DNA from: Verrucomicrobiales bacterium
GTDB lineage: Bacteria > Verrucomicrobiota > Verrucomicrobiia > Verrucomicrobiales > V1-33
Assembly (NCBI GenBank): GCA_028293125.1
Contig: JAQGPJ010000080.1
Location: 1-51,833, forward strand
Length of the DNA stretch: 51,833 nt
Direction: 5' to 3'
This document shows, in pieces, positions 1-51,833 of the stretch (the first letter of the stretch is position 1; every line of letters starts with the position of its first letter). Below the pieces are notes generated by a model that saw nothing but the letters and a program-made list of their open reading frames with translations, was not told the origin of the DNA and made no database searches. A program made the position numbers and the translations under genes.

Positions 1-2
1 TG

Positions 3-1877
3 GATGCGGAGCACGCGGGGAACTGGAAAGCGTCCGGTCCCGGAGGACTGGTCCTGTGGCAAGGTGTGGCCGCGACCTTCACCCGCCCGCGGAAGCCGGC
101 GGAGGGAGTCTGTTGGTACTCCGGAAAACCTTTTGGCGACTATGTGCTCAGGATGGAGTTCAAACTGGACACTCCGCAGGCCAATTCCGGAGTCCTCATT
201 GCCTGCCCGGCGCTGGAAAGCAACTCCTCCCCCTCCGGCCGTGGCAACGCTTTGGAGATCGACATCGCAGGGTATGATATCAAAAAACTGGGAACCGCCT
301 CCATCGCCTGGTCCAAACTCCCCAATTCCTTGCCCATGAAGCGGGATGACTGGAACCAGTATGAAATCACCGTGACCGGCGCCAAATGCCAGGTGCGTCT
401 CAATGGGCGGGAGGTGAACGGGTATGACGCCGGACGGAGTCTGGGAGGTTATATCGCCCTGCAACACCGGTGGTCCGATGGCGAGGTGCGGTTCCGCAAT
501 GTGCATATCAAGGAACTGGCGCCGTTCCGTCCCGATGCCGCCGTGGCCTCCGCGGGTGCCTTGCCCGTGGCCGGCCCTTCTCCCGCCGCCGGAAAACTTC
601 CGCCCGAGGCGGATGGGATGATGCGGAAACTGCGGGCCTTCGCCACGGAGCGGCGGGCCTCGCTCCGCCAGTCCATCAATACCGGCAGAAGACAGCTGGC
701 CGGCGCTTTCCGGACGGAGGCCAAAGGCGAGCAGCGGGAGACCTTCGCCGCCGAGGCCCGCCGGGTGGAGCTTCTGGATGCCGGGAAGGAGCTTCTGGAT
801 GAGGATGGCGTGCAGGCCTGTGTCTGGAAAAGCGCGCCGGATTTTCTGGGGAATTGGAAGGACGCCAAAACCGCCTTGGTCTTCACTTTCAATCCCAACG
901 GCAAAGGGAGCTCCAACGAAAGAGGTCCGCTGCAATGGCGCTGTCTGGATGATGACCCGCAGCGCCTGCTGGTGGTGCATTGGGGAGACGACTGGGTGAA
1001 TCTGGGACACTTCTCCAAGGGCACGATGAACAGCATCAATTGGAACGGACTGCGGTTTCAGAGGAATAAAATCGCGGAGAGCACCCTTCTGAGCAGACCC
1101 GGCATGGAATGGATCAGCCGCACGGTGAGGCAGGAGCACGAAGCCGCGGACAAAACAGCCGCCTCCATTGAGGAAAAGGCGCAGGCGGTCCGGGAGTGGC
1201 TGCGCGCGCAGCTGAAGACCGCCCCCGCGCCAATGCTGAGCGCGGCTTTGGCGCAGGTGGATGCGGTCTCCACTGCAACGGCGTCCCGGCCCGGCCCGGA
1301 GGAGCAGCGCAATCCCGAGGGCGTCTGGGTGGCGGGGGGGCACCGGCTGGAGTTCAAACCTGGCGGTGAACTGATAGTGGACCGGAGCATTGCGGGCAAA
1401 TGGATTTGGGCCACGGATGATTTCCAAAAAACCACTGTCGCCTTCTGTTACGATGAGGGAGTCAACCGGCTGGTGGGGCTGGCCCGGCAGTCATCCAAGG
1501 ATGAGGACCTGCTGCGTGTTTACCTGCTGGCCGGTTCCGGACTGTGGGACGCGCGCCGGGACCGAAGCTCCGGAAGCCCGGTGGGGGTGCCCGCTGCGGA
1601 GACGGTTTCCGCCAAAAAGATGCTGATGGGACAGTGGACCTGGCATGGAGTGGGCAAGCCGGTGCGGATCGAATTTCTTCCGGATGGAAAAGTGATCAAT
1701 CCCGTCGCCGACAATGGCAGCTGGAAACAGGTGGGGAGTGAGGAGGACAGATGTTTTGAATTCCACTGGAACAATGGCACCGACATCACCGCCGTGCTGA
1801 GCGAAGACGGCCTCGGTATCGATGCTGTCCAAGCTGACGGCTTCAAGATCAAAGGGGTGAAAATCGTGAAGCCCTGA
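3..1877 (+). CDS. Secreted DUF1080 protein with C-terminal repeated beta modules, 5' partial
   Basis: The reading frame is open to the left edge, so the N-terminus is missing; the first in-frame start-like codon (GTG at 66) lies inside the domain and is not believed to be the true start. The N-terminal ~170 residues look like DUF1080 (3-keto-disaccharide hydrolase-like, a concanavalin-type fold): WYSGKPFGDYVLRMEFKL, then NSGVLIACP, a VRLNGREVNGYD strand and FRNVHIKEL. A charged helical stretch follows. Three short segments then share a G-W...F-x-P-x-G pattern: around residues 259 (LGNWKD), 418 (GVWVAGGHRLEF) and 520 (MGQWTWHGVGKPVRIEF), counting from 66. They may be small beta modules that bind sugars or lipids. 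The family cleaves or binds oxidised glycosides outside the cytoplasm; the substrate here is unknown. It converges on the HD-domain gene, with 48 bp between them. Confidence 0.75.
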   Translation, partial: DAEHAGNWKASGPGGLVLWQGVAATFTRPRKPAEGVCWYSGKPFGDYVLRMEFKLDTPQANSGVLIACPALESNSSPSGRGNALEIDIAGYDIKKLGTASIAWSKLPNSLPMKRDDWNQYEITVTGAKCQVRLNGREVNGYDAGRSLGGYIALQHRWSDGEVRFRNVHIKELAPFRPDAAVASAGALPVAGPSPAAGKLPPEADGMMRKLRAFATERRASLRQSINTGRRQLAGAFRTEAKGEQRETFAAEARRVELLDAGKELLDEDGVQACVWKSAPDFLGNWKDAKTALVFTFNPNGKGSSNERGPLQWRCLDDDPQRLLVVHWGDDWVNLGHFSKGTMNSINWNGLRFQRNKIAESTLLSRPGMEWISRTVRQEHEAADKTAASIEEKAQAVREWLRAQLKTAPAPMLSAALAQVDAVSTATASRPGPEEQRNPEGVWVAGGHRLEFKPGGELIVDRSIAGKWIWATDDFQKTTVAFCYDEGVNRLVGLARQSSKDEDLLRVYLLAGSGLWDARRDRSSGSPVGVPAAETVSAKKMLMGQWTWHGVGKPVRIEFLPDGKVINPVADNGSWKQVGSEEDRCFEFHWNNGTDITAVLSEDGLGIDAVQADGFKIKGVKIVKP

Positions 1878-1925
1878 ATTTCTGAAGCTTTGAAATCGTT
1901 TTCTTTTCCCCTCCTCCCCGCGCGC

Positions 1926-2571
1926 TCATGAGGAGGCCGCCAGCAGCTCCAGTTCCCTTTGGATATTCCGGCGGGCCGGCTGCTCCAGCGTGGCAAAGTG
2001 GCCAGTGGCGAAGAGGGCCGCTGACAGAAACCGCCGCAGCACGGCGCTGCGTCCGGCTTTGTAGGCATCATCCGGCACCGCGCCGTATTCCCGGCGGACC
2101 GCATGATGGTAGGCGTCATACTCCGGCCAGGGCGCACCAAGAATACTGAAGTCCAGATCAATGAGAAGCGCCTCGTCAGGCTCCCCGGTGCGCGGGCGTC
2201 TGAAGTCGGTGGCCAGAATCAGCCGGACCACCTCCGCCACCGCTCCCGGCGTCAGGAACCGTCCGGCGGTGCGCTCAAAAAACCGGGCGCTCTCCAGCTC
2301 ATTCTCCTTTCCCCATGGGCTCGTAAACACAGTCGTGAAACCAGATGGCCAGTTCCCGCTCCGGAGTGCCGGCTCCGGTGGCCTCCAACCCGTCCAGCAT
2401 TTTGCCGATGTGCGCCAGATTGTGATAGTAGCGCTCCGGAGCCGCATACCGCTCCAGCAGGTCCGCCCCCATGGGGGCGGCCTCCTTTTTAGGAATGCCG
2501 GCCCGCGTGCAGGTTTCCATAAAGCGTGGGAGAGTCATGGCACGGCGGGTTTTGAGGCGGTTCTCAACCAT
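1926..2571 (-). pseudogene. HD-superfamily metal-dependent phosphohydrolase (COG4339-like), frameshifted
   Basis: Two overlapping minus-strand frames together make one protein of the predicted HD-type phosphohydrolase family (about 200 residues). The first frame (from ATG 2571, or ATG 2538) contains RYYHNLAHIGKMLD and the HD motif WFHDCVYEPMGK. It then stops at GE-TGA. The family continuation, ENELESARFFERTAGRFL...LATDFRRP...LLIDLDFSILGAPWPEYDAY, is in the next frame and runs to 1926. The shift falls in the run GGGGAAAGG (plus-strand 2306-2314): removing one base joins the halves as EPMGKENELESA. This could be a real inactivating mutation or a homopolymer sequencing error; the read-through coding quality of both halves suggests the event is recent. 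The family has metal-binding His/Asp residues, but its substrate is not known. Confidence 0.7.
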
Positions 2572-2640
2572 TTGTAGTGTAAAAGCGCAAAGGCTGCATC
2601 GGAAAGCGCGGGAAGCAGGGATTCAGGCATTTCCACAAAC

Positions 2641-2697
2641 CAAAAAGAAGCCGGCGGCGCAGCGTCCCAGTTGGGAAGGTCTGCGACCGCCGGCTCT
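2641..2697 (-). terminator. Rho-independent terminator after the 2728-3903 gene
   Basis: Downstream of the DUF1080 gene on the minus strand lies a long hairpin. The outer stem is AGCCGGCGG at 2649-2657 with CCGCCGGCT at 2687-2695. Inner pairs are CGCAG/CTGCG and TCCC/GGGA around an AGTT loop. In the minus direction the stem is followed by TTCTTTTTGG, a typical U-rich tail. It probably ends the esterase/Tat protein/DUF1080 transcript before the frameshifted HD gene. Confidence 0.8.
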
Positions 2698-2727
2698 GAA
2701 AACCAAGCTGGAGAATGAGTTGGGAAA

Positions 2728-3903
2728 TTATTTCTTATCGTCCCAGCCGCGCTCCTTGATGACTTTCTGAATGGTGGCCAGAGCCGGCGGAGCGGGGATG
2801 ATTTTGAACCGGTTCAGGTAATCGAGTGCGCCGCGGAGCTGCTGGATTTCACCTTTTTTGGACTCCAGGACGTCGGCGGAGGCACCCTCCAGGCTGGCGG
2901 CGTAGTCGGCGGTCAGCTTGCCGGCCTCAGCCACGGCTTCGGGCTGGGTTTCATAGCAGAGGGATTCCAAAAGGCCGAGAAGCTTGGCGTTCCCGGTTTT
3001 GGACGCTGCGGCAGTGCGGATGCCGGCGGCGATGGAGGCGCGCTTGGCGGTGGCGGCCTCCGGGGTCAGTTTGCCGTCCGTGCCGCCATCGGCGGAGCGG
3101 GGGGGCAGGGGACGGTACCAGATATTGCGGTAGCGCACGGGATTGCCGTGATCCTGGAGCTTGAGCGGGCCTTTTTCGGGGAAGGGATGGTCCTTGGAGC
3201 GGGCGCGGTGACCGCCGCCGCCCTCCAGCGGGGTGGCATCCTGGGTGAGCACGCCATTCACAAAAACGGTCAGATGGCCATCGGTCACCATTTTGCCGTC
3301 CTTGAAGATGGGGCGGCGGAAAACGATGTCGTACACCTGCCACTCGCCGGGGCCGTGAAGGGCGTTGGCGAAGGGGGGATTGATGCCGTAAACGGAGCCG
3401 GCGAAGCCGTCCGCGTAGGTCGGATTGTTGAAGTTGTCGAGCACCTGCACCTCCACCTGACCCATGGGGAAGATGCCGCTGTTGCCGCGCCCTTGGCTGC
3501 TGCCTTCAACCTTGGCAGGGGCGGACCATTCGACGTGAAGCTGGCAGTCACCCCACTCGGCCTTGGTGCGGACATAGCCGGCGCCGGGCACGCACTGGAA
3601 GGTTCCGTCCTTCACGATCCACTTGGTGGGCTCGGCCGGCTCCTTGTCCGACAGCCAGTTGGCCAGAGAGGCCTCGGTGCCGTCGAAAAGCACGACGGCA
3701 TCCGATGGCGGCTTGCCAGGGGATTCTTGGGTGCTGTAGGTGCCGGGCTCCACGCGGGGAGGCTGCGGGCGGTTGTCGTCATGAATGGCCCAGGGATGGA
3801 ACTGGTCGGGAGGATCGCCGTAGAAGCCGGCAAGAGAGGTGGAGGCGGCGGCTGCGAGCACGAGGCCCGGCAGCAGGGCGGCATTGAAAGCGCGGGTATT
3901 CAT
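2728..3903 (-). CDS. Secreted DUF1080 (3-keto-disaccharide hydrolase-like) protein
   Basis: A 391-residue protein starting MNTRAFNAALLPGLVLAAAASTSLAG, a clear Sec signal peptide with an A-S-L-A cleavage site. The DUF1080 core spans roughly residues 65-270: VVLFDGTEASLANW, WIVKDGTFQC, DCQLHVEWSAP, RGNSGIFPMGQVEVQVLDNF, YGINPPFANALHGPGEWQVYDIVFR, FVNGVLTQ and PLKLQDHGNPVRYRNIWYRPL. These match the family's order of strands, including the near-invariant QDHG...RYRNIW ending. The last ~110 residues are helical (AATAKRASIAAGIRTAAA...LDYLNRFKII) and are not part of the usual domain. The expected role is attack on, or binding of, oxidised glycosides in the periplasm or outside the cell. It is the last gene of a minus-strand group with the CE15 esterase and the Tat-exported protein, and is followed by a strong terminator. 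Confidence 0.88.
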   Translation of the reverse strand: MNTRAFNAALLPGLVLAAAASTSLAGFYGDPPDQFHPWAIHDDNRPQPPRVEPGTYSTQESPGKPPSDAVVLFDGTEASLANWLSDKEPAEPTKWIVKDGTFQCVPGAGYVRTKAEWGDCQLHVEWSAPAKVEGSSQGRGNSGIFPMGQVEVQVLDNFNNPTYADGFAGSVYGINPPFANALHGPGEWQVYDIVFRRPIFKDGKMVTDGHLTVFVNGVLTQDATPLEGGGGHRARSKDHPFPEKGPLKLQDHGNPVRYRNIWYRPLPPRSADGGTDGKLTPEAATAKRASIAAGIRTAAASKTGNAKLLGLLESLCYETQPEAVAEAGKLTADYAASLEGASADVLESKKGEIQQLRGALDYLNRFKIIPAPPALATIQKVIKERGWDDKK

Positions 3904-3989
3904 GAATGAATGATGGATCGATGGATGACAGGTGGGCCGGATGGCCAGGTATTTGGACTTGGCCTGAAAAACGTGAACGGCAAGGAGCT

Positions 3990-4949
3990 TTAGTCAGCGG
4001 AAATGCGGGCTGGCGGGGAGGCGATGGAGGGAAGCGCAGCGGGAGACGTCTCTGCTTCCTCCGTCCGTGCGGAAGGTTTGGAAGGGGAAGATGTTGCCGG
4101 AAAGGCGGGCGGTGCGGGAGGCGGCAGGTCAAAACGGCGGATGATCTCCTCCACAAAAGGCTGGTGCCGGGGCGGGACAGCGGTATGCCACTTCAGCAGA
4201 TAGGCAGGGAAGCTTTCGCCGGGCGGGGATGGGCTGCTGTTCAGCCAGGCGACAGCCTCCCAGGAGGAGGGTGACCCCTCCATAATGCCCAACAGCACCA
4301 CGGCCATGGCTCCATTGAGGCCCCGGTCGCGGGGCGTGGTCTCCAGCTCCCGCCGGTGTCTGCGGTAGAAATCCCCCAAGTGGGCCGACCCCACCTGGCT
4401 GCGGCTGTCCATCACGTCCTCCGCATACTGGCGGAACTGCGGGGCGTACGGTTTCCACGAGGCATAGGGCGGGCGCTCGGCCCACTCTTCCGCCAAGCGG
4501 CGCAGGACGAAGAGGGAGGCGGTTTCGCACATCGTCTCCTCGAACCAGTTGTTTCCTTTCCAGTCGTTGTCGAAATTGCAGAGAATGTGGCAGAACTCGT
4601 GGGCGAACTGGTAGGAGTACTGGCACCAGTAGCGGTCGTGGGTGTCGAGCTTCAGGACGATCTCGCCGATCACGTTCCGCTGATAATGGACAATGGGTCC
4701 TTCGCGGCCGCGCAGCACCACAAAGGGCTCCACCCGGCGTCCGGGAAACAAAGGCCACATCATGGCGGCGGCAGAGCGCAGCACGGCCTCCACCTCCGCC
4801 GTGGTGGCGCTGCCCCAGCCGTCGGTGCCCACGCGGAATTTCAGATCATCCGCACCGCCCGCCATCGCCAGGCTGGGATGCAGCATGGCGGCGGAAAGCA
4901 GCAAACCGGTCAGAAACCGGCGGCGGGTGACAGCGGCAGCGGGGGGCAT
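3990..4949 (-). CDS. Tat-exported HExxH protein, possible metallopeptidase
   Basis: A 319-residue protein with a twin-arginine leader (TRRRFLTGLLLSAAMLHPSLAMAGG). The motif H117-E118-F-C-H121 sits in QFAHEFCHILCNF and is followed by a cluster of acidic residues (WFEETMCETAS, E137, E138, E142). This is the layout of gluzincin zinc peptidases: an HExxH helix plus a downstream glutamate. The region before it (VEPFVVLRGREGPIVHYQ...IVLKLDTHDRYWCQYSYQFAHE) could form the edge strand. The C-terminus is a Pro/Ala/Ser-rich tail of about 50 residues. I do not recognise a named family, and the zinc-peptidase reading is inference from the motif. The gene starts 9 bp after the CE15 esterase stop, so co-transcription is likely. 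Tat export suggests it folds, perhaps with metal, before export. Confidence 0.7.
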   Translation of the reverse strand: MPPAAAVTRRRFLTGLLLSAAMLHPSLAMAGGADDLKFRVGTDGWGSATTAEVEAVLRSAAAMMWPLFPGRRVEPFVVLRGREGPIVHYQRNVIGEIVLKLDTHDRYWCQYSYQFAHEFCHILCNFDNDWKGNNWFEETMCETASLFVLRRLAEEWAERPPYASWKPYAPQFRQYAEDVMDSRSQVGSAHLGDFYRRHRRELETTPRDRGLNGAMAVVLLGIMEGSPSSWEAVAWLNSSPSPPGESFPAYLLKWHTAVPPRHQPFVEEIIRRFDLPPPAPPAFPATSSPSKPSARTEEAETSPAALPSIASPPARISAD

Positions 4950-4958
4950 GGAGCACTA

Positions 4959-6224
4959 TTATTTCCACACGGCGCGCGCAAAGTCCACCCATGCCTGCCA
5001 GTCCGAGAACATGACATCGTGTTTTCCGGGACGGATAAAATAGGCCTGCCGGGCCTGAAGCAGGGGGGATTTGGCGGATTTTGCCTCCCCAACGGTCAGG
5101 AAAAAGGCCGGAGCCGAGGCCTCCAGCGCCAGCCGCTCACCGGTGGGGTCGGCCCACAGGTCCTCCTCCGCGCTGCCCACCAGCAGGGCGCGGGGAGCGA
5201 TGAGCGCCAGCAGCTGGTGCTGATCGAACGGCATCTCCGGCTCCCGGTTGCTCCAGGCATGGTAATTTCCACAGAACCAGTGGGGAAAGACGGTGTTGAT
5301 GCGCCCCACGGTCTCACCGAAGGGCCGCTTGCTCAGGGCGGCACCGCCGCAGCCGCTTTCATTGGAAATGACCAGACTGAACCGTTCATCAGTGGCTCCC
5401 GCCCACAGCGCCGACTTGCCCAGCCGGGAATGCCCATGCAGGGCCACGTGTTTGGCATCGCAGAGCGGCTCCTTCTCCAGATAATCCATGCCCAGCCGCA
5501 GCCCCCACGCCCAAGCGGCGAGACTGCCCCAGCTTTCGCCGGTCCGGCTTTTTTCAAAGTCCGGATAAAGAGCATGGACCCCGTTTTTGAAGCCATCATC
5601 GTAGTCGGGATCGATATCCCAGTACCAGGCCGTGGCGGTGCCGAATCCTTGGGACACCAGCCACTCCACCTGCCAGCGGCTGGTTTGAGAGCCGGGTGCG
5701 GCAGGTTTGGCGGTGGGAGCGGGCTGTCCATTGGCCAGCTGGCCTGCCGCGGGCTCCATGCGGGGAAGGATCCGCGGATCCTCGCAGACGGAGGGGTTGC
5801 CCTCGAAATTAAGTCCCAGAAAAAAGGGCACAGGGCTTTGAGCGGAGGCCGATGCGGGGGTGTAGATCAGCAGGTTCATCCCCGGGCTCTCTTTTTTGCC
5901 GGTAAAAAACACTTTGATCTGCTTGCGCAGCGCCTTGCCGTTCAGAGCGGGCACTGCTTCCTCCTGAACCTCAAAAGCCAAAGCCGGCCTTTCCGGCGCC
6001 CGGCCGAACATCTGCTTTTCAAACAGCGCCAGAAGCTCCGGTCGGCGCTTCCCCGTCCAGTCCGCCGCCGTTTTCACCGGCGAGCCGTCCCCGTTTTTCA
6101 GCAGTTCCGGCAGAACGATGGGCGGAACCTTGGTCTCGTCGTAATTGGCGGGCGGTTCAGCGGCGGTGGCGGCATTCATCATCAACACAAGCAGGGGCAG
6201 GATGGGTTTCCACTTCATCCCCAT
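4959..6224 (-). CDS. CE15 glucuronoyl (4-O-methyl-glucuronoyl methyl) esterase
   Basis: A 421-residue secreted alpha/beta hydrolase with signal peptide MGMKWKPILPLLVLMMNAATAAEPP. It has the features of carbohydrate esterase family 15: N-terminal NYDETKVPPIVLPELLKNGDG, the serine motif G-H-S266-R-L-G (CE15 has GCSRxG; Cys is replaced by His here), ISNESGCGGAALSKR, a WFCGNYHAW segment, IAPRALLVGSAEEDLWADP, and the catalytic His402 in RPGKHDVMF. Known members cut the ester bond between lignin alcohols and glucuronic acid on xylan, so this enzyme probably works outside the cytoplasm on plant hemicellulose. It is the first gene of the minus-strand group; the Tat-exported HExxH gene follows after 9 bp. 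The GHSRLG variant might alter the oxyanion region. Confidence 0.9.
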   Translation of the reverse strand: MGMKWKPILPLLVLMMNAATAAEPPANYDETKVPPIVLPELLKNGDGSPVKTAADWTGKRRPELLALFEKQMFGRAPERPALAFEVQEEAVPALNGKALRKQIKVFFTGKKESPGMNLLIYTPASASAQSPVPFFLGLNFEGNPSVCEDPRILPRMEPAAGQLANGQPAPTAKPAAPGSQTSRWQVEWLVSQGFGTATAWYWDIDPDYDDGFKNGVHALYPDFEKSRTGESWGSLAAWAWGLRLGMDYLEKEPLCDAKHVALHGHSRLGKSALWAGATDERFSLVISNESGCGGAALSKRPFGETVGRINTVFPHWFCGNYHAWSNREPEMPFDQHQLLALIAPRALLVGSAEEDLWADPTGERLALEASAPAFFLTVGEAKSAKSPLLQARQAYFIRPGKHDVMFSDWQAWVDFARAVWK

Positions 6225-6367
6225 GATACTGCCGGACGGCGGGCGAGCTGTCGAGTGGTTGAAATTTAAAATTGTATAAAGATTCCGGTGCTTGCCGGCT
6301 TCACTTTGGCGGAGCGGTTGTTCAGTCGTTTTATTGACATTTTTCGCTATGCTCCGAGACTGAGATT

Positions 6368-6727
6368 ATGGCCGATCTTGACATATTTATGAGAAATTCG
6401 GTATGGGAAAAGGTAGTGGAAACCATATCACATATGCTGGGAGTGGCGGGATTCGAGAAGAGGGATGAACGCGGGGTAAGGCACGTATGGTATCTATTTG
6501 GAATGGAAATCATTGCTATCGATGATCCGGATCTTGTGGATGACCAAGGCATCCCTTTCTCGGAATTTTCTACTGAAGTGGCTTTGATTCTGCACAGGAC
6601 GGAGCATTGGGAGGAGGCAGAGGCTTTCCGTCATGCTTTTGCGGTTCTTCTTGTACTGCGTTTAAGAAATTTGATAGGTTCGAGTATTTATATGGTCAGG
6701 AATCTTCAACAGGAAATTAAAGTGTGA
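6368..6727 (+). CDS. Hypothetical protein, AT-richer than its surroundings
   Basis: A 119-residue protein with no family I recognise. It begins MADLDIFMRNSVWEKVVETISHMLG. The middle (RHVWYLFGMEIIAIDDPDLVDDQGIPFSEFSTEVALILHRTEHWEEAEAF) looks like a mixed alpha/beta fold rich in acidic residues, and the C-terminal helix (FRHAFAVLLVLRLRNLIG) is amphipathic. Base composition and codon use are clearly more AT-rich than the flanking genes, which suggests recent arrival. Small acidic single-domain proteins of this kind include immunity proteins and antitoxins, but nothing here proves such a role. It stands alone between the divergently transcribed CE15 gene and a repeat-rich intergenic region. Confidence 0.6.
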   Translation: MADLDIFMRNSVWEKVVETISHMLGVAGFEKRDERGVRHVWYLFGMEIIAIDDPDLVDDQGIPFSEFSTEVALILHRTEHWEEAEAFRHAFAVLLVLRLRNLIGSSIYMVRNLQQEIKV

Positions 6728-6765
6728 GGATTTTTCGTCATTGACGTGAGGAAAATAAATTTGGT

Positions 6766-7050
6766 TCTTCCGGGTTTCCCGTGGTCGTGGAACCAAGGAA
6801 AGATGCGAATTTCCGGGAACCCAATGGCCCCGGAGAGTCCTCGTCACCACGAGGGTTTCCCAGCGGGAAACCCATACCGTCTTCCTCTCGGATTTGGAAC
6901 GGAGCGCAGGGCAAAACCGATATAAGCGCCGAAGGCCGAGCGCCAGCGAGTTATGCTGGTTTTGCCTTGTGCGGAGTGGAAAATCTGCCCCTCCCTCATC
7001 CGAGAGAGCCACTTGGTTGAAGGCAAGCACACCACGGAAAACCCGGAAGA
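6766..7050. repeat. MITE-like element with 20-bp terminal inverted repeats
   Basis: The 375-bp gap between 6727 and 7103 has no gene. The left end TCTTCCGGGTTTCCCGTGGT (6766-6785) and right end ACCACGGAAAACCCGGAAGA (7031-7050) are inverted repeats matching at 19 of 20 positions. Weaker pairing continues outward into AT-rich flanks. Inside are a perfect 9-bp hairpin (GGGTTTCCC at 6853-6861, GGGAAACCC at 6865-6873) and a longer imperfect palindrome whose core is GGCAAAACC at 6910-6918 with GGTTTTGCC at 6958-6966; G-U pairs extend that stem to about 15. The size, terminal inverted repeats, internal structure and lack of coding resemble a non-autonomous transposon (MITE). No clear target-site duplication is seen. 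The structure could also act as a transcription barrier between the genes. Confidence 0.55.
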
Positions 7051-7102
7051 GGCACCTAATTTTAACTCAATCAAGGAAACGTTTCTGATAATAAAGCCAC
7101 CC

Positions 7103-10100
7103 TCATTCCGTATGGACGCGGATACGGACAAAATTGCGCATTCCCGCACCGACAGGCTTCGGTGAACGCCACAGCATCCGGATCCATCCGTCCGCCGCTT
7201 CCCCGATTGGCAGGGACGCCGCCGGACTGCCGCGCCAGCCAGCCACGGCACCGGTGGAAAAGCTGCCGGCAGAGGGATCCGCCGCCGTTTCAATGATATA
7301 ATTCAAAGCAGGGACCAAGGTGTTGGGGGTGGAATGAATCCAGTACCGGAGTTCAGGAACTTTCCCGCCGCTGACCGGGTCCGTTCCCAAGCTGTAAACC
7401 GGCATCCCCGGCTGGGTGGCAGTCCCCTCTAGCACAGTGTTCCTTTGAGTTGGGTCGGAACCGAAGGCGTGCTCCAGAAGATTGGAGACTCCATCACCGT
7501 CGGGATCGGCATCCGGGCCCGCCCTCCCGCCGGATAGGTCAAAGGATGCGGCCCAGGCCGGATAAAAGTCCTTGGATGCCGGGCTGATGGTCAGATTGTC
7601 AATACGGACAGGGCCGCCCGAGGCTTCAAGATTGAGCCGGCCATCGGGGAGCAGTAGGGCATCGGAGTCAAACCTTACCAGCGTCCATGAGGTGGCGTTC
7701 AGATTGACGGACCCGTCGCCATATTTAAGGAGGCCACTGGAGTTCAGAGTCCGGGCATAAAACGAGACTTTGCAGGGCACGGGCAGAGGCAGGAGAAGCC
7801 GCCGGGAGGGACCAGGATAAAGGACCACACAATCCACTCCATCCTTTGCCAGAGCGGCGAAAGCGCCGGCGGCGTGGCCGGAGGAATCCACCGCCTCAAA
7901 ATCCCTCAGAGATGAGTCCAAAGCCTCCGCCGCTGTAAGCGTGGGCAGCGGCTGGAAATGCACGGCGTCCAGCAGCACCGGTCCGGAGCCGGTGGTGCCA
8001 AAGTGGATCACATGGGTGCCATTGGGCACCGGCACCTCTGTTAAAACGTAGCCTGACCCATTGCTGTTGAATGCCGCCTCATCCATCCGGATGTAGGCTG
8101 ATCCCTTGATCCTGGCTCTCAGCAGCCCCGGCCCCTGCACGGTGGTGGTGATCGCGGAGCGGGTGTAGGAGGGAGTGAATTTCAGAGCGTCGCCGCCCTC
8201 AAACGTATCTGCTGACACCGCCTCCAAAACCACATTGGCCGCCTGCCATTTAAGTTCCGGAGCCTCCACAAGCGCTCCGATATCCGTTCCGGATTCAGGG
8301 GTCACCGCAACATTCGATATCACCGTCGTTATGGCTCCATTCCGGGCGCGCACCGGACTATAGGCCAGCCGGACAGTATGCAGCCCCTCAGGAACCGAAA
8401 ACGCGGCCGCATCGAATGCGCTGAGGCTGCTGCGCACTGGCAATGTGGCTGCCGCGCCGTCAATCTCCACTGTAAAACCGGCTATTTCATCCTCAGGGGG
8501 AAGCTGCCCGGTCACATTGACTTTGGCAGGCCCGGTCATCTGTGTCTGCATCCAGGCGGTCTGTCCTATAACCAATCCCCGGCACTGCACCGCATCAGGA
8601 TCATCCGTCAGTCCCGCACCATGGCCGGAAAAACCGCGCCATCCTGTGCCTCCACTGGATCCCGAAGTCCAAACGAGGCTTGGAGTATCCAGCGCTTCGG
8701 GCAGATCCACCTCCACGGCGGCTGCGAATTCCACCGAATCCACCAACAGCACCGCCCCTTCCGGCAAAGGACCAGGAGACGACGCTCCGCCTGTGAAAAT
8801 CAGAGGGCTGGTTAAAACACCGCGGGGTGCGGCAAAGTTCTTCGGCAGCCAGGGATATGGACCCAGATAAAAGCTGGAGCCGGGTGCTGTGCTGCCATTC
8901 CCCTCCGTTTTGGCAACCATAGTGAAATCACCCGGTCCGGCGGGAATGGGCATCACGGAAAGCGGTGCCGCCACCCTGAGCGCCGAACGCCCCTCCACCG
9001 TGGCCGCCGTCCAGCCTGGCAGACTTCCCCAAGGCTGAAGCGGGCCAAAGGGCTGACCTTGCTGCGTCAGAAAAGCCATGCCTGCGGCACCTGTGAAATC
9101 CTGCAGGGAGACCGCAGGCGCGGACTCCAGTGCCACCCCTTTCAATGTGAGCTCCTGGCTGGACTGCGTTCCCGGCGGCTGGTCCGCGGAAAGCTGCCAG
9201 CGGATCCGATGCTGCCCGACGGGAAGGTGCAGATAGCCTGTGGCGGGGGAACCCGGCACGGGGATGTCATTCCACAGCATGGTGTAAGCCGAAATGGTGG
9301 CCGATGAATCCGGTGGCACCGCCTGCCAGCGAAGAACCCCGGGACCGGTCGCCCGGGTTTCGATCCAGGACACCTCTCCGGGCATCAGATTGCCGGTCAC
9401 CGCGTGAAGGGGCGTGCCGTCGGCGGAGGCCTCGCCCATCCATGGCACGTCACCTCCGGTTTCCCAAGTCAGATCCGGAGCGCCCGCGGCTGTTCCCAGC
9501 GGGATGCCGGGCCTCGCCTGCAAAGGCACGGCGATATTCCGGGAGGGGGAAATCGAAAGGGAGGATGACAGTCCGGTGATGATTTTATGCGAACCGGGAA
9601 ATGGAAGACGACCGGTCGCGTGCCTCATGCCAAGGTCCGGCAAAAGCACCTTGTCCCCCCGCGAAAAGGAGCATGGACCGGTGACGGTGGCTTCAAGATA
9701 GTGTTTTCTTGTTCCCCCTGCGGTGTCCGGGGTGAGCAACATCGGGTCTGCGGGGTTGTCCCTGTTGCCCAGCCAGTCCATGGACCGGCTGATGAAATGC
9801 CACACGGGATTCTCCCCCCAAGTGGGGGCTCCGGCAGCCGTGAACGGCAGGCGCGTCAGGGCCGCAAAATTGTCCAAGACCGCGCATTGCCCGGGGATGG
9901 CGGAGAAAGTGATCCATCCCGGTCCGTAACCGGGCACCGTCATATAAGTGGTGCCCCATTGCCCGTCCCCAGCCATGGGCAATGGACCTTCCGGTGTGGA
10001 CAAAAGCAGGCCGCTGCCGGTGAAGCGGACCACACAGGGACGCTCCACGATGGTCGAAAGTGTTGGTGACGTGTCTGCCAAGGGAGTGAAAACCACGCTG

Positions 10101-12232
10101 GTTCCCCCCGCTGCCGAAGGCGGCCAGGCCACTGCCGTCAAACCATCGGTTCCGCCCGCCGTGCTCCAGCTGCGGGTCCCTGACTCCAGCGCGTCCCTCA
10201 GGGAAACCGTCGGTGATGGTGTGAATGAGACCTGATCCAGCCAGGACAGGGTCCCTTTGCCCTGCGGCACCTGCGAGCCCCGCTGGATCCATCTCACGGT
10301 GTGCGTGCCCGCAGCGACAAAAACCTCGGAAATTTCCGGCGAAGCCGAATCCTGCGGAACGGCTGTGGCTCCATTCACGGTCACTCTCAGCGGGAGAATA
10401 AAATCGGCGGTGAAATCCCCGGGATCGGAGGCGCTCCTGGCCATGGCGAAACGGACAATGCCCGGGCCGGTGATCCGGGTCTCAATCCACGGATTGGCCT
10501 CCACCGCATGGACACCGCCGCAGGCCGCGTGCCCTGCCGCGGCTCCAAGGACTCCATCCGTTTTGTATCCTTTCCACGGCGTGGCAGGGGAAGTGGTGAA
10601 AACCATATCCGGAGCATCCAGAGCCTCGGACAAAGACACCTCCACCAGAGGTTGAACTTTGAGCCCGCTGTAAACCCCCAAATCATTGATCTCCACCGAG
10701 TGGGGCAGGGTGTCCGGAAAAATAACGGCAAATTCCTGCGGGCGGCCCGGTGCCAGACTGTCAGCAGCCGCGATATTCGGGCCGCCATCCGCACTGAAAT
10801 TCCGCGGGGTTTGGGAAAACCCGGAAGTGGTGAAGCTCACCATCGCCGGACCCTGGCACGCGATCCTCAGCAGTGGGAGCTTTGGGGGCGGCAGGTCTCC
10901 ATACCATGGCATCAGCTCCAGCCCGGTGGCGTCCCCGGTGCCTGTGGCTCCGGCCTTCCCCGCCACCTGGCCAGGGTATGGGAGGGTCACATCGGCTCCC
11001 GGCTGTCCCATCAGAGCCGCCAAATCCGGCCCGCCTGGAACCCAGGATACATCATCCAGCCAGCCAATGCCAATCAGCTTCAAATCCACCGTCCCCGCCG
11101 GCACCGCAATTTCATCCCGCTCCCATTCCGTGGAGTCCGGCAATAAATACGGCGCGGTCTCCCCGATGTAGCCCCTGACAAAACCCAGCTTTGAAAACTT
11201 CAGAATCCCGGGACCCGTCAGCCCTCTGATCACCAGACAGCCGTCCGCAGGCTGCGACGAGGCCATGGCCACCGCATGGCCTCCCTTGGCACCGGTCGGA
11301 GCCTGCGTGCTGGCAAAAGCCCCCAGCCGCCGCGTGCCGCCTTCAGGCTTTCCATACTCGTAGACCAATCCGGTGGAATCCAGCGCCTGGGCGTAGGAAA
11401 GCGGGGCGCTGATTTTCAGCTGATCCACGATGCCGGAGCCGCCATTCCGCCGCCATCCCACCGGCACTTTCCCGGCGGCCACTCCGAACTGCCTGCGCCC
11501 GCCGACCAGGAATTCTCTTGGCGGTTCAGGCCCGGCGTCAGGAGTGGCCTCCAGCTGAGTCTGCGCTGTGCCTTCAAAGGAGACCACGGCCGGCCCGGTG
11601 ATCTCAGTCAACAGGACCTCATTTTCATGCAGCCACACCGCATCCACGCCATCGGGGGCATCCGCATCCGCAATCCCGCGTGAGGCGGAGTCAGGGCCTG
11701 GCTGGGAAAACTCCACTCCCGGAGCCTCTAAAGCTTCGCTTAACGGAACCAAGGGAGCCGGCGTCACTGTGACGGTGTCAATATAAAGAGGATTGCCGGT
11801 GGGATAAGCTTGGTTGGTGATGCGGAAAACGCCAGGCAGCACCACCAGCCGCTCCTGTTTCCAAAAACTGGCGGTGATATTCTCACTCCGCCCGCCGTTA
11901 TGAATGATGGTGAAATTCGTGGTGCCCGCCAGATCCCGCGACCGGTGCCGGAAAGTCACGATTGAAGGCTGGCTGATAGTGGTCTGAATCCAGGCCTCCG
12001 GGTTGGAGGTGCTGACAGGATCCGGCTTCAGCCGCACGGCATCCACTCCGTCGAAAGTGGCTCCGGATTCAATCACCCCCTCCACCGGCCCTCCGGAGGT
12101 CCAAACCAGTTCCGGCGTGTCCAGAGCCTCCGGCAAAGTCTGGGCGGAGACCGTGCCGGCGGGCAGAATCAGCAGAAGAGGAGACGCCAGCAACCAGCAG
12201 ACGGCAGGGGACAGAGGTTGGGTGCTTTTCAC
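7103..12232 (-). CDS. Giant secreted repeat protein (1709 residues)
   Basis: The protein starts with a signal peptide (MKSTQPLSPAVCWLLASPLLLILPAGTVSA, then QTLPEALD). Almost all the rest is about 11-12 divergent tandem modules of roughly 110-150 residues. Each begins near (L/V)xxALDxPxLVW(T/S)xGG. Most contain DGVDAV, then W(I/M)(E/Q)TxxTGPxxVxF in the middle and a (V/L)PxGxHxVRW...LDxVxFxP ending. This pattern occurs in secreted Verrucomicrobiota and Planctomycetota proteins and probably forms a chain of beta-sandwich domains. Near the C-terminus lies GPDADPDGDGVSNLLEHAFGSDP, a thrombospondin-3/EF-hand-like calcium motif common just before the last domain in these bacteria. The likely location is the cell surface or outside medium, with an adhesion or carbohydrate-binding role; the exact function is unknown. 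It is a single-gene unit downstream of the polysaccharide-export remnant. Confidence 0.85.
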   Translation of the reverse strand: MKSTQPLSPAVCWLLASPLLLILPAGTVSAQTLPEALDTPELVWTSGGPVEGVIESGATFDGVDAVRLKPDPVSTSNPEAWIQTTISQPSIVTFRHRSRDLAGTTNFTIIHNGGRSENITASFWKQERLVVLPGVFRITNQAYPTGNPLYIDTVTVTPAPLVPLSEALEAPGVEFSQPGPDSASRGIADADAPDGVDAVWLHENEVLLTEITGPAVVSFEGTAQTQLEATPDAGPEPPREFLVGGRRQFGVAAGKVPVGWRRNGGSGIVDQLKISAPLSYAQALDSTGLVYEYGKPEGGTRRLGAFASTQAPTGAKGGHAVAMASSQPADGCLVIRGLTGPGILKFSKLGFVRGYIGETAPYLLPDSTEWERDEIAVPAGTVDLKLIGIGWLDDVSWVPGGPDLAALMGQPGADVTLPYPGQVAGKAGATGTGDATGLELMPWYGDLPPPKLPLLRIACQGPAMVSFTTSGFSQTPRNFSADGGPNIAAADSLAPGRPQEFAVIFPDTLPHSVEINDLGVYSGLKVQPLVEVSLSEALDAPDMVFTTSPATPWKGYKTDGVLGAAAGHAACGGVHAVEANPWIETRITGPGIVRFAMARSASDPGDFTADFILPLRVTVNGATAVPQDSASPEISEVFVAAGTHTVRWIQRGSQVPQGKGTLSWLDQVSFTPSPTVSLRDALESGTRSWSTAGGTDGLTAVAWPPSAAGGTSVVFTPLADTSPTLSTIVERPCVVRFTGSGLLLSTPEGPLPMAGDGQWGTTYMTVPGYGPGWITFSAIPGQCAVLDNFAALTRLPFTAAGAPTWGENPVWHFISRSMDWLGNRDNPADPMLLTPDTAGGTRKHYLEATVTGPCSFSRGDKVLLPDLGMRHATGRLPFPGSHKIITGLSSSLSISPSRNIAVPLQARPGIPLGTAAGAPDLTWETGGDVPWMGEASADGTPLHAVTGNLMPGEVSWIETRATGPGVLRWQAVPPDSSATISAYTMLWNDIPVPGSPATGYLHLPVGQHRIRWQLSADQPPGTQSSQELTLKGVALESAPAVSLQDFTGAAGMAFLTQQGQPFGPLQPWGSLPGWTAATVEGRSALRVAAPLSVMPIPAGPGDFTMVAKTEGNGSTAPGSSFYLGPYPWLPKNFAAPRGVLTSPLIFTGGASSPGPLPEGAVLLVDSVEFAAAVEVDLPEALDTPSLVWTSGSSGGTGWRGFSGHGAGLTDDPDAVQCRGLVIGQTAWMQTQMTGPAKVNVTGQLPPEDEIAGFTVEIDGAAATLPVRSSLSAFDAAAFSVPEGLHTVRLAYSPVRARNGAITTVISNVAVTPESGTDIGALVEAPELKWQAANVVLEAVSADTFEGGDALKFTPSYTRSAITTTVQGPGLLRARIKGSAYIRMDEAAFNSNGSGYVLTEVPVPNGTHVIHFGTTGSGPVLLDAVHFQPLPTLTAAEALDSSLRDFEAVDSSGHAAGAFAALAKDGVDCVVLYPGPSRRLLLPLPVPCKVSFYARTLNSSGLLKYGDGSVNLNATSWTLVRFDSDALLLPDGRLNLEASGGPVRIDNLTISPASKDFYPAWAASFDLSGGRAGPDADPDGDGVSNLLEHAFGSDPTQRNTVLEGTATQPGMPVYSLGTDPVSGGKVPELRYWIHSTPNTLVPALNYIIETAADPSAGSFSTGAVAGWRGSPAASLPIGEAADGWIRMLWRSPKPVGAGMRNFVRIRVHTE

Positions 12233-12370
12233 GCACCGCGACTTTGAACAAAAACAATTGAAGTGTCAACAGACATAAAAGTTAGGTTCTTTCAAACCCT
12301 TGCAGTTCTCCGACTGCTTGGCCGGACAGTCCACAGGGTTCATGCTTACCGCCAGTGCTTGATACCCTCA

Positions 12371-13246
12371 TCACGGGACGATGATCTGGTCGGCCTTTTG
12401 TATAGTTGGAATATTGGAGCCGTCCGGTTCGAGTTTCTTTAGATCAAAAATGATCGTTTCGCCATTTCGGATCAATTTGAACTTTTTCCACCTGAAAGAC
12501 TCTGCGAAGCCACCTGCCAAATCGATGGCCTGCATCAGATTGATATTTTCACGAAAGGGGAATTCGTTGGGATGATTCACTTCCCCCGCCACTATGAATG
12601 TGGGGACAGGGAAGGGATTGTCGCCATTGGGCCTGATTCGGATTTTCAGGGTGACTTTGATTTTCTCCTGGGCGTAAGCTTTCGTGATAGCTGCGGCAAG
12701 CTCCTCCTCTGTCAGGCTGACTGCGGCGACAGGCTGTTTGAGTGAGGGCATGGAGACATGCCCTGATTTGGAGACAATATAGGACGAGCTTATTTCAAGC
12801 CCGGCTTCCGCAGCTTCAATGCGGAGAAACGCCCCAGGCCATATACGTTCGGGGTTTCAGTCGGCAGGGTCACTGCCACGACACTGAACGGGGGCGGATT
12901 GCTTCTCCGTTCGGAAAGCGGCGGCAATGGATTTTGTGAGATTGGAGGGAGTCAGGCCTTTGGCCGCCACGGGGGCACTCAAGCCGGGGACGGCAATACA
13001 ACCGGAGTGATCCAATTTAAACGATTCAAGAAGGGGCTTTTCCTCTTGGTTGGCTGTCTGCCGTATTTCCAGAAAAACAACATCACCCACTTTCAGCGGT
13101 GAATTTTCCTGTGCATAAAGGGAAACGCGAAAGTCAGGAAAATGGAAAGCAGATGAACCGGGAGGCATGGCTTCATGGGACAGGCTGATGGATTTGCCCA
13201 GTGGGCCTGCGCCTGTGTTGAATGTTGATTGGAAAAAAACAGGCAC
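12371..13246 (-). pseudogene. Polysaccharide export (Poly_export/SLBB, Wza-like) gene with an in-frame TGA
   Basis: The frame from GTG 13246 to 12371 is coding throughout except for one TGA at 12857-12859. Before it: LKVGDVVFLEIRQ...FKLDHSGCIAVPGLSAPVAAKGLTPSNLTKSIAAAF, a Poly_export domain. After it, in the same frame: RIWPGAFLRIEAAEAGLEIS, then SGHVSMPSLKQPVAAVSLTEEELAAAITKAY, a second such domain, and an SLBB unit, FIVAGEVNHPNEFPFRENI...AIDLAGGF, with the usual C-terminal ending ADQIIVP. One TGG-to-TGA change would explain the stop; a pair of compensating frameshifts just before it is an alternative. No signal peptide or lipobox is visible at the N-terminus, so the start is also doubtful. 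Intact relatives are outer-membrane exopolysaccharide channel proteins. No other capsule gene is nearby. Base composition is lower in GC than the ribosomal genes upstream. Confidence 0.6.
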
Positions 13247-13250
13247 CCAA

Positions 13251-13284
13251 ACAAAAAATGGCAGCCTGCAAAGGCTGCCATTTT
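13251..13284 (-). terminator. Rho-independent terminator of the rpmJ-rpsD operon
   Basis: The stem is ATGGCAGCC (13258-13266) with GGCTGCCAT (13273-13281) and a 6-base loop. It is flanked by A and T runs, so that in the minus direction the stem is followed by TTTTTTG. It lies about 40 bp after the rpsD stop and before the polysaccharide-export remnant. Confidence 0.9.
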
Positions 13285-13322
13285 GGGAAGAGAATTTCCA
13301 ACCGCTTTGCAGCGGAGTGGGA

Positions 13323-13934
13323 TCAACGCGAGTAAAGTTCGACGACCAGCTGCTCGTTGACGATGGGGTCGATCTCCTCGCGGGAAGGGATACGGTTCAC
13401 GGTGCCGCCGAGATTGTCCTTGTCCTGGGTGACCCAGTCAGGGACGGGAATGGCCTGCGTGAGATCCAAGGCACGGACACCGATCTGCTTGGAGCGGACG
13501 GCGTTCTTCATGGCGATCTTGTCGCCGGGGCGGCATTGGTAGGAGGAGACACTCACTTTCCGGCCGTTCACAGTGACGTGGCCGTGGCCGACGTACTGGC
13601 GGGCGGCGTTGCGGGAGTTGGCGAGGCCAAGACGGTAAACCACGTTGTCCAAGCGGAGCTCCAGCATCTGGAGGAGAATTTCACCGGTGATGCCACGGCG
13701 GCGGGAGGCTTCCTCAAAGAACTTGCGGAACTGCTTTTCCAGCATGCCGTACTGGTAACGGAGCTTCTGCTTTTCGGCGAGGGCGATGGCGTAGTCGGAG
13801 AGTTTCTTACGTCCGCTACGAGCTCCGTGCTGGCCGGGAGCGAAGTTGCGGCGCTCCATTGCTTTGGAGGGGCCGAAGATGGCGACGCCGAAGCGGCGGC
13901 TGATTTTGTCCTTGGGACCCGTGTAACGTGCCAT
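13323..13934 (-). CDS. rpsD: 30S ribosomal protein S4
   Basis: A 203-residue S4 of normal length. It has the N-terminal ARYTGPKDKISRRFGVAIFG, the RNA-binding region RNFAPGQHGARSGRKKLSDY, and the S4 domain LELRLDNVVYRLGLANSRNAARQYVGHGHVTVNGRKV. It binds 16S rRNA early in small-subunit assembly; in other bacteria S4 also represses its operon. It is the last gene of the rpmJ-rpsM-rpsK-rpsD run, followed by a strong terminator rather than by rpoA. Confidence 0.98.
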   Translation of the reverse strand: MARYTGPKDKISRRFGVAIFGPSKAMERRNFAPGQHGARSGRKKLSDYAIALAEKQKLRYQYGMLEKQFRKFFEEASRRRGITGEILLQMLELRLDNVVYRLGLANSRNAARQYVGHGHVTVNGRKVSVSSYQCRPGDKIAMKNAVRSKQIGVRALDLTQAIPVPDWVTQDKDNLGGTVNRIPSREEIDPIVNEQLVVELYSR

Positions 13935-13988
13935 GGGAGAGTGGGAGTGGTCTTGGTGTTTTTGAAATTCAGAAAGTCGCTACGGTAA

Positions 13989-14531
13989 TTACACGCGGCG
14001 GGCTTTGGGGGAACGGCAGCCGTTGTGCGGAACTGGAGTCACGTCGCGGATGGAGGTGACTTCCACGCCCAGAGCCTGCACGGCGCGGACGGCGGATTCA
14101 CGGCCTGAGCCGGGACCTTTGACACGGACTTCAGCATCGCGGAGACCGTGGCCCATGGCCTGACGGCAGGCGTCCTGGGAAACCATCTGGGCCGCGTAGG
14201 CGGTGCTTTTACGGCTGCCTTTGAAACCCATCTTGCCGGCGCTGGACCAGCCGATGACGTTGCCCTTGAGGTCGGTGACGGTGACGAGGGTGTTGTTGAA
14301 CGTGGACACCACATGCACGATGCCGCTGGTGACGTTCTTGGAGCCCTTGGCCTTGATGATCTTGGGCTGACCTTCAGCATTCGGATCCAGGAGGAGCTTG
14401 ACAGCCTCCTTGGAGGCGGCGGCGGCGGCGGCGGCAATTTCAGCAGCGGTCTGAGCCGGGGCGACCGGAGTTGGAGCCGGAGCCGGGGCCGGGACCACGG
14501 GAGGCGCTGAGGGGACGGATTCTTCGGCCAT
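13989..14531 (-). CDS. rpsK: 30S ribosomal protein S11 with an N-terminal extension
   Basis: The C-terminal ~120 residues are a standard S11: [34 protein letters not shown], then [29 protein letters not shown] and the conserved end [18 protein letters not shown]11 sits on the platform of the 30S subunit near the E site. The family is usually about 130 residues; this one is 180. The extra ~58 residues form a Pro/Ala-rich low-complexity head ([15 protein letters not shown], then an alanine run) followed by [25 protein letters not shown]. The ATG at 14531 is the first start after the rpsM stop, and the frame keeps good coding quality throughout, so the extension appears to be translated; no later ATG gives a normal-length S11. 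There is no strong Shine-Dalgarno sequence. Confidence 0.95.
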
Positions 14532-14561
14532 AATTTGGGAAAAGGGTAAAAAGGAACGGGA

Positions 14562-14936
14562 TTACTTCTTGCGCTGCACGCCAACGGTGCGGCGGGGGCC
14601 TTTGCGGGTGCGGCCGTTGGTTTTGGTGCGCTGGCCGCGGACGGGGAGTCCCTTGCGGTGACGTGAGCCGCGGTAGGAGTTGATCTGCTGCAGGCGCTTG
14701 AGGTTGATCTGGATATCGCGGCGGAGGTCGCCTTCGATCACAATGCCGTTGGCTTGAATGACGCCGATGATGGCACCGAGCTGCTCGTTGGAGAGCTCAC
14801 CGGCGCGGGTGTCCGGATTGATGTTGGCCTGGCCGAGAATCTTGCGGGCCAGCGCAGGGCCGACGCCGTAAATGTAAGGCAGGGAAGCTTCAATGCGCTT
14901 CTCATTGGGAATATCAACGCCGAGCAGTCTGGCCAT
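14562..14936 (-). CDS. rpsM: 30S ribosomal protein S13
   Basis: A 124-residue S13 of usual length: [34 protein letters not shown], the helix-two-turn-helix region, [34 protein letters not shown], and a basic tail. S13 lies in the 30S head and contacts the 50S subunit and P-site tRNA. It is the second gene of the operon, 39 bp after rpmJ. Confidence 0.98.
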
Positions 14937-14975
14937 AGGATTGGGAGAATGAAATCAGTTTGGAAAATGGAGAAC

Positions 14976-15089
14976 TCAGCCCTGGCGCTGCTTGTGGCGG
15001 GGATTTTTGCATACAACACGCACCACGCCTTCGCGGCGCACGATGCGGCAGGTTTCGCAGAGCTGCTTGACGGAAGGACGGACTTTCAT
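14976..15089 (-). CDS. rpmJ: 50S ribosomal protein L36
   Basis: A 37-codon gene starting at ATG 15089. The translation begins [20 protein letters not shown] and ends [12 protein letters not shown], the classic zinc-ribbon form of L36 with Cys11, Cys14, Cys27 and His32. It is the first gene of the rpmJ-rpsM-rpsK-rpsD operon, with its own promoter about 110 bp upstream. Confidence 0.97.
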
Positions 15090-15201
15090 GGTGGAACGCG
15101 GAGGAATGAGGGAATCGGAAGGGGATGCGCCTGAACTGCGCTTCCCCGGCCAACAGGGAAATAGTCAGCGCGCCGGGCGGATGAGGGCCCGGAGGGGCAG
15201 G

Positions 15202-15229
15202 ATTGTAATACGCCCTCCTCCGTTGGCAA
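15202..15229 (-). promoter_or_regulatory. Sigma-70-type promoter of the rpmJ operon
   Basis: On the minus strand TTGCCA (plus 15224-15229) and TACAAT (plus 15202-15207) are 16 bp apart. Transcription would start near 15195, giving a leader of about 105 nt before rpmJ. The leader is GC-rich with self-complementary segments that could carry S4-type control, but that is inference. Confidence 0.6.
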
Positions 15230-15270
15230 GGAGCGATTCGCATTTTTTTGCATGGGCCGGAACTGCGGGA

Positions 15271-15954
15271 TCAGGGCGGGCCGGATTGGCTGGCGATTCT
15301 CCCGTCGGCGAGCGCCACCTGGCCGGGTGCCTGGACGGCGATTTCCGGACTGTGGGTCACGAGAAGAATAGTGGCCAGACGGCTGCGATGGACCGTGTGG
15401 AAAAGCTCCATGACACGGGCGGCGTTTTCGGAATCGAGGTTGCCCGTGGGCTCATCGGCCAGCAACAGCCGGGGCTGATGGACCAGAGCACGGGCCACAG
15501 CGGCGCGCTGGAGCTCGCCGCCGCTGACTTCCTGCGGCAGGCGTGCGGCTTTGGAGGCCAGCCCCGCCAGCTCAAGCAGGGCGGCGGCTTTGCCGGAGGC
15601 GGTCTGCTTTCCGGCACCGGCCAGAATGAGAGGCAGGGCCACATTCTCAAGCAGGGTCATGCCGGGCAGGAGGTGGAAGAACTGGAAGACAATGCCCACG
15701 GTTTCCCGGCGGTAGCGGGTGCGCTGGCGCTCGGTGGCCAGATGCAGGGGAATGCCGGAAACCTCCACCTCCCCGGTGTCCGGCCGGTCCAGAGCGCCGA
15801 GCAGGTGCAGCAGCGTGCTTTTGCCGCAGCCGCTGGGGCCGGTGACGGCGGTCATGCTGCCCTCGGCCAAGGTGAGGGAAAAATCCTGGAGGGCGGGCAC
15901 CGGAAGGCCGGTTTGCTGGCGGTAGCTGCGGCTGACGTGGCTGAGGCGGATCAT
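15271..15954 (-). CDS. LolD/MacB-type ABC transporter ATP-binding protein
   Basis: A 227-residue ATPase with Walker A GPSGCGKST, the Q-loop in FQFFHLLPGMTLLENVALPL, signature VSGGELQRAAVARAL and Walker B LLLADEPTGNLDS, followed by the switch histidine in LVTHSPEIA. The MTLLENVALPL and DEPTGNLDS wording is typical of the LolD/MacB/FtsE branch, which powers lipoprotein release or efflux together with FtsX-like permeases. No permease is next to it, so the partner must be elsewhere. The ATG begins one base after the menH stop, so it is translationally linked to the menaquinone genes although it has no known role in that pathway. Confidence 0.88.
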   Translation of the reverse strand: MIRLSHVSRSYRQQTGLPVPALQDFSLTLAEGSMTAVTGPSGCGKSTLLHLLGALDRPDTGEVEVSGIPLHLATERQRTRYRRETVGIVFQFFHLLPGMTLLENVALPLILAGAGKQTASGKAAALLELAGLASKAARLPQEVSGGELQRAAVARALVHQPRLLLADEPTGNLDSENAARVMELFHTVHRSRLATILLVTHSPEIAVQAPGQVALADGRIASQSGPP

Positions 15955-15955
15955 G

Positions 15956-16699
15956 TCAGGAAAGGAGGGAGGCTGAAGGGAGGGAATTGAGAAAACCGCT
16001 TACAAGAGCGCGGACAGCCTGCGGATCCTGCTGGAGCAGGCGGTGGCCGCAGCCGGGCAGGATGTGATGCCGGATCAGGGGAACAACGCACGCGGCGGCG
16101 GCTCCGAGGGCGGTGAATTTAACATCCTGCTCCCCGGTGATCCAAAGAACGGGCACCGGATTGCCCGCAAGGGAGGCCATCAGACCGCCGGCCTGATGTC
16201 CAAGGGACCAATCCTCAAAAGCGCCGGCAATTTCGGACCGCCATTCCTCAGCGGCGGAGGGAGCGGGCCCTCCGGCGAGGACAGGCTGGGTATTCCAATC
16301 CGTGAGAAGCTCCGGCCAGGGAGCCTGCCGTGTGTAGTCCGCCCATGTCTGGTCATGCCGCAGACGCGCGTATCGTTCCGCGGGGGCCTCAAGTCCGGGA
16401 TGGGGACCCAGCAGGATAGCCGCCTGCCAGAGATCCGGGCGCAGTGTCAAAGCCTGAAGGGCAAGCCGGCCTCCGAGGGAATACCCGGCGAGAATGCGGG
16501 GATCAGAACCGGTCTTCACCTCCTGACTGGCTTGGTGGTTGAGCCAGCGGGCGAATCCTTCAAGGGTTGCGGCTTCAGGATGCCGGCGGCGGATTTCCCA
16601 GAGATTCCAGCACCGGACCGGAACAGGAGTGGAAAGGCCGGACAGGACCGCGTCCCAGTCGGCGGGGGAGCCGAAGTTGCCATGAAGAGCGTGCAGCAT
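15956..16699 (-). CDS. menH: MenH-like alpha/beta hydrolase (SHCHC synthase)
   Basis: A 247-residue alpha/beta hydrolase starting MLHALHGNFGSPADWDAVL (oxyanion-type HGNFGS). The nucleophile elbow is AGYSLGGRLALQAL, then LLGPHPGL, an ITGEQDVKF acid region and GCGHRLL for the catalytic histidine. MenH removes pyruvate from SEPHCHC to give SHCHC in menaquinone synthesis. It begins 4 bp after the menD stop, and that context makes the MenH call stronger than the sequence alone would allow. Confidence 0.85.
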   Translation of the reverse strand: MLHALHGNFGSPADWDAVLSGLSTPVPVRCWNLWEIRRRHPEAATLEGFARWLNHQASQEVKTGSDPRILAGYSLGGRLALQALTLRPDLWQAAILLGPHPGLEAPAERYARLRHDQTWADYTRQAPWPELLTDWNTQPVLAGGPAPSAAEEWRSEIAGAFEDWSLGHQAGGLMASLAGNPVPVLWITGEQDVKFTALGAAAACVVPLIRHHILPGCGHRLLQQDPQAVRALVSGFLNSLPSASLLS

Positions 16700-16703
16700 G
16701 GTC

Positions 16704-18320
16704 TCACGGATTTGGTTGGGGCCGGCTGGCGGTGGCCCAGTTCGCCCAGAAGGCCTCCGTGGCCCCCGGGTCAGGGTGAAGCTCCAGCACCAAGCGGTCC
16801 GGCAGCGGCGGGAGTTCAGTCAGGGCGCCGTGATGGGCGTGGTAGTCCAGTCCCCACTGCTCCGCCCAGCCTTTAAGAGGGATGCGGTGCGGATTCTCCA
16901 TCAGCCGGCGCTCGTAATCCGTCAGGCTGCGCAGGGCGGGGAGGCGGGAGAAGATTTTGCCGCCGGCATTCTGGATGACCACGATGCGGAGTTTCGGGGT
17001 GTGGCTGAATTGTGGCAGAATCCACGGCGCGGCGAGGTCGTAAAGTGCGGTGAGGTCGCCGATCAGGCACCACGCCTCCCCTTCAAAATCCGCCGCCAAA
17101 CCCAAAAAGGCGGAGAGATTTCCGTCAATGCCATTGGCTCCCCGGAGCGCGCGGGCGTGGCAGGGGTGGTCCGGGAGGGCGCAGAGATTCCACTCCCGGA
17201 TGGGCATGCTGTTGCCGGTGAAAACCACGGATTCCGGCGGGATCAGGCTGGAAAGGGCACGGACGAGGGCGGGCTCCGACGCAGAATGGCGCTGGAGGCA
17301 GGCTTCCAAGGCGGCCTGGGATTCCGGCAGAACTGGATTTCCCCGGTTTTTGTCCGGGAGATCCCCGCTCCAGTCCGGCAGTGGATGCACGGGAAAGGCG
17401 GTGCATTCCCGCGCCAATCCCCGGTGCCCGCTGCGGGTCAACGAGATCACGGGGATGGATGGCCGGTCCTCCAGATCCCGCCAGAAGCGGCAGGCCGGCA
17501 CGCCGCCCAGCCGGATGACAGAGCGGTGGGGGATGGTCCGCAGAACCGCATCCCCACCGGAAAGCAGCCAGGGCCGCAGCCGGGGTTCCTCCCGCAGGCC
17601 GGAGGCGGCTTCGGCATAGATCGGAGCGCCCAGCCGGCTGAGAAAATGGACAGCGGCGGGAATTTCCGAACGTAGCAGATCGCCCACCAGCACCAGGGGA
17701 TCCGGAAAATCCGACCGCGCGGGGAGAGAGCAGGCGCGGGGCGCAGGGGAGGGCGGGTCATCTTCATCCTTACGGGGCACGAGGCCGGCTCCGTAGTGCC
17801 GCAGCCAGTCCAGCTGCTCCGCTCCGGGCTCCTCCAGACACAGATTCACATGCAGCGGGCCGTTGCGGTTCCACTTTTCAATCACCGTGAGGTCGTCCAG
17901 CTCCCGCACATCCAGCGACAGGGTAGGATAGTTGCCAAAAATGCCCGCCTGCTCAATTGCCTGGGGCGCGCCGGTGCCGCGGTAGACCGCGGGACGGTCG
18001 GCGGTCAGCGCCACCAGCGGCAGCCCCTGATAGTGCGCCTCGATGATGGCGGGCAGAAGCTCGGCCACTGCGGTGCCGGAGGTGGTGATGACCGCAACCG
18101 GACGCTCATGGGAAAGCAGGCGTCCCAAAGCGAAAAAAGCGGCGGATCGCTCCTCGAAATGATGCCAGACACGGATGCCCGGCGCGGAGGCCAGAGCGGC
18201 CACGAGGGCGCAGTTCCGCGCGCCGGCGCAGATCACCACCTCCCGCAGAATGCCGCACCCCATCAGAGTTCGGAGCGTGACCGCGCAGAGCATACTGGAT
18301 TCCGAAGGGACGTCAGGCAT
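16704..18320 (-). CDS. menD: MenD, SEPHCHC synthase (thiamine diphosphate enzyme)
   Basis: Translation from ATG 18320 gives 538 residues (MPDVPSESSMLCAVTLRTLMGCGILREVVICAGARNC...), close to the usual MenD length. The frame is open further upstream, but this ATG overlaps the menF stop in ATGCCTGA, a typical coupled start. Visible family features: CAGARNCALVAALA, HHFEERSAAFFALG (the ThDP-activating glutamate), ITTSGTAVAELLPAIIEAHYQGLPLVALTADRP, GAPQAIEQAGIFG, a C-terminal TGNSMPIREWN and NGIDGNLSAFLGLA...GDLTALYDL, then IQNAGGKIF (ThDP/metal site). MenD joins isochorismate and 2-oxoglutarate in the cytoplasm. Confidence 0.95.
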   Translation of the reverse strand: MPDVPSESSMLCAVTLRTLMGCGILREVVICAGARNCALVAALASAPGIRVWHHFEERSAAFFALGRLLSHERPVAVITTSGTAVAELLPAIIEAHYQGLPLVALTADRPAVYRGTGAPQAIEQAGIFGNYPTLSLDVRELDDLTVIEKWNRNGPLHVNLCLEEPGAEQLDWLRHYGAGLVPRKDEDDPPSPAPRACSLPARSDFPDPLVLVGDLLRSEIPAAVHFLSRLGAPIYAEAASGLREEPRLRPWLLSGGDAVLRTIPHRSVIRLGGVPACRFWRDLEDRPSIPVISLTRSGHRGLARECTAFPVHPLPDWSGDLPDKNRGNPVLPESQAALEACLQRHSASEPALVRALSSLIPPESVVFTGNSMPIREWNLCALPDHPCHARALRGANGIDGNLSAFLGLAADFEGEAWCLIGDLTALYDLAAPWILPQFSHTPKLRIVVIQNAGGKIFSRLPALRSLTDYERRLMENPHRIPLKGWAEQWGLDYHAHHGALTELPPLPDRLVLELHPDPGATEAFWANWATASRPQPNP

Positions 18321-19395
18321 GGATGGCATCCAGTTCAAAAGCATGGCGCACCCAGGCGCGCTTGAGGGCCAGTTCCTCCCACTCGTTTTCAAAAATGCTT
18401 CCTGTCACCAAGCCTCCGCCGGCCGGCAGCCGGAGTTCCTTCTCTGTCCAGAACAGGCCCCGGATGGCCACCAGAAACAAAGCCCCGCCCGGCCAAACCA
18501 CGCCGCAGGGGGCACCGAAGGCCTCCGGAACCCCGCACCGCTGCCGGTAGTGCCGCAGGAGGGCGAGGGCGGAGTCACTGCGGGGCGAAATCCCCAGCGC
18601 GGGGGTGGGATGCAGCAGATGGATGAGAGTGTTCAGATCGCTGCCAGAGGGAACTGCGGGCAGGTCCACGCACAGGCGGGTGCGGAGATGGCGGACGTTG
18701 CCCAGGGGGACGATTTCCCGGTCGGTCATGCTCACCCGGCCCAGCGTGGCCAGACGGCGGTGCAGCTCATCCACCACAATCTCATGCTCGCGGGCCAGCT
18801 TGGGGCCCTTCCGCAGATCGGCCTCATGCGCGGCGTCGGCGGTCCCGGCCAGGGCCATGGTGGTCAGGCGGGTGCCGTCGAGGCGGAAAAGCACCTCCGG
18901 CGTGATGGTGGCGAATCCCTGCCGCCCGTCGCACCACGCGGCGGCGTGCCCGCGTCCATGGGTATGGGAGGGGTGCAGCCGGGCGTGCAGGGCGGCGGAC
19001 GGATTGCCTGTCAGACGGGCGGAGGCCGTGCAGGCGGGGACGATTTTCAGCAGCTGCCGGCCATTGATGGCCCGCATGGCCCCTTCGAACACTGAGCGGA
19101 ACTCCACCGGATCGGGCTGGGTCCAGCCGGAGGCGGGAATGGCGGGATCGGAAAAGCCGGGCATCCGCCGGGACGCGGTGCCGGTGCGCGAGGGGATTTT
19201 CCACGGCGCGGGGTCGCTGAGGGCAAAGTCGTTGACGTAAAACGCCAGACCGTCGGCGGGGGGCAGGGTGCCGGAGGCAAAGGGGCCGCGGGCCTCGATC
19301 CGCACCTCCTCCGGTCCGGGCAGATCCAGACAGCCCCAGGCCTCGCCGGGCTCGGGCGGAGACAGGACGGGCAAGGGCAGGGGAAAGCCAGGCAT
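18313..19395 (-). CDS. menF: Isochorismate synthase MenF
   Basis: A chorismate-binding enzyme of about 360 residues. The C-terminal catalytic domain includes INGRQLLKIVPACTASARL, FATITPEVLFRLDG, TMALAGTADAAHEADLRKGPKLAREHEIVVDELHRRL, then LIHLLHPTPALGISP and GAPCGVVWPGGALFLVAIRGLFW with LPAGGGLVTGSIFENEWEEL. These match MenF/EntC, which convert chorismate to isochorismate with Mg2+. The start is set at ATG 19395 (MPGFPLPLP); the frame also extends to TTG 19437. It is the first gene of the menF-menD-menH-lolD-like operon. menB, menC and menE are not in the window. Confidence 0.92.
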   Translation of the reverse strand: MPGFPLPLPVLSPPEPGEAWGCLDLPGPEEVRIEARGPFASGTLPPADGLAFYVNDFALSDPAPWKIPSRTGTASRRMPGFSDPAIPASGWTQPDPVEFRSVFEGAMRAINGRQLLKIVPACTASARLTGNPSAALHARLHPSHTHGRGHAAAWCDGRQGFATITPEVLFRLDGTRLTTMALAGTADAAHEADLRKGPKLAREHEIVVDELHRRLATLGRVSMTDREIVPLGNVRHLRTRLCVDLPAVPSGSDLNTLIHLLHPTPALGISPRSDSALALLRHYRQRCGVPEAFGAPCGVVWPGGALFLVAIRGLFWTEKELRLPAGGGLVTGSIFENEWEELALKRAWVRHAFELDAIHA

Positions 19396-19534
19396 GGGGA
19401 TTCGTGGAAACCATCGGCGGCGGGCCGGGCGCGACAAGGCGGAATCAGACCCTTTGACGGGTATTTCCTAAAAAGCGCGAAGGGCTTGAACACCTGCCGG
19501 GCCTGCATCATGCTCGCAGCTTCCCTCATCCGCC

Positions 19535-21643
19535 ATGGCTGACTCCCACCCCTTTCTAAGCCCCGACTTTCATATCCGCTGGTCCACCCTGACCCCGGAC
19601 CGCGTGGTGCCGGACATCACCGCCGCCCTGGCGGAGGCGGAGGCGAAGTTGGACGCCCTCTGCGGCATTGATCGCGGTCGCATGACTTTTGAAAACACCC
19701 TCCTGGCCTTTGAGGAGTGCACCGCCGCCCTGGGTGAGGCCTGGGGCAAGGTGGGACATCTGGATGCGGTGTGCAATTCCCCGGAACTGCGGGAGGCGCA
19801 CAATCAGATGCTGCCGAAGGTGTCCGAGTTTTTTGCCCGGCTGACCTTGAATGAATCACTCTGGGACCTGCTGAAAACCTACAGCGACACTCCCGAAGCC
19901 AAAGGGCTGGCAGGAGTGCGGAGGCGTTTTTTGGATGAAACCCTGGCGGAGTTCCGCCAGAACGGCGCGGATCTTCCCGCGGATAAAAAGCAGCGGCTGG
20001 AGGCGCTGGAGGCGGAACTGGCGCAGGTGACGCAGAAGTATGGCGAGAACGTCCTCGACTCCACCAACGCCTGGGATCTCATCATCACTGATGAAAGCCG
20101 CATCGCCGGCTTGCCCGAAACCGTGAAAACCGCCGCCCAGGCCGACGCCAAAGCCAAGGGCCACGGCACACCGGAGGCTCCCGCCTGGCGGCTGACGCTG
20201 AAGGCCCCCTGCCTGATCCCCGTGATGGAGCATGTGGAGAATGAGGACACCCGCCGCCAGGTCTGGGAAGCCAGTTCCGGCATTGGCCGCGGTGGCCAAT
20301 GGGACAATACTCCTCTTATCCACAGCATCCTGCGGCTGCGGCAGGAAAAAGCGCAGATGCTGGGCAAGGCGGATTTCGCGGATCTGGTGCTGGAGCGCCG
20401 CATGGCGCGGACCGGAGCGCAGGCGTTGGGCTTTATAGAGGATATGCACCGCCGCATCGAGGGGGCCTTCAGCCGCCAGACACGGGAGCTTCAGGAGTTC
20501 AAAGGCGATGCCCTGAGCCGGCCCACGGGGCCGCTGGAGCCTTGGGAAACCGCCTACTGGGCGGAGAGGCGGCGCAAGGTGCTCTATGATTTCGACGAGG
20601 AGGAGCTGCGCCCCTACTTCCCCATCAACGGCGTCATCACCGGCATGTTCCGCATCGCCGAGCAGCTTTTCGGCGTCAAAATCAAGGAGCAGCCCTCGGT
20701 TTATGTGGAGCCCGGCGGCACCGTGCCGCCGGAGGCCGACGGGGCCGTGGAGGTATGGCATCCGGAAGTGAAGTTTTACGAGATCCAGAACGACCGGGGC
20801 ACCCATCTGGGATCGTTCTACGCCGACTGGCATCCGCGCGACTCCAAACGCGGCGGCGCCTGGATGAATTACCTCAAAACAGGCTCGCCTCCCGGCGGCG
20901 ACCACGATCGCCATCCCCACCTGGGGCTGATCTGCGGCAATATGACGCCCTCCGTGGACGGCAAGCCAGCCCTGCTGTCGCACAGTGAGGTGGAGACGGT
21001 ATTCCATGAGTTCGGCCACCTGCTGCACCACCTGCTGGGCAATGTGGCCATCAAATCCCTCAACGGGGTGAATGTCGCTTGGGACTTCGTGGAGCTGCCC
21101 TCCCAAATCATGGAAAACTTCTGCTGGGAGCGGGAGAGTCTGGATTTCTTCGCCCGGCACCACGAAACCAACGAGCCCATCCCCAGCCGCCTTCTTAAAA
21201 AGATGCTGGCCGCACGGAACTACCTGTCCGCCGTGACCACCATGCGCCAGCTCGCCTTTGGAAAAATGGATCTGGATCTGCACCGCATGCCGGCCCCAAG
21301 CGACGATGCGGATCTCGACGCCATCACGGACGACCTGCTGCAGGGCTACCAGATGCCGTTGAACACCAAGGCTCCGACCATGGCCCGGCGGTTCACCCAT
21401 CTGTTCTCCAGTCCGGTGGGGTACGCCGCCGGCTACTACAGCTACAAGTGGGCGGAGGTGCTGGATGCCGACTGCTTCAGCCGCTTCCGGCGCGAGGGCG
21501 TGCTGAATCCGGAGACCGGGCACGCCTTCCGCGACTGCATTCTCAGCAAGGGGAACTCCGAGCCGCCTGAAAAGCTCTTCCGCGATTTCATGGGCCGGGA
21601 TCCCGAACTCAGTCCCCTGCTGGAACGCAGCGGACTGGCCTGA
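19535..21643 (+). CDS. prlC: M3-family oligopeptidase A
   Basis: A 702-residue cytosolic zinc metallopeptidase of the usual family length. The zinc site is H491-E492-F-G-H495 (VETVFHEFGHLLHHLL) with a third ligand E520 in WDFVELPSQIMENF. Other family marks: PVMEHVENEDTRRQVWEA, RPYFPINGVITGMFRIAEQLFGV, GSFYADWHPRDSKRGGAWMNYLK, and the C-terminal YAAGYYSYKWAEVLDADCFSRF with NPETGHAFRDCILSKGNSEPPEKLFRDFMGRDP. It degrades short peptides, including cleaved signal peptides in E. coli. No signal peptide is present. It is transcribed divergently from menF. Confidence 0.95.
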   Translation: MADSHPFLSPDFHIRWSTLTPDRVVPDITAALAEAEAKLDALCGIDRGRMTFENTLLAFEECTAALGEAWGKVGHLDAVCNSPELREAHNQMLPKVSEFFARLTLNESLWDLLKTYSDTPEAKGLAGVRRRFLDETLAEFRQNGADLPADKKQRLEALEAELAQVTQKYGENVLDSTNAWDLIITDESRIAGLPETVKTAAQADAKAKGHGTPEAPAWRLTLKAPCLIPVMEHVENEDTRRQVWEASSGIGRGGQWDNTPLIHSILRLRQEKAQMLGKADFADLVLERRMARTGAQALGFIEDMHRRIEGAFSRQTRELQEFKGDALSRPTGPLEPWETAYWAERRRKVLYDFDEEELRPYFPINGVITGMFRIAEQLFGVKIKEQPSVYVEPGGTVPPEADGAVEVWHPEVKFYEIQNDRGTHLGSFYADWHPRDSKRGGAWMNYLKTGSPPGGDHDRHPHLGLICGNMTPSVDGKPALLSHSEVETVFHEFGHLLHHLLGNVAIKSLNGVNVAWDFVELPSQIMENFCWERESLDFFARHHETNEPIPSRLLKKMLAARNYLSAVTTMRQLAFGKMDLDLHRMPAPSDDADLDAITDDLLQGYQMPLNTKAPTMARRFTHLFSSPVGYAAGYYSYKWAEVLDADCFSRFRREGVLNPETGHAFRDCILSKGNSEPPEKLFRDFMGRDPELSPLLERSGLA

Positions 21644-21819
21644 GGCCGGAGCCGTGTTTCACGTCTTTTAACGTCTGCCGGATTAACGTAGTGAAAATTC
21701 ACCAGGAACGCGCCAGGTTTCCTGCGTAGGACCCCCTTTCCCATCCGCTGGCGGCCCGTCATGGGCATTCTGTCCCTTCTGCCGCGTCCATCAAATCCTG
21801 TCCGAAGCCAGACTTTCCT

Positions 21820-24800
21820 ATGTCCCTGATTCCGAAATCCCCTCTTTTGAAGAACGCCCTGCTGCTTGCGGTGGGCGCGGCTGCTGTTTCCGGCCTGCCA
21901 ATCCGGGTGCAGGCTGCTCCGCCATCGCCGGAGCAGTTGAAAAAGGAGGAGGATTATTTAAAGCAGGTCAAGGTGCCGGAGGGATTTGACATCACCCTTT
22001 TCTCCAGCCCGCCGCAGTCGAACTACCCGGTTTTTGTGGCCGCCGGGGTGGAGGGCACCGTGTATGTCAGTTCCGACAAGAACGGATCGCTGGACCGGGA
22101 GCCGCACCGGGGATCCATCATCCGCCTGCGCGACACCGACGGCGACGGGCGGGCGGACGAATCCAAGGCGTTTGTGCCGGATGTGGACTCCCCCCGCGGT
22201 CTGGTGTGGGACCATGACCGGGTGTATGTCATGCACCCCCCGCACCTCAGCGCCTTTATCGATCATAACGGCGATGGAGTGGCGGACGAGCAGAAGGTGC
22301 TGGTGAAAAACATCGCTTTCGGATTCAAGGACCGCCCGGCGGACCACACCTCCAACGGCGTCACCTTGGGCATCGATGGCTGGCTGTATCTGGCCATCGG
22401 CGATTTCGGCTTTATGGAGGCCGAGGGGACGGATGGCAAAAAACTCCAGTTCCGCAGCGGCGGCGTGGTGCGGGTGCGGCCGGACGGCACGGATCTGCAG
22501 GTCTTCTCGCGCGGCACCCGGAACATTCTGGAGGTCGCCATGTCGCCCACGCTGGAGGCCTTCTCGCGGGACAACACCAACGACGGCGGCGGCTGGGATA
22601 TCCGGTTCCACCACTTCACCGGTCTGGAGCACCACGGCTATCCCTCGCTCTACATGAACTTCAACGATGAGATCATCCAACCGCTGGCCGACTATGGCGG
22701 CGGGTCCGGCTGCGGGGCGGCCTGGCTGGATGAACCGGGATTTCCGACGGGGTACCGGAATGTGCCGCTGACGGCGGACTGGGGCCGGGAATGGATTTAC
22801 CGCCACGAAATCACCGCCAAAGGCTCCACCTACACGGACAAAGTCCATGAATTTCTGCGGGCTCCCCGCGTGACCGATCTGGATGTGGACGGCTCCAGTC
22901 ATATCTATGCCGCCAGTTGGAAGGGGGCGACTTTCAATTATGTTGGGGAGGACGTCGGGTTTCTGGTCCGCGTGACGCCAAAGGGCTATCAGGCCCCGCC
23001 GGTGCCTGATTTCGACAAACTGCCGGATGCCGCACTGGTCCAACTGCTGCGCGATCCCAGCTCCCGCCGGCGTCTGGAGGCTCAGCGGACTCTGCTCCGC
23101 CGTCCGGTGAAAGCGGAAACCACCGGGGTTCTTCAGAGTCTGGCCGCGGACGCCACGGCTCCGTTGGCATCCCGCACGGCGGCGCTGTTCACTCTGAAGC
23201 AGTCGCTGGGGGAACAGTCCTCCCCCTTTATTGCCTCTCTGACCCGGGATGCGGGCATCCACGCCCTGGCCATCCGGGCGCTGGCGGATCGGGGGGGGGT
23301 GTCCGGTTTGAAGACCACGGCGGCGGTGCTGGCAGGGCTGAAGGATGAATCCCCCCGTGTGCGTCTGGAATCCGCCATCGCCGCCGCCCGACTGAACCTG
23401 AAATCGGAGGCCGGAGCCGTGGTGCCCCTGCTGGGCGATACCGATCCTGTGGTGGCCCACACCGCGATCCACAGTCTGGTCCTGTTGGAGGCCGCCGATG
23501 CCGCTCTGGCGGTGGTGGACACTCCCGGCACCACAGATCCCCGCCGCACCGGTGCCCTGCGGGTGCTGCAGGCGCTGCACACCAAACCCGTGGTGGAGGC
23601 TTTGACTCAGCGGCTGAATGCCGACCAGGATTCCGCCCGCCGCCGCGGATTGCTCTCCGCTCTGTGCCGGCTCTATTATACAGACGGTATTTGGAAGGGT
23701 GAAAGCTGGGGCACGCGCCCCGACACCTCCGGCCCGTATTACCAAACGGCGGTCTGGGAGGCGTCGCCCATGATTCAGGAGACCCTGCGCCAGGTTCTGA
23801 AACAGGCCCCCACGGACGAAGCCACCTTCCTGATGAATGAAATGAGCCGCCACAAGCTGCAGGATGATGCCGCTCTTTCCCAAGTGGTGGCCATGGCCAC
23901 CCGGGACACCGCCCTGGTGCCGGTGGCCGTGAATCAACTGCTCCGCAGCAGCAGCCTCCCGGCGGAGGGTATTCCCCTGCTGACCACGGCGGCGGGGGAT
24001 CCAAAGACCCCGGACACGGTGCGGCTTCAGGCTATTTCCGCCCTGGCTCGTGCCGACAGCGCGGAGGGGGCCGCCGCCAGCTTGGCCGGCCTTCCCAAAA
24101 TCAAGGACCGTGACACCCGCAGCAAGGCCGCCGAGGCCATGCTGGGAGCCCCCAAACTGGAGAATCATCACCAGTATTTTGAAAATGCGGCGGAGAAGCT
24201 GGACGGCGGACCCTCGGTCTGGGCGGATGCCGCGCTGCTGACGCTGGCGGGAGCCAAGTCCGGCTCCCCGGAGGCCAGACAGCTTTCCCAAGCGGCCTTG
24301 GACAAGGGCTGGATGGATTCCGCCCGCCGGGTGCAGATTCTCCAGGCCGTGGTGCTGACCCGCAAACGATCCTGGGCGGATCGCGTCATTTTTGCCCTCA
24401 AGGATCCGGACACCGCCGTGGCCGCCGCCGCCGGGGAGGCGGTCAAGGCCCTGAAGCTCGATCCTTCCAAAGAATCCGGCCCGTTGCTGGAGACCATGGA
24501 TCCCGCCGCCATCCTTGCCGCGCTGAAGGACACCAAAGGAGACGCTGCGGTCGGTCAGCAGATCTTCCTCCAAGCGGGCTGCGTGGCCTGCCACACTGTG
24601 AGCAAGGACGAGCCCCAGCGCGGTCCCTTCCTGGGCAATATCGCCGACATTTATAAGCGGAATGAACTGGCGGAAGCCATCCTCGATCCCAATAAAACCA
24701 TCGCCCAAGGCTTCGTGACCAACTTCTTCGAACTGAAGGACGGCACCAATCAGCTGGGGTTTGTCACCCAGGAGGGCGCGGACAAGGTAGTCATCCGCAC

Positions 24801-24966
24801 CGTCGCCGCCCAGGAGGTCACGATCCCCGCGGGTGACATCGTGAAGCGTGAAAAACTGCCCACCTCCCTCATGCCGTCGGGGCTGATGGCAAAATTCACG
24901 GCCAAGGATCTCGCCTCGCTGCTGGACTACCTCCATTCCCTCGCCAAAGCCGCTCACGGAGCCTGA
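21820..24966 (+). CDS. PVC-type membrane-bound dehydrogenase / HEAT / cytochrome c protein
   Basis: A 1048-residue secreted protein with an N-terminal signal (LLAVGAAAVSGLPIRVQAAP). Residues ~50-390 form a sugar-dehydrogenase-type beta-propeller: VPEGFDITLFSSPPQSNYPVF, DTDGDGRADES, NGVTLGIDGWLYLAIGDFG, VFSRGTRNILEVAMSPTLEAFSRDN and LEHHGYPSLYMNF. The middle (~400-890) is an Ala/Leu-rich HEAT-like repeat region. The C-terminus carries a heme site C921-V-A-C924-H925 (QAGCVACHTV) followed by LAEAILDPNKTIAQGF and GLMAKFTAKDLASLLDYLHSL, as in PVC heme-binding proteins. It probably oxidises a sugar or polyol in the periplasm and passes electrons to its heme. It stands alone between prlC and a membrane protein gene. 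Confidence 0.93.
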   Translation: MSLIPKSPLLKNALLLAVGAAAVSGLPIRVQAAPPSPEQLKKEEDYLKQVKVPEGFDITLFSSPPQSNYPVFVAAGVEGTVYVSSDKNGSLDREPHRGSIIRLRDTDGDGRADESKAFVPDVDSPRGLVWDHDRVYVMHPPHLSAFIDHNGDGVADEQKVLVKNIAFGFKDRPADHTSNGVTLGIDGWLYLAIGDFGFMEAEGTDGKKLQFRSGGVVRVRPDGTDLQVFSRGTRNILEVAMSPTLEAFSRDNTNDGGGWDIRFHHFTGLEHHGYPSLYMNFNDEIIQPLADYGGGSGCGAAWLDEPGFPTGYRNVPLTADWGREWIYRHEITAKGSTYTDKVHEFLRAPRVTDLDVDGSSHIYAASWKGATFNYVGEDVGFLVRVTPKGYQAPPVPDFDKLPDAALVQLLRDPSSRRRLEAQRTLLRRPVKAETTGVLQSLAADATAPLASRTAALFTLKQSLGEQSSPFIASLTRDAGIHALAIRALADRGGVSGLKTTAAVLAGLKDESPRVRLESAIAAARLNLKSEAGAVVPLLGDTDPVVAHTAIHSLVLLEAADAALAVVDTPGTTDPRRTGALRVLQALHTKPVVEALTQRLNADQDSARRRGLLSALCRLYYTDGIWKGESWGTRPDTSGPYYQTAVWEASPMIQETLRQVLKQAPTDEATFLMNEMSRHKLQDDAALSQVVAMATRDTALVPVAVNQLLRSSSLPAEGIPLLTTAAGDPKTPDTVRLQAISALARADSAEGAAASLAGLPKIKDRDTRSKAAEAMLGAPKLENHHQYFENAAEKLDGGPSVWADAALLTLAGAKSGSPEARQLSQAALDKGWMDSARRVQILQAVVLTRKRSWADRVIFALKDPDTAVAAAAGEAVKALKLDPSKESGPLLETMDPAAILAALKDTKGDAAVGQQIFLQAGCVACHTVSKDEPQRGPFLGNIADIYKRNELAEAILDPNKTIAQGFVTNFFELKDGTNQLGFVTQEGADKVVIRTVAAQEVTIPAGDIVKREKLPTSLMPSGLMAKFTAKDLASLLDYLHSLAKAAHGA

Positions 24967-25011
24967 CGGATGGCGGTGAATCCATTGAATTCTGTCGTGC
25001 TTCGTTTGGAA

Positions 25012-25027
25012 GGGCACTTATAATGCT
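25012..25027 (+). promoter_or_regulatory. Overlapping sigma-54-like and -10-like promoter elements
   Basis: The segment GGGCACTTATAATGCT has GG and GC 10 bp apart, as in sigma-54 promoters (TGGCAC-N5-TTGC type). It also contains a perfect TATAAT (25019-25024), although no good -35 lies 16-18 bp upstream. A sigma-54 start would fall near 25038, about 29 nt before the ATG of the next gene. The site sits inside an inverted repeat (GGCGGTGAA 24972-24980, TTCACCGCC 25034-25042). Confidence 0.35.
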
Positions 25028-25066
25028 CGGAATTTCACCGCCTTTGGCTGCCCCTTGACTGTTTTC

Positions 25067-26035
25067 ATGACCATTGCCCGCGACACGCTGGCGCTGTTGT
25101 GCCGGCGCCGGCTGTTCTGGCTGAATGTCTGGCTGTCAGTGGCGGTGGTGCTGGCGGTGGCCTCGCTGAAATGCGAGGCCGGCGGCTGGTCGGCGGGGTT
25201 CGGACTCTTTGAGTTTCCCAGCAGCTTCCTGACCCATGGCTCGCCGTGGGAGGCGACGCTGTTTTACGGAGTGGTGAACCGTGCTTTGAACTGGTGGGTG
25301 ACGGGTGCGGCTCCGCTGCTGGCCCTTTTCAGCCTGGCATCCGTGGTCCCCAAGTCCCTGCAGGACGGGCAGGCGGCGCTGCTTTTCCCCAAATCCCCCA
25401 GCCGTGCGGCGGTGTTGCTGGGGCGCTTTGCCGGAGGGGTGGCGTTTTTGGCGGTGCCGGCGGTCATCTGCACCGTGGGACTGTTCCTAACCCTGGGGTG
25501 GCGCATGGAGGTATGGCCGGTGCGCATTTTCCTGACCATCCCCTTCGCGGTGCTGTCCTTCGCGGTGCTGGCATCGGTGACGGTGATGCTGGGGGTGCTG
25601 ACGCGGTCGGCCTCGGCGGCTTTGGTGGTGACGCTGATTTTTGCGGGGTCTGTGGCTGTGCTGCAGGATGCGGCGGCGCGTCCGGCGGCAGCGGATACGG
25701 ATGAGGGGGAACTCAGCGGCATGGTGCGCCATGCCTCGGGCGGGATCACCGCCCTTCAGTCCCTGGCGTGGGTGCTGCCCCGCACCCAGGAACTCAGCGA
25801 CGGCATGGACCGGGCGACCGGGCTGCACGGCACCCGCCGGTTCCGGGATCTGGTCCGGCGCTTCCGCATCGGAAATGTGAAGGTCGGCAACACCGATGTG
25901 CTGGAGCAGGTGACGGATGACAGCGCCCAGCCGGTTTCCGGACCGAAGCTGGGGGAGGCGGTGCTGGTGACTTCAGGTTTTACGGCGGCAGTATTGGTAA
26001 TGGGGGTGACACTGCTGAACCGGCGTGATTTATAA
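25067..26035 (+). CDS. ABC-2-type multi-pass membrane protein
   Basis: About 322 residues from ATG 25067 (MTIARDTLALLCRRRLFWLNVWLSVAVVLAVASL); a TTG at 25055 would add four residues. The order is that of an ABC-2 permease: a cytoplasmic amphipathic start, a first membrane helix, an external segment, then helices in WWVTGAAPLLALFSLASVV, GGVAFLAVPAVICTVGLFLTLGW, FLTIPFAVLSFAVLASVTVMLGVLT and SAALVVTLIFAGSVAVL, a loop rich in charged residues, and a last helix TAAVLVMGVTLLNRRDL. The phrase LLFPKSPSRAAVLLGRFAGG resembles the cytoplasmic loop of such permeases. The substrate is unknown, and no ATPase gene is adjacent. The gene lies between the PVC cytochrome gene and aat. Confidence 0.65.
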   Translation: MTIARDTLALLCRRRLFWLNVWLSVAVVLAVASLKCEAGGWSAGFGLFEFPSSFLTHGSPWEATLFYGVVNRALNWWVTGAAPLLALFSLASVVPKSLQDGQAALLFPKSPSRAAVLLGRFAGGVAFLAVPAVICTVGLFLTLGWRMEVWPVRIFLTIPFAVLSFAVLASVTVMLGVLTRSASAALVVTLIFAGSVAVLQDAAARPAAADTDEGELSGMVRHASGGITALQSLAWVLPRTQELSDGMDRATGLHGTRRFRDLVRRFRIGNVKVGNTDVLEQVTDDSAQPVSGPKLGEAVLVTSGFTAAVLVMGVTLLNRRDL

Positions 26036-26107
26036 AAATCATAGACCGCGAGGCTTTTTCAGGCATTTTTACAGAGCGCAGGGCCGCTTGTTTTCCGACT
26101 CCCCGCC

Positions 26108-26710
26108 ATGTCCCTCCCCATTCCTTCCCACTCCCAGCCGGTCATTGATCCCGCTCTGCTGCTGGAGGCTTATGCCGGCGGGCTGTTTCCCATGGCCATG
26201 GAGAACGGACAGCTTGGCTGGTTCTCCCCGGATCCCCGGGGGATTATCCCTATCCGGGAATTCCACGTGCCCCGGGGCCTGCGCAAGGCGTTGGCCAAAA
26301 ACAAGTTCGAGGTCCGGATCAACACTGCCTTCGGGGAGGTGATGCAGGGCTGTGCAGAGCGGGAGACCACTTGGATCAGCGGCCTGATTCACCGCAGCTA
26401 CACGAGGCTGCACACTATGGGACACGCACACTCTGTGGAGGCTTGGCAGGACGGCAGGCTGGTCGGCGGGCTTTACGGCGTGGCTCTGGGGGGGGCGTTT
26501 TTCGGGGAAAGCATGTTCAGCCGGGTGGCGGACGCCTCCAAGGTCGCGCTGGAGTTTCTGGTGCGCCGGCTGGATGCGCGGGGTTTCACGCTGCTGGACA
26601 CCCAATGGGTCACCGAGCACCTGAAGCAGTTCGGGGCGCACGAAATCCCGCGTCAGTCCTATTTGCGGCAGCTGGCTCGGGCACTGGAGCTGGAATGCCG
26701 GTTTGTGTGA
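26108..26710 (+). CDS. aat: Leucyl/phenylalanyl-tRNA-protein transferase
   Basis: A 200-residue protein with the Aat family pattern: LLEAYAGGLFPMAMENGQLGWFSPDPRGIIPI, RETTWISGLIHRSYTRLHTMGHAHSVEAWQDGRLVGGLYGVALGGAFFGESMFSRVADASKVAL and LLDTQWVTEHLKQFGAHEIPR. It adds Leu or Phe from aminoacyl-tRNA to N-terminal Arg or Lys of proteins and so marks them for ClpS/ClpAP breakdown. It is slightly shorter than the E. coli protein but covers the whole catalytic region. It sits alone between two membrane-protein genes. Confidence 0.95.
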   Translation: MSLPIPSHSQPVIDPALLLEAYAGGLFPMAMENGQLGWFSPDPRGIIPIREFHVPRGLRKALAKNKFEVRINTAFGEVMQGCAERETTWISGLIHRSYTRLHTMGHAHSVEAWQDGRLVGGLYGVALGGAFFGESMFSRVADASKVALEFLVRRLDARGFTLLDTQWVTEHLKQFGAHEIPRQSYLRQLARALELECRFV

Positions 26711-26767
26711 GGGAAAACCAGGCTCCGGCGTGGATTCCTATCGCCAAATGAACCGGATTCCCTCACA

Positions 26768-28552
26768 ATGGCCGCACAGTGTCCCCCATTGTTCCGCCCT
26801 GTGACTTTAGCTGCCCAAATCTCCCTCCTGCGCCGCACCCATACCCGCGTTTTTCTGGCGAAAGTCCGGAACAACCTGAAGAACTCACGGCTCATGTGCC
26901 TGACCATCGGGCTTTTCCTCTCAGCCTATCTTTTTGTCGGATACTACCTCTTCCAGCGCGGCCTGAATTACATCTCCAGCGTGCCCGGCGTGGGGCTGCT
27001 GCTGCTGGAGCGGGTGATCTACATGGTGTTTTTCTTTTTTTTCGCCATGCTGGTCTTCTCCAATGCAGTGCTGCTCTACAGCTCCATCTTCAGGGGAAAG
27101 GAGACCTCGTGGCTTTTCACCCTGCCGCTGGACCCACGGGCGGTCTTTTGTTGGAAGGTGGTGGAGTCCTTTACGGTCAGCAGCTGGGGATTGGCAGTGC
27201 TGAGCGCGCCGCTGCTGCTAAGCATCGGGCAGACGTTCGGGGCCTCTCCGGGTTTCTATTTAAAGTGCTTGGTGGTGTATGTGCCCTTCATGGTCCTGCC
27301 AGCCACTCTTTCCGGGATGCTGGTGGTGCTGGGGGTGCGCTATTGGGGGCGGACGCTGAAGTTTTTATCCTGGCTGCTGCTGGCAGTGGCTTGCTGGAAG
27401 ATGGCCGAGGGAATCATCAGCGCCAGGCAGGCCGGATCCATGGTCAATGCGGCCAGCTTTTCCGTGGCCCTTGATGAACTGCTGGGGCACTCCGCGCTGA
27501 TGGTCAACCGTCTGCTGCCCAGTGCCTGGATGGGGGAGATGGTGCTGCTGTGGGCGCGGGGATACGAGGCCCATGGGCTGTTTTTCGGTCTGCTCCTGCT
27601 CAGCCAGGCGTTGATGCTGGGCTGGGTCTGCGTTATGGGGGTCAGTCATCTCTGCTACGGTGCCTGGAATCTCAGCCAGCGCCGGAAGGCCATGATCACC
27701 GGGCGGAAGCGCGCACTCAGCAGCACGGGTGACACCTTGGAGTTCACAGGACCGCTGCGTCTCATCAAGCGCTCCGGCATTTTCCGGCGCGACACCGCCG
27801 CACTGATCACCAAGGACATCCGGGAGTTCACCCGCGACCCTGCGCAGTGGGTGCCCTCGGCCATCGTTTTCGCTCTGCTGTTTGTGTATGCCGCCAATCT
27901 GAACCGGGCAGCGACGGCGGATTTGCGCCAGCCCATATACCGGCTGATTCTTACTTATCTGAATTTTGGCGTCTGCTGTCTCACCCTTTCCACCCTCACC
28001 ACGCGCTTCATCTTCCCCCTGTTCAGCTTGGAAGGCCGGCGGCTGTGGATCCTGGGGTTGTCGCCGGTGGGCATGCAGCGGGTTTTCCGCCTCAAACTGA
28101 CCCTGTTTTCAAGTGTCATCGGCACCGTTACCTGCCTGCTGATGCTGCTCTCCGGTCTGCGCCTAGGCATGGGCGGGATGGAACTGATGATCTACTGCGT
28201 TGGAATTGTGCTGATGAGTATCGGGCTGACCTCCCTGTCTCTGGGACTGGGGGTGATCTTTCCCAATTTCAACGACCCCAGTCCGGCCCGGGTAGTTTCC
28301 GGATTCGGAGGCACTCTGTGCCTGATTCTGAATTTTGTTTACATTATCACTTTTATGGGAGCTTTTGCGGCTCCAGGATTTTGGAAGCAGATTTACGTGA
28401 AAGGGCCGGACAGTCCGCAAGCCGGGTATTATCCTTGGGTTTTGCTTGGCTCTCTGCTCGCAATGACACTGCTGACGGCAGTTTCCGCCGGAATTCCTTA
28501 CTTTTTGAGCGTCCGGAGAATGAAAAGACTGGAACTTTTAGGAAAACTGTAA
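26768..28552 (+). CDS. Putative ABC-exporter-type multi-pass membrane protein
   Basis: A 594-residue membrane protein with about twelve hydrophobic segments in two halves, for example LMCLTIGLFLSAYLFVGYYL, LLERVIYMVFFFFFAMLVF and LKFLSWLLLAVACW in the first half, and AIVFALLFVYAANL, LLMLLSGLRLGMGGMELMIY and LLGSLLAMTLLTAVSAGIPYFL in the second. Features such as RGKETSWLFTLPLDPRAVFCWKVVES and FTRDPAQWVPSAI are like putative ABC-2 exporter proteins that have no ATPase domain. It therefore probably forms the membrane part of a transporter whose ATPase is encoded elsewhere. The start ATG at 26768 precedes a long N-terminal segment (LLRRTHTRVFLAKVRNNLKNSR) typical of the cytoplasmic entry helix. 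The next gene starts 34 bp downstream. Confidence 0.7.
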   Translation: MAAQCPPLFRPVTLAAQISLLRRTHTRVFLAKVRNNLKNSRLMCLTIGLFLSAYLFVGYYLFQRGLNYISSVPGVGLLLLERVIYMVFFFFFAMLVFSNAVLLYSSIFRGKETSWLFTLPLDPRAVFCWKVVESFTVSSWGLAVLSAPLLLSIGQTFGASPGFYLKCLVVYVPFMVLPATLSGMLVVLGVRYWGRTLKFLSWLLLAVACWKMAEGIISARQAGSMVNAASFSVALDELLGHSALMVNRLLPSAWMGEMVLLWARGYEAHGLFFGLLLLSQALMLGWVCVMGVSHLCYGAWNLSQRRKAMITGRKRALSSTGDTLEFTGPLRLIKRSGIFRRDTAALITKDIREFTRDPAQWVPSAIVFALLFVYAANLNRAATADLRQPIYRLILTYLNFGVCCLTLSTLTTRFIFPLFSLEGRRLWILGLSPVGMQRVFRLKLTLFSSVIGTVTCLLMLLSGLRLGMGGMELMIYCVGIVLMSIGLTSLSLGLGVIFPNFNDPSPARVVSGFGGTLCLILNFVYIITFMGAFAAPGFWKQIYVKGPDSPQAGYYPWVLLGSLLAMTLLTAVSAGIPYFLSVRRMKRLELLGKL

Positions 28553-28586
28553 TACCTATGGGAGTTAACGAGTTCGCGTTCTCCCT

Positions 28587-29336
28587 ATGGCCACTCTCCA
28601 TTCGCGTCAATCCGCTGTCCTCCCGCCCCATCTGTCCCGCACCCCGCGCGAGGAGAATAATTACCGTCCGGACGATACAGACTTCGAAGGCGGGGAACTG
28701 ATCATCCCCGGTGATGCCTTGGCCACGGCGGGGGAAGATCTGGAGGAGCGGGTGCAGACCACTCAGAACCGTCTGGCCCAGCTGCGCATTGAGGCGGACG
28801 CCTTGGAGCGGGAGAAGCAGCAATTCGAAGAGCTGAGCCGCCAGCAGAAGGAATTCATGCAGGGCCGCGCAGACATGGGGGACAAGCTGACCCGGGCCGT
28901 GGCCCAGCTGGACCGCGAGACCTACGAGGCCCAGAAGCGCGTGGAGCAAATGCTGATCATCAAGGACAAGTTCAACCAGCAGCTGGATGTCATCGACTCC
29001 CTCAACCCCGAGCAGTGGAACCCGCACGATCTGCGTCACGACCTGAGCCGGGCGCTGAGCATGATTCAGGATGCCAAGGATGAATTCATCAGCGGCTCCG
29101 CCCGCATCCAGCAGCTGACCATGGGAGCCGCCGGCGTGCCTGCCGTTTCCGGCCCTGTGGCCGCCGCGGGTCCCACGGTTGTGGAATCCTGTTTTGAGCG
29201 TCCGTCCGCCGTGACCCAAGTGATGGGCTTCAACCGGGACACCTTCCAGCACTGGCTGTTCTGCGGCTTGGCCTTCACCACTCCGGTCATTGCCATCACG
29301 CTGCTGGTGCTGATAATCTGGCTGGTGGCCCGCTGA
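28587..29336 (+). CDS. Coiled-coil protein with one C-terminal membrane helix
   Basis: A 249-residue protein I cannot assign to a family. Residues ~45-115 are a strongly predicted coiled coil (LEERVQTTQNRLAQLRIEADALEREKQQFEELSRQQKEFM and on to AQKRVEQMLIIKDKFNQQLDVID). A short helical domain follows (LRHDLSRALSMIQDAKDEFISG), then a Gly/Ala/Pro-rich linker. The C-terminal membrane span is WLFCGLAFTTPVIAITLLVLIIWLVAR, so most of the protein faces the cytoplasm (tail anchor). It is followed by a second small coiled-coil membrane protein 67 bp downstream in the same orientation, and the two may work as a pair at the inner membrane. Function unknown. Confidence 0.7.
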   Translation: MATLHSRQSAVLPPHLSRTPREENNYRPDDTDFEGGELIIPGDALATAGEDLEERVQTTQNRLAQLRIEADALEREKQQFEELSRQQKEFMQGRADMGDKLTRAVAQLDRETYEAQKRVEQMLIIKDKFNQQLDVIDSLNPEQWNPHDLRHDLSRALSMIQDAKDEFISGSARIQQLTMGAAGVPAVSGPVAAAGPTVVESCFERPSAVTQVMGFNRDTFQHWLFCGLAFTTPVIAITLLVLIIWLVAR

Positions 29337-29403
29337 GAACCGCCTGCTCCCGGACCGCCGGCTTTGCTGCTTCGTCATCAAACTCCTTCCGCAATCCATC
29401 GTC

Positions 29404-29757
29404 ATGGCCAAGACTTCCGGACCCACCCGTGCCAACAAAGCGAAATTTGCCGAAATGGAGGACCGCATCCGCGAGATGCGCCGCCAGGAGGACGCCATTA
29501 AGAGCAAAATTTACAAACTGGAGGCCACTATCACTGCTGCGCCGGTTTTCCGGGCAGGGGAGCGCCTCAGAAACCACAATCTGTTGGTTTCTGAGGATGA
29601 GGATGAATATCCAGGCCGCCCACTTACCCGCTGGCAGTCCCAGCGTGTGAACCGCGCCCGCTCCCGGCAGGCCATGACCGCTCTGTTTTTGGTAATACTT
29701 TTCATCACCTTCGCCTTCTGGTTCTACCAGCAGTTGCGTACCAACGGCGTGATCTGA
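29404..29757 (+). CDS. Small coiled-coil, tail-anchored membrane protein
   Basis: A 117-residue protein starting MAKTSGPTRANKAKFAEMEDRIREMRRQEDAIKSKIYKLEATI, a charged coiled coil. An acidic segment (LLVSEDEDEYPGRPLTRWQSQR) follows, then one membrane helix (AMTALFLVILFITFAFWFY) and a short tail QQLRTNGVI. No family is recognised. Its layout mirrors the upstream 249-residue protein (coiled coil, linker, C-terminal anchor), and the genes are probably co-transcribed, so hetero-oligomer formation is a reasonable guess. Confidence 0.7.
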   Translation: MAKTSGPTRANKAKFAEMEDRIREMRRQEDAIKSKIYKLEATITAAPVFRAGERLRNHNLLVSEDEDEYPGRPLTRWQSQRVNRARSRQAMTALFLVILFITFAFWFYQQLRTNGVI

Positions 29758-30077
29758 CTGGATGGTCACAGTGATTATTGGAACCGGAGGAGCCTGTGCG
29801 CCGGTTGCCCTCTATGAATGGCTTCGCAGAGCAAATGGGCCAAATTTTTGTCAAAAATCGCAAATGGTATTGACAATGCAATCACATGAGCCATTATAAA
29901 AGCGGAGTTTGCAAAAACGCTGCAGGCGCTTTTCTAAAATCCGGGCACGGTTTTCTTCCCCCATGAATCCGTGTCATATTCCCCCCAAAGCGCCGCCCCG
30001 GACCCGCTTCTGACGCAACCAGAGTTGGCCGGGGTGGTCTGTTTTTGGGGATAGCCTTAATCCCAAAGGCATGAGTC
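29758..30077. other. Gene-free stretch with a possible promoter
   Basis: No convincing gene is seen in these 320 bp. A 45-codon frame (29762-29899) follows the upstream stop closely but lacks homology and is not called. A promoter-like pair lies on the plus strand: TTGACA at 29870-29875 and TTATAA at 29894-29899, 18 bp apart. It could serve the hypothetical gene that starts at 30078. Confidence 0.4.
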
Positions 30078-30491
30078 ATGGCTGCTCTCCAAGGGAAATC
30101 CAGCCTTGGCTCAGGCACTGCTTATTTGATCGGTTTTTTCCGGCGTGAGAAATGGCCAAGTCCGCATCCGGATTTCCATCGTTCCATAGGAAATATAGCG
30201 ATGAACTGCTGGCGATACCTTCCGGGAGCAGGGCTGGATGAGCCTGTCTCCGAAAATTTCCGGGGCTTGGCCGCCCTGTGGGATCAACTTGCCGGCAATG
30301 GCAGTCTCCCTTTCCGCCATGAATTTCTCCCTGATTTGGAGACCCTGCGCCAGTTTCAAATCAGCTTTCCAGACTGGATTCCCATCCCGCAGATGATCAG
30401 CCTGCAAATCAAGGCCGCTGACATGTTGAGGGAAAGATTGCAGGAAAGCGGGATGGCGGATGGCCCCACTTGGCTGGAAAAATTAAACTGA
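30078..30491 (+). CDS. Hypothetical protein
   Basis: A 137-residue open frame with no family recognised. It has reasonable codon use, a predicted alpha-helical C-terminal half (FLPDLETLRQFQISFPDWIPIPQMISLQIKAADMLRERLQE) and no signal peptide or membrane helix. The first ~40 residues are less convincing, so translation may start at the ATG at 30201 (MNCWRYLPGAG). A TTGACA/TTATAA promoter-like pair lies about 180 bp upstream. It converges on the DUF885 gene. The GC content is lower than in neighbours. It may be a small soluble accessory protein; no role can be inferred. Confidence 0.45.
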   Translation: MAALQGKSSLGSGTAYLIGFFRREKWPSPHPDFHRSIGNIAMNCWRYLPGAGLDEPVSENFRGLAALWDQLAGNGSLPFRHEFLPDLETLRQFQISFPDWIPIPQMISLQIKAADMLRERLQESGMADGPTWLEKLN

Positions 30492-30646
30492 TAAGATCCG
30501 GGAATTTTATTATGGTAAGGATCCCCCGCAGAATAACCTGCGTGATTTCCAACCGGTTTATCGGGGAATTCAGGGACAAAGTTGGGCAACTTATTGAGCA
30601 GGGGCTCCTAAGTTTTATTTCATCGGTGGGCGGATGAGCTTCAGGA

Positions 30647-32461
30647 TCACTTCCCGTCCGCAAAACGCCACCCGCTTTTCCAGTCACGGGGCAGGGATTG
30701 CCCGGTGAGGGCGGCGCGGATGAACTCCACCGGGATTGCTCCCTCATGAAGGACCGCATCGTGAAATTGCCTGGGCGTCAGGCGGGGCTGGCCAGTGGAG
30801 GGCGCGGGGCCGGTGAGGTCCTGATAAAGGGAGCGGATCTGCATGCCTCCCAGCATGTAGGCCGCCTGGTAGAGGGCGCTGTAGCCGCCGCCGATGTAGC
30901 GGCGCACCTCCGCCGTGGCACCTGAGCGCTCGTGGCCGACCCGCTGCACGAGGAAATCAATCATCTCCGCCGGCTTCATTTCCCCGAGATGGAATTTCAG
31001 ACTGACGATGATGCGCGCGCAGCGGTGCATGCGCCAGAAAAGGGCTCCCACCTTCTCCTCCGCAGTGGCGGTGTAACCGAGATCCCACAGCAGCATCTCC
31101 CAGTGCAGCGCCCACCCCTCCACCAGGAACGGCGTGCGGAACAGCTGACGCTGCGGGGAGAACCGGCGCGATTGGAAAAGCTGGAGATGATGGCCGGGAA
31201 TCAGTTCGTGGGGCGTGACGATGTGGAGGAAAGCGGCGTTGTTGCCGCGCATGGACATCATCTTCTCCTCCTGCGACATGGATTCATGCGCATAGGCGAT
31301 CATCATGTGCGGCGAGCCGTAAACCGCGTAGGGCATGCTTTTTTGCTGGGCGGCACCGATCATGCCCAGCCGCCAGGTTTCCTCGGCCAGCGGGGGGATG
31401 GTCACCAGATCGCGCTCTTTGAGGAACTGGATGGCCTTGGTGGCCTCCGTCACCGCCACCGAGGGCTGGCCGCCGGGAGGGGCGTGCCGCTCCTTGGTTT
31501 TCGCCAAGGCCTCGGCGCCGTTGGCGCAGCCCATGGCGGTGGCGGCCTGGCTCATTTGACCTTCACACCAAGCGAACTCCTTTTCCGCGATGGCCACCAG
31601 TTCCGCCGGGGAATAGGGAATGCATTCGGCGGACAGCTGGGACGCCAAGGCGTCCGCGCCGATGGGATCGCCAATGAGAGGATCATCCGGCTCCCCCTTC
31701 AGCCCGGCGATGTCGCGCCGCAAAAACCCTGACAAATCTTCCAGCTCCTTTGCCAAAGCCCCATGTGGCTGCCGCGTCCACCAGCCGAAATCCGGCTGGA
31801 ACCCGTCATAAAACTGGAACCACTCCGCCAGCGCCCGCCGCAGTTCGTCCAAGGCTCCCGCAATCCGTTGGGCCAGCACTGCTGAAGGCTTCAGCGCTTC
31901 GGCGGGCGGGTCCTTCTCCTTTCCCTGCCCAGCCTTTTTGCGGATCTCCTTCACTTCGGTCAGGGCTTTGGCCAGCACCTCCGCGGCTTTCTCCGGATTC
32001 ACCTCCTTCCGGGCATCGCGCGCGGCCAGCAGATCCTGCAAAGGCCGGCGGAAGGAGAGCATCGGCTCCATCTCCGCCAGACGGGCCCGCTGGAGCTTTG
32101 AATCCGCCAGTTCCGAGGTCAGATAATTCCGCAGAAGATGCCAGTCGATCCGCGCCGCCGGTGCCAGCGGGTCGTAGGGCAGCGCCTCCAGCCGCTCCCG
32201 CCATGACTTCAGCAGGGCCTCCTGCCGGGTCAGGGTGGATTCGGCGGCGGGAATAGTGTAGGCTCCCTCAATGACCGACCGGTCGGCGGAGAATTCCGTG
32301 ATGATGCCCGCCAGCCCTTCACCCTCCGCGGACGACCGTGCCGGGAAGGTCAGCCCCAGCGTCAGCAGGGCAGCCGTCAGGGGCGGTGCGCCCTGGAGCC
32401 GGCGGCACAGTTTCAGAAAGGCGGCGGGGACAAAATTCATGCCGCCCACTTCAGCATCCAT
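30647..32461 (-). CDS. Secreted DUF885-family zinc peptidase-like protein
   Basis: About 604 residues. The start is set at ATG 32461, which has GGAGG just upstream and lies after the DUF1501 stop; the open frame continues further but would run into that gene. The N-terminus is a signal peptide (LQGAPPLTAALLTLGLTFPARSSAEG). DUF885 features: HGALAKELEDLSGF, AKTKERHAPPGGQPSVAVTEA, YGSPHMMIAYAHESMS and the metal motif H418-E419-L-I-P-G-H423-H424-L-Q, then FLVEGWALHWEMLLWDLGY and GYSALYQAAYMLGGMQIRSL. Members are exported proteins predicted to be zinc peptidases because of HExxxxHH; substrates are mostly unknown. It is the third gene of the minus-strand group led by the DUF1549/DUF1553 protein. 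Confidence 0.88.
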   Translation of the reverse strand: MDAEVGGMNFVPAAFLKLCRRLQGAPPLTAALLTLGLTFPARSSAEGEGLAGIITEFSADRSVIEGAYTIPAAESTLTRQEALLKSWRERLEALPYDPLAPAARIDWHLLRNYLTSELADSKLQRARLAEMEPMLSFRRPLQDLLAARDARKEVNPEKAAEVLAKALTEVKEIRKKAGQGKEKDPPAEALKPSAVLAQRIAGALDELRRALAEWFQFYDGFQPDFGWWTRQPHGALAKELEDLSGFLRRDIAGLKGEPDDPLIGDPIGADALASQLSAECIPYSPAELVAIAEKEFAWCEGQMSQAATAMGCANGAEALAKTKERHAPPGGQPSVAVTEATKAIQFLKERDLVTIPPLAEETWRLGMIGAAQQKSMPYAVYGSPHMMIAYAHESMSQEEKMMSMRGNNAAFLHIVTPHELIPGHHLQLFQSRRFSPQRQLFRTPFLVEGWALHWEMLLWDLGYTATAEEKVGALFWRMHRCARIIVSLKFHLGEMKPAEMIDFLVQRVGHERSGATAEVRRYIGGGYSALYQAAYMLGGMQIRSLYQDLTGPAPSTGQPRLTPRQFHDAVLHEGAIPVEFIRAALTGQSLPRDWKSGWRFADGK

Positions 32462-32525
32462 GATCCCTCCGGGCAACTGCCGCCTGTGCGGAATCGCACT
32501 GAGGGTAAAGGCCACTTTTTCCGCA

Positions 32526-34022
32526 CTACACCATGATTTGGGTGATGGCCTCGCCATGGTCAATGTCCAGCCGTCTCCGGCCGGGCACCTCCATCCGCCT
32601 GGAATCGAGACCGAGACGGTTCAGCACGGTGGCGTGAATGTCCGTGATGTAGTGGCGGTCCTCCACGGCGTGGAATCCAATCTCATCCGTGGCCCCGTGG
32701 GCGACACCCCCCTTGATCCCGCCGCCGGCCAGCCAGGCGGAGAATCCCTGTGGATGGTGGTCGCGTCCGCTGTCCTGGGCCCCGGGGGTGCGGCCAAACT
32801 CCGTGCCGCAGACCACCAGGGTCTCATCCAGCAGGCCGCGCTGCTTCAGATCCTTCAGCAGAGCGGCAATTGGCTGGTCCACCTGGGCCGCCAGAGTGGT
32901 GTGGTTGTCTTTGATACCCGAGTGGGCGTCCCAGGCGCCGCCGCCCCCGCCTCCATGGAAAATCTGCACAAACCGCACCCCCCGCTCCACCAGGCGGCGG
33001 GCGGTGAGGCACAGGCTGGCGAAGTCCTTGCAGTGGGCCTCGTCCATCCCGTAGAGCTTCCGCATGGAGGCACTTTCCTGGTCCAGGGTCATGGTTTCCG
33101 GCACCGCCGCCTGCATTTGGAAGGCCAGTTCGTAACTCTTCAGCCGCGCCCGCAGATCGCGGTCATTGGGATAGTCGATGCCGGAGATGGTGTTCAGTTT
33201 TCCCAGCAGGCTCAGTCCAGCCATTTGCTCCTCCCGCGTGGAGCCGTCCTTGCCGCTTGTGAGGAAGGGCAGGGGATTGCCTGGATCCGTGGACAGCCGC
33301 ACGCCGGCGTTCTCCGGGCCCAGGTAGCCCGCCCCGTGGGTCCACGATCCGCCGCAGCAGTCGCCCGTGGGGGTGCCCAGCACCACGTATTCCGGCAGAT
33401 TGGAGTTCATGGTGCCCAGACCATAGCAGGACCACGATCCGATGGTCGGCAGACCGCCCTCCCGCACATGACGTCCCGTGTGCCAGGTGAGCTGCGCCCC
33501 GTGGTCGTTGTCCTTGGTCCACAGGGAGCGCACCACCGCCAGATCATCCGCGCAGGAGCCGACATGGGGGAACCAGTCGCTGACCACCAGCCCGCTCTGA
33601 CCGTAGGTTTTGTAGCCGGTCTGCAGCGGCATGATCACCTTGCGGTTCCCGTGATTGGGATTACCGCCCACGATGTCCTTTTCCGAGGTTTTCAGCACCT
33701 TCGCGTAGGGGGTGTCCTCAATGGATTTGCCCGCGAACTTATTGAGCTCCGGCTTCACGTCAAAGCTCTCCAGATGACTGAGGCCACCGCAGAGGAAGAT
33801 CCAGATCACCGCCTTGGCTTTGGGCTCGAAGTGTGGTTTCCCATCCGGGGGAGCCCAGTCCGTGCCGTTCTCCGTATGGTGCGCCGGTTCCTCCTCTGCG
33901 GACTGGACGCGTCCGGCCATGGCGGCCAGGGCCAGACCGGTGAAACCGAGGCCGGTGTCCAGCAGAAAGGAACGGCGGGAGACGCCCGGACAGCGTGGAT
34001 CAGCGGAGCGTGACGAATTCAT
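32526..34022 (-). CDS. DUF1501 (sulfatase-like) Tat-exported protein
   Basis: A 498-residue protein with a twin-arginine leader (SRRSFLLDTGLGFTGLALAAMAGRVQSAEE). The DUF1501 domain is complete: FEPKAKAVIWIFLCGGLSHLESFDVKPELNKFAGK, VSDWFPHVGSCADDLAVVRSL, HGAQLTWHTGR, PTIGSWSCYGLG, CLTARRLVERGVRFVQIFHGG, WDAHSGIKDNHTTLAAQVDQPIAALLKDLKQRGLLDETLVVCGTEFGRTP and GRDHHPQGFSAWLAGGGIKGG. The fold is related to alkaline phosphatase/sulfatase, but activity has not been shown for most members. DUF1501 proteins are nearly always encoded next to DUF1549/DUF1553 proteins in PVC bacteria; here the two genes overlap by 23 bp. Confidence 0.95.
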   Translation of the reverse strand: MNSSRSADPRCPGVSRRSFLLDTGLGFTGLALAAMAGRVQSAEEEPAHHTENGTDWAPPDGKPHFEPKAKAVIWIFLCGGLSHLESFDVKPELNKFAGKSIEDTPYAKVLKTSEKDIVGGNPNHGNRKVIMPLQTGYKTYGQSGLVVSDWFPHVGSCADDLAVVRSLWTKDNDHGAQLTWHTGRHVREGGLPTIGSWSCYGLGTMNSNLPEYVVLGTPTGDCCGGSWTHGAGYLGPENAGVRLSTDPGNPLPFLTSGKDGSTREEQMAGLSLLGKLNTISGIDYPNDRDLRARLKSYELAFQMQAAVPETMTLDQESASMRKLYGMDEAHCKDFASLCLTARRLVERGVRFVQIFHGGGGGGAWDAHSGIKDNHTTLAAQVDQPIAALLKDLKQRGLLDETLVVCGTEFGRTPGAQDSGRDHHPQGFSAWLAGGGIKGGVAHGATDEIGFHAVEDRHYITDIHATVLNRLGLDSRRMEVPGRRRLDIDHGEAITQIMV

Positions 34023-36186
34023 GGTGGTTCAGCAGGGTGAGAATCAGGTTTTCGCGACTGCGGGAGCCGCCGGCTTTTAGAAAATCGAGGCAGAGCGCCG
34101 TCTCCTCCGCCTGCGGTTCACGGGTCAGGAACCGGACGAAGATCTCCTTCACAAACTCCGGATCGTCCGTCACCGCCTGCCAAGAGGCCGCCGCCACGCC
34201 GGCCCGGGTGCGGGTCAGGCTGCTGTTCAGCATCGCCAAGGCCTGCTGCGGCATCACGCTGGGCTTGCGCTCATAGCAGTCCACCACGCTGGGGCCGTCG
34301 AAGACCTGGATGAACTCCGCCTGCTTTTCCGGCGCGCAGCGCAGGTAGAGACTGCGCCGTGGCGAGGTCAGAGCCTGCTTCTCGTCAATCTCCGGTCCGC
34401 CCCTCGTGGAGTCCAGTCCGTTGGTCAGATACAGGATATTGTCCCGCACCGCCTCCGCCTCCAGCCGGCGGGCGGGGAAATGCCAGAGACGGGTATTGTC
34501 CGGATCCCGCAGTGGTCCCGCCGTGTCCGTGCCGGGCATGCTGCTCTGGCGGTAAGCGGCACTGAGGCAGAGGGTGCGGTGCAGGTGCCGCAGGCTCCAG
34601 CCGTGCTCCATGAAGTCCGCCGCCAGCCAGTCCAGCAGCGCGGGATTCACCGGCGGGCGGCCGCCGGGTCCGAAATCCGAAACCGTGGGCACGAGGCCGG
34701 CACCGAAGTGCCGGCTCCAGAGATAATTCACGGCCACACGGGCGGTCAGCGGATGATCCCTCCGGGTGAGCCAGCGGGCGAACGCCAGCCGGCGGCCGGT
34801 GCTCTGCGCCGGGTAAACGGTCACCGCCCGCGGCGTGCATTCGCCGGTCACCGGAGTGGCCGCCGTGGCCAGCGCGGCATTCAGGGCATCGCGGGCCTCC
34901 GTCAGAGCTTTGTCGGCGGCGGCCACGTCACCTTTTTTCTCCTCGGCGGCGGCTTTGGCGGAGGTGGCGGTGATCACCTTGCGCAGGGCAGTCTGCACCG
35001 CCTCCTCCCGCTGGGCAGCGACGGCGGTTTTCTGGGCCTCCTGATATTCCGGGGTCCCCTTTTTGCCGGCCTCCTCCAGCCGCTCCACGGCCAGCACCGC
35101 ATTCAGTGCCCGCTCCTTGGCGAGGGCCAGCGGGGCATCATCCTTCGCCTCCTTGAAGGCCTTTTCCGAAGCGGATTCCAGCGCCTGCCTGACAAATTCC
35201 CGCTTCTGGGGAGCCACCGCCGCGGACGGCAGAGTCACCGGGGAAACCTCCAGGGAGCCGCCCAGAAAAACCGGCACCGCCGCGGCGATGGGGTGGTCCT
35301 TGTCCGGCTTCCGCTCATCCCCGCGCACAAACAAATAGGTGGGCACCGCGGGATCGGCATCGTAAACCCGCGCCAGCCCGGCCTTGAGCGTGTCCACCTC
35401 GCCGGGCACCTGATCCTGCCGCACCTGATGCGGCTCGAAGATGGCCCGTATGGCGTAATACTCCGTCTGCGGGATGGGGTCCTTTTTATGGTCGTGGCAC
35501 TTCGCACAGCCCACCGTCAGGCCCAGAAAGGCGCGGGTGGTGTGGTTCACGGTGTCCTCCAGCCACTGCTCGCGGGACAGCAGTTTGTAATTCCGCGCCA
35601 GAAACCCTGTCGCCCGCAGCGCCTGTGGATCCTCCGGCGCGCGCTCGTCCGCCGCCAGCATGTCCGTGACCATGGCGTCATAGCCCTTGTCCGCCGCCAG
35701 GGATTCCACAATCCAGTCGCGCCAGCGCCAGATGTGCGGCTGGCTGTCGCGGATCTGACCACCGTCGTTCCAGCCCGCCCAGTCGCTGTAGCGCCAGATG
35801 TCCATCCAGTGCCGGGCCCAGCGCTCGGCGTGGCGCGGGTCCGCCAGCAGCCGGTCCACCAGCTTTTCATAAGCCGCCGGCGAGGGATCGGCCAGAAAGG
35901 CGGCCCGCTCCTCCGGAGTGGGGGCCAGCCCTGTCAAATCCAGGTAAACGCGTCGCACCAGCACCTCCGGCGTGGCTTCAGGCCGCATTTGCAGACCCTG
36001 CTGCTCCAGCGCCTGTATCAGAAAAGCATCCATCGGCGTCCGCCCCCCGCTCTCCGCCTTCATTTCCGGCACTGGGGGCTCTATCACTGGAGAGAATGGC
36101 TTCCAAGGCCAGGCTTCCCCCGCCATGGCACCGGCCATGAGGGTTCCATGGGCCAGCAGGGAGGTGATCAGATTTCGCGCGGTCAT
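34000..36186 (-). CDS. DUF1549/DUF1553 (PSCyt2-PSD1) exported protein
   Basis: A 728-residue exported protein. The N-terminal DUF1549 (PSCyt2) part reads PMDAFLIQALEQQGLQMRPEATPEVLVRRVYLDLTGLAPTPEERAAFL and RHAERWARHWMDIWRYSDWAGW. A heme-type motif C227-A-K-C230-H231 follows in LTVGCAKCHDHKKDPIPQTEYYAIRAIFE. An Ala/Glu/Lys-rich coiled-coil insert spans roughly residues 330-450. DUF1553 (PSD1) ends the protein: RRLAFARWLTRRDHPLTARVAVNYLWSRHFGAGLVPTVSDFG, DWLAADFMEHGWSLRHLHRTLCLSAAYRQSS, FPARRLEAEAVRDNILYLT. Unlike many relatives it has no separate N-terminal PSCyt1 cytochrome domain. The role is unproven; electron transfer during polysaccharide breakdown is usually suspected. Confidence 0.93.
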   Translation of the reverse strand: MTARNLITSLLAHGTLMAGAMAGEAWPWKPFSPVIEPPVPEMKAESGGRTPMDAFLIQALEQQGLQMRPEATPEVLVRRVYLDLTGLAPTPEERAAFLADPSPAAYEKLVDRLLADPRHAERWARHWMDIWRYSDWAGWNDGGQIRDSQPHIWRWRDWIVESLAADKGYDAMVTDMLAADERAPEDPQALRATGFLARNYKLLSREQWLEDTVNHTTRAFLGLTVGCAKCHDHKKDPIPQTEYYAIRAIFEPHQVRQDQVPGEVDTLKAGLARVYDADPAVPTYLFVRGDERKPDKDHPIAAAVPVFLGGSLEVSPVTLPSAAVAPQKREFVRQALESASEKAFKEAKDDAPLALAKERALNAVLAVERLEEAGKKGTPEYQEAQKTAVAAQREEAVQTALRKVITATSAKAAAEEKKGDVAAADKALTEARDALNAALATAATPVTGECTPRAVTVYPAQSTGRRLAFARWLTRRDHPLTARVAVNYLWSRHFGAGLVPTVSDFGPGGRPPVNPALLDWLAADFMEHGWSLRHLHRTLCLSAAYRQSSMPGTDTAGPLRDPDNTRLWHFPARRLEAEAVRDNILYLTNGLDSTRGGPEIDEKQALTSPRRSLYLRCAPEKQAEFIQVFDGPSVVDCYERKPSVMPQQALAMLNSSLTRTRAGVAAASWQAVTDDPEFVKEIFVRFLTREPQAEETALCLDFLKAGGSRSRENLILTLLNHHEFVTLR

Positions 36187-36366
36187 TGGAGTGCGGATTG
36201 GACTTTTCTTAACAATTCCACACCGGGATTTCTTTCATTCACGGCCCCGGCAGGCCCCTTCCTTGGACATTCCGGCCCGTTAAATTAAAGCTTTGGTGGG
36301 AAAGTGAGGCGAAATTTCCTGATTTGGAGGTTTGCAGCGGCTTCCGAAAGGGGCAGTGTGATAGAG

Positions 36367-37044
36367 ATGCTTCCGCCCGGTCCCGAGATCCCCCCCGCCT
36401 CCACCGTGCTTCAACGGTGGATAGCACGGCTCCGGCTCAGCCTGCGACGGCAGAGCCGGAAGCTTTACCGTCATCTGCGCCACCCCCGGCAGCGTGCCAA
36501 AGGCCGACTGCGGGAGTGGCTGGGATCGCGCATCCACAACCGTGACCTGTGGCATCTGCGCCGCCATCCGGTGGCCAACGGACTGGCTGGCGGCCTGTTC
36601 ATGGCCATGCTGCCCATCCCGCTGCAAAGCCTGTTCGCCGCCGCAGTGGGAATTGCCCGGGGCTGGAATCTCCCCGCCGCCGTCGTGGCCACCTGGGTGA
36701 GCAATCCCTTCACCTACGTTCCCATGTTCATGGGGGCCAAAGGCTCGGTGATTTTCATCTACAATCTGTTCGGCGTGGAGCCTTCGATAAAGCACCTGAA
36801 GCTTTCCGCCGTGAAGGAACTGGAACTGGCCGACCTGTGGTCACTGGCCAGCCATTCCGGATTCGAACTGCTTCTGGGCTACTCCATCGTCGGCCTGCTC
36901 TGCGCCATTGTGGGCTACATCACAGTCCACAGCCTGTGGTGGCTGGTGAGGCACCACGAGGAGCCACCGTCCCCCCATGCCCGGCACAGCGGCGGCGGGC
37001 CCGGGAGCAGGCCGCGGAACCGGCCTTATCCGGCAAATTTATAG
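36367..37044 (+). CDS. DUF2062 membrane protein
   Basis: About 225 residues from ATG 36367 (MLPPGPEIPPASTVLQRWIARL); a GTG at 36304 would lengthen it by 21 residues. A basic N-terminal helix region leads into the DUF2062 domain: RHPVANGLAGGLFMAMLPIPLQSLFAAAVGIARGWNLPAAVVATWVSNPFTYVPMF, then a second hydrophobic pair ending LLGYSIVGLLCAIVGYITVHSLWWLV. The tail is Pro/Gly/Arg-rich. The family is found in inner membranes, often near polysaccharide or glycosyltransferase genes, but its role is unknown. It is divergent from the DUF1549/DUF1553 gene and lies upstream of the thiC leader. Confidence 0.88.
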   Translation: MLPPGPEIPPASTVLQRWIARLRLSLRRQSRKLYRHLRHPRQRAKGRLREWLGSRIHNRDLWHLRRHPVANGLAGGLFMAMLPIPLQSLFAAAVGIARGWNLPAAVVATWVSNPFTYVPMFMGAKGSVIFIYNLFGVEPSIKHLKLSAVKELELADLWSLASHSGFELLLGYSIVGLLCAIVGYITVHSLWWLVRHHEEPPSPHARHSGGGPGSRPRNRPYPANL

Positions 37045-37132
37045 GGGGAGAGGTTAAAGGGTTCAGGGTTCAGAGGGGAGGATGGAGAGAGGCTGGGTGC
37101 TTTTTGGAGTGCCTTTTGGCTTTTGTTTGGGT

Positions 37133-37160
37133 TTGCCAAGAGGGGAAGTCTCTTTAGGCT
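37133..37160 (+). promoter_or_regulatory. Possible thiC promoter
   Basis: TTGCCA (37133-37138) and TAGGCT (37155-37160) are 16 bp apart. Transcription would start near 37167, just before the TPP riboswitch. The -10 match is weak, so the call rests mainly on position. Confidence 0.4.
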
Positions 37161-37173
37161 TGGGGACATTATC

Positions 37174-37272
37174 AACGCAGGGGCGCTGGACCGAATCCGG
37201 CTGAGATCCACCGAAATGACACGCGGGGGAACCCTTTGAACCTGATCCGGTCAATCCCGGCGAAGGGAGTCA
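37174..37272 (+). promoter_or_regulatory. TPP riboswitch (THI box)
   Basis: The conserved elements appear in order: CAGGGGCGC, then GGCTGAGATC (37199-37208), ACCCTTTGAACCTGATCCGG (37231-37250), TCAATCCCGGCG and GAAGGGAG. These match the thiamine-diphosphate aptamer (CUGAGA and ACCCUUUGAACCUGAU cores). It is about 160 bp upstream of thiC and is followed by a terminator hairpin, so control is probably by transcription termination when TPP is abundant. Confidence 0.95.
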
Positions 37273-37286
37273 AAGTCTTATCAGCA

Positions 37287-37322
37287 GGCCACGTCCGCCC
37301 GTCCGGCGCACGCGGCCTTTTT
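37287..37322 (+). terminator. Terminator of the TPP riboswitch expression platform
   Basis: GGCCACGT (37287-37294) pairs with ACGCGGCC (37310-37317) with one mismatch, and a T5 run follows at 37318-37322. It lies 15 bp after the aptamer and over 100 bp before thiC, where an attenuator hairpin is expected. Confidence 0.6.
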
Positions 37323-37419
37323 CGCGCCTGTGACCCGGGCACACCCGCCGCCCTGTCCTCTGTCCCCTTTCCCTTATTTCCAAAACACCACCACCTGAAC
37401 CCTGAACCCTTTTTCCTGA

Positions 37420-39423
<2,004 letters not shown>

Positions 39424-39440
39424 CCGGCTGGCGCTGGCAT

Positions 39441-39470
39441 GAGCCGGGGCAGGAACCACTTCCCCGGCTC
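39441..39470 (+). other. Hairpin after thiC
   Basis: GAGCCGGGG (39441-39449) and CCCCGGCTC (39462-39470) form a perfect 9-bp stem with a 12-base loop, starting 17 bp after the thiC stop. There is no U tract, so it may be a 3'-end stabiliser or part of a rho-dependent end rather than a standard terminator. Confidence 0.45.
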
Positions 39471-39518
39471 CCCGCAGGTGAAAGCGTATCAAGCAAACCA
39501 GCCACAGGTCTGGAGGAC

Positions 39519-39710
39519 ATGCGCTACAAACTCATCATCGAATGGAGTGAAAGCAACCGGAGCTTCTTCGTTGAGGTTCCCGAGCTTCCCGGCTGCATGG
39601 CTGATGGCGGCACTTATCGGGAGGCTGTCATCAACGCCCGGACCGTCATTCAGGAGTGGATTGAGACCGCGCAATCCCTGGGCCGCCCCATACCTGAAGC
39701 CAAAGGCTGA
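39519..39710 (+). CDS. HicB-like (UPF0150) antitoxin-family protein
   Basis: A 63-residue protein with the HicB-like pattern: YKLIIEWSESNRSFFVEVPELPGCMADGGTYREAVINARTVIQEWIETAQSLGRPIPEAKG. This covers the whole partial RNase-H-like domain (ELPGC and the EA...A...I...I helix). In type II systems HicB neutralises the mRNA-cutting HicA, but no HicA-like gene lies on either side, so this is an orphan member. Such solitary copies are common. A Phd/YefM-like antitoxin gene follows 36 bp downstream. Confidence 0.75.
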   Translation: MRYKLIIEWSESNRSFFVEVPELPGCMADGGTYREAVINARTVIQEWIETAQSLGRPIPEAKG

Positions 39711-39746
39711 CTGGCATATGCCTGATAAGGCCGCTCCTTCCGGGAA

Positions 39747-39998
39747 GTGTTTTCTCAACCCATTGAAAGCCCTGTTGTTCTGAAACTGCTCCGCACAGAG
39801 CCCGCAATTGTTATGCACAAAGGCAAGCCTGTTTCTGTGATCCTGCCGATCCGGGAATATGAGGCCATCTTGGAACGGCTGGGGGATTTCGAGGATTTGG
39901 CCTGGCTGCAGAAAGTGCAGGGCAAACCGCAGTCCTTCCGCCCGTTTGAGGAATACCTTGCGGACCGCCGCAAATCACAGGCTCCAGATTCCAGTTAA
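39747..39998 (+). CDS. Phd/YefM-like antitoxin-family protein
   Basis: An 83-residue frame from GTG 39747. The core VVLKLLRTEPAIVMHKGKPVSVILPIREYEAILERLGDFEDLAWLQ matches the DNA-binding Phd/YefM fold (a -P-x-x-I-x-x-x-G-K-P-V-x-V- strand followed by -x-E-Y-E-). The N-terminus is somewhat shorter than usual. The tail (GKPQSFRPFEEYLADRRKSQ) would be the toxin-binding part. No RelE/Doc/YoeB-type toxin gene follows; lipB is encoded on the other strand and its stop almost touches this gene. It may be a remnant, or may control only itself. Confidence 0.6.
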   Translation: MFSQPIESPVVLKLLRTEPAIVMHKGKPVSVILPIREYEAILERLGDFEDLAWLQKVQGKPQSFRPFEEYLADRRKSQAPDSS

Positions 39999-40813
39999 GC
40001 GGAATGCAGCGCTGCGCATTGCTCCAGCAAAAAAGGAGTGAAATGCTCCGCCGCCAATTTAACATCCAGGCCGTCCACCCTCTCACGCTCCAGTGAGGTC
40101 ATCGTCACGCTCTCAATGCCGCAGGGGGTGATGGCGTTGAACCCTTCGAGGGGGCCGTGGATGTTGATGGCGAAGCCGTGCATGGAGATCCAGCGGCGGG
40201 CGCCGACTCCGATGCTGGCGAGCTTGCGGGACGGGGGGGGGAGGGCTTGGGGATTGGGAGAGATTGGGAAAGGAAGGGAAAGGGAAGGAGCCGGGGAGAT
40301 GGCATTGCCGACCCAGACACCGGTCTGGCCGGGACTGCGGGTGGCGGGGACGCCGAGGGCCAGGCAACCTTGGATGAGGGCCTCCTCCAAGGCGCGGAGG
40401 TAGTGGTGGAGGTCCTGGCCGTAGCGGACGAGATTCAGAATTGGGTAGCCGACCAGCTGGCCGGGGCCATGCCAGGTGGCTTTGCCGCCGCGGCCGATTT
40501 CAATGAGGGGGGCGGGCAGATTGGCGGGATCGCCGAGGCTGGAGCGGTCCGGGGTGCGGCCGATGGTGAAGACAGGCTCGTGCTCCAGCAGCAGGATGGT
40601 GTCCGCCTGCGGGTTGCCCGCGAGATGGCGGGCGACGATCTCCTCCTGAAGCCGCAGCCCCTCGGCGTAACTGACGCGCCCCAGCCAGCGGACGGTCGGA
40701 CCGGAGGCGGAGGAGGAGCCTGAAATCGTGGAGGAGGGCACAGTCACTGAAAGGACCAAAGGTCCCGCATACGTGGATGCAATCGAAAAACCCCTGGCCA
40801 AATCCGCGCCCAT
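39995..40813 (-). CDS. lipB: Octanoyltransferase LipB
   Basis: About 272 residues. The start is set at ATG 40813 (MGADLARGFS); the open frame reaches further but would overlap the divergent MFS start. LipB moves octanoate from acyl carrier protein to lipoyl-dependent enzymes. Family marks: RVSYAEGLRLQEEIVARHL, ILLLEHEPVFTIGRTPD, IGRGGKATWHGPGQLVGYPILNL, GVWVGN, RKLASIGVGARRWISMHGFAINI and the catalytic cysteine in ITPCGIESV. Between GVWVGN and RKLASIG is an unusual Pro/Ser-rich insertion of about 25 residues (starting AISPAPSLSLPFPISPNP). lipA is not in the window. Confidence 0.94.
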   Translation of the reverse strand: MGADLARGFSIASTYAGPLVLSVTVPSSTISGSSSASGPTVRWLGRVSYAEGLRLQEEIVARHLAGNPQADTILLLEHEPVFTIGRTPDRSSLGDPANLPAPLIEIGRGGKATWHGPGQLVGYPILNLVRYGQDLHHYLRALEEALIQGCLALGVPATRSPGQTGVWVGNAISPAPSLSLPFPISPNPQALPPPSRKLASIGVGARRWISMHGFAINIHGPLEGFNAITPCGIESVTMTSLERERVDGLDVKLAAEHFTPFLLEQCAALHSA

Positions 40814-40859
40814 AGGCTGAGATGGCGGGCCGGTCCACCCTTCACCTTTCCTGAACGAC

Positions 40860-42227
40860 ATGCCAGAATCGACTTCCGCGCTTCCCTGGTGGAGACAACT
40901 CAACGGTTATCACTGGTTTGTCCTGATCGTCGCCTCGGCCGCTTGGTTTTTCGATTGTCTGGATCAGCGCCTGTTCTCCCTGGCCCGCGTGCCGGCCCTC
41001 GTTTCGCTGATGAAGGCTCCGCCTTCCGACCCGCAGGTACAGGATTTCGGGAAAATCGTCACCGCGATCTTTCTGGTGGGATGGGGTGTGGGCGGAATGA
41101 TCTTTGGGGCCCTCGGGGATAAATATGGCCGGGCGAAGATGCTGACGGTGACGGTGATCATCTACTCGGCCTTCACGGGGTTGACTTTTTTCAGCCACTC
41201 GAAGTATGACTTCACCCTCTTCCGGTTTCTCACCGGTCTGGGCGTGGGTGGGGTGTTTGGTCTGGCGGTGTCGCTCATTGCGGAAACAGTTCCGACGGGC
41301 GCGCGCGTGCAGTCGCTGGGGCTGCTGCAGATTCTGTCCACCATTGGCAATGTGGCCGCCGGCTTCACCAAGATCGGGATCGACACTTTGGAAAAAAACA
41401 AAACCATCGTGGCTGGTGAAGGCTGGCGCTGGATGTTCCTCGTCGGCGCTCTGCCCGCCCTGATGCTGCTCTTCACCCACAAGCGTTTGAAGGAACCGGA
41501 GCCGTGGCTGAGACTGAAGGAGCAGGGGCACCTGCCCAAGGGGGGCCTCTTCGCCCCCTACGCCGCTCTGCTGGCGGACAAACGCTGGCGCAAAAATCTG
41601 GTGATCGGAGCGCTGCTGGCCTCCACCGGGGTCATCGGCCTGTGGGCCATTGGGGAATATGCGGTGGACCTTCAGAGCGCGGTCTTCAAAGCCCACTTTG
41701 ACGCCCTTGTGCCGGCGGATCAGGTGAAAGCCAAGGTCGAGGCCGCCAAGGCCAACGCCTACCTGCTCAACATGCTGGGGGCAGCGGCGGGCATGACCCT
41801 GTTCACCATGGTCACCAACAAACTGGGGCGGCGGCTGACCTTTTTCCTGGGCTTCCTGGCGGCGATGGGGATCACCTTCACAGTTTACTGGAAGATGAAC
41901 TCCCCCATGGACGCCTACTGGATGATGCCGCTGATGGGCGGGGCGCAGCTGGGGCTTTTCGCCGGTTTCGCGATCTACCTGCCGGAGCTTTTCCCCAGCC
42001 GCCTGCGGAGCACCGGGGTCAGTTTCTGCTACAACTTCGGCCGTTTCGCGGCGGCGGGTGGAAGCTTTTTCTCGGCGGTCCTGTCCAAGAATGTGTTCGG
42101 CGGCCATCCATCGCCGGAGCCCTACCGCTACTCGGCCATGACCATGTGCGCCATCTTTCTGGTGGGACTGATCACTTTGGCCTTTGCTCCGGAAACCAAA
42201 GGCAAGCCGCTGCCGGAGGAGAACTGA
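40860..42227 (+). CDS. Major facilitator superfamily transporter
   Basis: A 455-residue protein with twelve predicted membrane segments. The first half carries the loop 2-3 motif GALGDKYGRAKML and a second motif, RFLTGLGVGGVFGLAVSLIAETVPTGAR, both typical of the sugar/acid-transporter branch of the MFS. The middle has an unusually long charged segment (KAHFDALVPADQVKAKVEAAKANA) between helices 7 and 8. The second half repeats NKLGRRLTFFLGFLAAMG and ends with FPSRLRSTGVSFCYNFGRFAAAGG. The substrate cannot be read from the sequence. It is divergent from lipB, with about 46 bp between the starts. Confidence 0.88.
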   Translation: MPESTSALPWWRQLNGYHWFVLIVASAAWFFDCLDQRLFSLARVPALVSLMKAPPSDPQVQDFGKIVTAIFLVGWGVGGMIFGALGDKYGRAKMLTVTVIIYSAFTGLTFFSHSKYDFTLFRFLTGLGVGGVFGLAVSLIAETVPTGARVQSLGLLQILSTIGNVAAGFTKIGIDTLEKNKTIVAGEGWRWMFLVGALPALMLLFTHKRLKEPEPWLRLKEQGHLPKGGLFAPYAALLADKRWRKNLVIGALLASTGVIGLWAIGEYAVDLQSAVFKAHFDALVPADQVKAKVEAAKANAYLLNMLGAAAGMTLFTMVTNKLGRRLTFFLGFLAAMGITFTVYWKMNSPMDAYWMMPLMGGAQLGLFAGFAIYLPELFPSRLRSTGVSFCYNFGRFAAAGGSFFSAVLSKNVFGGHPSPEPYRYSAMTMCAIFLVGLITLAFAPETKGKPLPEEN

Positions 42228-42276
42228 ACCAAGCTGGGTTGAACCGAACCGAGCCGGACACGCCAGAACCCGTCCC

Positions 42277-43359
42277 TCAGCGGCTGGCGATGGCTTTGGG
42301 TTTTGATTTGGATTTGGACACGGAGGCAGGCTCGACAGGGAGGGCTCTGGGAGGAGCAAGCTCCCGCGCAAAGAAAACCGCGATACGCTGCTGAAGGGCC
42401 TCGCCGCCCTCCGTGAAGATGCCGCCGTGGGTGCCGGCGGGCACAAAAATCGTGTCCCGGCAGTGTGGTCCCAGAGCCGCCGCCAGATTCCGCGCCTGCT
42501 GCACAGGCACCAGGTTATCCTTCAAGCCATGCACCAGCAGCACCGGGCAGGTTACCTGACCGGCGGAGGCAAGGGGGCTGACGCTGAAGGGATCAAAACC
42601 GGCCTGCAGCCAAGTTTCCAACCGGACGACCGGCAACAGCCGGGAGGCGATGCCGTTCCACAGATTTTCGGCCTGGCCGCTCACCACGGGACTGAGCTCG
42701 GCGAAGGCGGACACCGAGCACACCGCTTTCACCTCCGGCAGTCCGGGCTGGGCCTGAAGCGCCACCGCGCCCCCGAGTGAATAGCCAAACAACCCCACCG
42801 GTCCCAGCCCGCGCAGGCCGGCTATCTTTTTGGCTTCCAGCAGGACGCGGCTGAGGTCATCGGTTTCATAGGTGCCGTAGGTCACATGGACGCCGCTGCT
42901 GTCGCCGTGACCCCGGCTGTCATAGACAATGGAGCGGAAGCCGGCGGCGGCGAAGCGCTCGGCCACCGGCAGCATGTTCTCCTTCCGGGTGCTCATTCCA
43001 TGCAGCAGAATCACTGTGCCGCGCGGTTCGGGATCGCCGGATCCGGACGCGGATCCGCCCCGCGCCAGCCCGGCGTCTTTCAGCGCTTTGACAATGAGCC
43101 GGCCCCGGGCGGTGGTGCCGGCTTTGGCGGTGGGATCCGCCATCAGGGCCTGCAGCTGATACCCATCTTTGGTGGTGACATTGAAGTGCCGCAGCCGCAG
43201 CCCGCTCTGGCCGGGGTTCTCCAGTATGCGGGTCATCCATGGCTCCACCGCCGGGCGCCGGGGCAGGGTAAGCTGACGCACGCCCACCTGCGTGGCGACG
43301 GCGACCGCCGCCACGGCCACCAAGGTGAGGGATGTCAGAACAAACCGGAGAGAGGGCAT
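42277..43359 (-). CDS. Membrane-anchored alpha/beta hydrolase
   Basis: A 360-residue protein with an N-terminal anchor or signal helix (SLRFVLTSLTLVAVAAVAVATQVG). The hydrolase fold shows the oxyanion motif GTVILLHGMSTRKENML, IVYDSRGHGDSSG, the nucleophile elbow LFGYSLGGAVAL, the acid region LLVHGLKDNLVPV, and a late histidine GTHGGIF. This matches the serine aminopeptidase/BAAT-like group of cell-envelope hydrolases. The natural substrate is unknown. The C-terminal tail is Ser/Lys-rich (VSKSKSKPK). It converges on the MFS gene, with 50 bp between. Confidence 0.85.
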   Translation of the reverse strand: MPSLRFVLTSLTLVAVAAVAVATQVGVRQLTLPRRPAVEPWMTRILENPGQSGLRLRHFNVTTKDGYQLQALMADPTAKAGTTARGRLIVKALKDAGLARGGSASGSGDPEPRGTVILLHGMSTRKENMLPVAERFAAAGFRSIVYDSRGHGDSSGVHVTYGTYETDDLSRVLLEAKKIAGLRGLGPVGLFGYSLGGAVALQAQPGLPEVKAVCSVSAFAELSPVVSGQAENLWNGIASRLLPVVRLETWLQAGFDPFSVSPLASAGQVTCPVLLVHGLKDNLVPVQQARNLAAALGPHCRDTIFVPAGTHGGIFTEGGEALQQRIAVFFARELAPPRALPVEPASVSKSKSKPKAIASR

Positions 43360-43471
43360 GACGCAGGCCCCACCGTCGCCTTTCCCGTGAGAAATGCCAG
43401 TGGCTTTCCCGGAGACGCTTTTCGGGGCCCGGGGTTTAGTTTTGAACTGGGCGATCCACGCCGGAATCCAT

Positions 43472-43500
43472 TTGAAAGTGTGTAACAGGTGATATACAAT
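43472..43500 (+). promoter_or_regulatory. Promoter of the antitoxin-toxin pair
   Basis: TTGAAA (43472-43477) and TACAAT (43495-43500) are separated by 17 bp, a strong sigma-70 match. The ATG is at 43506, only 5 bp after the -10, so the transcript would have almost no leader. A short inverted repeat (TGTA...TACA) overlaps the elements and could be the antitoxin operator. Confidence 0.65.
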
Positions 43501-43505
43501 TCCCT

Positions 43506-43772
43506 ATGTCCACGGCGCTTACAGCAGTCATCCATGCGCGTATTGATCCTTCCACCAAGGAGACCACCGAACGTATTCTTAATTCCATTGGTCTCAGTCC
43601 GGCGGAAGCCCTTAGGCTTTTCTACCGGCAGATCGCGATACGTGGCGAGTTCCCTTTGGAACTCCGTGTTCCCAACCAAGTCACGGTTGATACGCTGTCC
43701 CGCGCGGAGCGTGGTGAGGACGTGGAGCACTTTTCTGATTTGGAAAGTCTTTACGGTTCCTGGGGCTCATGA
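43506..43772 (+). CDS. dinJ: DinJ/RelB-type antitoxin
   Basis: An 88-residue protein with the ribbon-helix-helix start MSTALTAVIHARIDPSTKETTERILNSIGLSPAEALRLFYRQIAIRGEFPLELR, which matches DinJ/RelB antitoxins. The first strand (TAVIHARID) would bind DNA and the C-terminal tail (EDVEHFSDLESLYGSW) would wrap the toxin. It overlaps the toxin gene by 4 bp (ATGA), the usual arrangement. It probably represses its own promoter. Its start cannot be moved downstream without losing the DNA-binding strand. Confidence 0.9.
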   Translation: MSTALTAVIHARIDPSTKETTERILNSIGLSPAEALRLFYRQIAIRGEFPLELRVPNQVTVDTLSRAERGEDVEHFSDLESLYGSWGS

Positions 43773-44032
43773 TCGTCACTCAGACGTCCCAGTTTAAAAA
43801 GGATATTCGCAGCCAGCTCAAACGAGGAAAAGACCTTCAAAAATTGAAGGACATTATCGATCTCTTGATTGTTGGAAACCCGCTGCCGCCAAAGAACAGG
43901 GATCATCCCCTGACCGGCAACTGGTCCGGCTGGCGGGACTGTCATCTGGAACCTGACTGGCTGCTAATTTATAAAATATCTCCTGGGGAACTGATTTTGG
44001 CCCGGACAGGCACCCATTCCGATCTTTTCTGA
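43769..44032 (+). CDS. yafQ: YafQ-type mRNA-cleaving toxin
   Basis: An 87-residue toxin of the RelE/YafQ fold. It has the basic N-terminal helix (SQFKKDIRSQLKRGKDLQKL), the loop PLPPKNRDHPLTGNWSGWRDCHLEPDWLLIYKI and the catalytic end LILARTGTHSDLF. The histidines and aspartate in DHPL, DCHLEPDW and GTHSDLF match the active residues of YafQ, which cuts mRNA on the ribosome. All key residues appear intact, so the pair is probably functional. Confidence 0.92.
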   Translation: MIVTQTSQFKKDIRSQLKRGKDLQKLKDIIDLLIVGNPLPPKNRDHPLTGNWSGWRDCHLEPDWLLIYKISPGELILARTGTHSDLF

Positions 44033-44145
44033 AACTGCCGCAGGATGTGGCCTTGGGTGTCCACAAGAAGAGAAAAGCCATGAGCGATCCTTAATATTAA
44101 TTCATTGCATCAACCGTGCCGGTGCATACGGTCGCAGGGAAATTC

Positions 44146-44856
44146 ATGATCCCCATTCCCTCCTCCAATTCCCTTGCCCGGTGTCTGCCGGCGGCGCTGG
44201 CCTCGTTGATGCTGATGGGCGGCCTCCATGCCGGAACAATCAGTTTCTCCCCCATTCTCTCCGATGCTGAAAGCGGGATATCCCAAAGCAAGACCTACAC
44301 CCACACCGTGGATTTCAACGGGGACGGCGCAACGATCAATGGGGTGGTGTTTGGAGCAGGTGGGCTAATCGGGGCCAATTATTCGCTCACGGGAGCCGCG
44401 CAGTTGTTCGGCGGCAACAATCAAAATGAGCTGCCAAGCCCCGGTGGCGATGGCGTGAATGATTTGACCGACACCTTTTTCTACGGCGGCCCGGTAGAGG
44501 TTCTGAACCTTTCGGGCCTTATCCCTTCCGCCTTCTACCGTGCAGGGTTCATCGTTTCCGGCTGGGGAGCAGCAGCCCAGCTTCTGAAAGGCAGTGATGA
44601 CAACATCCAACGCCTGTTTGACCGTGACGGGGATTTGGAGGTGGCGACCGGTCAGCTGACTCCCGTAATCATCAACTTCGACTATCAGTCATCCGCTGCG
44701 GGCACCATTGAACTGACCTTCACCGAGGGCACACTGGGCAACAGTTTCCACCAATATGGGTTCTTCAATGAGCTGACCAGCGTGCCGGAGCCGTCCTCCG
44801 CCGGCATGGCTTTCATGGCATTGGGCGGCCTGCTCCTGAAAAGACGGAGAGACTGA
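44146..44856 (+). CDS. PEP-CTERM-anchored exported protein
   Basis: About 236 residues from ATG 44146 (MIPIPSSNSLARCLPAALASLMLMGGLHAG), which has AGGGA upstream and gives a proper signal peptide; an earlier GTG at 44116 is less likely. The mature part is rich in Gly/Asn/Thr beta structure (TVDFNGDGATINGVVFGAGGLIGANYSL...DGVNDLTDTFFYGGPVEVLNLSGL). The C-terminus is a PEP-CTERM sorting signal: VPEPSSAG, a hydrophobic stretch and KRRRD. An exosortase elsewhere should process it, and such proteins usually go to the surface or extracellular matrix. Function unknown. Confidence 0.88.
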   Translation: MIPIPSSNSLARCLPAALASLMLMGGLHAGTISFSPILSDAESGISQSKTYTHTVDFNGDGATINGVVFGAGGLIGANYSLTGAAQLFGGNNQNELPSPGGDGVNDLTDTFFYGGPVEVLNLSGLIPSAFYRAGFIVSGWGAAAQLLKGSDDNIQRLFDRDGDLEVATGQLTPVIINFDYQSSAAGTIELTFTEGTLGNSFHQYGFFNELTSVPEPSSAGMAFMALGGLLLKRRRD

Positions 44857-44949
44857 AGTCTTCGGGTCATTGGCCCCGACTGCACAGGATGGCGTGGCGG
44901 ATATCCCGTCAAAGCGGAGGCCCATGGCGTTGCCACAGGCTTCCATGGG

Positions 44950-44996
44950 CCGCTGTGCTGCGGCTCAACCGGGCTGACAGCGGAGCTAGGATTTTT
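44950..44996 (+). terminator. Possible terminator after the PEP-CTERM gene
   Basis: CCGCTGT (44950-44956) and ACAGCGG (44977-44983) form a stem with further GC pairing inside, followed after 8 bp by ATTTTT. A second hairpin, GGCCCATGG (44919-44927) with CCATGGGCC (44943-44951), overlaps it. They lie between the converging PEP-CTERM and batE genes. Confidence 0.35.
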
Positions 44997-45007
44997 CGTA
45001 AAACGCT

Positions 45008-45952
45008 TTATTCCAGCGGCTTGGCCGGGTAAGGCCAGAGGGGCTCCAGCGAGGCATGGCGGACCCAGCCCCTCAGGATGGTGTCGGGTTGGCTGGGGAT
45101 TTCGCAGTAAAACCAGTTGCCCCGGCTTTCCAGCGGCATGACCTCGCTGCCGGTGTGCAGGGTGATCAGCAGGGAGGAGGCCTCGGCGGGCGAGGCGTAG
45201 GCGGCGGAGTCGGCACCGGTCAGCACGTAGCGCTTGTCGAGAGGGTGCGCGTCATTCTCCTTCAGCCACCAGAGCGCGCCACTCACGGAGCCCACCGGCA
45301 GAAGAAGCGCCAGCAGCGTGACCAGCGGCCAGCGCCATCCGGGCCGCGGCGGGGACCACATGAGCCAGACCAAGAGGATGACCACCCCCCAGGCGGCCAG
45401 CAGCGTGGTGTGCCTCAGCGTGGCGCCTGGCAGATGGGAGGCCGAAAGGCCGAACATCATGTCCTGGGTGCTGTCCCAAGTGTGAAACCCCAGTTTGTGC
45501 TGCAGAAAGCGCAGATTCTGCCGCGTCTCGGCATTCAGGGGCTGGAGCGCCAAGGCCCGGCGGTACCAGAGAGACGCCTGGCCCAGGTTGCCGCTTTTGT
45601 ATTCGATATTCGCCAGATTGTGCGCCAGGGGCGCGGAGAGATGGCCCTCCTTCACCAGTTCCAGGAACGCATTCCGGGCCTCGCTGTAGTCACCGGTATT
45701 GTAGGCCGCCACCGCGCGGTCGAACTTCTCCACCGCGCTGTAGGCCGGGCCGGACTTGGCGGCCTCCGGAGCCGGCAGCGAATCGGAGGCGGTGGGGGCG
45801 GCAACGGCCGGCGCGGGGGGGGAAGGGGAGATTGAGGCTTTAGGAGGTACCGCTTCTCCGGCTGTGGCGGGAGGGGAGGGCGCAGGCTCAGGAGCGGCGT
45901 TGGCCAGCAGGACGCAGCAGAGAAATGCCAGGAAGGAAATAAGTCGGGGCAT
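45008..45952 (-). CDS. batE: BatE-like TPR/SH3 protein
   Basis: A 314-residue membrane protein with a signal peptide (MPRLISFLAFLCCVLLANAAP) and a Pro/Ala-rich linker. TPR units follow (VEKFDRAVAAYNTGDYSEARNAFLELV and APLAHNLANIEYKSGNLGQASLWYRRALALQPLNAET), then two membrane helices (TLLAAWGVVILLVWLMW, LVTLLALLLPVGSVSGALWWL) and an SH3-like end (AYASPAEASSLLITLHTGSEVMPLESRGNWFYCEIPS...GWVRHASLEPLWP). This is the BatE layout. It is the last gene of the batA-batBC-batD-batE run; its exact role in the complex is not known. Confidence 0.88.
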   Translation of the reverse strand: MPRLISFLAFLCCVLLANAAPEPAPSPPATAGEAVPPKASISPSPPAPAVAAPTASDSLPAPEAAKSGPAYSAVEKFDRAVAAYNTGDYSEARNAFLELVKEGHLSAPLAHNLANIEYKSGNLGQASLWYRRALALQPLNAETRQNLRFLQHKLGFHTWDSTQDMMFGLSASHLPGATLRHTTLLAAWGVVILLVWLMWSPPRPGWRWPLVTLLALLLPVGSVSGALWWLKENDAHPLDKRYVLTGADSAAYASPAEASSLLITLHTGSEVMPLESRGNWFYCEIPSQPDTILRGWVRHASLEPLWPYPAKPLE

Positions 45953-46025
45953 TATAGGAAAAAATGAGGGAAACCGGCAAAGCCCGGAGGAACGGAAACA
46001 GGGAAGGGTGGGAACAGTCAGACAG

Positions 46026-47768
46026 TCAGGCGGACGGCGGAGGGGGCGGCAGCAGGCTCATCACCGATTTCCGCTCTTCAGTGGGCAGGGGGGCTTCGGT
46101 CTCCGGAGTGGCGGGGCCGTAAAGCAGACGGTCGCGGGTGGCCAGAAAGTCATGGAATGCCGGAGTGGAGGGGAGGGATCGGGGCGCGTGGAACCGGACG
46201 GATTCGAGGTATTCCGTGGCCAAGGCGTAAAACGGACGGCGGTTCACCGGCGTGCGCCGCAAATCGCTGAGAATCTCCACCGCCGGGCGGGGGACATCCG
46301 TGGCGGGACGCCGGGCCGCCGCCGCCGCGCGCAGCCGTTTGAAGAGGCCGGTGCCCAGCACCAGCGCCAGCAGGGCGGCGGGGGCGCCGTGCAGCAGCCA
46401 CGGATTGACTGGAAGCGGAGCCGCCGCCGTGGAGATCCAGCGACCGCCCGACAACGGCTTGCTTAGAATGTCATTCAGTTCCTCTCCGGGCACCGGGGTG
46501 GAGCTGGATCCGGCGCTGAAATCCTTGACTTCCGAAGCCGCCACCGCCGCTGGGGGATCACCGGTGACCGTGATGGGCACGGCGGGGCTTTTTTTGGTCA
46601 CATACACTCCTTGGACCGGGTCGAAGTAGTTCAGCACAAACGGGGGGATCTCCGTGAGGTTTTTCTCCGGGATGATGATCTGCGTGAAACTCCGTCGGCC
46701 TCTCTCCGTGCCCAGACCGCGGTTCTCCATGGATACGCGGGGCTCGTAGGTGCGCCAGCCGTCCCTGGAGGCCAGCGGCGGCGGGACCAAGGCGTCGAAA
46801 TTCCCCGTGCCGTCGATGACCATCTCCACGGCGATGGGTTCACCGATTCGGAGTTTGTCGGGCGTAGCTGTGACCATCAGGTCAAAACTCCCGACCGCGC
46901 CGGCGAAGCCCTCCGGTTTGCCCTCCGCCGGCAGCTCCTTCACATTGATCTCAATGCTGTTGGTGTTGATTTTGAGGGACTTCCGGGTGGCGGGGGAGCC
47001 CATGCTGCCGAAGGGGTCGCGGGCATATCCGCCGGACAGCGGCATAAAAACGTCCATCTCCACCAGCGCGGGACCGAAGTTCTGCACGCCGGGCTGCAGG
47101 GGTGTCATCACGCTCTCCACTTGCCAGATGCGCCAGGGCTCGCCATTGATGATGCGCTGTTCCACCCCCGCTTGGCGGTCAAAGCGGTGCATGGCGAAAC
47201 CGCTGTTCGTTAGCTGAGCCACAAACTGTCCGGCGGGTTGCACGGCGGGATGCACCATCACCGCCACCTCCACCGGCACCACCTCGCCCCTCCACATCTC
47301 CGTCTTGCCAACCGTCAGCTGAGCGGTGGGGGCCAGATCCTCCGAGACCGCCGGCCCGTCCTTAACCTCCACGGTGACGACTGGGGATTTGATCTCCTGA
47401 CCGTCCACCCGGAAAATCTGCTCGGGGATGGAGAAAGTGCCCGCCTTCTCCGACTGTACCACGTAGCGCACCTCCACCACGATGCCGGTCACGCCGTTGA
47501 TGCTGCTCAGCCGGCGGTTGGTGCCGCTGAAGGCCACGGAAAGCCCCGGCACCACAATCATGCGCGGGTAATCCTCCAAATCCTGCCGGGGCGTGCCGCC
47601 GCTGATCTGGTAGGTCAGCATCACCTGATCGCCGGCTCCGATGCTGCGGGCGGAAAGTTGGGTGGTGATCCGCGGCTGGACGCTGTCGCCGGGCTGCTGC
47701 GCGGGGGCGGGATCGGCGGCTGCCAGAAGCAGCAGCGCGGGAAGCCAAAGAAGGGAACGGAAATGCAT
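46026..47768 (-). CDS. batD: BatD protein
   Basis: A 580-residue exported protein with a signal peptide (MHFRSLLWLPALLLLAAADPAPAQ). Repeated beta-sandwich modules follow: ITTQLSARSIGAGDQVMLTYQISGG, MIVVPGLSVAFSGTNRRLSSINGV, VRYVVQSEKAGTFSIPEQIFRVDGQEIKSPVVTVEV, then KTEMWRGEVVPVEVAVMVHP. A late module has LRIGEPIAVEMVIDGTGNFDALVPPPL and RRSFTQIIIPEKNLTEIPPFVLNYFDP. One membrane helix lies near residue 455 (PWLLHGAPAALLALVLGTGLF), with a cytoplasmic tail. This is the BatD (oxygen tolerance family) pattern. It is likely to sit in the inner membrane with its large part in the periplasm, alongside BatA and BatB. Confidence 0.92.
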   Translation of the reverse strand: MHFRSLLWLPALLLLAAADPAPAQQPGDSVQPRITTQLSARSIGAGDQVMLTYQISGGTPRQDLEDYPRMIVVPGLSVAFSGTNRRLSSINGVTGIVVEVRYVVQSEKAGTFSIPEQIFRVDGQEIKSPVVTVEVKDGPAVSEDLAPTAQLTVGKTEMWRGEVVPVEVAVMVHPAVQPAGQFVAQLTNSGFAMHRFDRQAGVEQRIINGEPWRIWQVESVMTPLQPGVQNFGPALVEMDVFMPLSGGYARDPFGSMGSPATRKSLKINTNSIEINVKELPAEGKPEGFAGAVGSFDLMVTATPDKLRIGEPIAVEMVIDGTGNFDALVPPPLASRDGWRTYEPRVSMENRGLGTERGRRSFTQIIIPEKNLTEIPPFVLNYFDPVQGVYVTKKSPAVPITVTGDPPAAVAASEVKDFSAGSSSTPVPGEELNDILSKPLSGGRWISTAAAPLPVNPWLLHGAPAALLALVLGTGLFKRLRAAAAARRPATDVPRPAVEILSDLRRTPVNRRPFYALATEYLESVRFHAPRSLPSTPAFHDFLATRDRLLYGPATPETEAPLPTEERKSVMSLLPPPPPSA

Positions 47769-47798
47769 GGGGTTAAGACTGAATCATGATGGCTCCGG

Positions 47799-49919
47799 TT
47801 ACCAGTCCTTGCGAGGGCGGGGTTCCGGGGCGGTTTCGACACGGGGGTGCACCGTGGTGTCCTCGTCGGAGTACTGGTCCAGGAGATTGGAGGCGTCGCT
47901 GCCGGAGGAGCCGCCTGTATTATCGGCGTCCTCGGCGGGCTCATCCAGGTTCTTTGGCTCTTTGTTGGGATTCTCTCCCGGCTGCGTGCCATTGCCGCCG
48001 GAGGAGCCGATGCCCCCCTCACGCTCCTGATTGCTCTTCTCACGGGCTTCCTTCTCCTCCTTGCTCTCCCCGCCGGCCCCTTCCTGATCCTTGTTTTTGC
48101 CATCGGGGCCGCCGCCCTCCTCGTCTCCCTCCTCCTCGCCTTCCTCCCCCTCGTCACCAGGTTCCTGATTGCCCTTGCCCTGCTGGTCGCGGCCATTGGG
48201 CCCGCTCTGGCCTGGCTGACCCTCGCCCTCGCCGCCGGGCGCTCCCTGCCCGGGGCTGCCCTCGCCTTTCTGTTTCCCCTTCTTCTTTCCTTTCTTTTTG
48301 CCCTTACCCTGACCCTGCTGCTCGGCCAGTTTTTTGCGGAGTTTCCGGAGCTTCTGGATCAGCTCGTCGGTGGTGTCGTGATTGGCTTTGGTGTCGGCAT
48401 TGCCGGGATCCAGGATCAGGCTCTGCTGGTAGTTTTCCAGACTGTTCTCCAACTGGCGGATGAGCCCGTCCACAAAGGTCAGCTTGGACAGGGTGGCGGG
48501 CGTGGCCTTTTTCACAAGGTCCGACGCGCGCTGGTAGATGGCGTTGGCCAAGTTGTAGTGGGCTTGGGCGCGCAGTTTCAGATCCTCCGACAGCACCGCG
48601 GTGCCAAAGGCGTCCACGGCAATATCATAATCCTTGTTTTTATAGGCGGCGGCTCCCCGGCCAAAGGCCAGCACGGGATCCCCCCGGGAGTCCGGAAGGG
48701 ACTGGGCATCGGACTCCAGGCGTTTTTCAAAATTCCCCTGCGCTGCCTTGTAGTCGCCCTGCCGGTAAAATTCCCAAGGATTGCCAACCTTCAGCTCCCC
48801 GGTGCCGGCGGGCGCGGCGGAGGCGGAGCGCGGGAAAAGAGCGGTCAGCAGGGCCGTGGCCACCACCACTGCGGCCGCCGCGGGGGGCGGGGGCGGCGGC
48901 ACGGACAGGCCGGAGCGCTGGAAAAGGTGCCGCCGGGTGATGCCGGCGATCCACGAGCCCAGCAGCAGGATCAACCCCGCCCCCAGAGGCCAGCGGTAGC
49001 GGTCGATGGAGATTTTCGTCACTTTGCCTTTCATGTCACTGCGTTCGATTTTGCTCAGAATAACGTCCACGCGGGTGTCATTGACTTCATTTCCGTCGAG
49101 CGGCAGGTAAAGACCGTGGGTGGTGTTGGCGATGGCCACCAGCGCCTCGCGCTCCAGCCGGGTCACCACCACCTTGCCGTCGCGGTCGCGGTGGTAGCCG
49201 CCGGGGGCCTCCGGATCGGGAATGGTGCCGCCGGACTGGGTGCCGACGCCGATGCAGATGATGGTCAGTTTTTTCTCCGCCGCCCGTTTGGCAGCGGCCA
49301 GGGTTTCGCCCTCCAGGCTTTCACCGTCACTGAAAAGAATGAGCACCTGCTGGCCGGCGGCCCCGGTTTTGGTGAAGGTCTCCACTGCCAGATCGATGGG
49401 ACGGGCCAGATTGGAGCCGCCCCGGGGAATGATCTCGGTGTCCAGCGAGTCCACGCTTTCCAGCAGGGCGTCCGTGTCCGGGGTGACCGGCGCATACATG
49501 AAGGCGGTGCCGGCGAAGGGCATCAGGCCGATGCGGTCGCCCCGCAGCCGCTTAATGAGATCCGTGGCCGCCAGCTGGGCGCGCTGGAGGCGGCTGGGCT
49601 TCAGGTCATCGGCCAGCATGGACTTCGAGGTGTCGATGGCGATGATGAGATTGCGTCCCCCGGCGGGAGCCTCCTCCTCCACATACCCGTACTGCGGCCG
49701 GGCCAGGGCGATGACGAAGCAGGCCAACGCCGCCATCTCCATCAGAAAAACCACCAGCGACCGGGTTTTGCCCCGCGACACCAGCAGATCCGGCAACAGC
49801 CGGGCGGAGACCATTTTCCCCGCCGCCCGCCGGGACCTGATGTCGCCCCAGATCTTCAGTCCCACCAGCGGGGGAATCAGAAGCAGGAGCAGCAGAACAG
49901 CGGGTTGCGCGAAGGACAT
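47799..49919 (-). CDS. batB: Fused BatB (VWA) - BatC (TPR) protein
   Basis: About 706 residues from ATG 49919 (MSFAQPAVLLLLLLIPPLVGL); the open frame runs further upstream into batA but this ATG gives the normal BatB start. The BatB part has two N-terminal membrane helices, the VWA domain with MIDAS motif IIAIDTSKSMLADDLKPSR and IGLMPFAGTAFMYAPVTPD, ILFSDGESLEG, and a third helix (WPLGAGLILLLGSWIAGI). A Pro/Ala linker with a hydrophobic segment (AAAAVVVATALLTALFPRSASAAP) leads to BatC-like TPR units (WEFYRQGDYKAAQGNFEKRL, AFGRGAAAYKNKDYDIAVDAFGTAV, AQAHYNLANAIYQRASDLV). The last ~180 residues are Gly/Glu/Lys/Gln-rich low complexity with KKKGKKKGKQKGEG. BatB and BatC are separate genes in many bacteria; here they are joined. 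Confidence 0.9.
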   Translation of the reverse strand: MSFAQPAVLLLLLLIPPLVGLKIWGDIRSRRAAGKMVSARLLPDLLVSRGKTRSLVVFLMEMAALACFVIALARPQYGYVEEEAPAGGRNLIIAIDTSKSMLADDLKPSRLQRAQLAATDLIKRLRGDRIGLMPFAGTAFMYAPVTPDTDALLESVDSLDTEIIPRGGSNLARPIDLAVETFTKTGAAGQQVLILFSDGESLEGETLAAAKRAAEKKLTIICIGVGTQSGGTIPDPEAPGGYHRDRDGKVVVTRLEREALVAIANTTHGLYLPLDGNEVNDTRVDVILSKIERSDMKGKVTKISIDRYRWPLGAGLILLLGSWIAGITRRHLFQRSGLSVPPPPPPAAAAVVVATALLTALFPRSASAAPAGTGELKVGNPWEFYRQGDYKAAQGNFEKRLESDAQSLPDSRGDPVLAFGRGAAAYKNKDYDIAVDAFGTAVLSEDLKLRAQAHYNLANAIYQRASDLVKKATPATLSKLTFVDGLIRQLENSLENYQQSLILDPGNADTKANHDTTDELIQKLRKLRKKLAEQQGQGKGKKKGKKKGKQKGEGSPGQGAPGGEGEGQPGQSGPNGRDQQGKGNQEPGDEGEEGEEEGDEEGGGPDGKNKDQEGAGGESKEEKEAREKSNQEREGGIGSSGGNGTQPGENPNKEPKNLDEPAEDADNTGGSSGSDASNLLDQYSDEDTTVHPRVETAPEPRPRKDW

Positions 49920-50014
49920 GAGTCGGGAAAAGGGAGGAGCCGGGATGGAAAAGAGTAAGCGGAGGCGAAGGGGGGGAGCGGCGGGAGGGAAGAGGGAAAA
50001 GGAAGGGCGCAGGT

Positions 50015-51031
50015 TCAGGGATTCCGCCGCAGCACGGTCTGGTTCAGGAACAAGGAAATCAGCGCCAAGGCGGTGGCCGCCGCCAGCGGCCATTGATACA
50101 GCGGCTCCACGATGGTCGTGCGGCGGATGTTGAGTTTGGTTTTCTCCAGATCATCGATCTCCTTGAAAATTTTCTCCATGGCGGCCGGGTCGCGGGCTTG
50201 GAAAAACTTCCCGCCGGTGGTGGCGGCGACTTTTTTCAGAGTCTCCTCATCGTACTGGTCCCGCACCCCCACCTGCACCCCGCCGGGCGTGGGAACGGGC
50301 ACCACGTGGTAGCCTTCGGTGCCGATGGCCACGGTGTAGATTTTGATGTTCCGCTCCTTCGCGGCCTCCGCGGCGGCAATGGGGCCGACCTTGCCGGAGT
50401 TGTTCGCGCCGTCGGTGATCAGGATGATGGTTTTCGATTTGGCCTCCCGGCTTTTCAGCCGTTTGGAGGCCGTGACCAGAGCGCTGCCGATGGCCGTGCC
50501 CATGTCCTTGGTCTGGTTGAAGCCGATGCGGTCCAGCGTGGTCATCAGCCAGTCCTGATCCAGCGTCAGGGGCGAGGCGAGGTAGGGACGCCCCGAAAAC
50601 ACCACAAACCCGATCCGGTCCGTGCGGCGGCCCCGCACGAAGTCCCGGATGACCTTTTTGGCCACGCTCAGCCGGTCCACCTTCTGATTGCCGATGGCCA
50701 TGTCCTTGATGGACATGCTCAGCGAGAGATCGAGTGCGAAAAAGATCTCCACCCCGCTTTCCTCCACACTTTCCTCCGTGTGCAGGCTTTGCGGCTCCGC
50801 AAACGCCACCACCCCGCAGGCCAGACTGAGAAACAGCATCGAAATCACCACCCACCCCAGCGCCTGCCGGGTTTTGGACGCCAGCCCGTGCAGCAGGTGC
50901 ATGGAGGAGAACCTCAGCGCCGACAGCCGTCCCGCCCGTCCCTGCAGCAGCGCCAGCAGCGGGATCAAAACCAGCAGCCACAGCCAGTGGGGGGATTCAA
51001 ACTGGAAATTTTCAGGGAGAAACGGACGCAC
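50015..51031 (-). CDS. batA: BatA, VWA-domain membrane protein
   Basis: A 338-residue protein with two N-terminal membrane helices (WLWLLVLIPLLALLQ and ALGWVVISMLFLSLACGVVAFA). The VWA domain has a complete MIDAS, D-x-S-x-S in EIFFALDLSLSMSIKDMA, with DRIGFVVFSGRPYLASPLTLDQDWL and IILITDGANNSGKVGPIAAAEAAKERNIKIYTVAIGT. A C-terminal helix (WPLAAATALALISLFL) ends it. BatA/BatB in other bacteria work with a MoxR ATPase and a DUF58 protein in assembly or stress tolerance at the inner membrane. It is the first gene of the run; the fused batB-batC starts 95 bp after its stop. Confidence 0.94.
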   Translation of the reverse strand: MRPFLPENFQFESPHWLWLLVLIPLLALLQGRAGRLSALRFSSMHLLHGLASKTRQALGWVVISMLFLSLACGVVAFAEPQSLHTEESVEESGVEIFFALDLSLSMSIKDMAIGNQKVDRLSVAKKVIRDFVRGRRTDRIGFVVFSGRPYLASPLTLDQDWLMTTLDRIGFNQTKDMGTAIGSALVTASKRLKSREAKSKTIILITDGANNSGKVGPIAAAEAAKERNIKIYTVAIGTEGYHVVPVPTPGGVQVGVRDQYDEETLKKVAATTGGKFFQARDPAAMEKIFKEIDDLEKTKLNIRRTTIVEPLYQWPLAAATALALISLFLNQTVLRRNP

Positions 51032-51429
51032 GGTGGAAAGTCACAGTCAGGGGGGAGCAACAATAAAACGGGCAAAAACGGACCACCCCGGCACGCGTCA
51101 CCGCGGCGGTCTCCGGACGATTGCAGGAAAAGCGCCGGTGGCGACGGCTTTTTTGCCCGTATTCCATGGGTTTTCGTGCAGCCCTACCCCGCTTTACCTG
51201 TGCTGAAGGGCACTGGCACCGAACCGAAGGAGCCGAACCTGGACGGCATCGACAATGGGGATTTTTGGCTGCACACCTTTCAGCGGTCCGGCACGCTGGC
51301 GTTGGCCATCGGGTAATTGTCAGGATTCCGGGTTTTTTCTGGCGAATATCTTGCGGCAAATCCCTGGGACCATTTTATCGTTATTTGAGTGATCGGCCTA
51401 AATGCCTCATTCTGAACGCTTTTTTGAAG
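51032..51429. other. Gene-free stretch upstream of batA
   Basis: No convincing gene is visible in these ~400 bp. Short frames occur on both strands but lack family features. In many bacteria moxR and a DUF58 gene would lie upstream of batA; here there is only this spacer, then tRNA-Arg. Confidence 0.4.
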
Positions 51430-51502
51430 TGCTCCCGGCAGGGATCGAACCTGCGACCGACGGATTAGAAATCCGTTGCTCTATCCACTGAGCTACAGGA
51501 GC
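51430..51502 (-). tRNA. tRNA-Arg (anticodon UCU)
   Basis: A 73-nt cloverleaf on the minus strand. The acceptor stem is GCTCCTG paired with CGGGAGC, followed by discriminator A. The D arm is GCTCAGTGGATAGAGC. The anticodon stem is ACGGA/TCCGT with loop TTTCTAA, giving anticodon TCT (plus-strand 51467-51469). The T arm is GCAGGTTCGATCCCTGC. CCA is not encoded. The gene directly neighbours transposase remains. Confidence 0.97.
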
Positions 51503-51559
51503 CGGATGTTGAGTTGGTTGGCCAATTACCGCGTTCTCTGAAGTTTTGCAACTTGCTGA

Positions 51560-51833
<274 letters not shown>

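What the first reader, a model, noticed from the sequence alone, without database searches (positions are those of the whole stretch)
6766..7050. MITE-like element of 285 bp between an orphan gene and the giant repeat protein
The ends TCTTCCGGGTTTCCCGTGGT and its inverted partner match at 19 of 20 bases. They enclose only structured non-coding DNA: a perfect 9-bp hairpin and an imperfect palindrome with a 15-bp G-U-tolerant stem. That is the layout of a non-autonomous transposon or a REP-like family, seen directly in the sequence. Its mobility is inference; no target duplication is clear.
Basis: partly seen in the sequence, partly recalled or inferred. Interest (0 to 1): 0.5.

Follow-up and report, generated by a model that had tools for sequence, protein, structure and literature searches.

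The report
ISL3 mini-transposon carrying structured RNA-like core
This short stretch is a small, gene-less jumping element whose ends match a full-size ISL3-type jumping gene elsewhere in the same bacterium, and inside it sits a folded, evolutionarily conserved RNA-like segment that, in related bacteria, lies in front of that kind of jumping gene.

Summary
In detail: inverted ends match 19/20, and both strands fold far better than shuffles. The element is a few bases longer than stated (6763-7056). The MITE reading holds for the family. Its ends match a complete ISL3-family insertion sequence in the same genome (left 22/24; inner right arm 22/22) that has a perfect 8-bp target duplication. A covariance model finds 14 elements, this one included, at E<=0.001 in the genome. 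Of 12 with both ends read, four have perfect 8-bp duplications and one 7/8; mismatched flank pairs give 0/132 perfect. The window copy shows no clear duplication, and none of 12 relatives carries its flanks.

The new part is the interior: an ~110-nt core, found as a pattern in 26 of 387 phylum genomes, with a long covarying stem, fixed CGGAAUAA / UUAUGCCGGAUU strands and a variable inner hairpin. Covariation far exceeds shuffled and slid controls; in 42 of 43 cores the same strand folds better. In other families the core lies inside ISL3 elements, between left end and transposase gene, antisense to it. No Rfam family matches. I read the window element as a deletion derivative keeping this leader. 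That the core is an antisense regulatory RNA is inference, untested.

The parts
6763..6786 (+). left terminal inverted repeat, GGTTCTTCCGGGTTTCCCGTGGTC
   Evidence: 22 of 24 identical, counted by eye, to the GGTTCTTCCGGGTTTTCCGTGGTG end of the ISL3 insertion sequence on C118 of the same genome
7030..7056 (-). right terminal inverted repeat, minus strand GGTGCCTCTTCCGGGTTTTCCGTGGTG
   Evidence: inner CTCTTCCGGGTTTTCCGTGGTG 22/22 identical, counted by eye, to the other end of the same insertion sequence; GGTGC instead of GG at the tip
6763..7056 (.). whole MITE (294 bp)
   Evidence: ends as above; the ten other own elements with both ends read and no nested insert are 262-278 bp
6839..6854 (+). 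hairpin 1 CCTCGT-CACC-ACGAGG
   Evidence: sequence; an equivalent hairpin of different sequence (e.g. GCCCTTCAGAAGGGC) lies at this place in other copies (by eye)
   Evidence: I8; hairpins of other sequence at this place in relatives (by eye)
6883..6995 (+). conserved structured core (covarying outer stem, ATAA 6922-6925 / TTAT 6951-6954, inner hairpins)
   Evidence: R2 match 60.4 bits, E 1.9e-16; R1 match 6836-6989, 114.2 bits, E 1.1e-26; the window segment is in the training set of both models
6937..6950 (+). inner hairpin CGAGC-GCCA-GCGAG with a tandem G.A mismatch, loop one base longer than in most relatives
   Evidence: sequence reading; the tandem G.A reading is mine and was not computed

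Best explanation
[quoted passage not shown] It consists of two ISL3-type ends plus a structured core, and it moves (or moved) by an ISL3 transposase acting on its ends in trans; in this genome the best candidate is the complete ISL3 element on contig 118 (open frame 451 aa). SHOWN: end identity, a dispersed family with 8-bp duplications, ISL3 elements in other families with the same core between left end and transposase gene, and base-pair covariation of the core. INFERRED: that the window element arose by deletion of the transposase gene from a core-bearing ISL3 element; that this copy itself transposed; that the C118 enzyme is the helper. The core probably had its function in the autonomous element's leader, where it lies antisense to, and beside the predicted promoter of, the transposase gene. 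In the MITE it may be a passenger.
For: Ends; complete ISL3 element with perfect duplication GTTAAAAT on C118; ISL3 family by Pfam PF01610 and NCBIfam NF033550, both over cut-off. Family: 17 model rows at E<=1, i.e. 16 elements (two rows are one element split by a nested insert); 14 at E<=0.001, window included (150 of 2219 candidates were scored, so a lower bound; eight of these elements besides the window's were in the model's training set). Duplications: of 12 own elements with both ends read, 4 are 8/8 and 1 is 7/8; 132 mismatched flank pairs give 0 at 8/8 and 1 at 7/8. A published ISL3 element, ISArsp7, has GGCTCTTCGCG... ends, and it and two other ISL3 entries have 8-letter direct repeats (PMC6305408, Table 3 passages). 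Leader: inverted ends bracket core plus transposase gene in L057, L066, L067 (20/22, 18/20, 20/21) and, weakly, L071 (8 bp), 4 of 10 loci given; all 6 listed core/PF01610 pairs within 1 kb on one contig have the core antisense and 5' of the gene (the list is cut). L069 keeps the core next to only the C-terminal third of a transposase, as a deletion intermediate would. Covariation: 136 double-change cells against 46.6+-6.7 shuffled and 34-58 slid.
Against: No clear target duplication at the window copy; 7 of 12 own elements, this one included, lack one. No empty site could be shown: 0 of 12 relatives carry the flanks. The ISL3 loci of this genome have no core match (0 of 9), so the core-bearing ancestor is not seen here. 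Among the 12 elements read, the window copy is the only one with GGTTCTTCC ends; the others have GGCG- or GGCA-type ends. Of 26 core-bearing phylum genomes 8 have no PF01610 match, though 18 of 26 against 124 of 361 is an excess (Fisher p 6e-4). Of 25 R1 loci from other genomes only 9 have a transposase-like match, and in one of them, L056, a weak match lies on the same strand as the core, not the opposite one. Of four elements only L057 has a full 8-bp flank match; L071 shares 6 bp; L066 and L067 have none that is clear.
Confidence: 0.86

Rival explanations
1. The core is a functional structured RNA encoded by ISL3 elements on the strand opposite the transposase: an antisense regulator of transposase expression in the manner of IS10 RNA-OUT or ISPpu9 Asr9. 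MITE copies could supply it in trans. (This adds to, rather than replaces, the MITE reading.)
For: 43 distinct cores (the window's own did not fit the pattern and is not among them): the core strand folds better than its complement in 42, by 8.7 kcal/mol on average over all 43 (p 6e-8), and has more G-U pairs (p 1e-6). Covariation in 34 sequences. Fixed strands with a variable inner hairpin in 26 of 387 genomes, 0 with the reversed control. A TTGACA or TTGACT box lies beside the core on the transposase strand in 6 of 6 leaders. In ISPpu9 the antisense RNA is complementary to the 5'-UTR; a fusion with eight transposase codons made it and one with two did not (PMC8450116, abstract and passages).
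Against: No transcript data. The antisense-promoter test did not separate core-bearing from coreless ISL3 genes: 3 of 7 coreless genes also score 9-10 of 12. In L073 the other strand folds better, and the whole window element shows no strand preference in energy. Sequences are related, so the p values overstate independence. I saw no promoter by eye 5' of the core in the window copy and ran no promoter scan there.
Confidence: 0.35
2. The core acts as DNA: a cruciform or hairpin bound by transposase or a host protein near the end of the element.
For: Covariation and G-T tolerance would also arise for a single-strand DNA hairpin; in L057, L066, L067 and L071 the core lies within about 100 bp of the left end.
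Against: ISL3 loci of other phyla (0 of 6) and of this genome (0 of 9) lack it, so it is not needed for ISL3 transposition in general.
Confidence: 0.2
3. REP-like palindromes mobilised by a RAYT (Y1 tyrosine transposase).
For: Structured, dispersed elements; GTAG repeats are reported for the verrucomicrobium O. terrae (PMC3733652, passages).
Against: No PF01797 match in the genome at E<=0.001; 8-bp duplications and ISL3 ends are, from general knowledge, not REP features.
Confidence: 0.02
4. A stationary structured RNA gene or intergenic regulator with chance inverted ends.
For: Strong fold; full-length unit single copy; no clear duplication at this copy.
Against: Ends nearly identical to a transposon's ends; dispersed family with duplications.
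Confidence: 0.03

Closest known systems
ISL3-family insertion sequences and their deletion derivatives
   Same: GG-YTCTTC-type ends, 8-bp target duplications in the family, DDE_Tnp_ISL3 transposase in the genome
   Different: carries an ~110-nt covarying core with no model match in the 6 ISL3 loci of other phyla and the 9 own ISL3 loci examined
ISPpu9 Asr9 antisense sRNA (PMC8450116; abstract and passages seen)
   Same: non-coding segment upstream of and antisense to a transposase gene
   Different: other transposase; no transcript shown here; no sequence relation tested
IS10 RNA-OUT (recalled; the start of the PMC5006887 abstract, seen in a listing, mentions antisense-RNA-dependent repression of IS10 transposase)
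   Same: antisense position at the transposase 5' end, stable hairpin
   Different: from recall, RNA-OUT is smaller and not known from MITEs; expression of the core is unknown
REP elements of RAYT transposases (PMC3733652; passages seen)
   Same: palindromic, dispersed, non-coding
   Different: no RAYT match; ISL3 ends and 8-bp duplications

Membership tests
MITE | short, no transposase gene, terminal inverted repeats | tested here: met
   294 bp, ends 19/20
MITE | ends match an autonomous element in the genome | tested here: met
   22/24 and 22/22 with the C118 ISL3 element
MITE | several dispersed copies | tested here: met
   14 elements at E<=0.001, 16 at E<=1, window included; but this exact unit is single copy and none of the 11 other elements read has its end type
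MITE | target site duplication at this copy | tested here: inconclusive
   3/8, best shifted 6/8
MITE | empty site in a relative | tested here: inconclusive
   0 of 12 family genomes carry the flanks
ISL3 derivative | 8-bp duplication in the family | tested here: met
   4 of 12 perfect, 1 of 12 7/8; control 0 of 132 perfect, 1 of 132 7/8
ISL3 derivative | transposase of ISL3 family present | tested here: met
   9 PF01610 places in the genome, 2 covering the whole profile; NCBIfam NF033550 over cut-off for L045 and L046
ISL3 derivative | mobilisation by that transposase | not testable with these tools
   needs an assay
REP/RAYT | Y1_Tnp (RAYT) gene in genome | tested here: not met
   0 matches at E<=0.001; the search rings in 5 of 14 control genomes
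antisense sRNA of an IS (RNA-OUT/Asr9 type) | antisense position to transposase 5' region | tested here: met
   6 of 6 listed pairs within 1 kb (list cut); L056 is a weak contrary case
antisense sRNA of an IS (RNA-OUT/Asr9 type) | antisense promoter | tested here: inconclusive
   one search did not discriminate
antisense sRNA of an IS (RNA-OUT/Asr9 type) | transcript | not testable with these tools
   no RNA-seq
known Rfam family | covariance-model match | tested here: not met
   no match over the core at E<=1 in the window stretch 6300-7300 and 28 loci

The most novel reading that the evidence does not exclude
A structured RNA family not in Rfam is encoded by ISL3 insertion sequences of Verrucomicrobiota, antisense to the transposase leader. 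It persists in MITEs under different end types because a trans-acting RNA (repressor, sponge or cofactor of transposition) is itself selected: an RNA-bearing hitch-hiker whose ends match whichever ISL3 enzyme is present.
Probability: 0.2. Interest if true: 0.78.

Novelty: new variant of a known kind. Interest (0 to 1): 0.52.

Why it matters
MITEs are usually treated as empty deletion products defined by their ends. Here the interior is the part conserved across families of a phylum while the ends change, and the same interior sits in ISL3 elements as a structured leader. If it is an RNA, ISL3 elements would join the insertion sequences that encode their own regulatory RNA, and MITE copies would be a ready source of it in trans. 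That is directly testable by strand-specific RNA-seq and stem mutants.

Tried and rejected
REP/RAYT origin: rejected, no Y1_Tnp match. Known Rfam RNA: no core match in three searches. A regulatory element fixed at this locus: not supported, flanks unmatched in 12 of 12 relatives. Antisense promoter at the transposase start as evidence: dropped, coreless genes score as high. Viral contigs: the pattern gave 4 stretches; L109 has an ISL3 gene beside the core, and L110-L112 do not fold into the core structure and look like chance matches (by eye). L007 and L008 look like chance matches (by eye). An outward promoter and a terminator role for the stem were considered on the sequences and not pursued.

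Literature: ISL3 with Verrucomicrobia and MITE gave 0 papers. Searches pairing Verrucomicrobia with REP, ISL3 or MITE with non-coding RNA, ISL3 with circular intermediates or ends, insertion-sequence antisense RNA, ISL3 with antisense or small RNA, Verrucomicrobia with structured RNA and MITE with conserved RNA structure listed no title that names this core. Only the 4 to 20 best rows of each were shown, as titles and starts of abstracts; passages were read in PMC3733652, PMC4133298, PMC8715038, PMC6305408, PMC10266640 and PMC8450116. Absence from print is not shown.

Full report
WHAT IS THERE. Comparison with a complete insertion sequence places the ends at 6763 and about 7056. The window is contig 4 of a 6.48-Mb genome in 120 contigs. 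The host group is inferred: a same-order genome's contig (G092 C58, 56,764 bases) has the length and core position of DLGZ01000015.1, Verrucomicrobiaceae bacterium UBA7681.

A FAMILY IN THE GENOME. By plain DNA search the 285-bp unit is single copy, with two partial matches to its middle. A covariance model R1, built from 16 related segments including the window's, finds 17 rows at E<=1, i.e. 16 elements, 14 of them at E<=0.001 (a lower bound, 150 of 2219 candidates scored). I could read both ends of 12. Besides the window copy these begin GGCG or GGCA and end in CACC, CGCC or CGC. Four have perfect 8-bp target duplications (ATGTATTT, ATTAAATA, AAAAAGGC, AAATCATG), one has 7/8; the other seven, the window copy (3/8) among them, have 0 to 4 of 8. 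Among 132 mismatched flank pairs none is perfect and one is 7/8. So the family transposed; that this copy did is inferred.

THE HELPER. The genome has 9 PF01610 (DDE_Tnp_ISL3) places. One on C118 is a complete ISL3 element with ends GGCTCTTCCGGGTTTTCCGTGGTG and GGTTCTTCCGGGTTTTCCGTGGTG and the perfect duplication GTTAAAAT. The window's ends match these at 22/24 (left) and 22/22 over the inner right arm, counted by eye. An own-genome search with a 19-base end pattern found 11 places at up to 3 mismatches (reversed control 1): the window's two ends, the C118 pair, one end beside what reads as an antisense transposase remnant on C100, and six others with 1 to 3 mismatches. The GGCG-type elements resemble the GGCGCTACAGGAAT-like sequences near the transposases of L045, L047, L048 and L049, a second ISL3 type here. 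Pfam and NCBIfam confirm ISL3. In PMC6305408, Table 3 passages, the ISL3 element ISArsp7 has GGCTCTTCGCG ends, and three ISL3 entries have 8-letter direct repeats. No Y1_Tnp match was found.

THE CONSERVED CORE. Elements with the same middle occur beyond this genome. A 37-base pattern with up to three mismatches hit 5 of 189 order genomes, the own one included. An exact 29-base pattern hit five contigs of four named genomes, titled Verrucomicrobia, Verrucomicrobiales, Verrucomicrobiaceae or Spartobacteria. R1 matched 21 of 387 phylum genomes at E<=0.001, and the general pattern CGGAATAA-N8-38-TTATGCCGGATT hit 26 of 387, with 0 for the reversed control. In alignment A3 (34 sequences) 22 pairs are predicted, 13 with double changes. 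Counted against controls, 91.2% of cells pair (shuffled 74.0), 136 cells have changes on both sides (shuffled 46.6+-6.7; slid by 1-3 columns 34-58) and the covariation score is 0.470 (shuffled 0.155); the number of pairs with a double change, 13, is a weaker signal (28 of 500 shuffles reach it, and one slid version too). Across 43 distinct cores, poor ones included and the window's not among them, the core strand folds better in 42 (not in L073), by 8.7 kcal/mol on average (Wilcoxon p 6e-8), with more G-U pairs (p 1e-6). These sequences are related, so the p values are guides only. By eye, the inner hairpin often keeps a tandem G.A mismatch while its sequence changes (GGGAGC..GCGACC, GCGACC..GGGAGC, CGAGC..GCGAG); the window copy keeps it with a loop one base longer, but lacks the GA bulge of most relatives. 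No match over the core was found in Rfam at E<=1 in the window stretch and 28 loci.

WHERE THE CORE BELONGS. Of 25 R1 loci from other genomes (L054-L078), 9 have a transposase-like match by tblastn: L056, L057, L058, L059, L066, L067, L069, L071, L072. I gave ten loci to an end search: in L057 (20/22), L066 (18/20) and L067 (20/21) inverted ends bracket core plus transposase gene, in L071 only an 8-bp pair. The other six gave nothing I accept: L059 and L084 show only short chance-like pairs, L072, L109 and L015 none, and L005's core did not fit the script's pattern. L057 has CGTTTTCT on both flanks, L071 shares TTATCC, L066 and L067 have no clear duplication. All 6 listed core/PF01610 pairs within 1 kb on one contig have the core 5' of, and antisense to, the gene (G399, G506, G231 twice, G233, G450; the list is cut). 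L056 is a weak contrary case (same strand). L069 retains the core with only the C-terminal third of the gene. Of the 26 core-bearing genomes 18 have PF01610, against 124 of 361 others (Fisher p 6e-4). Model R2, built from A3, found no core in 6 ISL3 loci of other phyla or in the 9 own ISL3 loci.

HOW IT MOST LIKELY WORKS. The window element is a transposase-less ISL3 derivative moved in trans. Its core is inherited from the leader of an autonomous element. In 6 of 6 leaders examined a TTGACA or TTGACT box lies next to the core on the transposase strand, in one (L059) with TACAAT 17 bases on, so the core sits beside the likely transposase promoter. That, the strand bias and the covariation favour an antisense RNA, as reported for ISPpu9 Asr9 (PMC8450116; abstract and passages). 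A test for an antisense promoter did not discriminate, so I give this 0.35. A DNA-level structure is the main alternative.

LIMITS. No transcript, transposition or empty-site evidence (0 of 12 relatives carry the flanks). The core-bearing autonomous ancestor was not found in this genome. R1 and R2 were trained on sets that include the window core, so their scores for it are not independent.

Noticed in passing
L040 (G000 contig 7, about 512-787); 409-bp element: A second, unrelated ~130-bp MITE-like insert with ends CTTTGGTAAATTAA... sits inside the core of one of the related elements, splitting its hairpin.
   Followed up: partly
L069 (G430 contig 58): Core next to only the C-terminal third of an ISL3 transposase: looks like an intermediate between full element and MITE.
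   Followed up: partly
L056 and L065: Core variants with ATATAAG...TTATGCTG like the window's, apparently lacking the usual GA bulge: a possible subclass (by eye).
   Followed up: no
G336, G472, G503, G231, G198: Core copies within the first 75 bases of several contigs, as expected if multi-copy core-bearing elements break the assemblies.
   Followed up: no
window 7103-12232 minus; 6368-6727 plus: The 1709-aa protein and the 119-aa orphan on either side match no Pfam or NCBIfam family at E<=0.001.
   Followed up: no
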